From Pseudomonadota bacterium (GTDB lineage Bacteria; Pseudomonadota; Gammaproteobacteria; Steroidobacterales; Steroidobacteraceae): a DNA stretch of 64,000 nucleotides. The notes under the pieces were generated by a model. The model was not told where the DNA came from, ran no database searches, and saw nothing but the letters and a program-made list of their open reading frames with translations. Positions 1 to 64,000 of the stretch are shown here, piece by piece. The position numbers were made by a program, and so were the translations under genes. The stretch's first letter is position 1, and every line of letters begins with the position of its first letter. The stretch covers positions 1 to 64,000 of the forward strand of contig JAKBWB010000039.1 in NCBI GenBank assembly GCA_021843755.1, read 5' to 3'.

Positions 1-279
1 GTGTACTTCACCGCGCCGCGCGCGATGCTGACGGTGCTGCTGATGAAGATGCAGGAGAGCGACTTCAGCCACGAGAGCATGCGCGATCTGGTCGGCGAGG
101 TCGCCAACACCATCTCGGGCAACGCGCGGCGCGATTTCGGGCATGACTTCGTCATATCGGTGCCGAGCGTGTTTGCCGGCGAGAAGCCCCAGATTCCACA
201 GCCGCCCGGCGCCCGCGCCTTCGTCATTCCGATCCACTGGCGCAGCCACAGCGCCAAGCTGGTCGTCTCGCTCACCTGA
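1..279 (+). CDS. CheX-like chemotaxis phosphatase domain, C-terminal part (5' end outside window)
   Basis: The reading frame is open from base 1, so the N-terminus lies outside the window; 92 residues remain. The stretch GEVANTISGNARRDFG carries the E-x-x-N signature (here E33 and N36) that CheC/CheX-type phosphatases use to dephosphorylate CheY-P. The flanking sequence also fits CheX: a long helix before the motif and an ending strand with an HWRSHSAKL-type segment. In the family this domain acts in the cytoplasm on a response regulator, either free-standing or fused to a receiver domain. The missing upstream part could therefore carry another domain. No chemotaxis genes are visible downstream; the next gene converges from the other strand. 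Family assignment is good; the partner is unknown. Confidence 0.7.
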   Translation: MYFTAPRAMLTVLLMKMQESDFSHESMRDLVGEVANTISGNARRDFGHDFVISVPSVFAGEKPQIPQPPGARAFVIPIHWRSHSAKLVVSLT

Positions 280-375
280 GCGGCCCGGATCGGTCGCCCC
301 TAAGGGTTCCCCATCGACCGACGGTCGACCCCGAGTCATGAAGCGGGCGGACAGGGTAGTCGGTACCTGGATGTA

Positions 376-398
376 CCCGGCCGCCGCGGCGGGCCGGG
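376..398. terminator. GC-rich hairpin between convergent genes, possible terminator
   Basis: CCCGGCC (376-382) is repeated inverted as GGCCGGG (392-398), with a self-complementary GC core between. It sits between the end of the CheX-like gene and the end of kdpE. No T-run follows on either strand, so factor-independent termination is not shown. Confidence 0.25.
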
Positions 399-406
399 CA
401 ACGCCG

Positions 407-1114
407 CTACCCGCCCGGACTGTCATCGCTGCGCAGCCGGTAACCGAGGCCCGCCTCGGTCACCAGGTAGCGCGGCCGGCGCGGGTCCGGCTCGATCTTG
501 CCGCGCAGGTTCATGATGCACACGCGCAGACCGCGGCTGTCCCCGAGGCGCTCCGGTCCCCACACCTCGCGAATCAGCTGCGCTTGCGTGATGATCGCGC
601 CGAGGTGGCGCGCCAGGCACTCGATCACCCGGTACTCGAGCGGCGTGAGGTGTATCTCGCCGGCCGCGCCGCGGGCCTCGCGCTTCTCCAGATCGATCTG
701 CAGCGGCCCGAGGTTGAGCACGCCCGTCTGCTCCGAGCCGCGTACGTTGCGCCGGAGCGCGGCGCGGACCCGCGCGAGCAGCTCCCCGGCGCTGAACGGC
801 TTGGTGACATAGTCGTCGGCGCCGGCATCCAGCGCGGCGACTTTCTGCTCCTCCTGCGTGCGCGCCGACAGCACGACGATCGGCATCGGCGACCAGGCCC
901 GCACCCGGCGGATGATCGCGATGCCATCGCCGTCGGGCAGCCCCAGATCGATCAGCAGCAGGTCCGGCTTGTGACTGCGGCTCTCGATTTCCGCGCGCAG
1001 CGCCGTGTCGGCCTCGATGACCCGGTAGCCCTCGGCCTCGAGCAATACCGTCAACACGTTGCGGATGGCTGGCTCGTCCTCGACGACCAGCACCTGGTGC
1101 ATCGCTTCGGTCAA
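407..1114 (-). CDS. kdpE: KdpE, response regulator of the K+ uptake operon
   Basis: This 235-residue OmpR/PhoB-type regulator is the usual KdpE length. It has an N-terminal receiver domain with acidic residues near the start (VVEDEPAIRN), the phospho-acceptor in LLLIDLGLPDGDG (about residue 54) and the conserved Lys in DDYVTKPFSAGELLAR. A C-terminal winged-helix DNA-binding domain follows, containing LTPLEYRVIECLARH and a RGLRVCIMNLRGKIE recognition region. Its start codon overlaps the stop of kdpD, so the pair is translationally coupled. In the family, KdpD phosphorylates KdpE under K+ limitation, and KdpE then activates kdpFABC from a T-rich site upstream of the structural genes. A candidate site lies at 8670-8684. 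It is the last gene of the operon. Confidence 0.96.
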   Translation of the reverse strand: MTEAMHQVLVVEDEPAIRNVLTVLLEAEGYRVIEADTALRAEIESRSHKPDLLLIDLGLPDGDGIAIIRRVRAWSPMPIVVLSARTQEEQKVAALDAGADDYVTKPFSAGELLARVRAALRRNVRGSEQTGVLNLGPLQIDLEKREARGAAGEIHLTPLEYRVIECLARHLGAIITQAQLIREVWGPERLGDSRGLRVCIMNLRGKIEPDPRRPRYLVTEAGLGYRLRSDDSPGG

Positions 1115-3813
1115 GCGCGCGGCTCCCGCGCCGGCAACGTGAATTCGAATCGCGCGCCGCCCCCGTCCCGGCGCCGCGCCGAGATCTCCCCGCCATGCGC
1201 CCGCACGATCGCACGGCAGATGGTCAATCCCAGGCCCGCCCCGGCGACCGTGCCCTCGCCGCTGCCGCGCTGGAACTTCTCGAACAGCCGCTCCGGATCG
1301 CCGGCCGGCAGTCCCGGCCCGTCATCCTCGACCAGCACGCGCACCGCGGCCCCCTCGTTGATCGCCGACACCCACGCATGCGTGCCGGGAGGAGTGTATT
1401 TCGCGAGGTTGTCGAAGAGATTGGCGAACAGCTGCGCCACGAAGCCCGCATCGACGTACACCGCCGGCAGATCGGGCGGGATCTTCAGATCCACGGTGTG
1501 ATCCTGCAGCCGTTCCTGGATGCGCTGCAGCCCGGCGCCGGCCAGATCCTCGACGCTCTGCCAATCGCGCATCAGCGGCACTTCGCCGGACTGGAACCGC
1601 ATCAGATCGAGCACATTGGACACGAGCTCGGACATCTCGCGCGCCTTCACCTCGATGGAGGCGGCCAGTTCCCGGCGCTTGCGCGGCTCGAGCGCCTCGC
1701 CGCGCTCGGTGAGCGTACTGGCCGCACCGACCATGACCGCAAGCGGCGTGCGCAGGTCGTGCGAAATCGAGGCGAGCAGCGTGTTGCGCAGGCTCTCGCG
1801 CTCCGCGGCCAGTCTCGATTCCTGGGCGGCATCGGCGAAGCGCGCCCGCTCGAGCGCGAGCCCGATCTGCCCGGCGAAGGTCTGCAGCAGCTGGTTCTGC
1901 TCCGGCAGCAGCACCCGCCGCGGATTCGCCGGCAGCACCGCCAACACTCCCGTCGCGCGCTGCTCGTCACCGAGCGGCACGTACAGCGCGGGTGTCGCCG
2001 GCAGCGTATCCGAGCCCAGGCCGGCGCGCCGGCCATGGTCGTTCACCCACTGCGCCACGGCCAGATCCGCACCGCGCAGCGAATTGTCGGCCGGCTGCCC
2101 GTGCGGGCGATGCAGCTTGCCCGCCGCATCCGGCAACAGCACGACGGCCCGGCAGTCGAACACTTCGGCCACGTGCCGCACGGCCACACGCGCCATGCTC
2201 TCGGTGCCGCGCGTCACCGCGAGCTCGCGGCTCATGGCGTACAACGCGGCGGTACGCCGCTCGCGCGCCCCGGCGACCCGGGTCTGCTGGCGCACGTTGG
2301 CCGTGAGGGTGGAGATCACCAGGCCGATGATGAGCATGGCCGCGAAGGTGATGAAATACTGGAAATCGGCGACCGCGAACGTGAATCGCGGCGGCACGAA
2401 GGAGAAGCAGAACAGCAGCACGTTGAGCACGGCCGTGAGCGCCGAGGGGCCGCGCCCGAGGCGCAGGCCCGCCACCGTGACGCCGAGCAGATAGACCATC
2501 GCGAGATTCGACAGGTCGAAATGCGGATACATCGCGAATGCGACCAGCGTGCACAGGCCGCTCACGCCCGCCGCCCAGCCATACCGCTCCCAGGGAATGT
2601 CGGCCTGGAAGGCACCGGCCGGCAGGTAGGCCGACGGCGCCAGCCGCTTCGTCCGGCCCGCCGGTGCGACCACGATCACATCGAACCCCCGCGCTTGCTT
2701 CACCAGCACGGTCGAGGTGGATGCGCGCGCCCATGCACGCCAGCCACGCCGTTTCGGCGCACCGACCAGAACGCGCGTGACACGGCGCGTCTGTGCGTAC
2801 TCCAGCAGAGCCGCCGCCGCGGACGGTCCGTCCAGGGTCACCGTCTCGGCGCCGAGCGACTCGGCCAACCGCAGCACGTTGATCCTGCGGTTGCGCAATG
2901 TGTCCGACAGACGCAAAAGGGCCGGCGTCTCGACATACACCACCAGCCAGCTGGCCGCGAGGGCATCGGCCAAGCGTTTGCCCGTGCGCACCAGCTGCTC
3001 GGCCTGTTCGTCCGGACCGACCGCCACCAGTAGGCGGTCCCCGGCGATGCGGCCGCGGGCACGGCCGGTGTGCAGGGCGCGGGAGGCGGCCTCCACCCGC
3101 TCCGCCACTCGGCGCAGCGCGATCTCGCGCAGCGCCATCAGGTTCGACTTGCGGAAAAAGCGCTCCGACGCGGCCGCGACGGCGTCGGACAGGTACACCT
3201 TGCCGGCGTGCAGCCGCGCGATCAGATCGTCGGCCGGCAGATCGATCAGCTCGATGTTGTCGGCTTCGTCGAAGACCCGGTCCGGGAGCGTCTCGGTCTG
3301 GCGCACGCCGGTGGTTTGATAGACTAGGTCGTTCAGACTCTCGAGGTGCTGGACGTTGACCGTGGTCCACACGTTGATGCCGGCCACGAGCAGCTCTTCG
3401 ATATCCTGCCAGCGCTTCGGGTGGCGGGGCTGCGGCACGCCGCCGATCAGATTGGAGTGCGCCAGCTCATCGACCAACACGATGGCCGGTCGGCGCGCGA
3501 GCGCCGCATCGAGATCGAATTCCTGGCGCACGATGCCGCGATAGGCGACCGCCAGCGTCGGCAGGCGCTCGAGCCCCTCGGCCAGCTGCTCGGTCTCGAT
3601 ACGGCCGTGGGGTTCGAGATAGCCGATGACCACATCGGTGCCCGCGGCCCGCTCGGAGCGGGCCGCCTGCAGCATGGAGTAGGTCTTGCCGACCCCGGCG
3701 GAGGCGCCGAAAAAGATACGCAACCGCCCCCGGTTGGCCCGCTCTTCCTGGGCTTTGACTTCGGCGAGCAGTTGGTCCGGATCGGGCCTGAGATCGGCGG
3801 TCGGGGCGTTCAC
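1111..3813 (-). CDS. kdpD: KdpD, K+-limitation/turgor sensor histidine kinase
   Basis: The 900-residue length and domain order match KdpD. The N-terminal KdpD domain has the Walker A motif GASAGVGKT (about residue 37) and the conserved DELAHSN segment. A universal-stress-protein-like domain follows. Four closely spaced membrane helices span about residues 400-500, then a GAF-like region. The HisKA dimerisation helix has SISHDLRTPL (phospho-His near residue 683), and the HATPase domain has N, DDGPGLP and GAGLGLTIC boxes. The start is GTG at 3813, giving the typical short N-terminus before PDPDQLLAEVKAQEE. It lies 58 bp after kdpC and overlaps kdpE by four bases. The kinase/phosphatase acts on KdpE at the inner membrane. 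Confidence 0.97.
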   Translation of the reverse strand: MNAPTADLRPDPDQLLAEVKAQEERANRGRLRIFFGASAGVGKTYSMLQAARSERAAGTDVVIGYLEPHGRIETEQLAEGLERLPTLAVAYRGIVRQEFDLDAALARRPAIVLVDELAHSNLIGGVPQPRHPKRWQDIEELLVAGINVWTTVNVQHLESLNDLVYQTTGVRQTETLPDRVFDEADNIELIDLPADDLIARLHAGKVYLSDAVAAASERFFRKSNLMALREIALRRVAERVEAASRALHTGRARGRIAGDRLLVAVGPDEQAEQLVRTGKRLADALAASWLVVYVETPALLRLSDTLRNRRINVLRLAESLGAETVTLDGPSAAAALLEYAQTRRVTRVLVGAPKRRGWRAWARASTSTVLVKQARGFDVIVVAPAGRTKRLAPSAYLPAGAFQADIPWERYGWAAGVSGLCTLVAFAMYPHFDLSNLAMVYLLGVTVAGLRLGRGPSALTAVLNVLLFCFSFVPPRFTFAVADFQYFITFAAMLIIGLVISTLTANVRQQTRVAGARERRTAALYAMSRELAVTRGTESMARVAVRHVAEVFDCRAVVLLPDAAGKLHRPHGQPADNSLRGADLAVAQWVNDHGRRAGLGSDTLPATPALYVPLGDEQRATGVLAVLPANPRRVLLPEQNQLLQTFAGQIGLALERARFADAAQESRLAAERESLRNTLLASISHDLRTPLAVMVGAASTLTERGEALEPRKRRELAASIEVKAREMSELVSNVLDLMRFQSGEVPLMRDWQSVEDLAGAGLQRIQERLQDHTVDLKIPPDLPAVYVDAGFVAQLFANLFDNLAKYTPPGTHAWVSAINEGAAVRVLVEDDGPGLPAGDPERLFEKFQRGSGEGTVAGAGLGLTICRAIVRAHGGEISARRRDGGGARFEFTLPAREPRA

Positions 3814-3871
3814 CCCGCTATTATCCGCCGGGAGATCCGTTTCGCGCGCGCCCTTCGTTCATTCCGCGGAA

Positions 3872-4537
3872 CTATTTGACGGCGGCCGGCCGTTTCAGGG
3901 CATCGAGGGCTAGATTCAGCTCCAGCACGTTCACGCGCGGCTCGCCGAGCAGCCCGAGCCAGGGGTGGTGGGCGTGCGCGGCGATCAGGCCACGCACCGT
4001 GGCGAGGCTCAGATGGCGCGCGCGCGCGATGCGGCCGGCCTGATAGTAGGCGGCCGCGAGACTGATATCCGGATCGAGACCGCTGGCCGAGGCGGTCACC
4101 AGGTCCACGGGGATCGGCGCGGTATTGCCCGGGTCGGCCGCCCGCAAGGCGGCGATGCGGGCCTTGACGGCCTGAATGAGCGCCGGATTCAACGGCCCGA
4201 GATTCGATCCGGTGGAATCCAGGCCATTGTAGGGCTGCGGGGTGGTCGCCGAGGGCCGGCTCCAGAAATAGCCCGCGGAACTGAACGGCTGGCCGATCAG
4301 GCGCGAGCCGATGGGTTTGCCGCCGCGCGTAATCACACTACCACCGGCCTGGGCCGGAAACAGCACCTGCGCAATGCCGGTGATGACGAGCGGATAAATG
4401 ATGCCGGTCAGCACAGTCATCATCAGCAGCAGCACGATCGCAGGGCGCAGTACCGATTTACCCGGTCCCTCCAGGGCCTCGGCCCTACGGGGTCGCGGCG
4501 CCGCCGCGTCGAAAATTGCTCCTGGCAATTCTGTCAT
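3872..4537 (-). CDS. kdpC: KdpC, K+-transporting ATPase subunit C
   Basis: This 221-residue protein has a single N-terminal membrane helix (PAIVLLLMMTVLTGIIYPLV, about residues 32-52). It carries the KdpC hallmarks GGKPIGSRLIGQPF, YFWSRPSAT, YNGLDSTGSNLGP, the PVDLVTASASGLDPDIS motif and a C-terminal VNVLELNLALD. KdpC sits on the periplasmic side of the KdpFABC complex and is thought to raise affinity for K+. The N-terminus is slightly long for the family (about 30 residues before the helix), so a later start is possible. It follows kdpB with an 11-bp gap in the same operon. Confidence 0.95.
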   Translation of the reverse strand: MTELPGAIFDAAAPRPRRAEALEGPGKSVLRPAIVLLLMMTVLTGIIYPLVITGIAQVLFPAQAGGSVITRGGKPIGSRLIGQPFSSAGYFWSRPSATTPQPYNGLDSTGSNLGPLNPALIQAVKARIAALRAADPGNTAPIPVDLVTASASGLDPDISLAAAYYQAGRIARARHLSLATVRGLIAAHAHHPWLGLLGEPRVNVLELNLALDALKRPAAVK

Positions 4538-4548
4538 GGCGTCACCTC

Positions 4549-6612
4549 TCAGGTCAGATGAAGGAAGGTCAGGCCCATGTCGATCAGCTTGATGCCGAGG
4601 AACGGCACGATGATCCCGCCGATGCCGTAGACCAGAAGATTGCGGCGCAGCAACGTCCCGGCGCCGAGCGGCCGGTAGCGCACACCGTTCAGCGCCAGCG
4701 GAATCAGCACCACGATGATGAGCGCATTGAAGATCACCGCCGAGAGGATCGCCGAGAACGGGCTCGTCAGATGCATGATGTTGAGCGCGTTCAGCTGTGG
4801 ATAGGTGGTGGCGAACGCCGCCGGAATGATCGCGAAGTACTTGGCGACATCGTTGGCGATGCTGAAGGTGGTCAGCGCGCCGCGCGTCATGAGCATCTGC
4901 TTGCCGGTTTCCACGACCTCGATCAGCTTGGTCGGATTGGAATCCAGGTCGACCATGTTGCCGGCCTCTTTGGCCGCCTGCGTACCGGTGTTCATCGCCA
5001 CCGCGACGTCGGCCTGCGCAAGCGCCGGCGCGTCGTTGGTGCCGTCGCCGGTCATCGCCACCAGCCGCCCTTCGGCCTGCTGGGCGCGGATGAGCTTGAG
5101 CTTCGCCTCCGGAGTCGCCTCCGCGAGGAAGTCATCGACACCGGCCTCGGCGGCGATCGCCGCAGCGGTCAGAGGATTGTCGCCGGTGATCATGACGGTC
5201 TTGATGCCCATGCGGCGCAGCTCGCCGAAACGCTCCTTGATGCCGCCCTTGACGATGTCCTTCAACTCGATGACCCCGAGCACCCGCGGGCCGTCGCTCA
5301 CCAGCAGCGGCGTACTCCCCCGCCGTGCGACCCCTTTCACGGTCTCGAGCATCGCCTGCGGAAACTCCTGTCCGAGCGACTCGACGTGCTTGCGGATCGC
5401 GTCCGCCGCACCCTTGCGGATCTGGCGCCCGCTGATGTCGACGCCGCTCATGCGCGTGTGCGCGGAGAAGGGCACGAACGTTCCATGCAGCGCGGTAAGA
5501 TCCCGCTCGCGCAGCTTGAAGCGCTGCTTGGCCAGCACGACGATGCTGCGCCCTTCCGGCGTCTCATCGGCGAGCGAGGCAAGCTGGGCGGCGCTGGCCA
5601 GCTCCTCCTCGGTCACGCCCTCGACCGGAATGAACGCCGCGGCCTGCCGGTTGCCCAGCGTGATCGTGCCGGTCTTGTCGAGCAGCAGCACGTCAACGTC
5701 GCCCGCCGCCTCGACCGCGCGGCCCGAGGTCGCGATCACGTTGGCCTGCATCATGCGGCTCATGCCCGCCACCCCGATCGCCGACAGCAGACCGCCGATG
5801 GTGGTTGGAATCAAGCACACCAGGAGCGAGATGAGCGCGGTGAGCGTGACGGGGGTGCCGAGCTTGGTGACCGCGACGCTGTAGAGCGAATACGGCAGCA
5901 GCGTCGCGGTGACGAACAGGAACACCAGCGTGAGCGCCACGAGCAGGATGGTGAGCGCGATCTCATTGGGGGTCTTCTGCCGCTTGGCGGACTCCACCAT
6001 GGCGATCATGCGGTCGATGAAGGTCTCGCCCGGGTTGACCGAGATGCGCACCACGATCCAGTCCGAGAGTACGCGCGTGCCGCCGGTGACCGAGGAGAAA
6101 TCCCCGCCGGACTCGCGGATGACGGGCGCGGATTCCCCGGTGATCGCGCTCTCATCCACCGAGGCGGCCCCTTCGATGACCTCTCCGTCGCCGGGAATGA
6201 AATCGCCCGTCTCCACCAGGACGACATCGCCCTTGCGCAGCCGGTCCGCCCGCACCCGCGTCACCCGCGTGCGGTCGGCGGGATCGGCAAGCCGCTTGGC
6301 TTCCACGGTCTGCTTCAGGCCCTTCAGGCTCGCCGCCTGCGCCTTGCTGCGCCCCTCGGCGAGCGCCTCGGCGAAATTCGCGAACAGGACCGTGAACCAC
6401 AGCCAGATCGCGACGCCGAAGATGAACCACGCCGGCGCCTCCCCGTGCCCAAACAGCGCCTGGATCCACAGGCCCGTGGTCAGGATGCTGCCGAGATACA
6501 CCACGAACATCACCGGATTGCGCCATTGCACGCGCGGATCGAGCTTGCGCAGGGCATCGCGCAGCGCCGGCCCGAGCAGCGAGCGGTCGAACATGGAAAG
6601 CTTGCGGCGCAT
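4549..6612 (-). CDS. kdpB: KdpB, catalytic P-type ATPase subunit of the K+ pump
   Basis: This 687-residue P-type ATPase has all the catalytic motifs. These are the actuator motif ITGESAPV, the phosphorylation motif [13 protein letters not shown] (Asp near residue 310), the nucleotide-binding segment with [10 protein letters not shown], and the hinge motifs [10 protein letters not shown] and [34 protein letters not shown] helices are placed as in KdpB, including the helix region with [16 protein letters not shown]. The protein hydrolyses ATP in the cytoplasm to drive K+ delivered through KdpA. The start ATG lies just after the kdpA stop, so the two are tightly coupled. Nothing looks degenerate. 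Confidence 0.98.
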
Positions 6613-6613
6613 G

Positions 6614-8419
6614 TCAGCGACTCCAGAGCATCAGGTGCTCGACAATGGGACCCAGAGCGAGCGCCGGAATGAAATTCAACACCCCCACCAGCAGCACCGT
6701 GCCGATCAGCAGGGCGATGAACGTCGGGCCGTAAGTGGGCATGGTGCCGACCGAGACGGGTACGCGCTTCTTCGCGGCGAGGGAGCCCGCGATCGCCAGC
6801 ACCGCGATGATCGGCCAGTACCGGCCGATCCAGATCACCAGGCCGAGCGCAATATTGTAAAAGCGCGTATCGGCGCTGATTCCGGCGAACGCGCTGCCGT
6901 TGTTGTTGGCTGCCGAGGTGAAGGCGTAGAGGATCTCGGAGAACCCGTGTGCGCCGGGATTGAGCGGGCCGGCCTGCCCGGCCGAAACGCTCACGGCAAC
7001 GGCCGTGCCCACCAGCACCAGGATCGGCGTGACCAGAATCGCGATCGAGCTCATCTTCATCTCGAATGACTCGATCTTCTTGCCCAGATACTCCGGTGTG
7101 CGCCCGATCATCAGCCCCGCGATGAAGACCCCGACGATCGCGAAGATCAGCATCGAGTACAGGCCGGCGCCCACGCCGCCGAAGACCACCTCGCCCAGCA
7201 TCATGTCGAACAGGGTGACCATGCCGCCGAGCGGCATGTACGAATCGTACATCGAGTTGGCGGCACCGGTGGAGGTGGCGGTGGCGAGCGTCCCGAACAG
7301 CGTCGAGCCGTCGATGCCGAAGCGCACCTCCTTGCCCTCCATGTTGCCCCCGCTTTGCAGGCTGCTCGCGGTCTGATTCACGCCGAGGGCGGTGAGGCGC
7401 GGATTGCCGAGCTGCTCGGAGTGATTGCACAGCGCATAGAGCGGCACGAACAGGATGATCATGGCGGCCAGCACCGCCCATCCCTGCCGGGTATCGCCCA
7501 CTATGTGACCGAAAGTGTAGGTGAGCGCGGCGGGTATCAGGATGATCGCCAACATCTCGATCAGGTTGGTCAGCGCGTCCGGGTTCTCGTACGGGTGGGC
7601 GGAGTTGGCGTTGAAGAAGCCCCCGCCGTTGGTGCCGAGCTCCTTGATCGCCTCCTGCGAGGCGACCGGCCCCATCGGCAGCGTCTGCTCGTCGGTGGTC
7701 ACGGTCTGCATGACCGGCGTGCCGGCGGCGTTGGTGACGGGATTGCCCGCGGCGTTCACCTTCTGCTGCTGATAGGTGACCGGCTGCAGCAGCGACACGG
7801 TCTTGTTGGGGCTGAAGTTCTGGATCACCCCCTGGCTGACGAGCGCGACCGCGATCAGCGCGGCAATCGGCAGCAGCACGTAGAGCGTCACGCGCGTGAG
7901 GTCCACCCAGAAGTTGCCGATGGTCTTGGCGCTGTGGCGGGCGAGTCCGCGGATCAGCGCCACCGCCACCACGATGCCCGTGGCCGCGGACATGAAGTTC
8001 TGCACGGCAAGACCGGCCATCTGGGTGAAATAGCCCATGGTGGTCTCGGGCGTGTAGCTCTGCCAGTTCGTGTTGGTAACGAAGCTGAGCGCCGTGTTGA
8101 ACGCGGAGTTCGGCGGCGGTCCGGGAAGATGCTGCGGGTTGAGCGGCAGGTAGAATTGCAGCCGCTGCAGCGCGTACAGCAGCAGCGCTCCGAGGACGTT
8201 GAACACGAGCAGTGCGACGGCGTAGCGCTTCCAGCCGGTCTCGACGGCCGGATCGACCCCGCACAGCCGGTAGATCAACCGCTCGAGCGCGCCGCCGACG
8301 CGCACCGGCCAGACGGGCACGCCCTCCATGACGTTGGCCATGTACAGGCCAAAGGGCTTCACGCACAGCAGCGCAAGGGCGAGGAACAGGGCGAGCAGCC
8401 CCCAGGACTGTGCGGTCAT
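6614..8419 (-). CDS. kdpA: KdpA, K+-binding and translocating subunit
   Basis: This polytopic 601-residue protein is of the Trk/Ktr/HKT-like superfamily. Recognisable KdpA segments include [81 protein letters not shown] and [14 protein letters not shown], which hold the selectivity-filter glycines. It is longer than E. coli KdpA (557 residues). The extra length is mostly a polar insert around residues 205-250 ([18 protein letters not shown] and neighbours) in a periplasmic loop before the first filter region. Its ATG overlaps the kdpF stop (ATGA). Confidence 0.97.
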
Positions 8420-8508
8420 CAGAACTTCTCCGGCTTGAACAGGGCGTAGAGGAGGTAGCCGGTCAGGCCGAGCGCCAGCAGACCGCAGATCACATAAGCG
8501 ACACTCAT
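8419..8508 (-). CDS. kdpF: KdpF, 29-residue single-helix Kdp subunit
   Basis: The short frame encodes MSVAYVICGLLALGLTGYLL followed by YALFKPEKF. This is a single hydrophobic helix with the conserved C-terminal Leu-Phe/Arg-x-Glu-x-Phe-type end seen in KdpF peptides. KdpF binds KdpA lipid-side and stabilises the complex. Its start overlaps the stop of the 30-codon peptide upstream (ATGA at 8505-8508), and its own stop overlaps the kdpA start. Size, position and sequence all agree. Confidence 0.93.
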   Translation of the reverse strand: MSVAYVICGLLALGLTGYLLYALFKPEKF

Positions 8509-8597
8509 CCGCCCTCTCCCAGGCGCGAGATCGCCCAGATGATCGCGTGGGTCACCGCATACAGGGCGGCGATGAGCAGGATGTAGACGATATCCAT
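8505..8597 (-). CDS. Unassigned 30-residue membrane peptide at the head of the kdp operon
   Basis: Reading the minus strand from an ATG at 8597 gives MDIVYILLIAALYAVTHAII followed by WAISRLGEGG and a TGA. The stop overlaps the kdpF ATG as ATGA. The peptide is one hydrophobic helix with a positively charged C-terminal edge, similar in size to KdpF but not the same sequence. A purine-rich GGGAGAG sits 5-11 bases before the start as a good ribosome site. The ATGA coupling to kdpF, which is in turn ATGA-coupled to kdpA, argues that it is translated as the first cistron. I do not know a named function. It could be a second small Kdp subunit or a translational leader. Seen directly: frame, overlap, ribosome site. 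Inferred: expression and membrane location. Confidence 0.7.
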   Translation of the reverse strand: MDIVYILLIAALYAVTHAIIWAISRLGEGG

Positions 8598-8669
8598 CCG
8601 AGTCTCTCCCGTACACCGCTCCATGGGAGCGAACAAGGCCGCGAACGCTACCGCGCGGGCTGTGAGCAT

Positions 8670-8684
8670 CGGGTTAAAAAAAGT
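8670..8684 (-). promoter_or_regulatory. T-tract resembling the KdpE operator
   Basis: On the minus strand, 73-87 bases ahead of the first kdp cistron, the sequence reads ACTTTTTTTAACCCG. The E. coli kdpFABC operator contains a nearly identical ACTTTTTTTACACCCCG core. A run of seven T is unusual in this GC-rich DNA. Inferred role: KdpE-P binding and activation of the operon. Confidence 0.55.
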
Positions 8685-8714
8685 GCCGCCCTGGTCTCGG
8701 TGCGGCGCCTGACG

Positions 8715-8728
8715 GAGAATGTATTCTC
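8715..8728. promoter_or_regulatory. Perfect 6-2-6 palindrome in the kdp/ldcA divergent region
   Basis: GAGAAT-GT-ATTCTC lies 25 bp upstream of the LD-carboxypeptidase start and beyond the kdp T-tract. Its symmetry and AT content suggest a dimeric regulator site. No regulator can be named from the sequence. Confidence 0.35.
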
Positions 8729-8752
8729 GTCACTTACGCCACGACTCAGCCC

Positions 8753-9658
8753 ATGCCCCAATCGCCCTGCCGCCCTTATCCCGCCGTGCGCCCCGGGGAC
8801 CGCGTCGCCGTCGTCGCGCCCTCGGGCCCGTTCGAGCGGGCGGCTTTCGATGCGGGCCTCGCGTCGGTCTCGAGTCGCTATCACGTCGAGTTCGACCCGG
8901 GAATCCTGGCTCGGCGGCGCTATCTGGCCGGCGATGATGCGCGCCGGTTGACCGAGTTCGCCGCAGCGCTCGCCGACCCGCAGATCAAGGCGGTCTTCTG
9001 TGCGCGCGGCGGCTACGGCGCGATGCGCCTGCTGCGCGAGCTCGAGGGTGCTCCCATCACCCCAAAAGCCGTGGTCGGCTTCTCGGACATCGTCGCGTTG
9101 CATGCCGTGCTGGGACGCGCAGGTCATGTCACCGTTCACGGCCCTGTGCTCACGCAGCTCGGCGCTCTGCCCCCGGCGACCCACGAGCGCCTGTTCGCGC
9201 TGCTCGAGTCGCCCCGGCCGGCCGAGCCCCTGCACGGCGGCATGACGTTCGTCGGCGGCATCGCTGAGGGCCCGCTCATCGGCGGAAATCTCGTGACGCT
9301 GACGGCATTGCTCGGCACACCGTACGCACCGTGTTTCGACGGCGCGGTACTGCTGCTGGAAGAGATCGGAGAGCGCCCTTACCGGCTCGACCGCATGTGG
9401 ACGCACCTCACGCTGGCGGGGGTATTCCGCCGGATACGCGGCATCGTGCTCGGCTCCTTCACCCGGTGCGAGGAGCGCGACGCGGATTTCACGAGTACCG
9501 ATGTCCTGCGGGACCTGGCGAGCGCCACGGGGCTGCCGTGCGCGGCGGGCTTCCCGATCGGCCACGGCGAACTCAACGAGCCGGTGCCCCTGGGGGTGCG
9601 CGTTCGGCTCGACGCGTCCGAGCGCAGCCTGAGGTTTCTGGGGAGCGCGGCATGCTGA
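8753..9658 (+). CDS. LD-carboxypeptidase (peptidase family S66, LdcA/MccF-like)
   Basis: This 301-residue protein has the S66 layout. It starts with RPGDRVAVVAPSGPFE, then CARGGYGAMRLL, the nucleophile motif GFSDIVALHA (Ser near 110), GGNLVTLTALLGTPY, LLLEEIGERPYRLDRM (Glu near 202) and GFPIGHGELNEPVPLG (His near 270). These give the Ser-Glu-His triad. LdcA enzymes trim the terminal D-Ala from muropeptide tetrapeptides in peptidoglycan recycling; MccF relatives hydrolyse microcin C-type acyl-peptide bonds. No signal peptide is visible, so cytoplasmic action is expected. No microcin genes are nearby, which favours the recycling role. It starts 155 bp from the divergent kdp operon with no strong ribosome site. 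Confidence 0.88.
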   Translation: MPQSPCRPYPAVRPGDRVAVVAPSGPFERAAFDAGLASVSSRYHVEFDPGILARRRYLAGDDARRLTEFAAALADPQIKAVFCARGGYGAMRLLRELEGAPITPKAVVGFSDIVALHAVLGRAGHVTVHGPVLTQLGALPPATHERLFALLESPRPAEPLHGGMTFVGGIAEGPLIGGNLVTLTALLGTPYAPCFDGAVLLLEEIGERPYRLDRMWTHLTLAGVFRRIRGIVLGSFTRCEERDADFTSTDVLRDLASATGLPCAAGFPIGHGELNEPVPLGVRVRLDASERSLRFLGSAAC

Positions 9659-9730
9659 CAGACCAGACACTCTACCGCTCCCGCGCGGATTGCTGCAGGA
9701 TAAGAGACCGGAAACGCTGATCGAGAGCCC

Positions 9731-10366
9731 ATGCACGCCAGAGCCGATATCGAGCGGATACTCAAGCTGTCACCCGTCATGCCGGTCGTGGTGATCGAGG
9801 ACCCCGGCCTCGCGCCGGACCTGGCTCGAGCGCTGCTGCGCGGCGGACTGCGCGTCATCGAGGTCACGCTGCGCACGGCTGCGGCGCTGCACGCCATCGA
9901 GGCAATCGCGCGGGACGTTCCCGACATAGCCGTCGGTGCCGGGACAGTACTCTCGGTCGATGATCTGCACGCGGCCGCCAACGCGGGCGCGACGTTCGCG
10001 ATCTCCCCCGGGGCCACATCGGCACTGCTGGAGGCGGGTCTGCACAGTCCCATCCCCTACCTGCCGGCAGCGGCCAGCGCCTCGGAGCTCATGCTGGGCC
10101 TGGCTCACGGATATCACTGCTTCAAATTCTTTCCCGCCGCGCTCGCCGGCGGCGTCCCGATGCTCAAGGCGTTCGCCGGCCCGTTCCCGCAGGCCCGCTT
10201 CTGCCCGACGGGTGGCATCACCCAGGATACGGTGCGGACCTACCTCGATCTGCCCAACGTGCTCTGTGCGGGCGGCTCGTGGCTCTCGCCCGCCCAGGCG
10301 CTGGCGGCGCGCGACTGGACGCGCATCGAGGCACTGGCGGCAGCCGCGGCCAGAGCTCGAGGGTAA
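9731..10366 (+). CDS. eda: 2-keto-3-deoxy-6-phosphogluconate (KDPG) aldolase
   Basis: This 211-residue class I aldolase has the usual length. The catalytic base region is GGLRVIEVTLRTAAAL, the substrate segment is VGAGTVL, and the Schiff-base lysine is in CFKFFPAALAGG (about residue 131). FCPTGGIT follows as the phosphate-binding loop. The enzyme splits KDPG to pyruvate and glyceraldehyde-3-phosphate in the Entner-Doudoroff pathway and can act on 4-hydroxy-2-oxoglutarate. The other Entner-Doudoroff genes (edd, zwf) are not in the window. It lies 72 bp after the LD-carboxypeptidase on the same strand and may be cotranscribed, though the functions are unrelated. Confidence 0.93.
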   Translation: MHARADIERILKLSPVMPVVVIEDPGLAPDLARALLRGGLRVIEVTLRTAAALHAIEAIARDVPDIAVGAGTVLSVDDLHAAANAGATFAISPGATSALLEAGLHSPIPYLPAAASASELMLGLAHGYHCFKFFPAALAGGVPMLKAFAGPFPQARFCPTGGITQDTVRTYLDLPNVLCAGGSWLSPAQALAARDWTRIEALAAAAARARG

Positions 10367-10409
10367 GCCGCTCGGCCTCATGTGCAGGCTGACCCCTGGC
10401 GCCCACCCG

Positions 10410-11144
10410 ATGCCCACCCGCCCTCATCGATCGTTGTGGCTGTGCGCGGTGCTGCTGCCCTGGGTGCTGGCGGGCTGCGCTGACGAACTCAAGGTTGCCC
10501 CACCTGCTCATGCGCCTCGCTTGACCGGCGACTGGCGGCTCAACCAAGCCGCCAGCGGCCGGGTCAACGCCGCGGTGGCGGATCTGCAGTCGCAGCTGCT
10601 GAAGTTGATGGGGCACGGGCACGCGCCCATCGCAGCCCCCGGTAGCGGCACGGGACGGCCGGCTGGAGGGCAAGCCCCCCGCAGCCCCGGGGGCACCTCG
10701 AGCGCGAGCCCGACAACCGGTGGCAGCTCACCGGGGCAGCAGGCACCCGCGGTTGTGGTGAGTGCGCCGAGAGTCGGGGCGAATCTGGTCGAGGAATTCC
10801 TCGCCCACGTGCCGGAGGGAAACGCTCTGGCCTTGCGGGTTGCGCCCGGAGCCTTCACCCAGCAGACCGGCGCCGGCGCCGAGCAATGCACGCCCGGGGT
10901 GCTCACTGCGGTGACCCTCGGAAAAGTCGGGGCCGACGAGATCTGCGGCTGGAACGGCCGGGCCTTCGTCGTGCGGATCAAGCCCGAATACGGCCCGACC
11001 CTGACCGAGCGCTATGCCCTGGCGTCCAATGGCGAGCTGGTATTCACGCTGCGCCTGGCCGGCGGTGGGCTCGACGCTCGCCTCGTCAGGCGCTATCGGC
11101 GAACGTCGCGTCCCCCGCCCTCGCCGCTGCCGACCGCCGATTAG
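10410..11144 (+). CDS. Predicted lipoprotein of unknown function
   Basis: From the ATG at 10410 the 244-residue product begins with a typical lipoprotein signal. This is a basic N-terminus, a hydrophobic run LWLCAVLLPWVLAGC and a lipobox LAGC, so the mature N-terminus would be the lipidated Cys, anchored in a cell membrane. A low-complexity Gly/Ser/Pro/Thr linker occupies about residues 75-115. The C-terminal part holds a compact domain with two Cys (EQCTPG and DEICGWNG) that could pair. An ATG at 10380 in the same frame would put extra residues before the signal and is less likely. I do not recognise the domain. It follows eda by 43 bp on the same strand. Confidence 0.75.
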   Translation: MPTRPHRSLWLCAVLLPWVLAGCADELKVAPPAHAPRLTGDWRLNQAASGRVNAAVADLQSQLLKLMGHGHAPIAAPGSGTGRPAGGQAPRSPGGTSSASPTTGGSSPGQQAPAVVVSAPRVGANLVEEFLAHVPEGNALALRVAPGAFTQQTGAGAEQCTPGVLTAVTLGKVGADEICGWNGRAFVVRIKPEYGPTLTERYALASNGELVFTLRLAGGGLDARLVRRYRRTSRPPPSPLPTAD

Positions 11145-11149
11145 CGCCA

Positions 11150-12124
11150 TCATCGCAGGGCGAAGCCCCAAGCGAGCGCCATGATCGCCGTTGCCGCGAG
11201 TCCCGCGAGCCACTGCGGAACGCGCGCGAGCCGCGGGTCGATGACCGTGGAGGCGCCGGCCCAGCCGATGAGCACGCCGACCCCGAAACCCAACGCGTGC
11301 GCCATGACGTCGGTGTGCCGGCCGGCCGTACCGAGCCACCCCAGCAGCACCACGCCCGCGCCGAGCGGGAGCCAGCGACGCAGCCGGCTTTGCGGCTCGC
11401 GGCGTCCTTTCCACCAGGTCTGCGCGGCCATCATGCCCAACGCCGTGAATACGGCGGTCGAGGCACCGGCGGAACGATACCAGGGCGGTCCCAGCAGTCC
11501 CTGGAGGAGGTTGGCGATGCCGGCACCCACGACGATCAGCAACCATGCGGTGCCGGCCCCGAGCTGCCGGCCGGCGAAATAGCCGAACCAGATGCCGGCG
11601 AGCAGATTGCCGGCCAGGTGTGGACCGCTCAGATGCAGCGTCAGACAGGTCCAGGCCCGCCACCATTGCCCCTGCTGCACCCGCGCGCCGTACAGCACAC
11701 CGCGGTTGAACGCATCGAGACTCACCAGTCCATTGGAAATGGCATACGCAACACCCAACAGCCAGAGGGCGTAGCCGACGCAGCCCACCCAGGCATGCGC
11801 GAACAGCCGCGGCGGCGCGGCCGGCGACCCGGCTCGCGGCGGATTCTCCAGATCGTACTGGCGCAGGTGCGCGGCCGCCGGCTCGAGATCTGCCGAGGCG
11901 ACCTGCAGCACGAAGCGGCCCCGGGCGCTGATGATCTGGCTGGCAATGCCGACCGCCGTGAGCACGAGCGCACGCTCCTGGCACGGACGGCGGCCCCGAG
12001 AGCGATAGACCTCGACCTCCGTCCGGCTCACCGGATCCGTGGAACACAGCCCGCGCTCCTCGGGCGGTGACGGCACGGCCGCACCGTCAGCGTCGCGGTC
12101 GGGCACTTGTACGTATGGCGCCAA
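11150..12124 (-). CDS. Rhomboid family intramembrane serine protease
   Basis: The core has the rhomboid signature: WWRAWTCLTLHLSGPHLAGNLLAGIWFG (His/Asn oxyanion region), then SAGASTAVFTALG (G-x-S, Ser near residue 221) and the catalytic His in MAHALGFGVGVLIGW (near 275). Six to seven hydrophobic segments are visible. Rhomboids cut transmembrane helices of substrates within the inner membrane. The roughly 90 residues before the first helix form a soluble N-terminal domain. The start is uncertain: a TTG at 12124 has a GGGGA ribosome site, and a GTG at 12031 would also precede the conserved part. It ends six bases from the convergent lipoprotein gene. Confidence 0.88.
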   Translation of the reverse strand: MAPYVQVPDRDADGAAVPSPPEERGLCSTDPVSRTEVEVYRSRGRRPCQERALVLTAVGIASQIISARGRFVLQVASADLEPAAAHLRQYDLENPPRAGSPAAPPRLFAHAWVGCVGYALWLLGVAYAISNGLVSLDAFNRGVLYGARVQQGQWWRAWTCLTLHLSGPHLAGNLLAGIWFGYFAGRQLGAGTAWLLIVVGAGIANLLQGLLGPPWYRSAGASTAVFTALGMMAAQTWWKGRREPQSRLRRWLPLGAGVVLLGWLGTAGRHTDVMAHALGFGVGVLIGWAGASTVIDPRLARVPQWLAGLAATAIMALAWGFALR

Positions 12125-12181
12125 GCATCATTCCCCAGCATTATAAGAGCGATATGGATGGCAATTGCGCACTCTGCGGGC

Positions 12182-13576
12182 ATGACGAGCACTCTTACCT
12201 TCGATCCTGAGCTGCTGCGCCGCTACGATCGGCCCGGTCCACGCTACACCTCCTACCCCACGGCGCCACAGTTCACCCCGGCGTTCACCGACGCGGACCT
12301 GCGCGAGCACATCGGCCGCAGCAATGCGCGCGGCCATGCGTTGTCGATCTATGCGCACATGCCGTTCTGTGCCAGCCCCTGCTTCTATTGTGCCTGCAAT
12401 CGCGTGATCACCCGCGATACGGCGCGCGCCGAGCACTACCTGGAGTGTCTGTTGCGCGAAGCGGCCGAGACCGGTGCGTTCATCGACGAACGGCGTGAGG
12501 TCCTGCAGCTGCACCTCGGCGGCGGCACGCCGAACTTCTTCCGCCCGGCACAAATCGGCCGGCTGCTCGAGACGCTCGCGCGGCGGTTGCGCTTGAGCGA
12601 GCGCCCTGAGCGCGACTTTTCCATCGAACTCGATCCCCGCGCGGTGCCGCCGCGGGAAATCGCCGAACTCGCCGCGCTCGGGTTCAACCGCGCGAGCCTC
12701 GGCGTGCAGGACTTCGATCCGCAGGTGCAACTCGCGGTCAACCGTATTCAGAGCGTCGAGGAAACCCTCGGGGTCATCGAGGCATGCCGCGCGAACGGCT
12801 TCCGCTCGGTCAACGTCGATCTCATCTACGGCTTGCCGATGCAGACGCTCGCGGGTTTCGAGCGCACCCTCGCAACGATCATCGGCGCGCGGCCCGACCG
12901 GCTCGCCGTATACGGCTATGCCCACCTGCCGGACCTGTTCAAGCCCCAGCGACAGCTCGATACCACTTTCCTGCCCCATCCGGAGCTGCGCATCAGGCTG
13001 CTCGCCATGGCGATCGAGCGGCTCTCGGCGGCCGGCTATCGCTACATCGGCATGGACCATTTCGCGCTGCCGCAGGACGATCTCGCCCGCGCGCGCGAGG
13101 CCGGCGGCCTGCAGCGCAACTTCATGGGCTACACGACCCACGCGGACTGCGACCTGGTCGGCTTCGGCGTCAGCGCCATCAGCCACATCGGCGCGAGCTT
13201 CAGTCAGAACCAGCGCGACCTCGCCGGCTGGCACGCCGCCCTCGAGGCGGGTCGAATGCCGCTGTGGCGCGGCCTGGTCCTCGATGCCGACGACCTGCTG
13301 CGCGCGGATGTCATCCAGCAGGTGATGTGTCAGGGAGAAATCGACGTGCGGGCGACCGAAGCCCGGCACGCAATCGAGTTCCAGACGTATTTCGCATCCG
13401 CCGCGAGCGCCCTGCGCACGCTCGAGGCCGACGGACTGGTCGCACTCGGTCCGGCCGTGATCCGCGCCACCGCCCGCGGCCAGCTGCTGCTGCGGCTGAT
13501 CGCCATGTGCTTCGACCGCTACCTCGCCGCGCCGCCCGCGGCAGCCTCGGTCCCGCGCTACTCGCGGGTCGTCTGA
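12182..13576 (+). CDS. hemN: Oxygen-independent coproporphyrinogen III oxidase (radical SAM)
   Basis: The 464-residue product matches HemN in length. GPRYTSYPTAPQF at the N-terminus is a HemN hallmark. The radical-SAM cluster motif is PFCASPCFYCAC (C-x3-C-x2-C, about residues 63-70), followed by LHLGGGTPNFF, ELDPR, GFNRASLGVQDFDP and VNVDLIYGLP. GMDHFALPQDDL and MGYTTHADCDLVGFGVSAIS distinguish true HemN from HemW-type proteins. It decarboxylates coproporphyrinogen III to protoporphyrinogen IX in anaerobic haem synthesis, using a [4Fe-4S] cluster and SAM. An in-frame upstream extension exists, but the ATG at 12182 fits the conserved N-terminus. Convergent with the broken symporter. Confidence 0.95.
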   Translation: MTSTLTFDPELLRRYDRPGPRYTSYPTAPQFTPAFTDADLREHIGRSNARGHALSIYAHMPFCASPCFYCACNRVITRDTARAEHYLECLLREAAETGAFIDERREVLQLHLGGGTPNFFRPAQIGRLLETLARRLRLSERPERDFSIELDPRAVPPREIAELAALGFNRASLGVQDFDPQVQLAVNRIQSVEETLGVIEACRANGFRSVNVDLIYGLPMQTLAGFERTLATIIGARPDRLAVYGYAHLPDLFKPQRQLDTTFLPHPELRIRLLAMAIERLSAAGYRYIGMDHFALPQDDLARAREAGGLQRNFMGYTTHADCDLVGFGVSAISHIGASFSQNQRDLAGWHAALEAGRMPLWRGLVLDADDLLRADVIQQVMCQGEIDVRATEARHAIEFQTYFASAASALRTLEADGLVALGPAVIRATARGQLLLRLIAMCFDRYLAAPPAAASVPRYSRVV

Positions 13577-13592
13577 TCGGGCCGGCCGCCGC

Positions 13593-14659
13593 TCAGCGAA
13601 AGGCGGCGACGATGAGCGCGGTCAGGATCAACAGCGCCAGCGCCTGCGCCCGATAGTTGGCGAACAGGCCCAGGTCGCGCAGCCTGCGGATCTCGGCGCG
13701 GTAATCCGCGCCGCTCCAGAGCAGCGCATCGACTGCGGCACTGCGGGCCGCCGGCCATCTCAGGCTCGCCGCGACCAGCACCGCCAGCTCGATCGCGAGC
13801 AGAATGGGCGCGGCGTACAGGAACTGCAGATGCACCATGTGCAACACGGTGGTCAGCAGGAACAACCCCAGGCCGCACAGGGTGCCGACCCGCAGGGTGG
13901 CACGCGCACCGGCGGCGTTGGCACCTCGCCAGAACAGTCCCGCCGCGAACAATGCGACGATCGGCGGCACGGCGTAGGCGAGCACCGCCTGCAGGTACTG
14001 CCAGAGGTCGCCGAAGCGCTCGATCTGCGGCGCCCACAGCACGGCCACCGCGAGCACCCCGAGCGTGCTCAGATGAGCGCGCTGCCGAGCAGCAGCACCG
14101 CCTGCACCGAGCCGGTCCACATCACCGCGCGCAAGCCGCCGGTGAGCGTGTACAGGCACGCCACGCCGGCGAGCAGCGCGCCGAGCGCCCACAGCGGCAC
14201 ATCCGGCACAAGCAGACGGCACACGAGCGAGCCGCAATAGAGCGCGGCCGCGGCGTCGACGAACACGAGCAGGAACAGCGTCAGCACCGCGAAGTACAGC
14301 CGGGCGCCGCGGTCGTAGCGGCGCTCGAGGAACTCCGGCATGGTGTAGATGCGGCTGCCGAGCAGCGCCGGCAGCAGGAACACGCAGAAGAACACCAACA
14401 GCACCGTCGCCGACCATTCGTAGTCGTAGACCGAGATGCCGAACGCATAGGCGGCGCCCGCCAGGGCGATGATCGCCGTCGAAGAGATGTTGGAGGCATA
14501 CAGCGCCAGGCCGATCGCCGGCCAGCGCGAGGCGCGCGAGGCGAGAAAGTAATCATCCAGATTGCGCTGGCGCCGGGAGACGAGCAGGCCGAAGCCGACC
14601 ATCCCGGCGGTGCATCCCAACGTGATGAGCAGCGCCAATGTCCCCGGCGCGCGCATCAA
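13593..14659 (-). pseudogene. Sodium:solute symporter (SSS family) broken by an internal deletion
   Basis: The first 196 codons (14659 to 14069) encode an SSS N-terminus. It has an initial helix, VSRRQRNLDDYFLASR, ALYASNISSTAIIALAGAAYAFG, YTMPEFLERRYD and YTLTGGLRAVMWTGSVQAVLLLGSALI, then a stop. Directly afterwards, in another frame, the sequence resumes as STLGVLAVAVLWAPQIERF followed by the last helices, up to a stop at 13593. A normal family member has roughly 170-200 more residues between these points. The missing part holds the middle helices and the Na+-site region near the LDSAxNS-type motif. The simplest reading is a deletion with a frameshift near 14070-14075. The gene pointed away from the LacI regulator and was probably its target. 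A functional transporter is unlikely. Confidence 0.85.
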
Positions 14660-14699
14660 TCGAGGCGCCTTGGCCGCGCCCGCTGCGGCGAGAGGCTGA

Positions 14700-14727
14700 T
14701 TGACAGCGCTGACATTTTGACTATTCT
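14700..14727 (+). promoter_or_regulatory. Promoter of the LacI-type gene with an embedded operator; predicted leaderless transcript
   Basis: TTGACA (14700-14705), a 16-bp spacer and TATTCT (14722-14727) form a good sigma-70 promoter. The LacI-type palindrome TGACAGCGCTGACA (14701-14714; core CAGCGCTG perfect) overlaps the -35 and spacer, so the regulator probably represses itself. The predicted start of transcription falls at or next to the ATG at 14734, implying little or no 5' leader. The same operator could control the divergent symporter. Confidence 0.6.
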
Positions 14728-14733
14728 AGCAGC

Positions 14734-15786
14734 ATGCGAAGAGCGGCGGCTCCAGGTCGCGGCTCCGCGACCATCGAAGTGGTGGCGGGTCAGGCCGGCG
14801 TCTCGCCGAAGACCGTCTCCCGTGTCATCAACAACGAGCGCGGCGTGCGGGCCGAGACGCGCGAGCGCGTGCTGAGGGCGATTCAGCAGCTCGATTACCA
14901 GCCGAATCTGGCCGCACGCGGCCTCGCCGGCGACCGCTCGTTCCTGATCGGCCTGTTTTACGACCAGCCGGGCGATTACCTCAGCGAATTTCAAACCGGC
15001 GCCGTGCAGCGCTGCCGCGAAGCCAACCTGCATCTGATGGTCGAGCCGCTCGAGGCGGCCAGCCCCGAAGTGGGGCGCGATCTGAGCACGCTCATCCGCC
15101 AACTGCGTCTGGAAGGCGTGATCCTGCTGCCGCCGCTGAGCGACCTGCCGGCGGTGCAGGCCATTCTGGCCGCCGCGGACATCCCGGCCGTGCACATCGC
15201 GCCGATGCACGCGCAGGACGACACCCCCTCGGTCGACACCGATGACCGCGCCGCGGTCCGCCAGCTCACCACCGAGCTGCTGCAGCGCGGCCACCGCCGG
15301 ATCGGGTTCATGCTCGGGCGGGCGGGCCATCGGGCCACCGAGCAGCGCTACCTCGGCTTTGCCGATGCGATGCATGCGGACGGTCTGGACATCGACCCGC
15401 AGCTGGTCCAGACCGGCAACTTCGAATTCGCCGAAGGCCTCGAGTGCGCGCGCCGCATGCTCGGCTGCCGTCCGCGTCCCACCGCGATCTTTGCCAGCAA
15501 CGACGACATGGCCGCCGCCGCCGTGTCGGCGGCGCGGCAAATGAGCCTCGCGCTGCCCCGGCAACTGTCGGTCGTCGGCTTCGACGATGCGCCGGTGGCG
15601 ACCATGGTGTGGCCGCAGCTCACCACGGTGCGCCAACCGGTGCGCGCCATCGGCCGCGTCGCCGCCGAGCTCATCAGCCAGTACCAGCCGCACCGCCAGG
15701 GCTGGCCCCGCCCGGTGCCGCGGCGGCATCTGCCTCTGGAGCTGGTCCTGCGCGGCTCGATTGCCCCGGCGCCAAGGGACTCCTGA
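14734..15786 (+). CDS. LacI family transcriptional regulator, probably sugar-responsive
   Basis: This 350-residue protein has a LacI helix-turn-helix at the N-terminus (ATIEVVAGQAGVSPKTVSRVINNE, about residues 12-35) and the hinge helix YQPNLAARGLAG. A periplasmic-binding-protein-like effector domain follows, with GLFYDQPGDYLSEFQTGA, VILLPPLSD, TTELLQRGHRRIGFMLG, AIFASNDDMAAAAV and SVVGFDDAPVATMVWPQLTTVRQP. It should act as a DNA-bound dimer or tetramer released by a sugar. Position suggests control of the broken symporter, the lost GH2 glycosidase and perhaps the AGE isomerase. A CAGCGCTG-centred operator lies within its own promoter. The protein looks intact although most targets here are damaged. 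Confidence 0.92.
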   Translation: MRRAAAPGRGSATIEVVAGQAGVSPKTVSRVINNERGVRAETRERVLRAIQQLDYQPNLAARGLAGDRSFLIGLFYDQPGDYLSEFQTGAVQRCREANLHLMVEPLEAASPEVGRDLSTLIRQLRLEGVILLPPLSDLPAVQAILAAADIPAVHIAPMHAQDDTPSVDTDDRAAVRQLTTELLQRGHRRIGFMLGRAGHRATEQRYLGFADAMHADGLDIDPQLVQTGNFEFAEGLECARRMLGCRPRPTAIFASNDDMAAAAVSAARQMSLALPRQLSVVGFDDAPVATMVWPQLTTVRQPVRAIGRVAAELISQYQPHRQGWPRPVPRRHLPLELVLRGSIAPAPRDS

Positions 15787-15827
15787 CACGCGACGCGCCG
15801 CAGGGCTCGCCGGTGGCATCGGCCTGA

Positions 15828-16019
15828 TACGACCACCGCGTACTGCCGGTGTACGACAGCGCCAACTATGTCACGCTGATGCCGCACGAGACGCGGCGGA
15901 TTCGGATCCTGTGCCCCAGGGGCGGTGCGCGCTGTGCAGAAACGCAACTGCGCGGCTGGAACGTGCGCTCGATGACCGTGCGAGTCATGGCCCCTCGAGC
16001 GCCGCGGCAAGCGAGCTGA
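15828..16019 (+). pseudogene. 3' remnant of a GH2-type glycosidase (beta-mannosidase/exo-glucosaminidase-like)
   Basis: After the LacI stop, a 63-codon open stretch without any plausible start encodes RVLPVYDSANYVTLMPHE, RRIRI, ETQLRGWNV and a stop at 16017-16019. Ending in a VLPV-x-x-S/A-N-Y-x-x-L-x-P-x-E-x-R-x-x-x segment followed by GWNV is typical of the last beta-domain of GH2 beta-mannosidases and exo-beta-glucosaminidases. Those enzymes are 800 or more residues long, so over 90% of the gene is missing. The scrap overlaps the 3' end of the AGE-family gene on the other strand. Family recognition is by eye on a short segment. Confidence 0.55.
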
Positions 16020-17124
16020 TGGCACCGATGATGTGATAGAAGCTGCTCGCCGGTGAGGGCTCCGGCACGAAGGCGCCGTTCGCGAGCCGGCGGTCGTACC
16101 AAAGTCCAGGGTGCGGCGTCGCAAGGTAGGCCCGCAACGTCTCGGCCGCCGCGGCCGCGCGCCTCCAGTACAGCGCTTCGCCGGTCAGGCGGGCCAGTCG
16201 TGTGCAGGTCTTCACCCGCTCCGTCTGCGGCCACAGCCGCGCTTCGGGATCGAGAACCGTCAGGTCGGCGCGCAGCGCGTTTACGGCGGCACCGGCTTGC
16301 ACGCCGCGCGTCTCGGCGATTTCCACCAGCCGCAGGGCGGCCTCACGCAGGCGCGGGCGTGCAGGATCGAGCTGCAGCAACAGCCCTGCCCACTCGAACA
16401 GATGGCCGGGTTCAACCGGCCCACTGCGCGCTTCGGGACCGGCGGCGTTGAGGTCATATTGCTCGCGCAGCGCACCGCTCGCCGGATCGATCAGACGCTC
16501 GAGCGCGAGTGTCGCGAGGGCCTCGGCCCACTGCCGCCAATGCGGCGCGGCGTCGAGCTGCGCCCAGGCCAGCAGTGCCTCGAGCAGGTGCATGTGTGGA
16601 TTGGCGAGCAGCGGTCCGCTCGTCGTCGTGTCCGCGCGCAAGCCAAGCGGTGCGCGCAGCCGCACAGTGATCTGCTCCCAGAGCGTCGCGGCGCGCTCGG
16701 CGCAGCCGGCGCCCGCCCCGAGCGCGCGGTGCGCGGACGCGAGCGCAAGCAGTGCGAACGCCTGGTCATACAGCAGGGCGCGATCCTCGAGGACAGTGCC
16801 GTCCGGCGCGAGCACTGCGCGGAACAGCCCGTCAGGCCGTTGGCGATAGGCCAACACGTGATCGAGCCCGCCGCTCACCAATGCCCGCCACTCGCCGTGC
16901 CAACCCAGCGCCTCCGCCCACGCAAAGCAACAGATCTGGCGCAGCTGCACGCGAGTACGACGCGCGTCCGTCGGCACGGGGCCATCGGGTCCGAGGCGCT
17001 CGTGGAAGCCGCCCCGCACGCTGTCCCAGCCGCGCTGCGCCCACAGAGGATAGGCCTGCTCGAGAAGCCAGCGATGCAGTGCATCATGGGAGTTGCGCGC
17101 GGCCGCGCGCTCTTCGCCGCTCAT
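15985..17124 (-). CDS. AGE family sugar epimerase/isomerase (mannose isomerase or N-acylglucosamine 2-epimerase type)
   Basis: The ATG at 17124 with GGAAG ahead gives 379 residues, a normal AGE length. The (alpha/alpha)6-barrel motifs are visible: WDSVRGGFHERL, RQICCFAWAEALGW, LYDQAFALLALASA, NPHMHLLEALLAW (about residue 175, catalytic His), PGHLFEWAGLLLQL (about 241, catalytic His) and RVKTCTRLARL. AGE enzymes interconvert free sugars such as mannose/fructose, glucose/mannose or N-acetyl-glucosamine/mannosamine in the cytoplasm; the motifs do not decide which. Beside a LacI regulator and a GH2 remnant, a role in using mannose released from mannosides is plausible. It appears intact. Confidence 0.82.
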   Translation of the reverse strand: MSGEERAAARNSHDALHRWLLEQAYPLWAQRGWDSVRGGFHERLGPDGPVPTDARRTRVQLRQICCFAWAEALGWHGEWRALVSGGLDHVLAYRQRPDGLFRAVLAPDGTVLEDRALLYDQAFALLALASAHRALGAGAGCAERAATLWEQITVRLRAPLGLRADTTTSGPLLANPHMHLLEALLAWAQLDAAPHWRQWAEALATLALERLIDPASGALREQYDLNAAGPEARSGPVEPGHLFEWAGLLLQLDPARPRLREAALRLVEIAETRGVQAGAAVNALRADLTVLDPEARLWPQTERVKTCTRLARLTGEALYWRRAAAAAETLRAYLATPHPGLWYDRRLANGAFVPEPSPASSFYHIIGAISSLAAALEGP

Positions 17125-17359
17125 ACGCTTCCGTGACGACCCGCGGCCGAGAGACTCATGACTCGGCAGGGGCCGCCACCCCGGGGCCGACTGTGCGGCC
17201 GGCCGCCATGTCCCGGTTGCCGGCGGCAAACGTCATTGCGCCGAAGGCGAGACGCCAGACCGGTGTGACTGAGCACAGAATATCGCATGCGAGGCACACT
17301 CCTCGTCAGTTACCGTTCCGATCCTCCCGGCAGGGGGGGGATACTGAGCCGCGACCATT

Positions 17360-18790
17360 TTAAATCCGGATCCGCTGCCAGGCGCGCGAGCGCCAGCGCA
17401 GGAACAGCGCCGAGCCCAGCAGCACGACGTAAATGATGACGGCGCTCCAGCCCCCGCGGGCACCCCAGCCGAATTGCGGCAGGAAGTGGAACCAGCCCTG
17501 CCCGGGCGCGAATGTAAATGCATGCGCGAGCGGCAGAAAGACCAGCCAGCACACCGGGAATATCAGCGCCGCCGGAACCCGCACGTCGCCCGCGCCTCGC
17601 AGGCACATGCTGCTGCCGAGGTTCAGACCGTCGAAGAACTGATAGGCCGCCGCGAGCCACAGCAGCTGCGTGCCGAGGCGCACCGCCCGATCCGAGGCGC
17701 GATCGTGGGCGCCGGCGAACAGCGGCATCAGCCAGGGACCGGCCAAGGCGAGCGCGAGTCCGATCCCGCCCATCACCAGCGCGGCAAGCAGGATGATCCG
17801 GGTCCCGAGCCGCAACGCCCAGGACCGGTCCCCCGCCCCGATCGATTGGCCGACCAGGGTGGCCGCGGCCGTGGCAATACCGATACCCGGCATGTACGCG
17901 ATGGAGGTGAGCACCGTGACCATCTGGGTCGCGGCGCCGCTGATCATCCCGTAGCGCACCTGCATCATCTGGAATACCGAGAATCCCAGCACGTCGGCCG
18001 CCGGCATCAGCCCCAACGGAACCCCCAGCCGAAGCTGCCGGCGCACGGTGTGCCAGCGCGGACGCCACGTGAGATGCGAGTTGAACGCCGCGCGAATCGG
18101 CGAGCGCAGGAACAGCACGAAGCCGAGCCCGAAGCCGGCCGCTTGCGCCGCGTTGCTCGCCCAGGCCGAGCCGGCCACCCCCCAGCCAAAATGAAAGATG
18201 AACAGATCGTTGAATATCGCATTGGCAATCGCCGCGGCGGCAGCCACCATGAAGCTGACACGGGTGCGGCCGATCCCGTTGAAGAACCCCATCATTGCCC
18301 AGGCTGCCACCGCGATCGATGCGCCGCCGATGCGCGGCAGCCAGAACTGCTCGGCCAGTTGCGCGATCCGTGGCGCAAACCCACAGGGTGTCAGGATGAT
18401 CCGGCCGGCCATGCCCAGCAGAATGCAGACCGGGACGATGCACAACGTCACCCAGAGCGCCGTCCAGGTGGCCTGCGCGGCCCGCCGAAATCGCCGCGCG
18501 CCGTGCGCGTGCGATGCGAGCGTCTGCACGGCCATGCTGCTGCCCCCAAGCACGAACATGACCCCGAGAATGAGCCACTGCACCGCACCGACGGCCGCGA
18601 GCGCCGCAGTGGAGATGTGCCCGATGAACCACATGTCCGTGAGGTTCAGCACCACCTGTACGGCGCTGTTGGCCATCAGCGGCAGTGCCAGCGCCCAGAC
18701 GGCACGCAGATCGATGTGCGCGCGGCCTTCTCGGTCGAAGCGCTGGGCCGGCAGGCGAGCGGCAGCCGGGGCGGCGGAAACGATGTCCAT
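17360..18790 (-). CDS. MATE family multidrug/toxin efflux transporter
   Basis: This 476-residue polytopic protein has twelve predicted helices in two MatE repeats. Repeat one begins WALALPLMANSAVQVVLNLTDMWFIGHIS and contains the family segments GSSMAVQTLASHAHGARR and WLPRIGGASIAVAAWAMMGFFNGIGRT. Repeat two has GVPLGLMPAADVLGFSVFQMMQVRYG, AATLVGQSIGAGDRS and YQFFDGLNLGSSMCLRGAGDVR. MATE pumps export cationic drugs or metabolites using Na+ or H+ gradients. The gene is single, divergent from the ParB-domain gene with about 80 bp between. No regulator is adjacent. Confidence 0.92.
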   Translation of the reverse strand: MDIVSAAPAAARLPAQRFDREGRAHIDLRAVWALALPLMANSAVQVVLNLTDMWFIGHISTAALAAVGAVQWLILGVMFVLGGSSMAVQTLASHAHGARRFRRAAQATWTALWVTLCIVPVCILLGMAGRIILTPCGFAPRIAQLAEQFWLPRIGGASIAVAAWAMMGFFNGIGRTRVSFMVAAAAAIANAIFNDLFIFHFGWGVAGSAWASNAAQAAGFGLGFVLFLRSPIRAAFNSHLTWRPRWHTVRRQLRLGVPLGLMPAADVLGFSVFQMMQVRYGMISGAATQMVTVLTSIAYMPGIGIATAAATLVGQSIGAGDRSWALRLGTRIILLAALVMGGIGLALALAGPWLMPLFAGAHDRASDRAVRLGTQLLWLAAAYQFFDGLNLGSSMCLRGAGDVRVPAALIFPVCWLVFLPLAHAFTFAPGQGWFHFLPQFGWGARGGWSAVIIYVVLLGSALFLRWRSRAWQRIRI

Positions 18791-18871
18791 GCGGGGACTC
18801 GGCGGGATGAGGGGTCATTCTCGCACAGCACTCTTTGACGCGACGGCGCGTCCGAGGCACCGTATCGGGCC

Positions 18872-19906
18872 ATGGCAGCACCCAAGAAAGCCGCACCCGC
18901 CCGCACCCGCCCTGCCCGGGAAACCCGGCGCGCGAACACCCCGCGCCGCCGGGGCAAGCTTGCGCCCGGGAAACAGCCCAGAGGCCTTGCCGCAACCCAG
19001 ATTGCTCTCGCTCTGGACAGTCCGGAGGTGGCGCCCCTCGCCGAAGCGGTGCGCGGCGCCGGCGGCGCGCCGATTGGTGCGTATCGCGAGCCGCTGAACG
19101 GCCGGGAGATGCTGCTGGCCACCCTGCCGCTCGCCGCGCTGCAACCCACGCCCTTTCAGCGCGATTTGTCGCCGGCACATGCGCAGCGCCTCGCGCAGCG
19201 CATCGGGCAGACCGGCGCATTCCTCGATCCGCTGATCGTGGTCCGTGCTCCCGACGGCCGGCTCTGGAGCCCGAACGGACGGCATCGGCTGGCGGCGGCC
19301 AAGGTACTCGGATTGCGCCAGGTCACGGTCCTGATCTGCCCGGACCCTGCGCTCGCCTACCGCATCCTGGCCCTCAATACCGAGAAGGCGCACAACCTGC
19401 GCGATCGAAGTCTGGAAGTGATCCGGATGGCGCGCGGCCTCGCGCAGCAGCCGGGCCGTGCGAGCGAGCAGACCTGGGCCGAGCAGTTCGAGGCGCCGGA
19501 GCTGCTGACGCTCGGCCTGCTGTACGAGGGCTCCGGACGCTTCGCCGGCGGCGCCTACAGCGCGTTCTTGCGGAAAGTGGACCGCTTCAGCGACCGGCCG
19601 CTGGCGGCCAGTCTGCGCGAGCGCCAGAACTTCGCGGCACGGCTGCTGGCGATCGACACCGACGTCAAGCGCATCGTCACGGGCCTGCAGGCCCGCGGGT
19701 TCCGCTCGCCGTATCTGCGCAATTACGTGGTTGCGCGCATCAATCCGGTGCGCTTCCTGAAGCCGCGCAAAGCCGGGGCGGCCCCGCTGATGCCCATGCC
19801 CCAGGCGCTGACCCGCATGGCCGCCGCCGCCCGCGCGTTCAAGCTCGATTCGGTCTCACACCGTGACCTCGCCTGGATCGCGGTCGGCGCGGCCACCGAG
19901 GAATGA
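18872..19906 (+). CDS. Orphan ParB N-terminal-domain protein
   Basis: This 344-residue protein starts with a basic, Ala/Arg/Pro-rich tail (residues 1-45). A ParB/Srx-type domain follows, with LLATLPLAALQPTPFQRDLS, ARLAQRIGQTGAFLDPLIVV and the nucleotide-binding box NGRHRLAAAKVLG (about residues 127-139). A helical C-terminal region ends the protein. In ParB family proteins the equivalent G-E-R-R-x-x-A box binds CTP; here the first position is Asn and the second Gly-Arg-His. There is no ParA partner and no parS-like repeat nearby, so it is not the chromosomal segregation ParB. It may be a transcription or genome-maintenance factor. It meets the binding-protein gene end-to-end with 18 bp between. 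Confidence 0.7.
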   Translation: MAAPKKAAPARTRPARETRRANTPRRRGKLAPGKQPRGLAATQIALALDSPEVAPLAEAVRGAGGAPIGAYREPLNGREMLLATLPLAALQPTPFQRDLSPAHAQRLAQRIGQTGAFLDPLIVVRAPDGRLWSPNGRHRLAAAKVLGLRQVTVLICPDPALAYRILALNTEKAHNLRDRSLEVIRMARGLAQQPGRASEQTWAEQFEAPELLTLGLLYEGSGRFAGGAYSAFLRKVDRFSDRPLAASLRERQNFAARLLAIDTDVKRIVTGLQARGFRSPYLRNYVVARINPVRFLKPRKAGAAPLMPMPQALTRMAAAARAFKLDSVSHRDLAWIAVGAATEE

Positions 19907-19924
19907 CCGGCCCCGTCCTCCGCC

Positions 19925-21478
19925 TCAGCGCAGGTGTGCCGCGTGCGCCAGCCACCTCGCGGCCTGGCGCGGCGTGCGTTTGTCGTTGCGGCGGTCCACC
20001 AGGAAATTGGCGTGGCGCATCAGGCCGATCGGAATATGGTTGATCAACGGCTCGAGCGCCCGGCGCAGCGCCGGATTGCGAGCGGCGCGCGGGGACAGCA
20101 GGATCACCGCATCGTACGGCGGGATCACGTGCAGGGGATCCTTCAGCAGCACGAGATGATCCTCGGCGATGCGCCCGTCGCTGGAGAAGGCCGCGATGAC
20201 GTTGACCGCACCGCTCATCAGCGCGTGATACATGAACGCGGGCTCGTATTGGCGCAAGGCCCGGAAATGCAGCCCATAACGCCGTTTCAGATCGTGCCAG
20301 ACCGGGCGCGCGAAGAACTCCAGATCGCCACCGAGGGCAAACCGCGGGGCGAAACGCGCCAGATCAGCGACGGTGCGAATGCCGAGCGCGGCGGCCCGAC
20401 GGCGCCGCATTGCCAGCACGTAGGCATTCTCGTAGCCGAGCGGCCCGAGCAGCACGATGCCGTACCGGCGGCGCAGCTCGGTGCGCAGCTCGCTCAGCAG
20501 CTTCGCGCGCGGCGGGTCGCTGCTGTGATGCAAGTCATCGTGCCACACAGTGCCGGTGTAATCGACGTACACGCTGAGCTCGTTGGCCGCGAGCGCCTGG
20601 AAAGCCAGTCTCGAGCCCAGGCCCGTGCGCTCCGTCACCGGGTAACCCTCGGCCCGCAGCCGGCTGGAGATCAGCGCCGCGAGAATGTATTGCTCCGTGA
20701 AGTTCTTTGCGCCGACCACGAAACCCGCCCGCCGGCTCCCGGTGAGCGGCACGGCGGCCGCGGCCGCCACACCCGCAACCAACAGGCACAGGCCCAGCCA
20801 CGCGAGCCGCGGGCGGCGGTGCGCCAGGCCGAATGCGATCAGCGCCAACAGCTGGTCGGTCACCAGGGCCAGCGCGACGGCCGCCCCGCACCCGAACAAT
20901 ACCCAGACCCAGTTCGCCAGCTGCAATCCGGTGAAGATGTAATTGCCGAGGGTGGTCTGGCCGACCGACGTCGCCAGGGTCGCCGTGCCGATCACCCACA
21001 CGGCCGAGGTCCGCAGGCCCGCCATCAGCATCGGCGCGGCCAGCGGCAACTCCACGCGCCACAGACGTTGCCGGCTCGTCATGCCCACCCCGTGCGCGGC
21101 CTGCACTATGGCCGGATCCAGGCTCACAACAGCGGTCACGCCGTTGCGCAGGATCGGCAGGATCGAATAGAGCGTCAGCGCCAGGAGCGAGGGCAGGAAG
21201 CCGAGCGCCTGGAACCGCACGCCAAACAGACGGCCGGTCAGCCGGGACAGACCCAACAGCAACGGATAGAACAGCGCCAGCAGCGCGATGCTCGGCACCG
21301 TCTGGATGAGGCTGGCGGCCGCAAGGACGGGCCAGCGCAACCGCGCGCTGTGGCGCGCCGCGATGAGCAACGGCACGCTCAATGCGACGCCGAGCGCGAG
21401 AGCCGCCGCGCTGAGCAGAACGTGCTGGCTGAGATACTCCGGCAGAACGGCCAGCGCCGAGCGCAACGGGTCACTCAC
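19925..21478 (-). CDS. Fused ABC permease/substrate-binding protein for a betaine-like compound (OpuB/EgtU type)
   Basis: A GTG start at 21478, overlapping the 3' end of the ATPase gene, gives 517 residues. The N-terminal half is a permease: six helices with the coupling motif VVSLDPAIVQAAHGVGMTSRQRLWRVELPLAAPMLMAGLRTSAVW and GNYIFTGLQ. After further helices, the C-terminal half (from about residue 255) is an OpuAC-type binding domain beginning VVGAKNFTEQYILAALISSRL. It continues with ELSVYVDYTGTVWHD and DGRIAEDHLVLLKDP. This one-chain arrangement is known from glycine betaine/choline/carnitine and ergothioneine importers. It forms an importer with the ATPase encoded upstream. Which quaternary amine it binds cannot be read off the sequence. 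Confidence 0.85.
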   Translation of the reverse strand: MSDPLRSALAVLPEYLSQHVLLSAAALALGVALSVPLLIAARHSARLRWPVLAAASLIQTVPSIALLALFYPLLLGLSRLTGRLFGVRFQALGFLPSLLALTLYSILPILRNGVTAVVSLDPAIVQAAHGVGMTSRQRLWRVELPLAAPMLMAGLRTSAVWVIGTATLATSVGQTTLGNYIFTGLQLANWVWVLFGCGAAVALALVTDQLLALIAFGLAHRRPRLAWLGLCLLVAGVAAAAAVPLTGSRRAGFVVGAKNFTEQYILAALISSRLRAEGYPVTERTGLGSRLAFQALAANELSVYVDYTGTVWHDDLHHSSDPPRAKLLSELRTELRRRYGIVLLGPLGYENAYVLAMRRRRAAALGIRTVADLARFAPRFALGGDLEFFARPVWHDLKRRYGLHFRALRQYEPAFMYHALMSGAVNVIAAFSSDGRIAEDHLVLLKDPLHVIPPYDAVILLSPRAARNPALRRALEPLINHIPIGLMRHANFLVDRRNDKRTPRQAARWLAHAAHLR

Positions 21479-22247
21479 GCGCGGCGCGCTCCTCGAGCAG
21501 CGCGCGCACGCGCTCGGCCTGCCGCCGCGGCATGTCCATGAGCGTGCGCACGGCGGGGTCCGGATGGCCGGCGAGCAGCTCGTGCGGCTCGCCATCGGCC
21601 ACGACACGCCCGCGGCGCATCACGCAGATCCGATCGGCGAGCAGCACCGCTTCCAGGATGTCATGAGTCACCATGACCGTCGTCAATCGCATGCTTTCAT
21701 GGAGCCGCCGGCATTCCGTGCCGAGTCCATCGCGCGTGACCGGGTCGAGCGCCCCGAACGGCTCGTCCATCAGCACGATGGCCGGCCGCGCCGCGAGCGC
21801 CCGGGCGATGCCGACCCGCTGGCGCTGGCCGCCGGAGAGCTCCGCGGGCCTGCGCGTCAGAAAGGTGCGGGGCAGGCGGACCAGATCGATCAGCTCCTCG
21901 ACGCGGGCGCGGATCGCCTCCTCCGGCCATCCCGCCAACCGCGGCGTGATCCCGATGTTCTGCGCAATACTCAGGTGCGGAAACAGTCCGACCCCCTGGA
22001 ACACGTAGCCGATGCGGCGGCGCAGCTCGTGCGGCGCAACCGACCGCACCGGCTCGCCGTTGATATACACCTCGCCCGCCTCAGGCTCGATCAGACGGTT
22101 GATGGTCTTCAGCAGCGTCGTCTTGCCCGAGCCCGAATCGCCCACGATGGCCACGAACGTGCGCGCCGGAACCTCGAGGCTGACGTCCCGGACGGCATAA
22201 CTGGCGCCGCCGTCGAAAGTCTTGCAGACCCCCCGCAGCGCGATCAC
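21471..22247 (-). CDS. ABC transporter ATPase of the betaine-type importer
   Basis: This 258-residue nucleotide-binding subunit has Walker A GDSGSGKTTLLKTINRL, the Q-loop region GYVFQGVGLFPHLSIAQNIG, the signature LSGGQRQRVGIARAL, Walker B AIVLMDEPFGALD and the switch His in TVMVTHDILEAVLLADRI. GYVFQ and the conserved LFPHLSIAQNI resemble ProV/OpuBA-type ATPases. There are no C-terminal CBS domains, so the ionic-strength sensing known from OpuA is absent. It overlaps the methyltransferase stop by four bases (ATGA) and the permease start by eight. All three genes are therefore translated from one message. Confidence 0.93.
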   Translation of the reverse strand: MIALRGVCKTFDGGASYAVRDVSLEVPARTFVAIVGDSGSGKTTLLKTINRLIEPEAGEVYINGEPVRSVAPHELRRRIGYVFQGVGLFPHLSIAQNIGITPRLAGWPEEAIRARVEELIDLVRLPRTFLTRRPAELSGGQRQRVGIARALAARPAIVLMDEPFGALDPVTRDGLGTECRRLHESMRLTTVMVTHDILEAVLLADRICVMRRGRVVADGEPHELLAGHPDPAVRTLMDMPRRQAERVRALLEERAARE

Positions 22248-23182
22248 GAGGGAACGCGCATCACCTGAGCGTCCGCGCCCCGTCCAACGCGCACGTACCG
22301 CGTGCCGATGGTGCGATTGCGGCCGCTCACCACCGTGACGATCTTCGCAAGCGGCGCCGCTTCGACATCCGCGCGCGGGCGCGACAGAAACAGCTCCGCC
22401 TGGAAGCGTCCTTCGGCCTCGAGTCCCCGAGTGTCGATGTTGAGCTTCTCGAGCGTCGTCAGACAGTCGGTGAATTCCTTGACGTCACGAAAGCGCCGCT
22501 GCACGAACGTGGCTCCGGCCAGCTTCTCGGTCACCAGTCCGCGCTTGCCGAGCTCGGCGGCGATCCGCTCGTAGGGAAACATCCGCAGCACGAATGACAC
22601 CACCCACGGCGGCTCGGCGGCGCAATCGAGAATCGACTTGAAGGTGCGTTCGGTCACGTAACCGACACAGCCGGTCGAGAGCACCACGTCGACCTTGCGC
22701 AGGGACTCGCGGTCCTGCGGGCCCGGCTCGCCGCGTTCGAAGTTGGCGACCACTCCCGCCTCGAGCAGACCGACCGCCACCGCGTAACGCACCGCCGGCG
22801 CCGACACGTCGAGTCCGATGAAGCGCGCCGGGCCGATCTGCGGCCAACTTGCGTAATAGTTGCGATCGAGGCGCGCCAGATCGTCCGCGCTGAGCGCCGC
22901 CATCTCGGGATTGGCGTAGCGGCGGCGCAGCACGCGGACACTGAGCGGGAAGCGGTGCACGGCAGCGTTGATGCCGTATGAGCAGCCCAGGTCGAGAACG
23001 GTGGCGTCCGTTCCGGTGCGCTTGTACCGCGCGGCCAGAATCTGCCGGATGATCGGCTCGGCGACGTCCGGAATCATGTAATCCAGCGCCCCCAGCACCG
23101 AGAAGTAGGCGCGCGGATCGGGTTGGTCATAGATGTTGTCGAAATTCGCCTTCGACGCGTTGAGCGTGGCGAATTGCTGCAT
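22244..23182 (-). CDS. Class I SAM-dependent methyltransferase, substrate unknown
   Basis: An ATG at 23182 behind a strong AAGGAGA site gives 312 residues beginning MQQFATLNASKANFDNIYD. The Rossmann SAM-binding motif I is VLDLGCSYGINAAV (about residues 60-73); FIGLDVSAPAVRYAV and VDVVLSTGCVGYVTERTF are the later motifs. SKANFDNIYDxPDPRAYF occurs in a group of stand-alone methyltransferases without assigned reaction. It is the first gene of a three-gene operon with a betaine-type importer and lies downstream of a MarR regulator and an AT-rich palindrome. The context suggests that it modifies, or makes, a methylated amine or thione handled by the transporter. That is inference. Confidence 0.8.
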   Translation of the reverse strand: MQQFATLNASKANFDNIYDQPDPRAYFSVLGALDYMIPDVAEPIIRQILAARYKRTGTDATVLDLGCSYGINAAVHRFPLSVRVLRRRYANPEMAALSADDLARLDRNYYASWPQIGPARFIGLDVSAPAVRYAVAVGLLEAGVVANFERGEPGPQDRESLRKVDVVLSTGCVGYVTERTFKSILDCAAEPPWVVSFVLRMFPYERIAAELGKRGLVTEKLAGATFVQRRFRDVKEFTDCLTTLEKLNIDTRGLEAEGRFQAELFLSRPRADVEAAPLAKIVTVVSGRNRTIGTRYVRVGRGADAQVMRVPS

Positions 23183-23279
23183 TGATTTTCTCCTTGACGA
23201 ACGAGCGGGCAACCCCCGGCACCGATCGTTTGGATGCCCAGGCAGCCGCTCCAGTTGGCCGCCAGAGACCATCATGGTA

Positions 23280-23299
23280 ATATATTTGGCCGAATATAT
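23280..23299. promoter_or_regulatory. AT-rich palindrome, likely MarR-type operator
   Basis: ATATATTTGGCCGAATATAT is symmetric in 9 of 10 base pairs per arm and stands out from the GC-rich surroundings. It lies between the MarR gene and the methyltransferase, about 100 bp upstream of the latter. Inferred role: promoter and operator of the methyltransferase-ABC operon. Confidence 0.55.
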
Positions 23300-23370
23300 G
23301 AGGATATGAGCCCGGCGGCGCCGGCGCAACCCTCGGCGTCGCGGCAGCGCGGCCCCGGGAACGGGCCCGG

Positions 23371-23901
23371 TCACTCAACGAGCAGGCAGTCTCCGGTGGC
23401 CGTGGGAGCGGCTTGGCGCATCGCGCGAAGGAGCGTGGCGAGACTGTGGGCCAGGGTATCCAGATCGCGTGCGGCGATCCGCCGCAGCGCATCCACCAGA
23501 GGGCCGCTGTGCGGCCGTCGCGAGCGCGACAGCACCCGCGCGCCGCTCGCGGTAACGTGCAGATGCACGAGGCGCTGATCGCGGCGATCACGCGTGCGGC
23601 GGATCAAACCGCGCTCGACGAGCGCATTGACCAGGTTGCTCGCCGTGGTCTGATGCAAAGCGAGCCGGCGGGCGAGCGCATTGACGGTGATGCCGGTGGC
23701 GAGCGAGACCTCGGCCAGCGCCCACAACTGCGAGCCGGCGATGCCGGTGGCGCGACGGATGCGGCTGTCGTGCCGGCGGGCCGAGCCAACCACGGTACGC
23801 AGATCCTGTAGCGTGTGCAGCTCGAGCGCCGCTCGGCGCGCGTGCGTCATGGCCGGTGTCGGCAATGCCGCGGGCTTGCTGGAGCGGGATGATTGACGCA
23901 T
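23371..23901 (-). CDS. MarR family transcriptional regulator
   Basis: From the ATG at 23901 the product has 176 residues. The winged helix reads SQLWALAEVSLATGITVNALARRLALHQTTASNLVNALVERGLIRR, with the wing RTRDRRDQRLVHLHVTASG (about residues 60-125). Flanking helices would dimerise. MarR proteins usually repress and are released by small molecules. It is encoded on the same strand as, and 188 bp upstream of, the methyltransferase/ABC operon, with an AT-rich palindrome between. Control of that operon is the natural inference. An in-frame upstream extension of about 90 codons is open but compositionally unlike a conserved N-terminus. Confidence 0.82.
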   Translation of the reverse strand: MRQSSRSSKPAALPTPAMTHARRAALELHTLQDLRTVVGSARRHDSRIRRATGIAGSQLWALAEVSLATGITVNALARRLALHQTTASNLVNALVERGLIRRTRDRRDQRLVHLHVTASGARVLSRSRRPHSGPLVDALRRIAARDLDTLAHSLATLLRAMRQAAPTATGDCLLVE

Positions 23902-24231
23902 GACCCAACGTGTGACGGCGCGCCTCCAGGGCGTGAAGCGCGCAAGGGTAGCTTGCCGACGGGCCCGGTACAACGGCGCAGCGGTTGCGCCGGTGCCTGA
24001 GCGCCTCAAGACTGCGTCACGGGATTCACGCACGCATGCCGGCGCGAGCCAGGCGCTGTGCGGCGGCCTGCGCGACCCGGCCCGTGAGCGGCGGATCCCG
24101 TGCTTCACTTCGCCGCACCCCAAGTCCGGCGACCGGGGATCCGATCGGGGCCGCAAGGCTATCCAGGCCTCGAGCTGAACCAAAATACGCCCTGAAATTT
24201 CCTCTATCGCTCGAAAACCGCCTCACCGGCA
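23902..24231. other. Intergenic, no gene recognised
   Basis: This 330-bp stretch lies between the MarR start and the gltB promoter. Open frames on both strands read as Arg/Pro/Ala-rich shadow sequence. A locally AT-rich patch near 24178-24215 precedes the gltB promoter and may be an upstream activating region. Confidence 0.5.
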
Positions 24232-24259
24232 TTGACCGGCGGGTGTAGACGGATATGAT
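24232..24259 (+). promoter_or_regulatory. Predicted sigma-70 promoter of gltB
   Basis: TTGACC (24232-24237), a 16-bp spacer and TATGAT (24254-24259) match the sigma-70 consensus well. The AT-richer DNA upstream supports it. Transcription would begin near 24266 and leave a leader of about 300 bases before gltB. Confidence 0.6.
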
Positions 24260-24301
24260 CGGATACATATCGGCGGCATTGAGCGCAGTGGCTGTCCCGG
24301 G

Positions 24302-24560
24302 CCCCCGTGGCGGGGGTAGGGCGCGCGCCAACCGCCCCAATCATCTCGAGACATGCGGGAGCCGCCGGCCTCGCGCATCCCCGGACCCCCGGGGCTGTCG
24401 GCCGGTGCAATGGATCACGCGCCCGCGAGCAGAACCCAGCAGTTCGCCATGCCGGCGAGCGGACGGGAGGCGGCTTCGGCCGGCCCTCCCGCCCGAATCC
24501 GGCAGGAGAGCGCTGGGACGACCCGGCGAAGGGCTACCTCGGGTAGCCTGGGCCGGATTC
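24302..24560 (+). ncRNA. Highly structured gltB leader, candidate cis-regulatory RNA
   Basis: The leader holds a chain of perfect or near-perfect helices. CCCCCG/CGGGGG is at 24302-24316 and CCCCGG/CCGGGG at 24379-24394. An 11-bp helix closed by a C(UUCG)G tetraloop, with a two-base bulge, is at 24464-24491. Then comes a three-way junction at 24495-24560: outer stem GAATCCGGC/GCCGGATTC (9 bp), a hairpin GCTGGG/CCCGGC with loop ACGA, and a hairpin GGCTACC/GGTAGCC with loop TCG. The junction ends nine bases before the gltB start, so folding could limit ribosome access. I cannot match it to a known riboswitch class. High GC makes chance helices more likely, which lowers confidence. Confidence 0.4.
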
Positions 24561-24568
24561 ACCAACCG

Positions 24569-27500
24569 ATGAGGCCGATCATGCGACATCAGCGCCGCCG
24601 CGCTGCGGCGCGCTCGCCCCGGGTCGCCCCCGGGCCGGCGCGCCGCCCCCGGAATGCCCCCGCGAAACAGGGGCTCTACGATCCGTGGTACGAGCACGAG
24701 GCGTGCGGCGTCGGCTTTGTGGTCGACATCAAGGGACGCAAGTCCCACCGCATCCTCGAGCAGGGGATCGAGGTGCTGCGCAATCTCGAGCACCGCGGCG
24801 CCTGCGGCTGCGAGACGAACACCGGGGACGGCGCCGGGGTGCTCATCCAGATGCCGCACGCGTTCCTGCGCGACATTGCCCGGCGCAATCACCTCGCCCT
24901 GCCGGGCCCGGGCGAGTACGGCAGCGGCCTGATCTTCCTGCCGCGCAACCCCACCCTGCGCCGGCGCATCGTCGAGACGTTCGAGCACATCGTGCAGTCC
25001 GAGGGACAGGTCCTGCTCGGCTGGCGCACCGTGCCGACGAACAACTCCACACTCGGGGAGACCGCCAAGTCCGGCGAGCCGTTCATCCGCCAGGTATTCA
25101 TCGGGCGCGGGGCACAGGTGCGTGACGAGCTGGAGTTCGAGCGCAAGCTCTTCATCATCAGAAAGCGCGCCTACAGCGAGATCCGCGCCTCCACCATCGA
25201 CGGCGCCGAACACTGGTATATCTGCAGCCTCTCGCACAAGACCATCGTCTACAAGGGCATGCTGCTCACCGAGCAGCTCCCGCAGTATTACCCGGACCTG
25301 AACGACCCGGCGATCGAGACCGCCCTCGCTCTGGTGCACTCGCGCTTCAGCACCAACACGTTTCCCAGCTGGGACCGCGCCCATCCGTACCGTTATCTGG
25401 CGCACAACGGCGAGATCAACACGCTGCGCGGCAACTTCAACTGGATGAAGGCGCGCGAGGCGCTGTTCGACTCCGACCTGTTCGGCGCGGACACGCCGAA
25501 GATCCTGCCGGTGGTCAATCCCAACGGCAGCGATTCGGCCATGCTCGACAACACGCTCGAGCTGCTGGTGCTCTCCGGTCGCCCGCTGGCGCACGCCATG
25601 ATGATGCTGATTCCCGAGCCGTGGTCGAACCACCAGAGCATGGACGAGGACCGCCGCGCCTTCTATCAGTATCACTCGAGCCTGATGGAACCCTGGGACG
25701 GACCCGCCTCGATCGCCTTCACCGATGGCAAGCAGATCGGCGCGGTGCTCGACCGCAACGGCCTGCGCCCGTCGCGCTACTACGTGACGCGCGATGATCT
25801 GGTCATCATGGCCTCCGAGGCCGGCGTACTCGAGGTGGCGCCCGAGAATGTCGTGCAGAAGGGCCGGTTGCAGCCGGGCCGGATGTTCCTGGTCGACACC
25901 GAGCAAGGCCGCATCATCGACGATGCGGAAATCAAGCGCGGGATCGTGACCCGCCATCCGTACCGGCAGTGGCTCGACCGGCACCTGGTGCGCCTGGAGG
26001 ACCTGCCCGCGGGCGAGCCGACGGACATGGCGCTCGAGGCGCGCGCGCTGCTGGCGCGTCAGACGGCCTTCGGCTACACGTTCGAGGACCAGCGGGTGCT
26101 GCTCGAGCCGATGGCCAGGAACGGCGTCGAGGCGGTCGGCTCGATGGGCAACGACACGCCGCTCGCGGTGCTGTCGGAGCGGCCGCGCCTGCTTTACGAC
26201 TACTTCAAACAGCTGTTCGCGCAGGTGACCAATCCGCCGATCGACTGCATCCGCGAGGAGTTGATCACCGCCTCGGAGGTGTGGCTCGGCTCGGAGGGCA
26301 ATCTGCTGCGGCCGCAACCGGCCGACTGCCGGCGCCTCGAACTCAAGGGCCCGATCCTCACCAACGAGGAGTTCGCTCAGGTTCGGCGCCTGGCGCTGCC
26401 CGGTCTGAAGGTTGGGAGCCTTTCGATCCTGTTCCGCGCCACGCGCGGGGAGAAGGGCCTGATCAAGTCGATGGAAGAGTTGTGCCTGGCCGCGCGGCGC
26501 ATGATCGAGGACGAAGAAGTCAATATCCTGGTGCTGAGCGACCGCGGCGTGTCGCGGGAGTTCGCCGCGGTACCGGCGCTGCTCGCCGTGAGCGGCCTGC
26601 ACCATTTCCTGATCCGCGAGGGTCTGCGCACCCGAGTCAGCATCGTGCTCGAGACCGGCGAGGCGCGCGAAGTGCATCACTTCGCGCTGCTGATCGGCTA
26701 CGGTTGCTCGGCGGTGAACCCGTACCTGGCGTTCGAGACGCTCGATCACATGATCCGCGAGGGGCTCGTCACGAACGTGGACACCACGCTCGCCTGCCGC
26801 AACTTCGTCAAGGCCGCGACCAAGGGCGTGATCAAGGTGATGTCCAAGATGGGCATCTCGGCGATCCAGAGCTACCACGGCGCGCAGGTATTCGAGGCCG
26901 TCGGCCTGCGCCAGGACGTGATCGACCAGTACTTCACTTGGACCGCCTCGCGCATCGGCGGCATCGGCATGGAAACCATCGCCCAGGAAGTGCTCGCCCG
27001 GCACCGCGCGGCGTTTCCCGCGCGCGGTGACGTGCGCACGCTCGACACCGGCGGCCGGTACCAGTGGCGCGCCGGCGGCGAGCACCATCTGTTCAACCCC
27101 GAAACCATCCACCGGCTGCAGAAGGCGGTGCGCACCGGCAGCTACGCGACCTACCGCTCGTATGCCCGGCTGATCGACGAGCAGACGACGAGTGTCGGCA
27201 CGCTGCGCGGGCTGCTGGAGTTCGTCCCGTTCGAATCGGTGCCGCTCGAGGAAGTCGAGCCCATCGAGAGCATCCTGCGGCGCTTCAAGACCGGTGCGAT
27301 CTCCTATGGCGCGATCGGCCAGGAGGCGCACGAGACGCTGGCGGTGGCCATGAACCGCATCGGCGGCAAGAGCAACACCGGCGAGGGCGGCGAGGATCCG
27401 GCGCGCTACCGTCCGGAGGCGAACGGCGACTCGAAGACGAGCGCCATCAAGCAGGTGGCCTCGGGACGCTTCGGCGTGACCAGCGAGTATCTGGTCAACG

Positions 27501-29239
27501 CCCGGGAGCTGCAGATCAAGATGGCGCAGGGCGCCAAGCCCGGGGAAGGCGGTCAACTGCCCGGCAGCAAGGTGTATCCGTGGATCGCCAAGACCCGCCA
27601 CACCACCGCCGGCGTCGGCCTGATCTCTCCGCCGCCGCACCACGACATTTATTCCATCGAGGATCTCGCGGAGCTGATCCACGACCTGAAGAACGCGAAT
27701 CATCACGCACGCATCAGCGTGAAGCTCGTTTCCGAGGTCGGTGTCGGCACGATCGCCGCGGGCGTCGCCAAGGCGCATGCGGACGTGGTGTTGATCAGCG
27801 GGCATGACGGCGGCACCGGGGCATCGCCCCAGACCTCGATCGCGCACGCGGGTCTGCCTTGGGAACTCGGCCTCGCCGAAGCTCACCAGACGCTGGTTCT
27901 GAATAACCTGCGCAGCCGGATCACCATCGAGGTCGACGGTCAGCTCAAGACCGGCCGCGACGTGGTCATCGCCGCGCTGCTCGGCGCCGAGGAATTCGGC
28001 TTCGCCACAGCGCCGCTGGTGGCGATTGGCTGCGTCATGATGCGGGTGTGCCACCTGAACACGTGCCCGACCGGAATCGCCACCCAGGATCCCCGGCTGC
28101 GCCAGAACTTCGCGGGCAAGCCCGAGCACGTGGTCAATTTCATGCGCTTCATCGCCGAGGACGTGCGCCACATCATGGCGGAACTCGGGTTCCGCACGAT
28201 CGAGGAGATGGTCGGTCGCGTGGACCGGCTGAGGCCGAAGCAGACCGTCGAGCACTGGAAGGCCAAGGGCTTCGATTTCAGCCATATCCTCTACCAGCCG
28301 GACGTCAGCGAGGACATCGGCCGGTTTCGCCAGATCGAGCAGGATCACGGCATCGAGAAGTCACTGGACATGACGACGCTGCTGCCGCTGTGCCTGCCGG
28401 CGCTCGAGCGCGGCGAGCCGGTGCGTGCCGAGCTGCCCATCCGCAACGTCAACCGCGTCGTGGGTACGCTCACCGGCAGCGAGCTGACGCGCCGGCACGG
28501 ACCCGCCGGGCTGCCGCCGGACACGATCCGGATTCATTTCAAGGGCACGGCCGGGCAGAGCTTCGGGGCGTTCATGCCTCCGGGCATGACCTTCGTGCTC
28601 GAAGGTGACGCCAACGATCACGTCGGCAAAGGCCTTTCGGGGGGACGCATCATCGTATTTCCCCCGGCGGGCTCGACGTTTCTGCCTGAATCCAACATCA
28701 TCATCGGCAACGTGGGCCTCTACGGAGCCACCGCGGGCGAAGTCTATGTCTGCGGCATGGCCGGCGAGCGCTTCGCGGTGCGCAACAGCGGCGCCGATGC
28801 GGTGGTCGAGGCCGTCGGGGACCACGGCTGCGAATACATGACCGGCGGCAACGTCATCGTGCTCGGCCCCACCGGACGCAATTTCGGGGCGGGCATGTCC
28901 GGAGGAATCGCCTATGTGCTCGATGAGACCGGCGAGTTCCCCGCATGCGTCAACCCGCAGATGGTCGCGCTCGAGCCACTGCAGGATCCCCGGCAGATCG
29001 AGCACGTGCGCGCCATGATCGAGCGGCATCAGGAGTACACCGGCAGCGCGCGCGCGCGCTACGTGCTGGAGAACTGGTCCAGGCTCATCGAGCGCTTCGT
29101 CACCGTGATGCCCAAGGACTACAAGCGTGCCATCGCCTCCCTCGAGCGTGCGCACAGCCAGGGCCTGACCGGCGAGGAAGCCGTCATGGTGGCCTTCGAG
29201 GACAACGCGCGCGACCTGGCGCGCGTCGGCGGAAACTGA
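24569..29239 (+). CDS. gltB: Glutamate synthase (NADPH) large subunit
   Basis: The start at 24569 (or 24581) gives about 1556 residues. After a basic propeptide of about 45 residues comes the Ntn-hydrolase glutaminase domain, whose catalytic Cys becomes N-terminal on cleavage in [17 protein letters not shown]/2-oxoglutarate motifs include [45 protein letters not shown] and [16 protein letters not shown]. The 3Fe-4S cysteines are in [17 protein letters not shown]. The C-terminal GXGXG beta-helix follows ([16 protein letters not shown] and later repeats). With GltD it makes two glutamates from glutamine and 2-oxoglutarate, the main ammonium-assimilation route with glutamine synthetase. It leads the operon gltB-gltD-FAD oxidase. 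The 45-residue Arg/Pro/Ala propeptide is longer than usual. Confidence 0.97.
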
Positions 29240-29256
29240 CACACACCGAGTACCCG

Positions 29257-30741
29257 ATGGGCAAGCCGACCGGATTCATCGAATATCTACGTGAGCTCCC
29301 CGTCGACCGCGCGCCGCTCGAGCGCGTGGGCGACTGGCGCGAATTCCATCACCACATGGACGACAGGAAGCTGCGCAACCAGGCGGCGCGCTGCATGGAT
29401 TGCGGCGTCCCCTTCTGCCACACCGGCACGCTGGTCTCGGGCATGGCCTCCGGCTGCCCGATCCACAATCTGATTCCGGAGTGGAACGATCTGGTCTACC
29501 GGGGCCTCTGGCGCGAGGCGCTCGAGCGGCTGCTGATGACGAACAACTTCCCCGAGTTCACCGGCCGGGTGTGCCCCGCACCCTGCGAAGGCTCGTGCGT
29601 GCTCGGCATCAACGGCCCGCCGGTGAGCATCAAGACCATCGAGGCGGCACTGGCCGACGAGGGCTGGGAGCAAGGTTGGATCTCGGCCGCGCCCCCGCAA
29701 ACGCGCACCGGCAAGCGCGTCGTGGTAATCGGTTCGGGCCCGGCCGGCCTGGCGGCCGCCGCGCAGCTGAACCGCGCCGGCCACAGCGTCACGGTGCTCG
29801 AGCGCGAGGATCGCCCCGGCGGATTGCTGATGTACGGTATTCCCAACATGAAGCTCGACAAGAAGGAAGTCGTGCTGCGCCGCATCGAGCTGATGGAACA
29901 GGAAGGGATCAAGTTCGTGTGCAACGCCCACGTCGGGGAGAACGTCGAGGCGCATCTGCTGCGCAAGGACTTCGACGCGATCGTCCTGTGCACGGGCGCG
30001 ACCCAGCCTCGCGATCTCACCGCCCCGAACCGCAAACTCAAGGGCGTGCATTTCGCGATGGAATACCTCACCGCCAGCACCAAAGCGTTGCTCGAGGGCG
30101 GACCGGAGCGCAGTCCGATTCACGCCGGGGGCCGGCACGTCGTGGTGATCGGCGGCGGCGACACCGGTACCGATTGTGTCGCGACCGCGATGCGCCAGGG
30201 CTGCAAGAGCCTCAGGCAGCTCGAGATCATGCCGCAGCCGCCGCTCGAACGCGCCGCCGACAACCCCTGGCCGGAGTGGCCCAAGGTCTATCGGCTCGAT
30301 TACGGCCAGGAGGAGGCCGCCGCCCGCTTCGGCGCCGATCCGCGCGCCTACGTGACCACCGTCAAGCGGCTGAACGGCGCTGCCGAAGCAGGCGTGCGCT
30401 CGGTGACCACCGTGCGCATCGCCTGGGAGCGCGATCGCGACGGCCGGTTCGCCGCGGTCGAAGTCCCCGGCAGCGAGGCGGAAATCGCCGCCGATCTGGT
30501 GCTGCTCGCGCTCGGCTTCACCGGTCCCGAGCAGCCGCTGCTCGCGGAGCTCGGCATCGCCACCGACACCCGCTCGAACATCGAGGCGGCGCATGGCGTG
30601 TTTGCCACCAACGTCCCGGGCATCTTCGCCGCCGGCGACTGCCGCCGCGGACAGAGCCTGATCGTCTGGGCGATCGAGGAAGGTCGCGGCGCGGCGCGCG
30701 AATGCGACCGTTATCTCATGGGCAGCTCGGACCTGCCCTGA
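29257..30741 (+). CDS. gltD: Glutamate synthase (NADPH) small subunit
   Basis: The ATG at 29257, 17 bp after gltB, gives 494 residues beginning MGKPTGFIEYLRELP, the standard GltD N-terminus. Two 4Fe-4S cysteine clusters are visible: CMDCGVPFCHTG with GCPIHN, and RVCPAPCEGSCVLG. The FAD site is VVVIGSGPAGLAAAAQLNRAG and the NADPH site VVVIGGGDTGTDCVATAMRQG. GVFAAGDCRRGQSLIVWAI-type sequence closes the FAD domain. The subunit passes electrons from NADPH to the FMN of GltB. No anomalies are seen. Confidence 0.97.
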   Translation: MGKPTGFIEYLRELPVDRAPLERVGDWREFHHHMDDRKLRNQAARCMDCGVPFCHTGTLVSGMASGCPIHNLIPEWNDLVYRGLWREALERLLMTNNFPEFTGRVCPAPCEGSCVLGINGPPVSIKTIEAALADEGWEQGWISAAPPQTRTGKRVVVIGSGPAGLAAAAQLNRAGHSVTVLEREDRPGGLLMYGIPNMKLDKKEVVLRRIELMEQEGIKFVCNAHVGENVEAHLLRKDFDAIVLCTGATQPRDLTAPNRKLKGVHFAMEYLTASTKALLEGGPERSPIHAGGRHVVVIGGGDTGTDCVATAMRQGCKSLRQLEIMPQPPLERAADNPWPEWPKVYRLDYGQEEAAARFGADPRAYVTTVKRLNGAAEAGVRSVTTVRIAWERDRDGRFAAVEVPGSEAEIAADLVLLALGFTGPEQPLLAELGIATDTRSNIEAAHGVFATNVPGIFAAGDCRRGQSLIVWAIEEGRGAARECDRYLMGSSDLP

Positions 30742-30767
30742 CAGACCACTGACCCGCAGGACCGCGC

Positions 30768-33700
30768 ATGCCCACGAACGCCACAACGACCAGTGCGCCG
30801 CTGTCCGCCGAGCCGGCAGACGCGGGCGAGCCGGCGCGACTGCGCGAGATCCCATATAACTACACGTCCTTCTCCGACCGTGAGATCGTGATCCGGCTGC
30901 TCGGGGCGCACTTCTGGGGTGTCATCGAGGAACTGCGCGCCGAGCGGCGCACCGGCCGCTCGGCGCGCATGCTCTATGAGGTGCTCGGCGACATCTGGGT
31001 TGTGCGGCGCAATCCCTATCTGCAGGACGATCTGCTCGAGAATCGCGGCCGGCGCGCCCAGCTCATCCAGGCATTGAACCATCGGCTGAACGCCGTCGAC
31101 CGCCGCCGCGATACCGGCGACGGACCGCTGTTCGAGCGGGTCGGGGAACTGTTGAAGGCCGCGCGCGGCGCGGTCCAGGCATTCGAGAGCGACTTCAAGG
31201 ATTGGGAAGCCCTCCGGCGCCGGACGTTGCGGACGCTGCGGCGATACACGCGCACGGACAACATCCGTTTCGACGCCTACGCCCGCGTCTCACACGTTAC
31301 GGACGCCACCGACTGGCGCGTCGAGTACCCGTTCGTCGTCCTGATACCGGACAGCGAAGCCGAAGTGCCGGCGCTGGTCCGCGCATGCATCGAGCTCGGG
31401 CTGACCATCATTCCGCGCGGTGGCGGAACCGGCTACACCGGTGGCGCGCTGCCGCTGACGCCGCTGTCCGCCGTCGTCAACACCGAGAAGCTCGAGCGCT
31501 TGAGCGGCATAGAGCGCACGAGACTGCCGGGTCTGCCGGATCCGGTTGCAACCATTTTCACCGAGGCCGGCGTGGTGACGCGCCGCGTCGCGAACGCCGC
31601 CGCGCAAGGCGGCCTGGTGTTCGCCGTCGACCCGACCTCGGCCGATGCCTGCTGCATCGGCGGCAATATCGCGATGAACGCCGGCGGCAAGAAGGCCGTC
31701 CTGTGGGGTACGGCCGTCGACAATCTCGCCTGGTGGCGCATGGTCGACTGCGAGGGCAATTGGCTGGAGGTCAGCCGCATCGCGCACAACATGGGGAAGA
31801 TTCACGACGTCGAAAGCGCCGAGTTCGAGCTGCTCTGGAAGGATGGCCGTCAGCCACCGGACCAGGCCGCGGAGCTGCGTCGCGAGCGGCTCTCGATCCC
31901 GGGACGCAAGTTCCGCAAAGTCGGGCTGGGCAAGGACGTGACCGACAAGTTCCTCGGCGGCCTCCCCGGGGTACAGAAGGAAGGCTGCGACGGCCTGATC
32001 ACCAGCGCGCGCTGGGTGCTGCATCGCAGTCCTGCGCACACGCGCACCGTGTGCCTGGAATTCTTCGGCCAGGCGCGCGAGGCGGTTCCCGCGATCGTCG
32101 AGATCAAACAGTACCTGGAAAGCCTCGCCCCGCGCGTGCTGTTGGCCGGACTGGAGCATCTCGACGAGCGCTACCTGCAGGCGGTGGGCTACACCACCAA
32201 ATCCAAGCGCGGCGCGCTGCCCAAGATGGCCTTGTTCGGCGATCTCACCGGCGATCACGAACCGGAGGTCGCCGCCGCCGCCTCCGCCGTCGTGCGCATC
32301 GCCAATGCGCGCAGTGGCGAGGGATTCATCGCCGCGAGCCCGGAGGCCCGGCGCACCTTCTGGCTCGACCGCGCGCGCACCGCGGCGATCGCCCGGCACA
32401 CCAGCGCCTTCAAGATCAACGAGGACGTGGTCCTGCCGCTGGCGAACCTCGGCGCGTACACCGACGAGATCGAGCGCATCAACATCGAGTTTTCGATCGC
32501 CAACAAGCTGCAGCTCCTCGATGGGCTGGCAGCGCTCCTCGCCGGAACTCTGCCCCTGGCGCGCGCCGACGATCCGGACGTCGGCAACCTGCCGTACGAG
32601 GAGGTGATCGGTGAGCGCGCCGCGCGAGCGCGCGCCCTGCTCGCGCAGGTCCGCGCGCGCTGGGGTTGGCTGGCCGAGCACCTCGACGCGCCGCTCGCGC
32701 CGGCACTGGCACAGCTCGAGCGGCTCGGTTACGAAGCGCTGCTGGCGCCGCTGCAGGCGCGCCTGGAGCGCGCCCCGGCGGCGCGCGTGTTCGATGTGCT
32801 GCAGGACCGCACCATCCGCGTGTCGTGGAAGCGGGAGCTGCGCACGCCGTTGCAGGAGATCTTCAGCGGCCGGGTGTTCGCGCCGATTCTTGCGGCCGCC
32901 GACCAGGTCCACAAACGCGTTCTGCGCGGCCGCCTGTTCGTGGCGCTGCACATGCATGCCGGCGACGGCAATGTGCATACCAATATCCCGGTCAACTCGG
33001 ACGACTATGAAATGCTGCGCGCGGCAACGGCCGCGGTGGCACGCATCATGCGGATCGCGCGCCGTCTCGACGGCGTCATCTCCGGCGAGCACGGCATCGG
33101 CATCACCAAACTGGAGTTCCTCGAGGAGGCCGAGACGCACGAGTTTCGCGCCTACAAACAACGCATCGACCCGCAGGGCCGCTTCAATCGCGGCAAGCTC
33201 ATGCCGGGGAGCGACCTGTCGAACGCCTACACGCCGAGCTTCAACCTGCTCGGACACGAGTCGCTGATCATGCAGCAGTCGGCGATCGGCACCATCGCGG
33301 ACTCGATCAAGGACTGCCTGCGCTGCGGCAAGTGCAAGCCGGTGTGCGCCACGCACGTACCGCGCGCGAACCTGCTGTACAGCCCGCGCAACAAGATCCT
33401 CGCCACCTCGCTGCTCATCGAGGCGTTCCTGTACGAGGAACAGACCCGCCGGGGTGTCAGCGTGCGCCATTGGGACGAGTTCGCGGATGTCGGGGAGCAC
33501 TGCACCGTCTGCCACAAGTGTCTCGCGCCCTGCCCGGTCGACATCGATTTCGGCGACGTGTCGATGGCCATGCGCGACCTGCTGCGCCGCATGGGCAAGC
33601 GGCGCTTCAATCCCGGCACGGCGGCCGCGATGTTCTTCCTCAACGCAACCTCGCCGGAAACGATCCGCCTGACCCGCAAACTCATGATCGAATGGGGTTA

Positions 33701-34724
33701 CAAGGCGCAGCGGACCGGCAATCGGCTGCTGAAGGGGCTGGCGCGCGCCCAGACGCAGCACCCGCCCGCCACGACCGGCAAGCCCGTGATTCGCGAGCAG
33801 GTGGTGCATTTCCTCAACAAGAAGATGCCGGGGGGCCTGCCGAAAAAGACCGCGCGGGCGCTGCTGGACATCGAGAACGCCGCCTACGTGCCGGTCATCC
33901 GCAACCCGGCGGACACGACCGCCGAGACCGAGGCGGTCTTCTACTTTCCCGGGTGCGGCTCGGAACGATTGTTTTCGCAGGTCGGGCTCGCCACGCAGGC
34001 AATGCTTTGGCATGTCGGTGTTCAGACGGTGCTGCCGCCGGGATATCTGTGCTGCGGCTATCCGCAACGCGGCACCGGTCAGTTCGACCGCGCCGAGAAG
34101 ATCACCACCGACAACCGCGTGCTGTTCCACCGCGTTGCCAATACGCTCAACTACCTCGACATCCGCACCGTCGTGGTCAGCTGCGGCACCTGCTACGATC
34201 AGCTGCAGAGCTACAAATTCGAGGAGATCTTCCCCGGCTCGCGCATGGTCGACATCCACGAGTACCTGATGGAGAAGGGCGTGCGGCTGGAAGGGGTGAC
34301 CGGCGTGCGCTACATGTATCACGATCCATGCCACTCGCCGATGAAGCGTCACGACCCGCTGCAGGTCGTCAACACGCTGATGAACGAGGGGCGCAACGGC
34401 CGGATCGAGAAGAACGAGCGCTGCTGCGGCGAATCGGGCACGCTGGCGCTTACGCGGCCGGATATCTCGACGCAGGTGCGCTTCCGCAAGGAGGAGGAGG
34501 TCCGTCTCGGGGCGGACAAGCTGCGCGCCGCGGGTGCCGAGCGCGTCAAGATCCTCACCTCCTGCCCGTCCTGCCTGCAAGGACTGAATCGCTACAACGA
34601 GGACGCGAATCTCGACGCCGATTACATCGTCGTGGAGATCGCCCGGCACGTGCTCGGCGAGAACTGGATGGCGGACTACGTGGCGCGCGCGAACAACGGC
34701 GGCATCGAGCGCGTGCTAGTCTGA
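30768..34724 (+). CDS. Large FAD-linked oxidase/Fe-S/CCG-domain fusion (DUF3683 type)
   Basis: This 1318-residue cytoplasmic-side redox protein has several fused parts. An N-terminal DUF3683-type region ([19 protein letters not shown], about 20-130) comes first. The FAD_binding_4 domain has [22 protein letters not shown] near residue 220. The FAD-oxidase C-terminal domain has [12 protein letters not shown] (about 728) and [13 protein letters not shown]. Two 4Fe-4S motifs follow, [11 protein letters not shown] (about 850) and [11 protein letters not shown] (about 914). Two CCG domains complete it, [11 protein letters not shown] with [11 protein letters not shown] and [10 protein letters not shown] with RCCGESGT. 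The family resembles a D-lactate/D-2-hydroxyacid dehydrogenase fused to a GlpC/LutA-like electron-transfer unit. Substrate is not proven. Only 26 bp separate it from gltD, so it is likely in the glt operon. Confidence 0.85.
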
Positions 34725-34744
34725 GCGGTCGGCCTATTTTCCCG

Positions 34745-34767
34745 GCGCGCAGGCCCGCTCTGCGCGC
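34745..34767. terminator. Perfect 8-bp inverted repeat between convergent genes
   Basis: GCGCGCAG (34745-34752) and CTGCGCGC (34760-34767) frame a 7-base loop in the gap between the FAD oxidase and the SpoIIM-like gene, which converge here. No T-run is present, so termination is only a guess from position. Confidence 0.3.
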
Positions 34768-34800
34768 GCCACGCAGACCCTGTGGTGCTCGTGCCAACGC

Positions 34801-35820
34801 TCACCGCCGCAACAGCGGCAGTTTCATTCGGGCGCTCCGCGCGCGCGTCGCCCGGATGCGCAGCCGGCCCGAGAGCCACAACAGCATGAGCGCCCAGTAG
34901 CCGAGCCCGATGGCGAGCCGCGCCGCAAGCGTGATGGCCGGGTGCGGCGAGATGAATCCCTCGATCAGCCCGGAGCCGAGCAGCAGCAGCGCGCAGGCGA
35001 GCAACAATGGCGCGAGCTCGGCGGCGCGCCGGCGCAGCGACTCGGCGCGAGTCGCGCACTGCGGACGGATGACCGACTCCCCGAGCGCCGTGCCCGCCGC
35101 GGCGGCCAGGCAGATGACCGACAGCTCCACGAAGCCGTGCGCCAGGGTGAACTTCAGCAGCTCGAGGCCGAGCCCGTGGCGATGCGTGAAGGCGAGCAAT
35201 CCGCCGATGCTCAAGCCGTTGAACGCGACGATGTAGAACGCGCCCAACCCGAACAGGATACCGAAGCAGAACGCCGCCAGCACCACCATCACGTTGTTCT
35301 CGATGATGCGCGCGGACAGCATCGCGGGCGGCGCGATGCTGAGGATCTGATAGGTCCAGAGGTGCCCGTGCTCGACCCCCTCGATCATCTTCGGGCTGGC
35401 GATGAGGCTGATCAGCTGCGGATAAGTGTTGATCAGCCACCAGCCCGCCATGGCGCTCGCGACGAGCAGCGCCGCGAGCCACAGTGTCAGGACGCGCACC
35501 GAGGCGGCCGCCGCCGGGATGTCGTCGCGGAACAGGCGCGCCCACCGGGCGCGCGTGAGGCGCGGCGGGCGGTTCACCGCGGTATGCAGCTGCGCGCACG
35601 TGCGCTCGAGGATTTCCGTCAGAACGCCGCCCGGCATCAGCTCGCGCACCGTGGCCAGATGCCGCGCCAGAATCCGGTAGGCGCGCAGGGTGCGCAGCGC
35701 CTCCTCCACCGTGGCCTCGGAGCGCTGCGCGGCGGCCGCCGAGTCCGCCGCAAGCGCCTGCCATTCGGAGGCGTGCTCACGCACCCAGATCGCCGCGTCA
35801 GACTCGCTGTTCGCCGCCAA
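34801..35820 (-). CDS. SpoIIM/stage II sporulation protein M-like membrane protein
   Basis: The likely start is TTG at 35820, four bases after a perfect GGAGGAG, inside the end of the RDD gene; this gives 339 residues. The soluble N-terminus (AAIWVREHASEWQALA and an all-helical region) is followed by membrane helices. The family core is ENNVMVVLAAFCFGILFGLGAFYIVAFNGLSIGG, then HGFVELSVICLAAAAG. SpoIIM homologues in non-sporulating bacteria occur beside RDD and MoxR/DUF58 genes, exactly as here, and are thought to be membrane parts of that system. Longer in-frame starts exist, but the overlap and ribosome site favour TTG. Confidence 0.8.
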   Translation of the reverse strand: MAANSESDAAIWVREHASEWQALAADSAAAAQRSEATVEEALRTLRAYRILARHLATVRELMPGGVLTEILERTCAQLHTAVNRPPRLTRARWARLFRDDIPAAAASVRVLTLWLAALLVASAMAGWWLINTYPQLISLIASPKMIEGVEHGHLWTYQILSIAPPAMLSARIIENNVMVVLAAFCFGILFGLGAFYIVAFNGLSIGGLLAFTHRHGLGLELLKFTLAHGFVELSVICLAAAAGTALGESVIRPQCATRAESLRRRAAELAPLLLACALLLLGSGLIEGFISPHPAITLAARLAIGLGYWALMLLWLSGRLRIRATRARSARMKLPLLRR

Positions 35821-36532
35821 GCAGCTCCTCCAGACGAACACGCAGCGCCGCACCATCGAGCCCGGTGCCGCGCGCGGCGAACTCGGCATCGAGTTCCGTC
35901 AACAGCGAGCGCGCGAGCTCAATCCGCCGCGTCTCCTCGAGCGTGCTCCATCGCTCGAGCAGGTCGTGCACCAGGGCGAGGGCTTCGACGGGCAGTCGCG
36001 TGCGGCGGGCCTGGACACCGAGGCGATCCAAAGCGGGGCCCGCTCCCGCGTCGGTCCGAACCATCACGGTGCCCGCCACGATGTCACCAAGGCGCACGCG
36101 CCTGGGAGTCAACATGCAGGTGACCAGCCCGACGACATAGAAGACGGGCAGGCAGTCGATCAAACGAAACACATTGCGGATGACCAACGCGCCGATGCCG
36201 GGCGTCGTGCCCTCGAGCGTCACGATGCGCGCTTCCGCCGTACGCAGTCCGGGCGTGCGGCCCTTGGTCAGAATTTCGGCCGCGGGCTGGTAAAGAAAAT
36301 AAGTGACCAGCGCCAGCACGATTCCGCCGACCCAGACCGTGTGCGCGGCGGACCGGCCTTGGATGCCGGGCGCCAGACGCAGCAAAGACGCGATGAGCAG
36401 CCAGATGAGCGCCCCGAGCAGACGAATCATCCAGTCCGTCAGGAAGCCGTAGCAGCGCGTGCCGGGTCCCGCGATGGGCAATGTCATCTCGACGCCCGTC
36501 AGACTTCTGACGCTGAGTGTTTCCTCGGCCAT
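35798..36532 (-). CDS. RDD family membrane protein
   Basis: From ATG 36532 the product has 244 residues. The RDD domain occupies the first 150: LPIAGPGTRCYGFLTDWMIRLLGALIWLLIASLL carries the Arg-Asp region, then GRTPGLRTAEARIV, RNVFRLIDCLPVFYVVGLVTCML and RVRLGDIVAGTVMV. These give three or more helices. The C-terminal part is a soluble helical tail. RDD proteins are found with SpoIIM, MoxR and DUF58 genes; some act in ion or osmolyte handling, but no function is fixed. The start is supported by a promoter whose predicted transcription start coincides with the ATG. Confidence 0.85.
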   Translation of the reverse strand: MAEETLSVRSLTGVEMTLPIAGPGTRCYGFLTDWMIRLLGALIWLLIASLLRLAPGIQGRSAAHTVWVGGIVLALVTYFLYQPAAEILTKGRTPGLRTAEARIVTLEGTTPGIGALVIRNVFRLIDCLPVFYVVGLVTCMLTPRRVRLGDIVAGTVMVRTDAGAGPALDRLGVQARRTRLPVEALALVHDLLERWSTLEETRRIELARSLLTELDAEFAARGTGLDGAALRVRLEELLGGEQRV

Positions 36533-36538
36533 CGCGTT

Positions 36539-36567
36539 CCGATACGATGAAAATAGTTGCCTGTCAA
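36539..36567 (-). promoter_or_regulatory. Sigma-70 promoter of the RDD gene, predicted leaderless
   Basis: On the minus strand TTGACA (36567-36562), a 17-bp spacer and TATCGG (36544-36539) are correctly spaced. The expected transcription start, 6-7 bases on, falls on the RDD ATG at 36532, and no ribosome site is visible. The gene may therefore be read from a leaderless message. Confidence 0.55.
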
Positions 36568-36650
36568 GGTTCAGCTTGGCTATTCTGTCCCGGGCCGGCA
36601 AGAGGCCGGCTCAGGAGCCAGCCGTGACCCGTAATCGCTCAGGAGTGATC

Positions 36651-37556
36651 ATGACATACGTGGCACCTTCCGCGCCTCAATCGATCGGCGGCGTTCTCGA
36701 TGATTGGTTGCGCCTGTTCCGCGAATCCTTCAGCCGCTGCTGGATCCTTGCGCTGGTCGCGGCCGCGGCGAACGCCTACCAGCAGTCCGTGCTCATTCCC
36801 CACATGCCGCCGGCGGGCCTGCCACCGCTGCAGTATTTCACCCAACTCGCCGGCGCGTATCGCGGACCGCAGGTCTTTCTGACCGACCTCGTCTTCTGGC
36901 TCATCCTGCTCGTCGTCTACGGCGGACTGCTCCTGCAGCAGCTCTCGCTGGTGCGCCGCAACGCGCCGCGCTCGGCCGGCGCGGCGCTCAGCGCGAGCCT
37001 CAGCCGCTTCCCGCAGATGCTGCTCGGGGTCGTGCTGCTGCTCGCGTGCGTCGGCGTGCTGGGAATGATCATCGGGATCGGCATAGTGGTGTTGTTCCGC
37101 CTCTATCACATCGTGATCGTGTCGCTGTTGATCGGCATGATGACGCTGGCGATCGTGGCCGCCGTGATCTACGGGTCCGTGCGCGTGCAGTTCTGGCTGA
37201 CCGCGCTGATCGATCAGGACCTCAGCGGTCCGCAGGCCATTGGCCGCAGCTGGCGCCTGACCCGGGGCCATTGGTGGCGCATCACGGGCATCCTGTTCGT
37301 CGCCGGCGTCGTGATCTGGGTTCTCAGCATCGTGTTCGGCCTCGTAGCCGGACTGGTCGGCGGGGCGTTCGCGGCCACCGGCGGCACGGCAACGCTGCTG
37401 CATCACCTGCGCCTGGTGGTGATGATCAGCTCGCTGTCCCGATTGATCACCCTGCCGCTTCTGACCGCGGTCTGGGTCGCGATCTACCGCGACCTGATGC
37501 TGCGCCACGAGGGCAGTGATCTCGAGGCGCGCGCGGAGGCTTTGCGCGGCAGCTGA
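36651..37556 (+). CDS. Polytopic membrane protein of the MoxR/DUF58 cluster
   Basis: The ATG at 36651 behind AGGAGTG gives 301 residues. Six hydrophobic segments are visible (WILALVAAAANAY, VFLTDLVFWLILLVVYGGLLL, MLLGVVLLLACVGVLGMIIGIGIVVL, IVSLLIGMMTLAIVAAVIYG, ITGILFVAGVVIWVLSIVFGLVAGL and a last one). Between helices 4 and 5 lies DLSGPQAIGRSWRLTRGHWWR. That loop is common in membrane proteins of the glycerophosphodiesterase-associated (GDPD-TM/DUF) type that accompany RDD/SpoIIM genes. It is first in an apparent operon of six genes and is divergent from the RDD gene. Molecular function is unknown. Confidence 0.75.
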   Translation: MTYVAPSAPQSIGGVLDDWLRLFRESFSRCWILALVAAAANAYQQSVLIPHMPPAGLPPLQYFTQLAGAYRGPQVFLTDLVFWLILLVVYGGLLLQQLSLVRRNAPRSAGAALSASLSRFPQMLLGVVLLLACVGVLGMIIGIGIVVLFRLYHIVIVSLLIGMMTLAIVAAVIYGSVRVQFWLTALIDQDLSGPQAIGRSWRLTRGHWWRITGILFVAGVVIWVLSIVFGLVAGLVGGAFAATGGTATLLHHLRLVVMISSLSRLITLPLLTAVWVAIYRDLMLRHEGSDLEARAEALRGS

Positions 37557-37559
37557 GCG

Positions 37560-38507
37560 ATGCCGGCCCGATGGATCACGGGACTCATACTGGCAGCGCT
37601 CGCGGCCGCCGCGCCGCTGCGGGCTGAGTCCCTTGCCGCCCGGACCGTCATCGCGCGCTGCGCGGCGCACAAGCCCGCGATTCACGGGTTGACGGCCCTG
37701 CGCGCGGCATGCCCCGGCGTCGAGCGGGCGCTGGCCCGGCTGCACGTGCGCGCGCTGCTGCCACATCATTGGCGGCGGACGCTGACCTCCACCGGTCTGG
37801 GCGAGCTGAGCACACTGGCGCGCCGCTACCGGGGCAGACCGCGCTCGGCACTGCCCGACCCGGCAACGCTGCGCAGCACCGCCCTCGGGCTCGCACCGCG
37901 GCGCCCGCCCGCGCCGCCACCGTCGCTTTGGGACCGTCTTTTCAACTGGGTCCACGGCTGGATCGCCCCGCTCGCGACGCTCCTCGAGCGATGGCTTCGA
38001 TCACTGGCGCGCGGACCCCGTGACCGTCAGCTGTTGGTCGAGGCGATCTGGTTCGCCGGTGCGGCGTTGATCGCGACCGCGGTGCTGGCGATCATCCTGC
38101 AACTGCGCGCGGCGGGCCTGCTCGGCTCGAAGTACGTCCGCGGCGCGCGCCGGCCGCGCCGGGCCAGCCCGGCGCCCACGCCCGCCGCGCCGCCGCCCGG
38201 CACACCGGACTGGGCCGCGTTGCGCGACCAGCCCTCCGGGCTGCTGTGCCTGCTGATCGATGCGCTGCTGGGGACGCATCGCCTGGATCGCGCACGGGAC
38301 CTGACCTGCCGCGAACTCATCGCGCGCGCCCGATTCGACAGCGAGGCACAGCGGCGCGGTTTCGCGCAGATCGCGCTGCTGGCGGAACGGGAGCGCTTCG
38401 GCCCCGACACCGCGCTGACGGTCCCGGAATCGATGCTGCTCGACGCTCGGACATTGCACGCGCAGCTCGGCACGCCACCTGGCGATGCCGGCGAGGAAGC
38501 GCGGTGA
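37560..38507 (+). CDS. DUF4129-type protein with signal peptide and one central helix
   Basis: This 315-residue protein begins three bases after the previous stop. It has an N-terminal signal sequence (WITGLILAALAAAAPLRA) and a periplasmic helical part. A membrane helix lies at about 160-185 (LLVEAIWFAGAALIATAVLAIIL), followed by a Pro/Ala linker. The C-terminal cytoplasmic domain LDRARDLTCRELIARARFDSEAQRRGFAQIALLAERERFG is characteristic of DUF4129. Such proteins sit with MoxR and DUF58 genes and resemble the end of transglutaminase-like TgpA proteins, but no transglutaminase domain is present here. Its stop overlaps the next start (GTGA). Confidence 0.75.
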   Translation: MPARWITGLILAALAAAAPLRAESLAARTVIARCAAHKPAIHGLTALRAACPGVERALARLHVRALLPHHWRRTLTSTGLGELSTLARRYRGRPRSALPDPATLRSTALGLAPRRPPAPPPSLWDRLFNWVHGWIAPLATLLERWLRSLARGPRDRQLLVEAIWFAGAALIATAVLAIILQLRAAGLLGSKYVRGARRPRRASPAPTPAAPPPGTPDWAALRDQPSGLLCLLIDALLGTHRLDRARDLTCRELIARARFDSEAQRRGFAQIALLAERERFGPDTALTVPESMLLDARTLHAQLGTPPGDAGEEAR

Positions 38508-39721
38508 AGGAGCGGCTGACGACTCTGGCGCTGGCGGCAGGGGCGCTGTTGCTTTTCTACGCGCTGATTTTCCCGAAACCCCAGGGCCCGCGGATCTCCG
38601 ACGGTCAGCCCCTGTCCACCGATAGACGGCCTTACGGGTACCTGGCGATCTGGCGCTGGCTCGGCGCGGAGCGCATCCCGCGAGTGAGCCTGCGCCGGCG
38701 ATACGCTCGGCTGTCCGGGCTGCTGTCGCGCCCGGACGGTAATGTGCTGCTCGTGACACTGCCGCAACGCATACCCATGCGCCCCGCGGGACTGGCCTAT
38801 CTGAAGCACTGGGTGGCGCAAGGCAACACCGTGTTGATCGCCGCCGCCCTGGACGACACACCGCTGTGGGCCGCGGACATGCGCGAGGGCGCGGAACTCG
38901 ACGACCTCGAGCGGCTCACGGGACTGAGATTCACGCCGCAGGCCATCACGAGCGCGCTGCGCGCGCTCACCGTGCGTCACCCGAAGATCACGCCGAGTAG
39001 TCCCAGTCCTCTGCTGCGCGGAGTCGGTGCGCTGCAGCCGATCAGCGCGCTGCCCTCGCGGCTGTGGCGGGCACATCAGAGCGGCGCGACAACCCCGCTC
39101 GTGCTCGCCGCATTCGCTCGGCGCAAAGTGCCCGCGCTGTGGCTGGTGCCGCTCGGGAGCGGACAAATCATCCTGACGGCCGTCGCCAGTCCATTTTCCA
39201 ATGCGGGTCTGGCCCTGGGCGGCAACGCGCGCTTCCTCGCCAACGTGCTCGCTTGGTCACGCGGCCCGGGCGGCGCCGTGATATTCGACGATGCGCACGC
39301 GGGGCTTGCTGCCGTCTACGACGCCGCGGCGTTCTTCGCCGATCCCCGCCTGCACGCCACGCTCGGCTGCCTGGTACTGTTGTGGCTGGTGTTCGTCCTC
39401 GGATCGCAGCCGCTGCGCGCCGCGCCCTCGCGCTGGCAGCCGCTCGATGAATCCGCCTACATCGAAGGCAGCGCCCGCTACCTCGCGGCCGTCGTGCCCC
39501 CCGCCGACGTCGCTCGGCGACTGATCGAGCAGTTCATCGCGCAGTTGCGCGAGCGCATGCCCCAGGCCGATCCGTGGCGGTGGCTCGCCGCCGAGAGCGG
39601 CGTGGCGGCGCGCGACTACCATGCCCTTGAGCGCTTCCGGGCGCTCGCACACACCGGGGCACACCTGGATTTGATGCAATTACAGACCCTTTTGGCACGG
39701 CTGAGAAAGCAACTGACATGA
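38504..39721 (+). CDS. DUF4350-type membrane protein
   Basis: A GTG at 38504 overlaps the previous stop. The 405-residue product starts with a signal-anchor helix (LTTLALAAGALLLFYALIF). The long extracytoplasmic domain contains SDGQPLSTDRRPYGYLAIWRWLGAERIP, and GNTVLIAAALDDTP and GSGQIILTAVASPFSNAGLALGGNARFLANVLAW follow the DUF4350/GATase-like fold pattern. A second helix is at about 290-310 (LGCLVLLWLVFVLG), then a cytoplasmic helical tail. It is a standard member of MoxR/DUF58/DUF4129 clusters; function is unknown. It overlaps moxR by four bases. Confidence 0.78.
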   Translation: MKERLTTLALAAGALLLFYALIFPKPQGPRISDGQPLSTDRRPYGYLAIWRWLGAERIPRVSLRRRYARLSGLLSRPDGNVLLVTLPQRIPMRPAGLAYLKHWVAQGNTVLIAAALDDTPLWAADMREGAELDDLERLTGLRFTPQAITSALRALTVRHPKITPSSPSPLLRGVGALQPISALPSRLWRAHQSGATTPLVLAAFARRKVPALWLVPLGSGQIILTAVASPFSNAGLALGGNARFLANVLAWSRGPGGAVIFDDAHAGLAAVYDAAAFFADPRLHATLGCLVLLWLVFVLGSQPLRAAPSRWQPLDESAYIEGSARYLAAVVPPADVARRLIEQFIAQLRERMPQADPWRWLAAESGVAARDYHALERFRALAHTGAHLDLMQLQTLLARLRKQLT

Positions 39722-40671
39722 ACCCACTCGAAGAGCTGGATCACGGCATCCAGCAACACCTCGGCGAGACGGTATTCGGGCTGCACGAGCTGATCCACGC
39801 CTTGATCATCGCCGTGGTCGCGCGCGGGCACGCGCTGCTGGAGGGCCCGCCCGGCCTCGGCAAGACACTGCTCGCCAAGAGCCTGGCGGCGGCGCTCGCC
39901 GGACGCTTCACGCGCGTGCAAGGCACGACCGACCTGATGCCGGCCGACATCATCGGCACCCACGTATTCGACGAGGCAAGCCGCAAGTTCACGCTGCACC
40001 CCGGCCCGGTATTCACCGACGTGCTGCTGTTCGACGAGATCAACCGCGCCAGCCCCAAGACGCAATCGGCGCTGCTGCAAGCAATGGAGGAGCGGCAGGT
40101 GTCGCTCGACCGTCAGACCTATCGCCTGCCGCCGGCGTTCCTGGTCATCGCCACCCAGAATCCGCATGAATTCGAAGGAACCTTCCCCCTGCCGGAGTCG
40201 CAGCTCGACCGGTTCATGATGCGCATCGAGGTCGCCTACCCGGCCGGCGAGGACGAGCGGCACGTGCTCGAGCACTACGGCACGATCGCCTCCGTCGAGG
40301 GCCCCGCCGCCGGGGCCGCGATTGGGACAACCCTCGGTCCGGAGGCCATCGCAGCGGCGCGCGCCTGCGCGGATCGGGTGCACGTCTCGAACGAGATCCT
40401 CGAGTACATCCTCGCGCTCGCCCGCGCATCACGCGAGCAGGCGCAGATTGCGCTCGGTCTGTCGACGCGCGGGGCGATTGCCCTGCTGCGCGCGGCGCGT
40501 GTTGCCGCCGGGCTGCGCGGCGGGGAGTTCGTGACGCCCGATGACGTCAAGCGCGTGACACCGTGGGTGGTACCGCACCGCCTGGCCCTGACACCCGAGG
40601 CACTCCTGGAAGCGGTCCACGGACGGGACTTGGCCGCGACGCTCCTGGAGCGAGTCGTGGTGCCGCGCTGA
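39718..40671 (+). CDS. MoxR family AAA+ ATPase
   Basis: This 317-residue AAA+ protein has Walker A EGPPGLGKTLLAKSLAAAL (about 42-50), the MoxR motif GTTDLMPADIIGTHVFDE and Walker B DVLLFDEINRASPKTQSALLQAMEE (about 100). Sensor 1 is VIATQNPHEFEGTFPLPESQLDRFMMRI and sensor 2 lies in LGLSTRGAIALLRAARVAAG. MoxR ATPases act as chaperones that activate or insert cofactors in partner proteins carrying DUF58/VWA domains. The next gene is such a partner. Start and stop overlap or lie close to the neighbours, so expression is coupled. Confidence 0.93.
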   Translation: MNPLEELDHGIQQHLGETVFGLHELIHALIIAVVARGHALLEGPPGLGKTLLAKSLAAALAGRFTRVQGTTDLMPADIIGTHVFDEASRKFTLHPGPVFTDVLLFDEINRASPKTQSALLQAMEERQVSLDRQTYRLPPAFLVIATQNPHEFEGTFPLPESQLDRFMMRIEVAYPAGEDERHVLEHYGTIASVEGPAAGAAIGTTLGPEAIAAARACADRVHVSNEILEYILALARASREQAQIALGLSTRGAIALLRAARVAAGLRGGEFVTPDDVKRVTPWVVPHRLALTPEALLEAVHGRDLAATLLERVVVPR

Positions 40672-40691
40672 GCGCGGCCGCTCGCGCCCCC

Positions 40692-41981
40692 GTGAGCCTG
40701 CGCCGCAACGCGCTGCTGCTGGTCCTGCTGGCCGGGATTCTCGCCATCCTCGGCGAATGGGACAGCGGCTGGGCCCACCTCTGGTGCATCCCCGCCGGAC
40801 TGCTGCTCGCCGGGCTGGCCTATGAGAGCGCTGTCCGGCGGCGGCGCTCCGTGCGGCTGCGTGTCGCCGGTCCCCAGCGCTGGCGCCTCGGCAGCACTCA
40901 ATCCATCGAGTTCGTGTTCACCCAGAACGCCGCGCGGACGATGGAGGCCCAGGTTGCGCTCACCGGCCCCGATTCGTTCGCGCTCGAGCCTCGCGTGGCC
41001 GCTGTGCGCATGGTCCGCGGCCAGGAGAGCCCGCTGGTGCTGCTCGCCCGGCCTCGCCGGCTGGGCCCGTATCACTGGCCTGCGCCGCGCATGCGTGTAT
41101 CCGGGCCTCTGGGGCTCGGCTGGTGGTCCTACCCCCTCTCCATCGACTATTCACCGGTGGTTGTCCCGGACATCCTCACTCGCCCCAAGCGCGCGCCCGG
41201 TGATGCATGGGGCGGCATGGGACTGCCGCAGCGGGCCGGCGGCGGCGCCGAAATCGTGCAGCTGCGACGGTACCGGCACCTCGATCCGCTGCGTATCGTC
41301 GATTGGAAAGCCAGCGCCCGGCGTGGACGACTGATCAGCCGCGAACTGGCCGACGAGCGCCACTTGGAAATCCTGATCGCGGTGGACGCCGGACGCTCCA
41401 GCGGGCTCGCCGCCGGCGAGGTCGACCGGCTCGGCCTGTATGTCAATGTCGCGGCGCGACTGGCGCAGCGGGCCGCCGAACTCGATGATGCCGTTGGGAT
41501 CCTGGTATTCGCCGAGCGGCCGCTGGTGATGGTGCCGCCGGCACGCGGCGTACGGGCGGTGCAACGCATCCGCCGGACGCTGGAAACCTGCAGTGTGCGG
41601 CCGGCGCAATCCAATCCGGCGCTCGCGGCGGCGCGCATCCGCGCCGTGAGCCCGAGGCGCCTATTGGTTGTCCTGCTGACGGATCTGCTCGATGCGTCCA
41701 CGGATGAGCTGCTCGAGGCCGTCGGGCTTCTGCGGCCGAAGCATTTCACCTTCATCGGCGCCGTAGAGAACCCGCAGATCACCGCACTGCCGGCGGCAAC
41801 GGCCGCGGATACGCTGGACCCGTATCGCGCGCTGGCGGCCACCGAGTACCATGACACCCTGGCCGCGAACGTGCGGGCATTGCGCGCGCTCGGGGCAGCC
41901 GCGCTCACCGCCCGGCCCGATCAGCTCGATCGGGCGGTGCTCGGGGCCTATCAGCGCTTCCGCCGGCAGCGGCGGATTTGA
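40692..41981 (+). CDS. DUF58 domain protein, probable MoxR partner
   Basis: A GTG at 40692 gives 429 residues. Two N-terminal helices (ALLLVLLAGILAILGEW and LWCIPAGLLLAGLAY) are followed by a beta-rich region. The DUF58 core is EIVQLRRYRHLDPLRIVDWKASARRGRLISRELADERHLEI (about 190-230). The C-terminal part has a VWA-like fold with a partial metal-site pattern (AVDAGRSSGL, where a canonical MIDAS would read D-x-S-x-S). Proteins of this kind are clients of MoxR. It starts 20 bp after moxR. The replacement of the first MIDAS Ser by Gly suggests that metal binding may be lost. Confidence 0.85.
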   Translation: MSLRRNALLLVLLAGILAILGEWDSGWAHLWCIPAGLLLAGLAYESAVRRRRSVRLRVAGPQRWRLGSTQSIEFVFTQNAARTMEAQVALTGPDSFALEPRVAAVRMVRGQESPLVLLARPRRLGPYHWPAPRMRVSGPLGLGWWSYPLSIDYSPVVVPDILTRPKRAPGDAWGGMGLPQRAGGGAEIVQLRRYRHLDPLRIVDWKASARRGRLISRELADERHLEILIAVDAGRSSGLAAGEVDRLGLYVNVAARLAQRAAELDDAVGILVFAERPLVMVPPARGVRAVQRIRRTLETCSVRPAQSNPALAAARIRAVSPRRLLVVLLTDLLDASTDELLEAVGLLRPKHFTFIGAVENPQITALPAATAADTLDPYRALAATEYHDTLAANVRALRALGAAALTARPDQLDRAVLGAYQRFRRQRRI

Positions 41982-42006
41982 GTTCACGGCAACAACGGGA
42001 GACAGC

Positions 42007-42414
42007 ATGGCCTGTATGACTCGATCGCACACATTCCGGGCCGCAGGAGCGCTCGCGCTCGTGCTGGCGCTGCCGGCGGCGCACGCGGCAATTCCCGCCA
42101 ACAACCGTACCGTGGCGCAGGCCTTCGTTCAGGACCTCTCCTCGGGTCACTTCGCGCAGGCCGAAGCGCGCTTCAGGCCGCAGCTGCGCCGGCTCGCCAC
42201 GCCCGCAAAGCTCGAGAAGCTCTGGAAGTTACTGGTGCACAAGTTCGGGGCATACCAGAAAATCGACGGCAGCGATTCCGTCACGGTTCAGGGCCACCCG
42301 ACCGTCATCGTGCACATGGCATTCAAGCGACTGACCGTTGGACTCGAGGTTTCGTTCAACAAGGCGCACCAGATCGGCGGGCTGCACGTCGTGCCCGTAC
42401 AGGCCGCCCCGTAA
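42007..42414 (+). CDS. Small exported DUF3887-like protein
   Basis: The 135-residue product has a Sec signal peptide (FRAAGALALVLALPAAHA). A DUF3887-like domain follows: AQAFVQDLSSGHFAQAEARFRPQLRRLATPAKLEKLWKLLVHKFGAY, then strands with VTVQGHPTVIVHMAFKRLTVGLEVSFN. The domain has a cystatin/NTF2-like look, and in many bacteria it precedes a hydrolase. Here it stands alone at the end of the MoxR cluster, 25 bp after the DUF58 gene. It may be a periplasmic accessory of the cluster or an independent gene. Confidence 0.7.
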   Translation: MACMTRSHTFRAAGALALVLALPAAHAAIPANNRTVAQAFVQDLSSGHFAQAEARFRPQLRRLATPAKLEKLWKLLVHKFGAYQKIDGSDSVTVQGHPTVIVHMAFKRLTVGLEVSFNKAHQIGGLHVVPVQAAP

Positions 42415-42460
42415 CCCGCCGGGTGTCGCGGCAGCGATCGGAACACCGTCGCCGGAAGAT

Positions 42461-42477
42461 GCGCCCGGTTCGGGCGC
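42461..42477. terminator. Hairpin between convergent genes
   Basis: GCGCCCG-GTT-CGGGCGC is a perfect 7-bp stem with a three-base loop, lying between the ends of the DUF3887-like gene and the SDR gene. There is no T-run. Its position supports a bidirectional transcription barrier, weakly. Confidence 0.35.
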
Positions 42478-42484
42478 CGGCCGC

Positions 42485-43330
42485 TCATCCTGTCCTGGGC
42501 TCGGTACGATAGCCGCCACGGCTCGCCGCCAGTTGGCGGGCCGCAAAGCGCAGCACCCAGGGCGCAAAGCGCTCGAGCCAGACGAACAGCTTGCCGTGGC
42601 GGGTGATGATCACCTCCCGCTTGCCGTGCGCGACGGCACGCAGCATGTGGCCCACGGCGCGCCGGCGCGACATCACGAGCCAGTGAGGGATCGGGTCGGC
42701 CGCATCCGCATGCAGCTTGCCTTGATTGTCGACGCGGCGGATGTCGCTCTCGACGAAACCGGGACTGATGAGGGTGACCCGCACGCCGAGCAACGCCAAC
42801 TCCGGGGTGATGGAGTTGGCGAGCGCGCGGATCGCGAATTTGCTCATGGCGTACGGCGAGGCGCCCGGCGAGGCCGTCCAGCCGGCGACGCTGCCCAAGA
42901 TGACCATTTGTCCGTGCGAGCGGATGACCTCGGGCAATGCCGCCTGCAGCGTGCGCAGCACACCAAAGACATTGGTCTCGAACTGCCGGCTGTAGTCGGC
43001 GAGCGAAAGCTTGGCGAAAGAACCCACCACGCCGAACCCCGCGTTGGCGAAAACGATATCCAGCCGGCCCCAGTGCGCGACGATCTCGGCCACCGCACGC
43101 GCCGGATCCTCGTCGGCCGTCACGTCGCAAGCGATGATCAGCGGCTCGACTCCCCCAGAGTCGCGAATCCTGTGCTGGAGCTGCTCGAGGCGCTCGATCC
43201 GCCGTGCCGCCAGCGCCAGGCGCGCGCCGGCATGAGCCAGCTGCAGCGCGAGTTCCTCACCGATGCCGGATGAGGCCCCGGTGATGAGCACGACTTTGTC
43301 ATGGAAGCGTTCTGTTGCGCTCGTGCCCAT
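42485..43330 (-). CDS. Short-chain dehydrogenase/reductase (SDR)
   Basis: Starting at ATG 43330 the product has 281 residues. Classical SDR motifs are present: the cofactor loop VVLITGASSGIGEELALQLAHAG, an Arg pair after strand 2 (AARRIERLEQ) that suggests NADPH, DIVFANAGFG, and the catalytic Ser in VILGSVAGW with YAMSK (Tyr/Lys). GFVESDIRRVDNQGK and a C-terminal hydrophobic/basic tail (FVWLERFAPWVLRFAARQL) suggest membrane association, as in many SDRs acting on lipids. The substrate cannot be told. Convergent with the MoxR cluster. Confidence 0.9.
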   Translation of the reverse strand: MGTSATERFHDKVVLITGASSGIGEELALQLAHAGARLALAARRIERLEQLQHRIRDSGGVEPLIIACDVTADEDPARAVAEIVAHWGRLDIVFANAGFGVVGSFAKLSLADYSRQFETNVFGVLRTLQAALPEVIRSHGQMVILGSVAGWTASPGASPYAMSKFAIRALANSITPELALLGVRVTLISPGFVESDIRRVDNQGKLHADAADPIPHWLVMSRRRAVGHMLRAVAHGKREVIITRHGKLFVWLERFAPWVLRFAARQLAASRGGYRTEPRTG

Positions 43331-43566
43331 ACCGTCCCCGCCAGCCAAATGATTGAGCCCGCGACCCGCCGCCCACCGATGTCCCAATAGCTCACGGGGG
43401 CCATCTCGACACGTTGAATAAGGATATGCGATCGCTGTGTGAACGGGGTAAGATCGGTCAGTGTTTCATATAATTCAAAGGCTTATAGGACTCCCGGCGA
43501 GCCGATGGGCGCCCGGGACCGGCGCCGTCGGGGTACCGATCGGCCAAACCGGCTAAAGTTGTGCTT

Positions 43567-43580
43567 CGATCGGCCGATCG
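43567..43580. promoter_or_regulatory. 14-bp perfect palindrome upstream of the PilZ-fusion gene
   Basis: CGATCGGCCGATCG lies nine bases before the ATG at 43589, and a partial copy CCGATCGGCC lies 30 bp further upstream (43537-43546). This spacing of about three helical turns could be an operator pair, although GATC/GGCC-rich palindromes also arise by chance. Confidence 0.3.
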
Positions 43581-43588
43581 CACCCCGA

Positions 43589-44281
43589 ATGCCGCAAGAA
43601 CGACGCAATCTCTATCGGATCCTCTTCGTGCAGCCTGAAGCGCCACCGGAGATGATCACGGCCGCCTACCGCTGCCTGATGAGCCTGCTGCGAACCCATC
43701 CGGGCTCCGCCGACCCGGAGACGGCCGAACGTATCAAGCAGGCTTACGCGATCCTGCGCGACGCGGAGAAACGCCGCGCCTACGACAGCAGCCGCAGGCG
43801 GCCGCTTTCCGCCCGAGTGCCCGGCGCCGAGCCGGGCAAGCGCCTCGCGGCGGCGCGCGCGCCGCACGTTTGCCCGTTCTGCGGGCTGGCCGCCCCCCGG
43901 CAACCGACTGCCGAGACCCGTTGCACTCGCTGCGCCAGCCCGCTCGCTCCGGTCGCCTACAACCCGGCGGGGACCCAGGAGACCTTCGGACGACGCTCCG
44001 CGCCACGCGTGGAAAAGAATTGTCGCGTCACGGTGCATGTCGCGCCCAGCTCGCCGCCCCTGTCCGGGGTACTGCACGATCTCTCGGCGACCGGCATCAG
44101 CCTCTACACTGCCGTACCGGTGCCCGCCGGCCGCAACATCCGGATCGAAACCCTCGGCATGGACCTGGTCGCCCACGTCCTGCGGGTTCAGCCACGCGAA
44201 CGCACCTACCTGGTGCGCGGGTTCATCCTGACCGCGCTGTACAGCCGCAAGAATCCTGTGCCCGCACCCCAGACCGTTTGA
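43589..44281 (+). CDS. J-like domain / zinc ribbon / PilZ fusion protein
   Basis: From ATG 43589 the product has 230 residues in three parts. Residues 5-65 resemble a DnaJ J-domain (NLYRILFVQPEAPPEMITAAYRCLMSLLRTHPGS, then ERIKQAYAILRDAEKRRAYDS). The essential HPD tripeptide reads HPG, so Hsp70 stimulation is unlikely. Residues 90-120 hold a CPFC...CTRC zinc ribbon. Residues 130-225 look like a PilZ domain (RRSAPRVEKNCRVTVHV, VLHDLSATGISLYTAVPVPAG). The PilZ D/NxSxxG-type motif is present as DLSATGIS, and the RxxxR-type arm is only partial. PilZ domains bind cyclic di-GMP. In-frame GTG 43439 and ATG 43505 are alternative starts. It is a single gene, convergent with the hybrid kinase. Confidence 0.65.
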   Translation: MPQERRNLYRILFVQPEAPPEMITAAYRCLMSLLRTHPGSADPETAERIKQAYAILRDAEKRRAYDSSRRRPLSARVPGAEPGKRLAAARAPHVCPFCGLAAPRQPTAETRCTRCASPLAPVAYNPAGTQETFGRRSAPRVEKNCRVTVHVAPSSPPLSGVLHDLSATGISLYTAVPVPAGRNIRIETLGMDLVAHVLRVQPRERTYLVRGFILTALYSRKNPVPAPQTV

Positions 44282-44295
44282 GCGGCCCGCACCGC

Positions 44296-47106
44296 TCAGC
44301 GCTTCGAGGCGCCGGGCTGCTGGGCCAACGCCTCGCGCAACTCGCGCAGGCGCGGCGGCTTGGAGAGCACCGAGTCCACGCTCGTGGGCACGTCGCCTTC
44401 TTCCACCAGCCGCCGTCCCCACCCCGTCAGCAGCAGCACCAGCGTCTGCGGACACGCGGCCTTCACTGCAGCTGCGACCTGCCGCCCATCGACGTAGGGC
44501 ATGCCCAGATCGGTGATGACCACCTCGTAGGGCTCTCCGGCCGCCTGCGCTGCGCGGAACGCGTCGATCCCGGCCCGGCCGCCGTCAGCGGTCACGACCG
44601 TATGTCCGTCGCCGCTCAGCGCCTCGCGCGTGGAGAACAGAATGCTTGGGTCATCGTCCACGAGCAAAATCCGCCGCGGCGCGACCGCAAGTGGCGGCGG
44701 CACACCGTAGACGACACCACCCTCGAGCGCTACCGGGAAACTCAATGTCACCCGCGTGCCGGCGCCGGGGGTGCTCGCGATCTCGATCTCCCCGCCGTGC
44801 CGCTGCATCGTCCCGAAGACCATGGGCAGCCCGAGCCCCGTGCCCCGCTCGCCTTTGGTGGTGAAAAACGGCTCCAGACATCGGGCACGGGTCGCCTCAT
44901 CCATGCCCACACCGGTATCGCCCACCTCGAGCCGCACCTGTCCGGTCCCGCCGCTCGAGGATCCGGCCGGCCCGATCGATTGTGTGCGCAGCGACAGCCG
45001 TCCGCCCCGGGGCATGGCGTCGGCCGCGTTGAACACGAGGTTGGTGACAGCGTCGCGCAGTTCGGTCTCGACGCCCGGCACCGGCGGCAAGTGCGCCTCG
45101 AGTGCGGTCTCGAGCTCGATCTGCACGCCCTGGCGCTGCGGCATGTCGCTCCAGCGGGCGCGCGTGAGGTCGAGGACCTGTATCACCAGGGCATTCAGAT
45201 TCACGGGCGAAAGCGCCTGGTGCGGCTCGCGCGGCCGGTAGAACTCACGCATGCGCTCCACGGTGTGCGCCACTTGATCGACGGCCCGCTGAATCACCTG
45301 CAGCGGATTCCTGACATCGGCCGGCAGCGTCCGATCCTCCAGCAACATATCCGTGTACAGCATGATCGGTGATATGGCGTTGTTGACGTCGTGAGCGATG
45401 CCGCTCGCCATGGTGCCGAGGGCGAGCAGGCGCTCGTGCTGCAGCACCGCCTGCTGGGTCTGGCGCAGGTCCTCATACGCGCGCTGCAGCGCCTGATACA
45501 GCTGGGCCTGGTAGGCGGCGAGGGCCACGTGCTCGCTCAGCTGGCGCAGAAACTCGCACTCGCCGCTGCTGAAGCTCCCCGGCGCGCGGCGGGCCGCCAG
45601 CAGCACGCCGAACACTCGACTCTCGACGTGCAGCGGCGCCGCCACCAGCGCCCGCAGACCCGCGCGGGCCAGGCGCTGGGCGAAGGGAAATGCGATGGCC
45701 GCCAGCTCCGCCTCGTAGACCAGCTCGCCGCGTACGCAGCGTGAGAGCCCGCTCCGGTCGATGGGAATGGTCGCGCGCTCGGCCATGGCCAGCTCGCGCG
45801 CAAGCGGCGCGCTGTCCCCGCCCACCCGCATGACGGTCAGGCAGTTCTCGCCCGCGTCGTACTCGCTGATCGAGCAGAAATCGAGCCCGAGCTGGGTTTC
45901 CAGCGTACGGATCACCACCTGAAAGATACTGTCGACGTCCTGCCGCTCGCCCATCGCCCGGGTGACGGCATCCAGCAGACTCAACCGCGCAAGCTGCGCT
46001 TCGAGCTTGTCTTGGGCCTCCCGCCGCTCGGTCACGTCGCTCGCCGCACCGAACCACTCGATGATCCGGCCCGCCTCGTCCTCGAGGGGGACGGCGCGCG
46101 AGGCAGCCCAGCCGAGCGTGCCGTCCACCCGATGCACGCGATACTCGAGCTGGAACGTGCTGCGGGTTCGGATCGCGTTCTCAATGGCGGCCGTCATCCG
46201 TTGTTGATCGTCGGGGTGAATGTACGTGTCGAGCCAGGTGCGGCTCGGGTCCGTTTGATCGGCCATGAAGTTGCGGCCCTGGAGGTAGCGCATCTCGCTC
46301 CAGTCGGGGCTCATCTGATAGATGACGTCCGAAGTGGCGTTCACGAGTGCCCGGAAACGCCGCTCGCTCTGCGCCAGCGAATCGTTGACGCGGGCAAGCT
46401 CGGCCGTACGCTGCGCGACCCGGCTCTCGAGCTCGCCGTTCAGCGCCCGCAGCGCCGCCTCGGCCCGCCGTCGGCCGGCGAAATCGCGCCGGATCACCAC
46501 GAGCGCCAGGCCCGCCACCAGAAAGGCCAGCACCCCGCCGCCCGCCAGTGTCTCCTCCGTACTCAGCGTGCGCCGGTGCGTCTGCACCTGCCGTTGTGCG
46601 AAAAGACCGCCCTCGGTGGCGCCCATGCGCTGCAGGATGTCCGCGATCCGATCGACCGTGCCGCGATGGGCACGCGCCCGGACGGCTTGCGCCTGCGCGG
46701 CGGCGAACCCTTCGGTCTGGCGCAGGTCGATCAACCGGGTCAGGCCCGCCAGCCGGGCGTCGATCAGCGGCGCAAGCTGCCGGAGCCGGCGCTGCTCGAG
46801 CGCATTGTCGGTCGTGAGGTGCGTCAGCGCACCGTACGCATGCTCCGCAGCACCGAGGTCGCGCCGGTAGCTGTCGAGGTCGGCGCGATCGGCCGTCAAC
46901 AGGAAATCCCGCTCGCTCGATTCCGCGGCGGTCAGGTCGGCGGCAAGCCGCTGCAGCTGAGTCCGCACCGACACGGAGTGTGCCACCCAGCCGGCATCCC
47001 GGGTCAGCTGCTCGAGACTGACGAACGCCACGACCGCAATCAGTACCACACAGGCCAGCGCGAAGGCGAAGCCTGCCTCGATCTTACGCTCCGCGGACCA
47101 CTCCAC
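44296..47106 (-). CDS. Hybrid histidine kinase: CHASE3-like/PAS/GAF/HisKA/HATPase/receiver
   Basis: The GTG at 47106 behind GGAGG gives 936 residues. The order is: a first membrane helix (FAFALACVVLIAVVAFV), a CHASE3-like periplasmic four-helix region (TAAESSERDFLLTADRADLDSYR), and a second helix near 190-210. A coiled coil and a PAS domain (RFRALVNATSDVIYQMS, YRVHRVDGTLGW) follow, then a GAF domain. HisKA has GIAHDVNNAISPIM (His near 571), and the HATPase has NLVFNAADAMPRGG, VGDTGVGMD and GERGTGLGLPMV. A C-terminal receiver domain has VVITDLGMPYVDG (Asp near 864). GIAHDVNN marks the HPK4 class, as in NtrB-like kinases. No cognate regulator is adjacent; the TonB receptor upstream may be a functional neighbour. 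Confidence 0.9.
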   Translation of the reverse strand: MEWSAERKIEAGFAFALACVVLIAVVAFVSLEQLTRDAGWVAHSVSVRTQLQRLAADLTAAESSERDFLLTADRADLDSYRRDLGAAEHAYGALTHLTTDNALEQRRLRQLAPLIDARLAGLTRLIDLRQTEGFAAAQAQAVRARAHRGTVDRIADILQRMGATEGGLFAQRQVQTHRRTLSTEETLAGGGVLAFLVAGLALVVIRRDFAGRRRAEAALRALNGELESRVAQRTAELARVNDSLAQSERRFRALVNATSDVIYQMSPDWSEMRYLQGRNFMADQTDPSRTWLDTYIHPDDQQRMTAAIENAIRTRSTFQLEYRVHRVDGTLGWAASRAVPLEDEAGRIIEWFGAASDVTERREAQDKLEAQLARLSLLDAVTRAMGERQDVDSIFQVVIRTLETQLGLDFCSISEYDAGENCLTVMRVGGDSAPLARELAMAERATIPIDRSGLSRCVRGELVYEAELAAIAFPFAQRLARAGLRALVAAPLHVESRVFGVLLAARRAPGSFSSGECEFLRQLSEHVALAAYQAQLYQALQRAYEDLRQTQQAVLQHERLLALGTMASGIAHDVNNAISPIMLYTDMLLEDRTLPADVRNPLQVIQRAVDQVAHTVERMREFYRPREPHQALSPVNLNALVIQVLDLTRARWSDMPQRQGVQIELETALEAHLPPVPGVETELRDAVTNLVFNAADAMPRGGRLSLRTQSIGPAGSSSGGTGQVRLEVGDTGVGMDEATRARCLEPFFTTKGERGTGLGLPMVFGTMQRHGGEIEIASTPGAGTRVTLSFPVALEGGVVYGVPPPLAVAPRRILLVDDDPSILFSTREALSGDGHTVVTADGGRAGIDAFRAAQAAGEPYEVVITDLGMPYVDGRQVAAAVKAACPQTLVLLLTGWGRRLVEEGDVPTSVDSVLSKPPRLRELREALAQQPGASKR

Positions 47107-47229
47107 GCTCCCTCCAGTGACCGGACTCGGCTCGTGTCGAAAGGTTGGTACGATTCCGGCATCCGCACTGAGCCACCACGATACGCGCCCGTCCGGGCCG
47201 GCGCCACCGGCGAAGTTCCGGCCGGCTTA

Positions 47230-47263
47230 GCTCAAAACAATGGGCCCCCGAAGGGGCCCATTG
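47230..47263 (-). terminator. Rho-independent terminator of the TonB-dependent receptor gene
   Basis: On the minus strand, 24 bp after the receptor stop, CAATGGGCCCC is followed by loop TTCG and GGGGCCCATTG. This is an 11-bp perfect stem with a stable UUCG loop, then TTTTG. It separates the receptor from the histidine kinase gene. It is the clearest terminator in the window. Confidence 0.88.
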
Positions 47264-47286
47264 CCAGGGAAGCGAACGGCGCGATC

Positions 47287-50211
47287 CTATTCCATATTGT
47301 AGGTGAATCCAATCGTCATGAAGCGGCCCACGGCACCGTCCTCTTCCAGGGCGGGGTCATACGGATAGAAGAGACTCCCGCCGCCGTAGGTCTGCACGTC
47401 CAGCGGCGGCTGCTTGTTGAACAGGTTCGTCACCGAGGCGTGGATCTGCCAGCTGTCGTTGACTTGATAGGCGGCATAGACGTTCGTCTCGAGGAAGTAC
47501 CCCACGGTGCAGAACGGTCTCTGGTTTGCGGGCACGGGACCGCTCGTCACCGCCGGGAACTCGCCGTTGTAACCCAGTGCGAGGCCACAGGTCGGAATGC
47601 CGGAGGATGGATCGACGATGCTGAAGTGCCCGATGAAGTCTATGCTGGGAGTGATCGTCAAAGGTCCCTTGTTCCAGCTCAGGCTCGCGTTGACGCGGTC
47701 CTTCGGGTTACCGGTGTCGCCCGACACGCCCGAGGGGCCGTGCGTCCCGGCAAGCTCGAACGTATTGCCGCCGACCAACAGCTTGTACGTCAACTCATGT
47801 GTCCAGGTCGCCTCGCCCGTGAAGCGGCCGAAGCGCCCCCAGTCCCAGTGATACTTCAGGTCCACATCGAACCCGCTCACGTCGATCGACTGGGCGTTCA
47901 CGTACGGGAAGGCCTCGTACTCGATCGGTCCCACCGGGGTCTGCTGATTGATCAGCTGAGCGCTGGTGCAGCCGCTGGTGTCGCTGGTCGGGCAGTACCC
48001 CAGCACTTCGTTCGGACCGCGAACCAGGCTGATGAAGCCCGCGAAGCGCCCGCCGGCCTCGAAGGTCGGGATGATGTCGTTGTGCAGCTTGATGTTGTAG
48101 TAGTCCACGGACGCACTGAGTTGCTGGATCGGCTGCAGCACGAGACCGGCCGTCCAGTTGGTCGATGTGACGGGCTTCAGATGCGGATTGGCCAGCAGCA
48201 CGCCCGTCAGGCCGAACTGGCACTGGCTCGCGAAGTCCCCTGGACCGGCGACCGTGCCACTCGGTACCGTGGTGGGGCACAGGACCGGATCGGTATAGGT
48301 GCCGGCGCCGAACGCCTCGCCGGACGATATGCCTTCAGCCGCCGTCGGCACGCGGAAGCCCTTGCCCCAGGTCCCGCGCAGGGCAATCCAGTGCCAGGGG
48401 GTAAACTTGATGCCGAACTTCGGCGTGAGGTCCGATCCGAACGTCTTGTAATTGTCGTAACGCGCCTCGGCAATGACCTGCAGCGACTTGAACGGATCGC
48501 CCTGCAGCTCGCCGAAGACCGCCCGGTCGTACTCGTTGCCCTGCGCATAGGTCGGATCACCCTCCTGAAGGCCCAGGGCAATGTTGGTCGGGCTGGTCAC
48601 GTTGTGCCCCAGCTTGATCCACTGCACCCCGAGGGCCAGATCCAACGGTCCGCCCGGCATCTGAAACAGCTTGTGCGTCCCGTGAATGTCGACCAGATCC
48701 ATGTTGCTGGTCGGCCGCGACTCCGCCCGAGGCGCGAACAGCTGGGTGCCGCCCGGACTGCCCAGGATGTAGCCGTTGTTCAGCGCGGTCTGCAAGGCCG
48801 CGGGCATGATCGCGGCGGTACTCACATCGCTCATCTCGGCGTACATCGCGCCGACGGTGGCCTTGATGTGCCAGCCGGCGGCCATACCGGTCAGCGAGGC
48901 CAGCAGCCGGTAGGTGTTGGTGTTGACCAGGGTCGAGCCCAATCCGAGCGAGGCGAAATTATAGATGAGCGCATCACCGACATCCGCCGCGGGAACACCG
49001 GGGTAGCCGGCCGGGAGGGTGATGGGCGGATAGAAAATCAGTTTCGGCGGCGCGTGGGGTCCGAAAGCGAAGAGTACGGGTCCGGGCGGGTAGCCGGTAC
49101 CGCCGTACGCTCCGCCAACCTGCTCCGCTCGGCTTTCGAACCAGGACGCCTGCAGGCCGAACTCCCAGCCATCGCCGAGCTCCTTGGTGAACTTGCCCAA
49201 GAGGTCGATGCTGGTCCCCGCCGGCCGCAGCTGCGCGCCGGGGGGAAGGTAGGTGCAGCCGTTGAGCGCTTGGCGCGTCGCATTGCAGCCCGGGAAATAG
49301 TAGTCGATGTTCCCGGTCGTCTGATTGACCAGGTAGCCCGTGAGCGTGTCGGGATACACGACGGCCGGATCCTGAGCGGGGTTGGCGCCCGGAGTCCGGT
49401 TGTACCCGCCGAAGGGCACAAAGTTGAGGTCAGTCCATAGGCCGCTGCGGTTCTTGGCCAGGATCTGGTCCTGGTGGCGGAAGTCCCCGGAGATGTACCA
49501 GTTGTATCCGTCGGTGGCGAGATTGCCAGCGCCGCCGATGAAGCCGATGTGCTCCGTAGTGCCATCCCAATACTGGGACGTGCCCGTCGAGGCGGTGATC
49601 TTGAAGCCCTGGTATTCCTTGCGCAGCATGACGTTCACGACGCCCGCGAGGGCGTTCGAGCCGTACAGCGCCGAGCCGGAGTCCTTCAGCACCTGGATCT
49701 GCGAGATGGCGGTGAAGGGGATCGCGGACAGGTCGACGAAATTGCGCTCGTTGTCGTCGAACAGCGGATAGGGCACGGTCTGCTCGCCGTCGATCAGCAC
49801 CAAGGTGTCGCCGACGTCAAGACCGCGCAGGGCAATGCCCGCGCCTCCGGAAGCGAATGCGAAGCTGAACGACTGGCTCAGCGTGCCTTGACCGTTCGCC
49901 GACAGGTGGCGCAGGACGTCCGAAATGTTGGTGAAGCCGGACTGGATGATCTGCGCCCGGCTGATGATCTGCACCGGACTCGGCGTTACGACGCTGGTCT
50001 GGCTGATCAACGAGCCGGTGACCACGATGGTTTGCAGGGCGGAAGGCGGCGCGGGTGCCGATGCCGCTGCCGGCGGCACCGCCTGACTGGCGGGCTTCGG
50101 TGTCGGAGCGGGCTTTGCGCTCACCGCCAACGCGCTCGCGCCGAATGCGACCATCGCGCCAATCGCCAGTGCACGCCTGACGGCGTGTCGCACGGAATGA
50201 ATCTCGGTCAT
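47287..50211 (-). CDS. TonB-dependent outer-membrane receptor
   Basis: The 974-residue product has a signal peptide (ALAIGAMVAFGASALAVSA), a Pro/Ala linker and the TonB-box region TIVVTGSLI. The plug follows: PVQIISRAQIIQSGFTNISDVLRHL, GIALRGLDVGDTLVLIDGEQT, then LKDSGSALYGSNALAGVVNVML. A long beta-barrel ends in RFMTIGFTYNME. The barrel's last residue is Glu after Met instead of the usual Phe or Trp, which is unusual. Such receptors import siderophores, vitamins, peptides or glycans with TonB energy. No transporter or hydrolase is adjacent to define the ligand. GGGGGAA precedes the ATG and a strong terminator follows. Confidence 0.92.
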   Translation of the reverse strand: MTEIHSVRHAVRRALAIGAMVAFGASALAVSAKPAPTPKPASQAVPPAAASAPAPPSALQTIVVTGSLISQTSVVTPSPVQIISRAQIIQSGFTNISDVLRHLSANGQGTLSQSFSFAFASGGAGIALRGLDVGDTLVLIDGEQTVPYPLFDDNERNFVDLSAIPFTAISQIQVLKDSGSALYGSNALAGVVNVMLRKEYQGFKITASTGTSQYWDGTTEHIGFIGGAGNLATDGYNWYISGDFRHQDQILAKNRSGLWTDLNFVPFGGYNRTPGANPAQDPAVVYPDTLTGYLVNQTTGNIDYYFPGCNATRQALNGCTYLPPGAQLRPAGTSIDLLGKFTKELGDGWEFGLQASWFESRAEQVGGAYGGTGYPPGPVLFAFGPHAPPKLIFYPPITLPAGYPGVPAADVGDALIYNFASLGLGSTLVNTNTYRLLASLTGMAAGWHIKATVGAMYAEMSDVSTAAIMPAALQTALNNGYILGSPGGTQLFAPRAESRPTSNMDLVDIHGTHKLFQMPGGPLDLALGVQWIKLGHNVTSPTNIALGLQEGDPTYAQGNEYDRAVFGELQGDPFKSLQVIAEARYDNYKTFGSDLTPKFGIKFTPWHWIALRGTWGKGFRVPTAAEGISSGEAFGAGTYTDPVLCPTTVPSGTVAGPGDFASQCQFGLTGVLLANPHLKPVTSTNWTAGLVLQPIQQLSASVDYYNIKLHNDIIPTFEAGGRFAGFISLVRGPNEVLGYCPTSDTSGCTSAQLINQQTPVGPIEYEAFPYVNAQSIDVSGFDVDLKYHWDWGRFGRFTGEATWTHELTYKLLVGGNTFELAGTHGPSGVSGDTGNPKDRVNASLSWNKGPLTITPSIDFIGHFSIVDPSSGIPTCGLALGYNGEFPAVTSGPVPANQRPFCTVGYFLETNVYAAYQVNDSWQIHASVTNLFNKQPPLDVQTYGGGSLFYPYDPALEEDGAVGRFMTIGFTYNME

Positions 50212-50608
50212 TTGTATTCCCCCAGCGGCTGTTTCTGCCGCCCGTATACTGGTTGTTGCTTTCCAGACCTGTTGGGCATTCTCCCTGTGGTACTTCTGTG
50301 CCGGCTGTTCCGTTACCCTACGGACAGACGGTTCATGCGCGGAGAATATACTCGGCGTGCAGCCGGGTAAAGCGGAGGGAACGGGGAAATACCGCCAACC
50401 TATTGATCAAAATCAGTTTAGACCGGGCAGCTACCGATCGGAAGGAAGCTTACTGACTGGCTTCCGTCCGAGATGGCCTCTGTATCCTGTATCAGCATAG
50501 CTTACGTTCACGGTAGTTTTGTGGCGCTCAGCCACCCTTTTAGGAACTCTATATGTTGCGTATAAACAACATCGAGCGACAACGGCGTGGCAATAATGCG
50601 GCATCGGG
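50212..50608. other. Intergenic, AT-richer, with an inverted repeat at 50553-50572
   Basis: This 397-bp stretch lies upstream of the TonB receptor and contains no recognisable gene. The half next to the receptor should hold its promoter. ATGTTG (50553-50558) and CAACAT (50567-50572) form an inverted repeat around an AT-rich spacer. GTGGC-GCTCA-GCCAC followed by CCTTTT (50521-50541) resembles a weak plus-strand terminator, though no plus-strand gene precedes it. Confidence 0.5.
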
Positions 50609-51170
50609 TCATCGTGGCTCGAATGCAGTGCGATACGCCGTGAGCGCACCAGGAAAGCGTTCGATAGCCGCCTCGTTGTTGTAGAAATGACAGCTGGCCC
50701 GGACAGTGCCATCGCGAGGGGGTTCAGGATCCCCCCGGGGTCTCGAGCCGCCTCGCGGCAGCGCGTGAGGCACCGCCACGAGCGGCCCCCGGCGCTCGTC
50801 ATCGTTCGGGGTCACGGCCGGCCAACCGATCTCGATCAGTCTATCCAGGCAGCGCCGCGTGAGCGTGCGCACTCGAGCCTCGATGCGAGACACCCCGGCC
50901 TGCAGGATGATCTGGACATCGGCCCCGGCGGCGCATGGCAGTTGCCCGCCGACGGCGTGCCAGCCTCGAAACGTCGCAGACTGCCTGCCGGCCGATTCGC
51001 GGTGGCATCCATGGTCGCGATGGCGTTCTGCACAAACCAGCCCGACTGGGCCGTCACCAGCACCGGGATGTATTCCGCGCGGACATCCGGAAAGCCTATG
51101 GCGGCGGTTCCGAGCAGGTACTTCCCCATCCCGCCGGCCACGAAACCGACCCGCCGACGCCGTCAGCGCG
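50609..51170 (-). pseudogene. Remnant of a class V aminotransferase (selenocysteine lyase/epimerase-like)
   Basis: Three frames together recover the C-terminal half of a class V PLP enzyme. The first is GGMGKYLLGTAAIGFPDVRA, then PVLVTAQSGWFVQNAIATMD, TANRPAGSLRRFEAGTPSAGN. After a shift near 50935 comes AGADVQIILQAGVSRIEARV with TLTRRCLDRLIEIGWPAVTP. A disturbed stretch near 50750 follows, then DGTVRASCHFYNNEAAIERF. The N-terminal half with the PLP-lysine region is absent and the frame is broken at least once, probably twice. The fragment begins about 11 bases after the cupin gene stop, suggesting that the two once formed an operon. Not expected to be functional. Confidence 0.8.
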
Positions 51171-51181
51171 GCCCGTTGCCC

Positions 51182-51652
51182 TCAGCGGGTGCGAGGCGGA
51201 TAGAGAGAGCCGTCCTTGTGACGATAGCGCCGCTCGCCGCTGCGGAGCATCAGGTCGATATCCGGATATTCAACCGCATCGCGCTCCGCGTTGCGCGCGC
51301 CAACCTCGAGGAGCACGGCGTCGGCGCCGGAGCGATTTTGGAGGTGATGCCCGTCGGACTCGCCAGCCTTGAATCCGGCGCTGTCACCCGCCTGCAGGAC
51401 TTCCTCACCGGCGCCGGTCACGAGCACGACCTCGCCTTGCAGCACGTACACGAACTCATCCTCCGCGCTGTGCCAGTGCCGCTGACTGGACCACGCGCCC
51501 GGCGGAAGCCGCAGCAGATTGGCCCCGAATTGCGTCAACCCCGCGCGCTCGCCCAGCCGCCGGCGCTGGCGTGACCGGCAAGGCTCGTCATACGGCGTGG
51601 GGTAGCCGCTGCCGACCACCGAGGGAGCCTGTTCCGGATCGATCTTTTTCAT
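51182..51652 (-). CDS. Small cupin-domain protein
   Basis: The ATG at 51652 behind GGAGG gives 156 residues. The cupin core has motif 1 HWHSAEDEFVYVLQGEVVLVTG, with the metal-binding His-x-His and Glu. Motif 2 GDSAGFKAGESDGHHLQNRS has the last His. Many cupins of this shape are sugar isomerases, dioxygenases or small-molecule sensors. Here no substrate can be inferred. It lies 87 bp downstream of the truncated encapsulin gene and directly upstream of the aminotransferase remnant, so it may be the surviving middle member of a decayed operon. The protein itself looks intact. Confidence 0.82.
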   Translation of the reverse strand: MKKIDPEQAPSVVGSGYPTPYDEPCRSRQRRRLGERAGLTQFGANLLRLPPGAWSSQRHWHSAEDEFVYVLQGEVVLVTGAGEEVLQAGDSAGFKAGESDGHHLQNRSGADAVLLEVGARNAERDAVEYPDIDLMLRSGERRYRHKDGSLYPPRTR

Positions 51653-51739
51653 GGGATCCTCCAAAGACCGCTGGTTCACACCCAAGTGCGACTCCACGCC
51701 GCATCGCAGCATACCGCTCCCGACCGACTGAGGCGCACA

Positions 51740-52174
51740 TCAGCCGCCGGCCGGCAGCGTCGTGATCGGGTTGCGGGCGGCTTGACGGATACCCCGGATC
51801 CCGGCGGCCGCGTAGCCGTCGAACACCGAGCGATCCTCGGCGAACGCAATCTTGCGCGCCGCATCCTTCAACGACGCCCAGTCGGAATCCAACGCGCCGC
51901 GCTCGACGTCATCGATCGCCTGGCGCGAGAGGACGAACGGGACACGCAGCTCGACCCGTGGCCGCGCCGCATGCTGCACCGCCTGCGCCCCTTCGAACGG
52001 TGCCTCGATCTTCTGCCCATGGCCCGTTCCGGCGGCCGAGGCACCCGGACCTTTCGGCGGCGGCACGTCCACGACCCGCCGCGCGGACAGGTATTGCTTC
52101 AGGGTGCGCGAGGCTTCCTCTTCAATTTGAGTCCATGTCGCGTCGGAGATGGGCGGCAGCTCGCGATGGCGATT
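51740..52174 (-). pseudogene. Truncated family 1 encapsulin shell protein without a start codon
   Basis: The minus-strand frame from 52174 encodes NRHRELPPISDATWTQIEEE, then ASRTLKQYLSARRVVDVPPP, VELRVPFVLSRQAIDDVERG, DWASLKDAARKIAFAEDRSV and FDGYAAAGIRGI, ending NPITTLPAGG-stop. This is an unmistakable encapsulin (HK97-fold) N-terminal half. Family members start M-x-x-LHRELAPISDAAW, but here the codon before NRHREL is not a start. The local sequence GAGATAATCGCC suggests loss of one or more bases around an ATG. About 145 of the usual 265 residues remain; the rest is absent. A GTG at 52072 could yield only a fragment lacking the N-helix that docks cargo. It follows the DyP peroxidase gene, as in intact encapsulin operons. 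Confidence 0.85.
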
Positions 52175-53217
52175 ATCTCGTCTCCTTTTTTCAGAGAACC
52201 CATTCCGAGTGAGCCCTGCGACGATGCGGCATGGGGCACGGACTCGAGCGAAGCGTCACCCGCACCGCCGATCCTGCCGGCAGCGGGCCGCGCCGCGGCG
52301 TTGTCCAGCCAGGTCGCCGACGGCACGAAAAACAACGTTCCGGTCACCGCCCGGCTGAAGTCGAGGAGCCGGTCGTAGTTGCCGGGCGGCTTGCCGACGA
52401 ACATGTTCCGCAACATCTGCTCGATCGTCCCGGGCGAGCGCGCATAACCGATGAAGTAGGTGCCGAACTCGCCCTTGCCGATGTCGCCGAACGGCATGTT
52501 GTGTCGGAGAATCTCGACCTCCCGGCCGTCCTCGACGATCGTCGTCAGCGCGTTGTGCGCCGAGCTCGGCTTCACCGCCTCGTCGAGTTCGATGTCTGAC
52601 AGCTTCGTCCGCCCGACGATTTTCTCCTGCTCCTGCACCGGGACGGCATTCCACCTCTTCAGGTCGTGCAAGTATTTCTGGACGATCACGTAGCTTCCGC
52701 CGGCGAAGGCGGCATCCTCCTGCCCGATGATCGTGGCGTCCAGTGCGGACTGACCCACCGGGTTCTCCGTGCCGTCGACGAAGCCGAGCACGTCGCGCGC
52801 GTCAAAATAGCCGAAGCCATGCGTCTCGTCCGCCACCGAGACCGCGCCATCGAGCCGCAGCATGATCTGGGTGGCCAGCTCGAAGCACAGATCCATGCGC
52901 GCGGCGCGAATGTGCAGCAGCATGTCTCCCGGCGTCGCGGCGGCACGATGCACGCCGCTGATCTCGCGAAACGGATGCAGCTCCTTGGGCCGCGGCGCCC
53001 CGAAGAGGCGATCCCACACATCGGAGCCGAACCCCACGATGCACGAGAGTTGACCGTCGGGCGCGCGGAAACCGACGCCGCGCACCAGGGCAGCGAGGTC
53101 GGCGCACACGGCGCGCACCGCCGCGGCGTGCTCCGAGCCGCAGCCCAGGGTCCCGACCAAAAATATGGCCGCGCTCGTGAGTCGGGCAGTGACAGGTTGC
53201 GGTGTCTCGGCTGACAT
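52099..53217 (-). CDS. DyP-type haem peroxidase with encapsulin-targeting peptide
   Basis: ATG 53217 behind AGGAG gives 372 residues. The DyP signature is GFVDGTENP (catalytic Asp near 147), the proximal haem His is in ILRHNMPFG (about 237), and the distal Arg is in GTYFIGYARSPGTIEQML. The protein uses peroxide to oxidise dyes or other reductants in the cytoplasm. Near residue 335 a flexible tail carries GSLGMGSLKKGD, matching the LGSLK-type cargo peptide that docks inside family 1 encapsulins. After this peptide the frame continues 29 residues (a basic, Pro-rich tail) by reading through the encapsulin gene start in a different frame. That is probably a result of the lesion there. The catalytic domain is complete. 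Confidence 0.93.
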   Translation of the reverse strand: MSAETPQPVTARLTSAAIFLVGTLGCGSEHAAAVRAVCADLAALVRGVGFRAPDGQLSCIVGFGSDVWDRLFGAPRPKELHPFREISGVHRAAATPGDMLLHIRAARMDLCFELATQIMLRLDGAVSVADETHGFGYFDARDVLGFVDGTENPVGQSALDATIIGQEDAAFAGGSYVIVQKYLHDLKRWNAVPVQEQEKIVGRTKLSDIELDEAVKPSSAHNALTTIVEDGREVEILRHNMPFGDIGKGEFGTYFIGYARSPGTIEQMLRNMFVGKPPGNYDRLLDFSRAVTGTLFFVPSATWLDNAAARPAAGRIGGAGDASLESVPHAASSQGSLGMGSLKKGDEIIAIASCRPSPTRHGLKLKRKPRAP

Positions 53218-53438
53218 GCGTGACTCCTGGGTATACATTGCGCAGTCCGCTGATGCCAGCCCAACGCGCAAAGCCGGTATAGTATCGAAGGCTCTGCGCA
53301 GACGTACACCGCACCCCGCGCCGCTCCCGCGCGTCACGCTCTGCCCGGCCGCGGGCCGGGTCCGCTGATCGCGCCGCGGCTGCTCGCCGCGGCCGGACGC
53401 GCGGTAAAATCCCGCGACTCGGGAAAAGGATCGAGCAG

Positions 53439-54194
53439 TTGCGGTCTGGGAATTTCATCCGCGCATCACACGCGGCCTCGGCTTTGACGGGAGTTGCGCG
53501 CGCGGCACGCCTCGGCGCACATCCCGCGCCGCCGGGCGGCCCCGGATCGCTGCACCGCCTGCTCGTCTTCCTCGGCGCGCATCACCAGTGGGCCTACCTG
53601 GTACTCTTTCTCGGCGCGTATTTCGAGACGGTCGTGCCGTTCTCCCTGTTCGTGCCCGGCGAGATTTTCTTTCTCGGCGGCGCACTGCTGGCCGGCATGG
53701 GCACCTTGGAGCTCGGGGGCGTGATGGCCGCGCTGTACGGCGGCGGCATCCTCGGGGACAACTCCAGCTATTGGATGGGCCGTCACTTCGGTGCCGAGCT
53801 GTTCGACCACCTGGCCCACTGGCCGGTGGTCGGCCGACTGGTACATCGCGAAAACTATCAGAAGGGCGTCGAGTTCTTTCGCAAGCGAGGCGCCATGGCG
53901 GTCTTCACAGCCCGGCTCAGCGGTCCGCTGTCGTGGGTGACGCCGGCGATGGCGGGCATCTTCCGGCTCGACTACCTCACCTTCCTGCGCTTCAACACAC
54001 CGGGCGTCATCCTGGGGATCAGCGGGATCGTGCTCGCCGGCTATTTCTTCGGCAACCACCTCCAGGCGCTGCGCTCGGGCTTCGATGCCCACGCGCCGGC
54101 GCTCGCGCTGGCCGTCGTCGCATTGATCGCGCTGATCCTGGCCGTGCGCCGCCACGCCGGTGCGCGCGGCAAGCGGAGGGGCAACCGGACATAG
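53439..54194 (+). CDS. DedA family membrane protein
   Basis: This product has up to 251 residues from a TTG with AAAGGA upstream; the true start may be further in, near LHRLLVFLGAHHQ. The DedA (SNARE-associated/VTT) core is visible: YLVLFLGAYFETVVPFSLFVPGEIFFLGG, GGILGDNSSYWMGRHFG, FFRKRGAMAVFTARLSGPLSWVTPAMAGI and LRFNTPGVILGISGIVLAGYFFG. The Glu/Asp in the first loop and the Arg in FTARLSGP are conserved. DedA proteins are needed for envelope homeostasis and are now linked to undecaprenyl-phosphate or phospholipid flipping. Divergent from the DyP gene. Confidence 0.9.
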   Translation: MRSGNFIRASHAASALTGVARAARLGAHPAPPGGPGSLHRLLVFLGAHHQWAYLVLFLGAYFETVVPFSLFVPGEIFFLGGALLAGMGTLELGGVMAALYGGGILGDNSSYWMGRHFGAELFDHLAHWPVVGRLVHRENYQKGVEFFRKRGAMAVFTARLSGPLSWVTPAMAGIFRLDYLTFLRFNTPGVILGISGIVLAGYFFGNHLQALRSGFDAHAPALALAVVALIALILAVRRHAGARGKRRGNRT

Positions 54195-54722
54195 GCCCGC
54201 GACCTCGGCTCGCACGACCGTACGGCGTCACGCCGCGCCGGGATAGCAGCGTCGCCGTCTGCCCGCGGCGACGGCCGGCGCGCATCTGGCGGCATGCGCC
54301 GGCGAATCGATCCGGTGCACGTTCGGACCCCGAGCAGCGGCACGACCGGCGCGCTCTGCTGTTTGACCTATTTACTTTGCGCGAGGCGCGGAGTACGGTT
54401 CGCGCCGTCGTTTTGGACCGCGAGGTTTTCCCCAGTTGGGCAGTAGTTGTACGAGTGGATGCTGGCGGTGCGCACTGCGTAACGTCCCGCCCTCGGCAGG
54501 GCTGTCCTCGGGGAACGAGACCGCGGCAGCCCGCTGAGGCGCGGGATACTCGGCGCCGGACTGGCGGCGCCACCGATTCGGCACCACTCGTTTCTCTGTC
54601 TCGGTCGCGCGCTCCGGATTCGGGGTGCGCGTTTTCGTGCGTCGCCGCCCTGCGGGTTCGGCGCGGCGAGCGGCGCGCCTGTATCCGCAAGGGCCAGTCC
54701 CACCGGTCAGAGGTGCACGAGG
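54195..54722 (+). other. Long intergenic region upstream of the NRAMP-fold gene
   Basis: This 528-bp stretch holds no convincing gene on either strand. A short AT-rich patch (TTTGACCTATTTACTTTG near 54361-54378) could be part of a promoter, and several GC hairpins can be drawn further on. I looked for a yybP-ykoY manganese element and did not find its conserved loops. Confidence 0.45.
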
Positions 54723-56141
54723 GTGGTGGATGATGATGACCGTTTACGGAGCATGCGATTGAACGCCCGGGTCGAGCGCGGGATGATTCGCGCGTGCCCG
54801 GATTGCCCGCCGATCCCGGAGGGACTGCGGCACCGATTGCGGGATCGCCTGCATCTGGCCGAGCTGCACCGTGGCGCCACCGATTGGCGGGGCCGGCTGC
54901 TGCTCGGACTGGCGCTGCTTGGGCCGGGCGTGCTGGTCATGCTCGGCGACAACGACGCCGGGGGCGTGATCACCTATATGCAGACGGGCGCCGCCTACGG
55001 GCTCGGCCTGTTCCTGCCTTTGATGATCCTGCTCGGATGCGTGGCCTACGTGGTGCAGGAGATGACGGTACGCCTCGGCGCGGTGACGCGCCGCGGGCAC
55101 GCGGAGCTGATCTGGAAGCGCTACGGCCCTTTTTGGGGCTGGTTCTCGCTCGTCGATCTGATCGTGGCCAACGTGCTGACCCTGATGACCGAGTTCATCG
55201 GTATCCGCCTGGGCGGCCAGGCGCTTGGCCTGCCGCCGTGGCTGACGGTGCCGGCGGCGCTGATCTTCACCATCATCGTTCTGGTGTTCCTGCGCTATTG
55301 GACCTGGGAGCGCATCTCTCTGTTCGTGGCCGCGTTCAACCTGGTGTTCGTGCCGCTCGCGCTGCTCGCCCATCCCGACTGGCAAGGCGTGGCGCGCGCC
55401 TTCGCCGGGCAGGACTGGATGGTTCCCGGCGGATTTCTGTCCCTGACATTCCTCGTGCTCATCACGGCCAATATCGGCACCACGATCGCGCCGTGGCAGC
55501 TTTTCTTCCAGCAATCCTGCGTGGTAGACAAAGGGCTGCTACCGCACGACATTCGCGCCGGCCGGCGCGACCTGATGTTGGGCGTGTTCGGGATGGTGCT
55601 CGTGGCCATGGCGCTGATCATACTCGCGGCCCGGACCCTGCAGGGCAGCCCGGGCTCCCAACAGCTCGATGCCGCGTCGATCCTGGCCGCGATCCGCGCG
55701 CACCTCGGTACGGACATGATGGCGCTGTTCGCGCTCGGCCTCATGGAGGCCGGACTGATCGCGGCCATCGTGATCACCGCCAGCAGCGCCTGGGCTGTCG
55801 GGGAAGCCTTCGGCATCGACCGCTCCCTGAATGCGGCGCCGCGGCAGGCGCTCGGGTTCTACCTGCCCGCGGTCGCCGGCACCGCGATTGCCTCGGTGCT
55901 GGTACTGCTCCCGGGGCTCAACCTGGGCTTTCTCAATCTCAGCGTGCAGATCATCGCCACCGTGTTCATGCCGGCGGCCATGCTGTTTCTGCTGATGCTC
56001 CTCAATGACCGCGAGTTGATGGGCGAGCACGTCAACTCGCCGCGCCGCAATGCGATATCGATCGCGATCATGATCGGGCTGATCGCCTGTAACGGGCTGT
56101 ACGGGATCGTCACGCTGTTCCCCCACGTCTTTGGAGGCTGA
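54723..56141 (+). CDS. NRAMP-fold divalent metal transporter with non-canonical ion-site motifs
   Basis: This product has up to 472 residues from GTG 54723 (ATG 54753 and 54783 are alternatives), with eleven helices. Helix 1 reads GPGVLVMLGDNDAGGVITYM where classical Mn/Fe NRAMPs have DPGN. Helix 6 reads ITANIGTTIAPWQLFFQQS where they have the MPH motif. Thus the metal-ligating Met is replaced by Ala and the DPGN Pro is absent. These changes are typical of the divergent NRAMP-related branch, part of which transports Mg2+. The rest, such as YVVQEMTVRLGAVTRRGHAELI, is well conserved. A 65-residue membrane protein follows after three bases. The metal is uncertain; Mg2+ or Mn2+ are the candidates. 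Confidence 0.85.
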   Translation: MVDDDDRLRSMRLNARVERGMIRACPDCPPIPEGLRHRLRDRLHLAELHRGATDWRGRLLLGLALLGPGVLVMLGDNDAGGVITYMQTGAAYGLGLFLPLMILLGCVAYVVQEMTVRLGAVTRRGHAELIWKRYGPFWGWFSLVDLIVANVLTLMTEFIGIRLGGQALGLPPWLTVPAALIFTIIVLVFLRYWTWERISLFVAAFNLVFVPLALLAHPDWQGVARAFAGQDWMVPGGFLSLTFLVLITANIGTTIAPWQLFFQQSCVVDKGLLPHDIRAGRRDLMLGVFGMVLVAMALIILAARTLQGSPGSQQLDAASILAAIRAHLGTDMMALFALGLMEAGLIAAIVITASSAWAVGEAFGIDRSLNAAPRQALGFYLPAVAGTAIASVLVLLPGLNLGFLNLSVQIIATVFMPAAMLFLLMLLNDRELMGEHVNSPRRNAISIAIMIGLIACNGLYGIVTLFPHVFGG

Positions 56142-56144
56142 GCC

Positions 56145-56342
56145 ATGAAGGAACTCCATGATTTCGACGCGCAGGAGATCCGCCGGCTGATCGAGCAGGA
56201 ACGCTGGAACGAGCCGCTTCCCGAGGTGCGCAGGGTCCGGTTCTCGCCGGGCCAGCAGATGATCTTCTGGGGCCTGCGCGCGTACGTGGTCGTGATGACG
56301 GTGGTGGTGGTCTGGGCATTCCTGCACCGCGCCGCGGGGTGA
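56145..56342 (+). CDS. 65-residue single-helix membrane protein paired with the NRAMP-fold transporter
   Basis: The ATG lies three bases after the transporter stop, behind GGAGG. The product has a charged N-terminal half (MKELHDFDAQEIRRLIEQER, rich in acidic residues) and one membrane helix (AYVVVMTVVVVWAFLHRAAG) at the C-terminus. The tight spacing means joint translation. It may be a small regulatory or stabilising subunit. I do not recognise the family. Confidence 0.75.
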   Translation: MKELHDFDAQEIRRLIEQERWNEPLPEVRRVRFSPGQQMIFWGLRAYVVVMTVVVVWAFLHRAAG

Positions 56343-56391
56343 TGGTCTCGGCTTACCGACCCGCGCGGCAGGCGCCCCGCTCCAGCACTTC

Positions 56392-57480
<1,089 letters not shown>

Positions 57481-57806
57481 TGGGCCAGCTGACGATGCGC
57501 GCTTTCCATGTTGCAACCGGTGTGCCTGCGACCGGCATGCGCATCGATCCGCGCGGGCGTTGCGACCGAGGAAAACCGGACCCGCGTGTCGCGTGATGGC
57601 CGGCCTCGGCCTGCATTGGAGCACGGCGGGGGACCGCGCGCAAGCCGGCGCGCCGGGGGGAACTGTGCCTGCGCCGCGCCCGACAGACTCGATGAGCCGC
57701 GCGCCTGCGCGCCCAGGTCCCGCATGAGTCCGCCTCGCGCTCCCGTGCGCACCGCGGACACGGAATGCGCCGCGATGCTCACTCGGGACGTCCCGGACAC
57801 CTCACC
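57481..57806. other. Intergenic between adenine deaminase and purine permease, no gene
   Basis: These 326 bp contain only shadow frames. The permease promoter should be here but I see no strong hexamer pair. No purine riboswitch core is visible. Confidence 0.45.
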
Positions 57807-59147
57807 ATGACCGCTCAACCGCAGCGTTCCGAACCTATGCTCTCACGATACTTCGATCTCGAAGGTCACGGTACATCCGTGCGCACCGAGCTGTTCGCCG
57901 GGCTCACGACCTTCCTGACGATGGCGTACATCGTCGTGATCAATCCGGTCATTCTCGGCGCCGCCGGCATGCCTATCGCGGGGGTCGCGGCCGCGACCTG
58001 CGTGTCGGCAGGTTTCGGCAGCATTCTGATGGGACTGCTGTCGAATTACCCGCTCGCGCTTGCGCCCGGTATGGGGCTCAACGCCTACTTCACCTACACG
58101 GTCGTAAAGACCATGGGCCTGCCGTGGCAGGTCGCCCTCGGGTGCGTGTTCATCTCCGCGGTCGCATTCCTCCTGCTGACGGTCGTCGGCGTGCGCCAAC
58201 TCATCATGGACGCGATACCGCGCTCGCTGTTCGCAGCCGTGAGCGGCGGCATCGGCCTGTTCATCGCATTCATCGGTCTGAAGAACGCCGGCATCATCGT
58301 CGCCAACCCCGACACGACGGTGGGGCTGGGCAATCTGACCGCCGCGACGCCGGCGCTCGCCGTCCTGGGGCTGCTGGTCATCGCCGCACTGCAGGCCCGA
58401 GCCGTCAAGGGCGCCATACTCCTCGGCATCCTGGGCGTTGGGGGGGCCGCGTGGATTTTCGGACTGGCCCACGTCAGCGCGCTCTCGTATCACTGGTCGG
58501 ACCTGTCGTCGACCGCGTTCCGGCTCGATATTCCGGCGGCACTGAACCTCAAGGGCGGCATAGGCGTGTCGCTCATCGAAATCATGTTCGTCTTTCTGTT
58601 CGTGGACTTGTTCGATAACGTCGGCACGCTGATGGCGGTCACCAAGCGCGCCGGGCTCGTGCAGGAGGACGGGACGGTTCCGCGCATGAACCGCATCCTG
58701 CTTGCCGACTCGATCGCGATGCTGGTCGGAGCACTGGCCGGCACGAGTCCGGTCACCAGCTACATCGAGAGCACAGCGGGTGTGTCGGTGGGCGGGCGCA
58801 CTGGACTGACGAGCGTCACCGTCGGCGTGCTGTTCCTGGGTACGCTGTTCATCGCACCGCTGGTGCAGGCCATTCCGGCCGTGGCCACCGCCCCGGCCCT
58901 GGTATTGGTGGGCGCCATGATGATGGGCGCGCTTGCGGAGGTGAGCTGGCACGAGCCGGGCGAGGCCATCCCGGCGTTTCTCACGGCCATCATGATTCCA
59001 TTGAGCTACTCGATCGCCAACGGCCTCGCCTTTGGCATCGTGGCCCACGCCGTGTTGAAGCTCGTGCGCGGCCAGGCCGGCGCCCGTGACTGGCTGGTAT
59101 ACCTGCTGGCGGCGCTGTGCGTCGCCCGCTTCATTTATCTCGCCTGA
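57807..59147 (+). CDS. AzgA-type purine permease (NCS2 superfamily)
   Basis: The ATG at 57807 (57837 is an alternative) gives 446 residues with about 12-14 helices. The N-terminus MLSRYFDLEGHGTSVRTELFAGLTTFLTMAYIVVINP is the AzgA/PbuG hallmark. Further family segments are YPLALAPGMGLNAYFTYTVV, GIGLFIAFIGLKNAGIIV, VFLFVDLFDNVGTLMAV, and GTSPVTSYIESTAGVSVGGRTGLTSVTVG with the substrate-site Glu. These proton symporters import adenine, hypoxanthine or guanine. It sits divergent from adenine deaminase and overlaps by 17 bases, tail to tail, with a phosphoribosyltransferase. This fits adenine uptake and salvage. Confidence 0.93.
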   Translation: MTAQPQRSEPMLSRYFDLEGHGTSVRTELFAGLTTFLTMAYIVVINPVILGAAGMPIAGVAAATCVSAGFGSILMGLLSNYPLALAPGMGLNAYFTYTVVKTMGLPWQVALGCVFISAVAFLLLTVVGVRQLIMDAIPRSLFAAVSGGIGLFIAFIGLKNAGIIVANPDTTVGLGNLTAATPALAVLGLLVIAALQARAVKGAILLGILGVGGAAWIFGLAHVSALSYHWSDLSSTAFRLDIPAALNLKGGIGVSLIEIMFVFLFVDLFDNVGTLMAVTKRAGLVQEDGTVPRMNRILLADSIAMLVGALAGTSPVTSYIESTAGVSVGGRTGLTSVTVGVLFLGTLFIAPLVQAIPAVATAPALVLVGAMMMGALAEVSWHEPGEAIPAFLTAIMIPLSYSIANGLAFGIVAHAVLKLVRGQAGARDWLVYLLAALCVARFIYLA

Positions 59148-59733
59148 TCGGCGCTGCGCTCGCGACCGGCTCGCCGCAACCCAGCGGATCGAGAAAGTCA
59201 GGTCCCACGGGTTTGTGCGCCAGAATCTCCTCGCGCGTCAGTCCCTGGATCTCGTGCGGAAAGACCAGCCAGTGAGAGGTCTCGTGCACGAAGAAATCGG
59301 GCACCAGCGTGCTGCGGCGGCGCTCGGGCTTGTAGTACACGGTGGCGATACGGATCTTCTCCGGCAGGTTGCGCCGGCAGCGCCGCTTGAGAACCTCGAT
59401 GACCGCATCGAGACTGCGACCGGAGTCGAAGACGTCGTCGACGATCAGAAGTTCGTCCTCGGCCGTCAAGCGCGATACCAGGTAGTCGGTGGCATGCACC
59501 CTGACCGTCTTGTGCTGCTCGTCGATGCCGCTGTACGAGGAGGTGCGGATCGCAATGTGATCGGCATGAATCGAGTGGTACTCGAGCACCTCCTGCACCG
59601 CGATGCCGATCGGCGTGCCGCCGCGCCACATGGCGACGAGGAATGTCGGGCGCATACCGCTGGCGACGACCCGGCGGGCAAGCTCCAGTGAATCCCGGAG
59701 AAGCTCGTCGGCGGTGATGAACAGCTTTTCCAT
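59131..59733 (-). CDS. Hypoxanthine-type phosphoribosyltransferase
   Basis: The ATG at 59733 gives 200 residues. The PRPP loop is LLIVDDVFDSGRSLDAVIEVL, and the N-terminal strand has FLVAMWRGGTPIGIAVQEVL with the cis-peptide loop. The C-terminal hood contains TLVPDFFVHETSHWLVFPHEIQGLT, where the aromatic/Asp residues hold the base. The family transfers ribose-5-phosphate from PRPP to hypoxanthine or guanine (or xanthine). With adenine deaminase and the permease it would complete adenine to hypoxanthine to IMP. The last 17 bases overlap the permease 3' end on the opposite strand. Confidence 0.85.
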   Translation of the reverse strand: MEKLFITADELLRDSLELARRVVASGMRPTFLVAMWRGGTPIGIAVQEVLEYHSIHADHIAIRTSSYSGIDEQHKTVRVHATDYLVSRLTAEDELLIVDDVFDSGRSLDAVIEVLKRRCRRNLPEKIRIATVYYKPERRRSTLVPDFFVHETSHWLVFPHEIQGLTREEILAHKPVGPDFLDPLGCGEPVASAAPIRRDK

Positions 59734-60299
59734 GGCACATTCTTCCACAATCCGGCAACGACCGGGGCACAGGCTGCATGCGCGCACCGGGCTCGGCGCC
59801 GTAACCGGGCGTGGGCGAGGCGGCCGACGGACGCGACCGTGCACCGCTTGCCGCGGCCGCAAGCCGCAGATTGCGGGCGGCCCGATCCCGAGATCCTCGC
59901 GGCGCAACCCGAGTCCATGCCATGACCGAGGAGAGACACAGAAGCGGTCAGATCCTCGAGAAGCGGATGTCCGGGCGTCCAATTCCGGGCTACCGCTCAT
60001 GGACCCTTGCCGAAGGTCAGCCGCCGGCGCAGGCATTACCAGGGCTGGTACGATACCCGCCATCCGGGGATCCCGCCGGCGCGCCGCAAGAGCACTGAGT
60101 ACCGTCATGACGAGCCCGACCACATGACCCAGGTGCATCCTTCAGCATCGGGATCGTCGCGCCACAAGGTCGGCGGCTCCACGCCACGGCCGCTCCCCCC
60201 TGCGATGACGAACGGATCGGGCGTGCGGCTCGAGCCGACCCGTCAGCCCAGGTTCCAGCCGAGCCGGCGAGCGCGGACCGCTCGTTACGGATTCCAGCC
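59734..60299. other. Intergenic, no gene recognised; palindrome at 60037-60050
   Basis: These 566 bp hold only short Arg/Pro-rich frames. TACCAG-GG-CTGGTA (60037-60050) is a perfect 6-bp-arm palindrome, directly followed by a GGTACGATACC repeat. It could be an operator for the following membrane-protein/SDR pair, 250 bp further on. Confidence 0.4.
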
Positions 60300-61229
60300 A
60301 TGAAAAGCGCCGATCTCCCCCCTTCCGCCACTGAACGTCACGTCGTAGAAGGGCAGATGACGTTGACGGTGCGCATCATCGGACTCGGGATCGCCGCGAT
60401 GATCGTGCTGGCGGTCGTCCTGGGTTCGTGGCGCGGTTTGGTCAGCCCGCTGCCGACCCGGGAAGCCCTCGTCGTCGGCCTGAGCACGGCAGAGGTAATT
60501 TTTGCCGCGGCGCTGGTTGTGCTCGGCAGCATCGTCGAGGGTTTCGGCTACGGCTTGTCGCTCGGCACGCGTTGGCCGTATACGCGGAACATCATCGTAC
60601 TGATGTTGCGCGGCGACCCCGAAGCGGCACACCGCGTACTCGCCACTGCCGTCGGCCTGACCGCCCTGATCCTTGCCGTGCTGCGTCCGGATTACAGCGA
60701 CTTGCTCGGCCTCGGCCTGATCGTGCTCACGGCGCTGTTCGGCATGGGCACGCTCTATGTCCTCGCGGGCCGTGCGCCGGCCTTCGTGCATGGGACGCAC
60801 GGCCTGTTGGCTTACCTCGTATTCATCAACTACCTGGTCGCCGTGATATTGCCGGCGGCGCACCTGGGCGCCTACCTCTACAGCATGATTCCGCTGCACG
60901 CCGTGCTGTTCGCCATCTTCATGGGCGGAATGGTCACGGGCCAACGCGGGTTCGGCAAGCCAATCGAGCCCTTCCTGCGTCCGCGACGCGCGTCGCAGTG
61001 GATCTTCGTCGTGCACGGCGTCGCGGCACTGCTGGTGCTCGGCACTCTGGGTTGGATGAGTGTTGCCTTTCCGGTCGCCTTCGGTCTGGCACTGCTGCAG
61101 GCGGCCGTGGGGTTCTTCCTGTTTCATGCCGTGAACTCGCGGCCGAAGTCCCCCGGCACGCTGGTCGCCTTTCATCAGCTGATGGCCCTGCTCATCACCA
61201 CCGCCATCGTATTGCAGTGGCGGTGGTGA
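60300..61229 (+). CDS. Polytopic membrane protein of unknown function
   Basis: This 309-residue product has about eight hydrophobic segments. Examples are IIGLGIAAMIVLAVVLG, VGLSTAEVIFAAALVVLGSIVEGFGYG, GLTALILAVL, LLGLGLIVLTALFGMGTLYVLAG and IPLHAVLFAIFMGGMV. Histidines in or near helices (HGTHGLLAYLVF, PAAHLGAYLYSMIPLHAV, FFLFHAVNSR, VAFHQLMALL) are suggestive of haem or metal ligands but not proof. I cannot place it in a family. Its stop overlaps the GTG start of the SDR gene, so the two are coupled. Confidence 0.72.
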   Translation: MKSADLPPSATERHVVEGQMTLTVRIIGLGIAAMIVLAVVLGSWRGLVSPLPTREALVVGLSTAEVIFAAALVVLGSIVEGFGYGLSLGTRWPYTRNIIVLMLRGDPEAAHRVLATAVGLTALILAVLRPDYSDLLGLGLIVLTALFGMGTLYVLAGRAPAFVHGTHGLLAYLVFINYLVAVILPAAHLGAYLYSMIPLHAVLFAIFMGGMVTGQRGFGKPIEPFLRPRRASQWIFVVHGVAALLVLGTLGWMSVAFPVAFGLALLQAAVGFFLFHAVNSRPKSPGTLVAFHQLMALLITTAIVLQWRW

Positions 61230-62059
61230 GCGCGCCGCACATCATGGGGGCTGCGGGCGACGGACGCGTCGCGATCGTCACCGGTGCGGGACGCGGGCTC
61301 GGCCGGGCGATGGCGCTGGGTCTGGCGCGCGCCGGCGTCCGAGTGGTGGCAACGGCCGCTCGGGAACTCGCCGAGATCGAAGCGGTCGCGGCCGAGGGAG
61401 CCGCAGGCAGGATCCTCCCGCTGCGCGCCGACGTCACGCGGCCAGCAGACGCTCAGCACCTGGTCGCGGCGACGCTCGAGCGGTTTGGGCGGCTGGACAT
61501 CCTGGTGAACAACGCCGGACGCGGCATGAAGTACGTCAGCGAGACGTTCATGACCCAACCCACCCGCTTCTGGGAGGTCGAGCCTGAGACCTGGCGGATG
61601 GTCATCGATACCAACGTCAATGGGCCGTTCCTCATGACCCGGGCCGCGGTGCCACCCATGCTGCGTGCGGGATGGGGCCGTATCGTCAATATCTCGATGA
61701 ATCATTCGACGATGTGCCGAGCGGGTTTCTCGCCCTACGGACCGTCGAAGGCGGCCCTCGAGTCCGAGACGATCATCTGGGCGCAGGATCTGCACGGCAC
61801 CGGCGTGACCGTCAACGCCCTGCTGCCCGGCGGCGCCACCCTCACCGGGATGATTCCCGACACCATGCCGGCGAGCTTCCGCAGCACACTGCTCGACCCG
61901 GCGATCATGGTGCCGCCCTTGCTCTGGCTGATATCGAGCGCCGCGGACGCGCTCTCCGGATGCCGAGTCACCGCCAACCGGTGGGAAGACGGCACTCCCC
62001 TGGCCGCCGTGGAAAGCGCCGGCTGGCACGACGCGACGCCGGGTCAGCCGGCTTCCTGA
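61226..62059 (+). CDS. Short-chain dehydrogenase/reductase (SDR)
   Basis: The GTG at 61226 (GTGA overlap with the previous stop) or ATG 61244 gives about 277 residues. Motifs are VAIVTGAGRGLGRAMALGLARAG (cofactor loop), RADVTRPAD, DILVNNAGRGM and GRIVNISMN. The catalytic segment FSPYGPSKAALE carries Tyr/Lys. ALLPGGATLTGMIPD replaces the common SPG segment, and an insertion (ETFMTQPTRFWEVEPETW) enlarges the substrate side. This looks like an oxidoreductase for a small organic substrate, identity unknown. It is coupled to a membrane protein of unknown function. Confidence 0.88.
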   Translation: MSAPHIMGAAGDGRVAIVTGAGRGLGRAMALGLARAGVRVVATAARELAEIEAVAAEGAAGRILPLRADVTRPADAQHLVAATLERFGRLDILVNNAGRGMKYVSETFMTQPTRFWEVEPETWRMVIDTNVNGPFLMTRAAVPPMLRAGWGRIVNISMNHSTMCRAGFSPYGPSKAALESETIIWAQDLHGTGVTVNALLPGGATLTGMIPDTMPASFRSTLLDPAIMVPPLLWLISSAADALSGCRVTANRWEDGTPLAAVESAGWHDATPGQPAS

Positions 62060-62120
62060 CCGGGACCTGCACGCCCGGGGAGCGAACTGCGCGGGAATCG
62101 GCAGATCCGCGCAACATGCT

Positions 62121-62558
62121 TCAGATCTCCGGTCCCGGTGGAGCATCGAGAAGCGCGATCAGGCCCGCGATGTGTTCGCGGATCTGATCCCGGGTGCTGC
62201 GGAACCGCGCGCGCATGACCTCTGGAGACAGGCGGGGATCGCTCGATGCCGGATCCGCTACCGGCCAGTGCAACCTGCGAACCCGCCCCGGCAAGACCGG
62301 ACAGACCTCCTCGGCGCACAGCGTGATCACCGCATCCAGTCCGGTCGAGTCGACCTCGCCGACCCCCTTGGATCGGTACGCCGAGATGTCGATGCCGATT
62401 TCCGCCATCACCTCGACGGCGTACGGGTTGACCCTCGATGGACGCGAGCCGGCGCTGAGCACCGCGACATCGCTGCCGAGAAACGTGCGCGCAAGACCCT
62501 CGGCCATCTGGCTGCGCGCGGAGTTCGCGACGCACAGAAAGAGAATCCGCCGCTTCAT
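62121..62558 (-). CDS. arsC: Arsenate reductase, low-molecular-weight phosphatase type
   Basis: This 145-residue protein has the P-loop [15 protein letters not shown] (CX5R, Cys9 and Arg15) at the N-terminus. [25 protein letters not shown] follows, then [18 protein letters not shown] with a further cysteine pair (Cys82 and Cys87 region) for the disulfide relay, and DPASSD with the general acid. This fits thioredoxin-linked ArsC, which reduces arsenate to arsenite in the cytoplasm. Its ATG overlaps the Acr3 stop (ATGA), so it is the last gene of an arsenic operon. Confidence 0.92.
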
Positions 62559-63646
62559 GCCTGTTCCTTGGATCGGCCGAGAGCCACCGTGCCCGCATCC
62601 GCAGCAGGACAGCCGGCCCCAGGACCGTCCCGCTCATACCATGGTCGGGTGCGGTTGACGATCCACACGATGGAGAGCATCACGGGCACCTCGACCAGCA
62701 CTCCGACGACGGTCGCAAGGGCCGCGCCCGATGCGATGCCAAACAGACTGATCGCGGTCGCAACGGCCAACTCGAAAAAATTGCTGGCGCCGATCAGCGC
62801 CGACGGCGCCGCGACACAATGCGCCTCTCCGAGGACGCGGTTCAACACGTAGCCGAGGCTGGCATTGAAGTAGACTTGGATCAGGATGGGCACGGCCAAC
62901 AGCGCGATCACGAGCGGCTGCGCCACGATCTGCCTACCCTGGAATGCGAACAGCACGACCAGCGTCGTGAGCAGCGCCCCCAGAGTCAACGGCTGCAGAA
63001 ATGCCAGCAGCTGGCGCAGGCCCGGCTCGCCGCTGCGCGCAAGAACGCTGCGACGCACGATCTGAGCGATCAGGACCGGTATGACGATGTACAGGACCAC
63101 GGACAGCAGCAGCGTCTGCCAGGGTATCGTAATCGCCGCGAGCCCGAGCAACACGCCGACGATGGGCGCGAAGGTGAAGACCATCAGCAAGTCGTTGAGC
63201 GCCACCTGCGAGAGCGTGAAGTGCGGCTCGCCATGGGTCAGCTCGCTCCAGACGAAAACCATCGCGGTGCAGGGCGCCGCCGCGAGGATCACGAGTCCGG
63301 CGATGTAGGAGGTGATCTGGCCGGCCGGCAGGAACGGACGGAACAGATGCCCGATGAACAGCCACCCGAGCAGCGCCATCGAGAAGGGCTTCACCGCCCA
63401 ATTCACGAACAGCGTGACACCCATCCCGCGCCAATGCTCCTTGACTCGATGGAGCTGCGCGAAGTCGATCTTGACCATCATGGGCACGATCATCAGCCAG
63501 ATGAGCGCCGCCACCGGCAGATTGACCTCGGCGATTTGCGCCGCGGCAACCACGTGGAACAACCCCGGAATCAGCTTGCCGAGCGCAATGCCGGCCGCGA
63601 TGCACAGCACCACCCACAACGTCAGATATCGCTGAAACAATGACAT
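62555..63646 (-). CDS. Acr3 family arsenite efflux permease
   Basis: The ATG at 63646, with GAGGAAAG upstream, gives 363 residues with ten helices. The family segments are [62 protein letters not shown] (transport Cys) and [21 protein letters not shown] (conserved Glu). Acr3 exports As(III), coupled to the proton gradient. The C-terminus has an extra 25-residue tail with two Cys-containing turns that is longer than in common Acr3 proteins. It follows the ArsI-like gene by 37 bp and overlaps arsC. Confidence 0.94.
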
Positions 63647-63683
63647 CGGTCTTTCCTCGGCGAGCGCGCCAGGATCGGGCGAT

Positions 63684-64000
63684 TCAGGCGATTTCGGCAA
63701 CCCAGCAAGCCGCAGCGCAGCACGCGGACCGGGGTGCGCGCATCTGCGCCGGCGGATCGGCATGCGCCCCGTAGACGGCGCTCTGGCCGGTGGTGAGAAA
63801 GATCTCCCAAAGAACACCTTGCGGGTCCGCGAGCCAGCTCTTTTCACTCTCGGCGTAGCAGCAGGAGACCGGGTCCCGCTGCAGCGCGGGCCTCCCGGCG
63901 CGCTCCAGCCGCGCCTCGACATCCGCCAGCTCCGCGCGGCTTTCGACCTGAATGCCCAGGTGATCGACGCCTGAGGCCGCGCCGCGCTGGTTGATCGCGA
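63684..64000 (-). CDS. ArsI/CadI-like vicinal-oxygen-chelate protein, C-terminal part (5' end outside window)
   Basis: The frame is open through the window end; 104 residues are seen. GVDHLGIQVES (metal His) starts a VOC module. PVSCCYAESEKSWLADPQGV then LWEIFLTTGQSAVYG contains the Cys pair and Glu typical of ArsI C-As lyases and cadmium-induced CadI proteins. A Cys-rich C-terminal tail (ACCAAACW) may bind As(III). In the family, ArsI demethylates methylarsenite with Fe(II) and O2. It is the upstream gene of acr3-arsC here; an ArsR gene would be expected just outside. Confidence 0.8.
   Translation of the reverse strand, partial: AINQRGAASGVDHLGIQVESRAELADVEARLERAGRPALQRDPVSCCYAESEKSWLADPQGVLWEIFLTTGQSAVYGAHADPPAQMRAPRSACCAAACWVAEIA

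Follow-up and report, generated by a model that had tools for sequence, protein, structure and literature searches.

A J domain, C4 ribbon and PilZ protein behind a FliA promoter-like site: a candidate flagellar c-di-GMP effector

The window, that is, the whole stretch of 64,000 nucleotides that was analysed, contains at 43589..44281 on the forward strand a gene for a protein of 230 aa, in which a J domain, a C4 zinc-ribbon-like segment and a PilZ domain follow one another. The J domain occupied residues 6-70 (43604..43798, +), and within it the Pfam DnaJ profile matched residues 7-66 with an E-value of 1.5e-9 (38.3 bits, cut-off 27.8). The ribbon-like segment (43871..43933, +) consisted of two CxxC pairs, C95 and C98, C112 and C115, and all four cysteines were present in 58 of 58 aligned relatives. 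Among the curated ribbon families of Pfam it gave a weak L37ae-type match (E 0.005, below the cut-off). The PilZ domain covered residues 133-220 (43985..44248, +). The orthologues share the start codon of the window gene, the ATG at 43589. The conserved frame starts there and the promoter keeps a fixed distance to it, so two other candidate starts, a GTG at 43439 and an in-frame ATG at 43505, were rejected. The neighbours are an SDR oxidoreductase gene on the opposite strand and a convergent hybrid histidine kinase gene (44296-47106, -) with CHASE3, PAS, GAF, HisKA, HATPase and receiver domains, and the gene does not lie in a flagellar operon. This neighbourhood (SDR gene, histidine kinase) was kept within the genus only, and no neighbourhood conserved across families was found; one family keeps a MATE-like transporter upstream, as read by eye.

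Structural modelling agreed with the profile searches. In the AlphaFold model of the window protein, which was built from 52 sequences (mean pLDDT 76, pTM 0.54), the J domain formed four helices and the PilZ domain a barrel, and the linkers at residues 71-90 and 124-137 were of low confidence. In fold comparison the J part matched solved J domains with a Z-score of 11.6 (2och), and the PilZ part, residues 135-218, matched the c-di-GMP-bound VCA0042 (2rde) with a Z-score of 8.1. The PilZ fold that a sequence-only reading of this DNA had placed at residues 130-225 was recovered by the Pfam PilZ profile (PF07238; residues 135-208, E 2.8e-7, 31.2 bits, cut-off 22.5). The architecture of J domain, C4 ribbon and PilZ domain in one small protein, proposed by that same reading, was thus confirmed by profile search, cysteine conservation and fold comparison. 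No Pfam match to the YcgR-type N-domain was found in the window protein, and the J domain and ribbon stand in that position.

Both c-di-GMP motifs of PilZ domains were present. The RxxxR motif, RSAPR, lies at R136-R140 (43994..44008, +), and both arginines were invariant in alignment A2 of 52 sequences. The DxSxxG motif, DLSATG, lies at D164-G169 (44078..44095, +); S166 and G169 were invariant in the same 52 sequences, and the first position was Asp in 56 and Asn in 2 of the 58 aligned relatives. The PilZ profile score varied among the relatives, with L119 above the cut-off and L076 and L029 below it, and L057 had no PilZ match in Pfam at E 0.01. The own genome contained 18 GGDEF domains. It has three PilZ proteins, and as the two besides the window protein lie in short frames of 160 and 123 aa, none of YcgR size was seen in this genome. 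The conserved motifs and the GGDEF domains are in line with the earlier suggestion that the protein is a likely c-di-GMP effector.

At residues 37-39 (43697..43705, +) the window protein has HPG at the HPD position. The loss of the HPD aspartate had been taken to argue against Hsp70 activation, and conservation of HPG in orthologues had been proposed as a check. The substitution is real but belongs to the window's own subclade; 49 of the 58 relatives have HPD, the others having HPG (4), DPD (3), HPK (1) and SAT (1). HPG had one origin on the tree, with support of 97/98, and was limited to that subclade; the HPD-motif labels needed four changes in all (HPG, DPD, HPK and SAT), so the motif was altered at least four times. 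The tree makes HPG a recent change in one branch, and since HPD persists in most members, its loss tells little about the ancestral function of the family. A normal HPD is found in the remaining J proteins of the own genome.

The length of helix II argues in the same direction as HPG. The distance from the helix II Tyr to HPD was 10 residues in 77 of 77 scorable members (4 members were left unscored) against 8 in 16 ordinary J proteins, and the profile alignment to DnaJ had the same two-residue gap. As read from these alignments, the helix longer by two residues is a feature of essentially the whole family that shifts the HPD register and displaces the HPD loop, and it is a better argument against ordinary Hsp70 activation than HPG. 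Pairwise dN/dS in twelve congener pairs was 0.04-0.30 for the J domain and 0.05-0.29 for the PilZ domain. Since the two ranges are similar, the J domain is under selection, the HPG clade included.

Upstream of the gene lies a FliA (sigma-28) promoter-like site, which, together with the flagellar association described below, had been missed by the sequence-only reading. The -35 element, TAAAGTTG, is located at 43554..43561 (+) and the -10 element, GCCGATCG, 11 nt past it at 43573..43580 (+), 8 nt before the ATG, giving the layout TAAAGTTG-N11-GCCGATCG. The TAAAGT and CCGAT blocks were common to 18 congeneric orthologues, with a mean column conservation of 0.85 against 0.52 for the 11-nt spacer, and the distance of 8 nt from the -10 box to the ATG was constant in the 18 congeners. 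E. coli FliA sites include TAAAGTTT-N11-GCCGATAA, and sites of this type precede tar, flgMN, flgKL and ycgR (PMC4183435). The window site fits the FliA consensus, and as a promoter it is a consensus prediction. With 8 nt between the -10 box and the ATG, transcription from this site would give an mRNA with little or no leader. No sigma-70 promoter or terminator was found in a scan of 43380-44400. In the window lineage a perfect 14-nt palindrome, CGATCGGCCGATCG (43567-43580), overlaps the -10 box and spacer. A second conserved upstream block, TATGCGATC-like, lies at 43420-43435 between the window gene and the opposite-strand SDR gene; its T, A, T, C and A do not vary among the 18 congeners.

The pattern TAAAGTT-N12-GCCGAT had two perfect matches in the 3.3 Mb of the own genome, against 0.013 expected by composition. 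One precedes the window gene and the other lies between flgA and flgM, upstream of flgM, where the ORFs were named FlgA, FlgM and FlgN by Pfam. Across 96 kb of the contig around the flagellar cluster, the best sites, scoring at least 12/16, stood in front of flgM, of two genes that by eye resemble HDOD and flgK genes, and of a fourth ORF. At L154 (G000:C45:112564) a sigma-28-like site of 14/16 stands before a gene whose start resembles an HDOD protein, with chemotaxis-like genes adjoining, the identity again by eye. Of 57 relatives outside the genus, 13 had an upstream sigma-28 site scoring above the rest of the locus, against 1 of 17 J-protein controls; the comparison of promoter percentiles between relatives and controls (Mann-Whitney p 0.06) is suggestive only. 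Sigma-28-like sites also preceded relatives in several other families, and in family f15 of the order the gene was mostly without a recognisable one.

The protein family was found in 65 of 296 genomes of the order (profile search, E 1e-12) and, at E 1e-30 or better, in 16 of 369 genomes of the class sample. In the phylum sample 3 of 398 genomes matched, the own genome among them, and the other two were J-domain-length matches. At 1e-10 the class-wide profile search returned mostly ordinary J proteins, and PHROGs gave J-domain-type matches only, function unknown. In raw counts, with relatedness ignored, 58 of the 65 carriers in the order had FliM, as did 85 of its 231 non-carriers; in the class sample 15 of 16 carriers and 175 of 353 non-carriers had it. 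The own genome has FliA (8.6e-74) and one Flagellin_N match. The seven carriers without a FliM match belonged mostly to f15, and the f15 genomes suggest that the role is decoupled from flagella there. L051, L055, L063 and L064 of f15 kept the gene with no FliM match and no recognisable sigma-28 site.

Several known systems resemble parts of this protein. YcgR of E. coli and FlgZ of Pseudomonas, like the window protein, have a C-terminal PilZ domain with the c-di-GMP motif; ycgR is FliA-dependent in E. coli (PMC4183435), and FlgZ is a FliA-dependent flagellar PilZ protein (PMC3913639). Those two are FliA-dependent flagellar genes, whereas for the window gene a FliA promoter-like site is predicted. 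They carry the YcgR N-domain where the window protein has the J domain and C4 ribbon, and the window gene, unlike theirs, lies outside flagellar operons. PilZ proteins with DnaK or DnaJ domains are already known in Myxococcus. CsdK1 and CsdK2 of M. xanthus, like the window protein, couple PilZ to a component of the Hsp70 system (PMC10313047), but that component is DnaK itself and the PilZ domain is N-terminal, while the window protein has its J domain N-terminal and its PilZ domain C-terminal. Four M. xanthus PilZ proteins in all, likened here by description, combine PilZ with a DnaK or DnaJ domain; no FliA link was reported for them, and among 24 single PilZ deletions in that organism only those of plpA, pixA and pixB caused motility defects (PMC8316039). 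With the J domains of canonical DnaJ and CbpA the window J domain has the fold (Z up to 11.6) and the profile match in common, but its helix II is two residues longer, its post-HPD loop is shorter, and the protein has no G/F or DnaJ_C region. In the literature searched, which lay mostly outside subscription journals, no paper described such a J-PilZ protein.

The window gene is probably a class-3 flagellar c-di-GMP effector that acts in the manner of YcgR and FlgZ, with the J domain and ribbon replacing the YcgR N-domain; membership of the YcgR family is not claimed. The computed basis comprised the domain architecture, the conservation of the motifs, the promoter-like element, the co-occurrence with FliM, and FliA, FlgM and many GGDEF proteins. 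It is the FliA promoter-like site, together with the association with flagella, that makes a flagellar role likely. As a late (class 3) flagellar gene, it would be transcribed by FliA when genes of the flgM and flgK type switch on, and the PilZ domain would bind c-di-GMP through RSAPR and DLSATG. The c-di-GMP-bound protein may then alter flagellar output, as YcgR does in enterobacteria and FlgZ in Pseudomonas; here we infer both the flagellar target and whether output rises or falls. Standing where YcgR has its N-domain, the J domain and C4 ribbon would serve as the partner-binding part, and in the HPG lineage the J domain would most likely be a docking scaffold and not a DnaK activator.

The main rival to the flagellar-effector reading is a DnaK-recruiting role, in which the protein would be a c-di-GMP-gated co-chaperone comparable to CsdK1 and CsdK2 of Myxococcus, the J domain recruiting DnaK to flagellar or other clients, the PilZ domain acting as the switch and the ribbon binding the client. 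The HPD kept in 49 of 58 relatives and the purifying selection on the J domain speak for such a role, as do the M. xanthus PilZ-DnaK fusion that stabilises a client protein (PMC10313047) and the four PilZ proteins with DnaK or DnaJ domains in that organism (PMC8316039). However, HPD was lost or changed four times while the remaining protein stayed conserved, helix II is two residues longer in every member measured, and the window protein itself has HPG, so we regard a co-chaperone as rather unlikely. The protein might instead be co-regulated with flagella and act elsewhere, for example on surface polysaccharide or on a gene regulator, setting c-di-GMP output in the motile phase. The absence of flagellar neighbours, the seven genomes, mostly of one family, that keep the gene without a FliM match, and the non-flagellar genes also served by E. 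coli FliA (PMC4183435) would fit this, but the strong FliM co-occurrence and the precedent of YcgR and FlgZ make it improbable. A chance sigma-28 site in front of an ordinary PilZ protein of unrelated function, c-di-GMP-binding or not, would agree with a promoter known as a consensus prediction and with the several relatives that have no such site. Two boxes conserved over an unconserved spacer, the fixed distance to the ATG and the genome's only other perfect match at flgM all stand against coincidence, which is very hard to credit.

If the flagellar-effector reading is true, the protein would represent a new architecture, in gammaproteobacteria, among the PilZ proteins through which c-di-GMP acts on motility, and in the own genome it would stand where no YcgR-sized PilZ protein was seen. 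It would also allow a test of how a J domain can lose its HPD repeatedly while the protein is kept, and would be a direct candidate for connecting c-di-GMP and the flagellum with the chaperone system. A broader version, quite possible although short of probable, is a FliA-controlled family of c-di-GMP effectors in which the YcgR N-domain is replaced by a C4 ribbon and a J domain whose register is changed by the two extra residues of helix II. Such a family would connect the level of the second messenger with flagellar output and with the DnaK system, or else the repurposed J domain would be a motor-binding module.

Additional J-like sequence was observed in some relatives. L028, L029, L030 and L127-L130 have a second J-like stretch ahead of the ribbon, and the second J domain of L028 and L029 is without HPD. 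A plasmid origin was considered and gave no match. Upstream in the window, at 38246-41981 (+), lie ORFs that by eye resemble a DUF4350, MoxR ATPase and DUF58 set.
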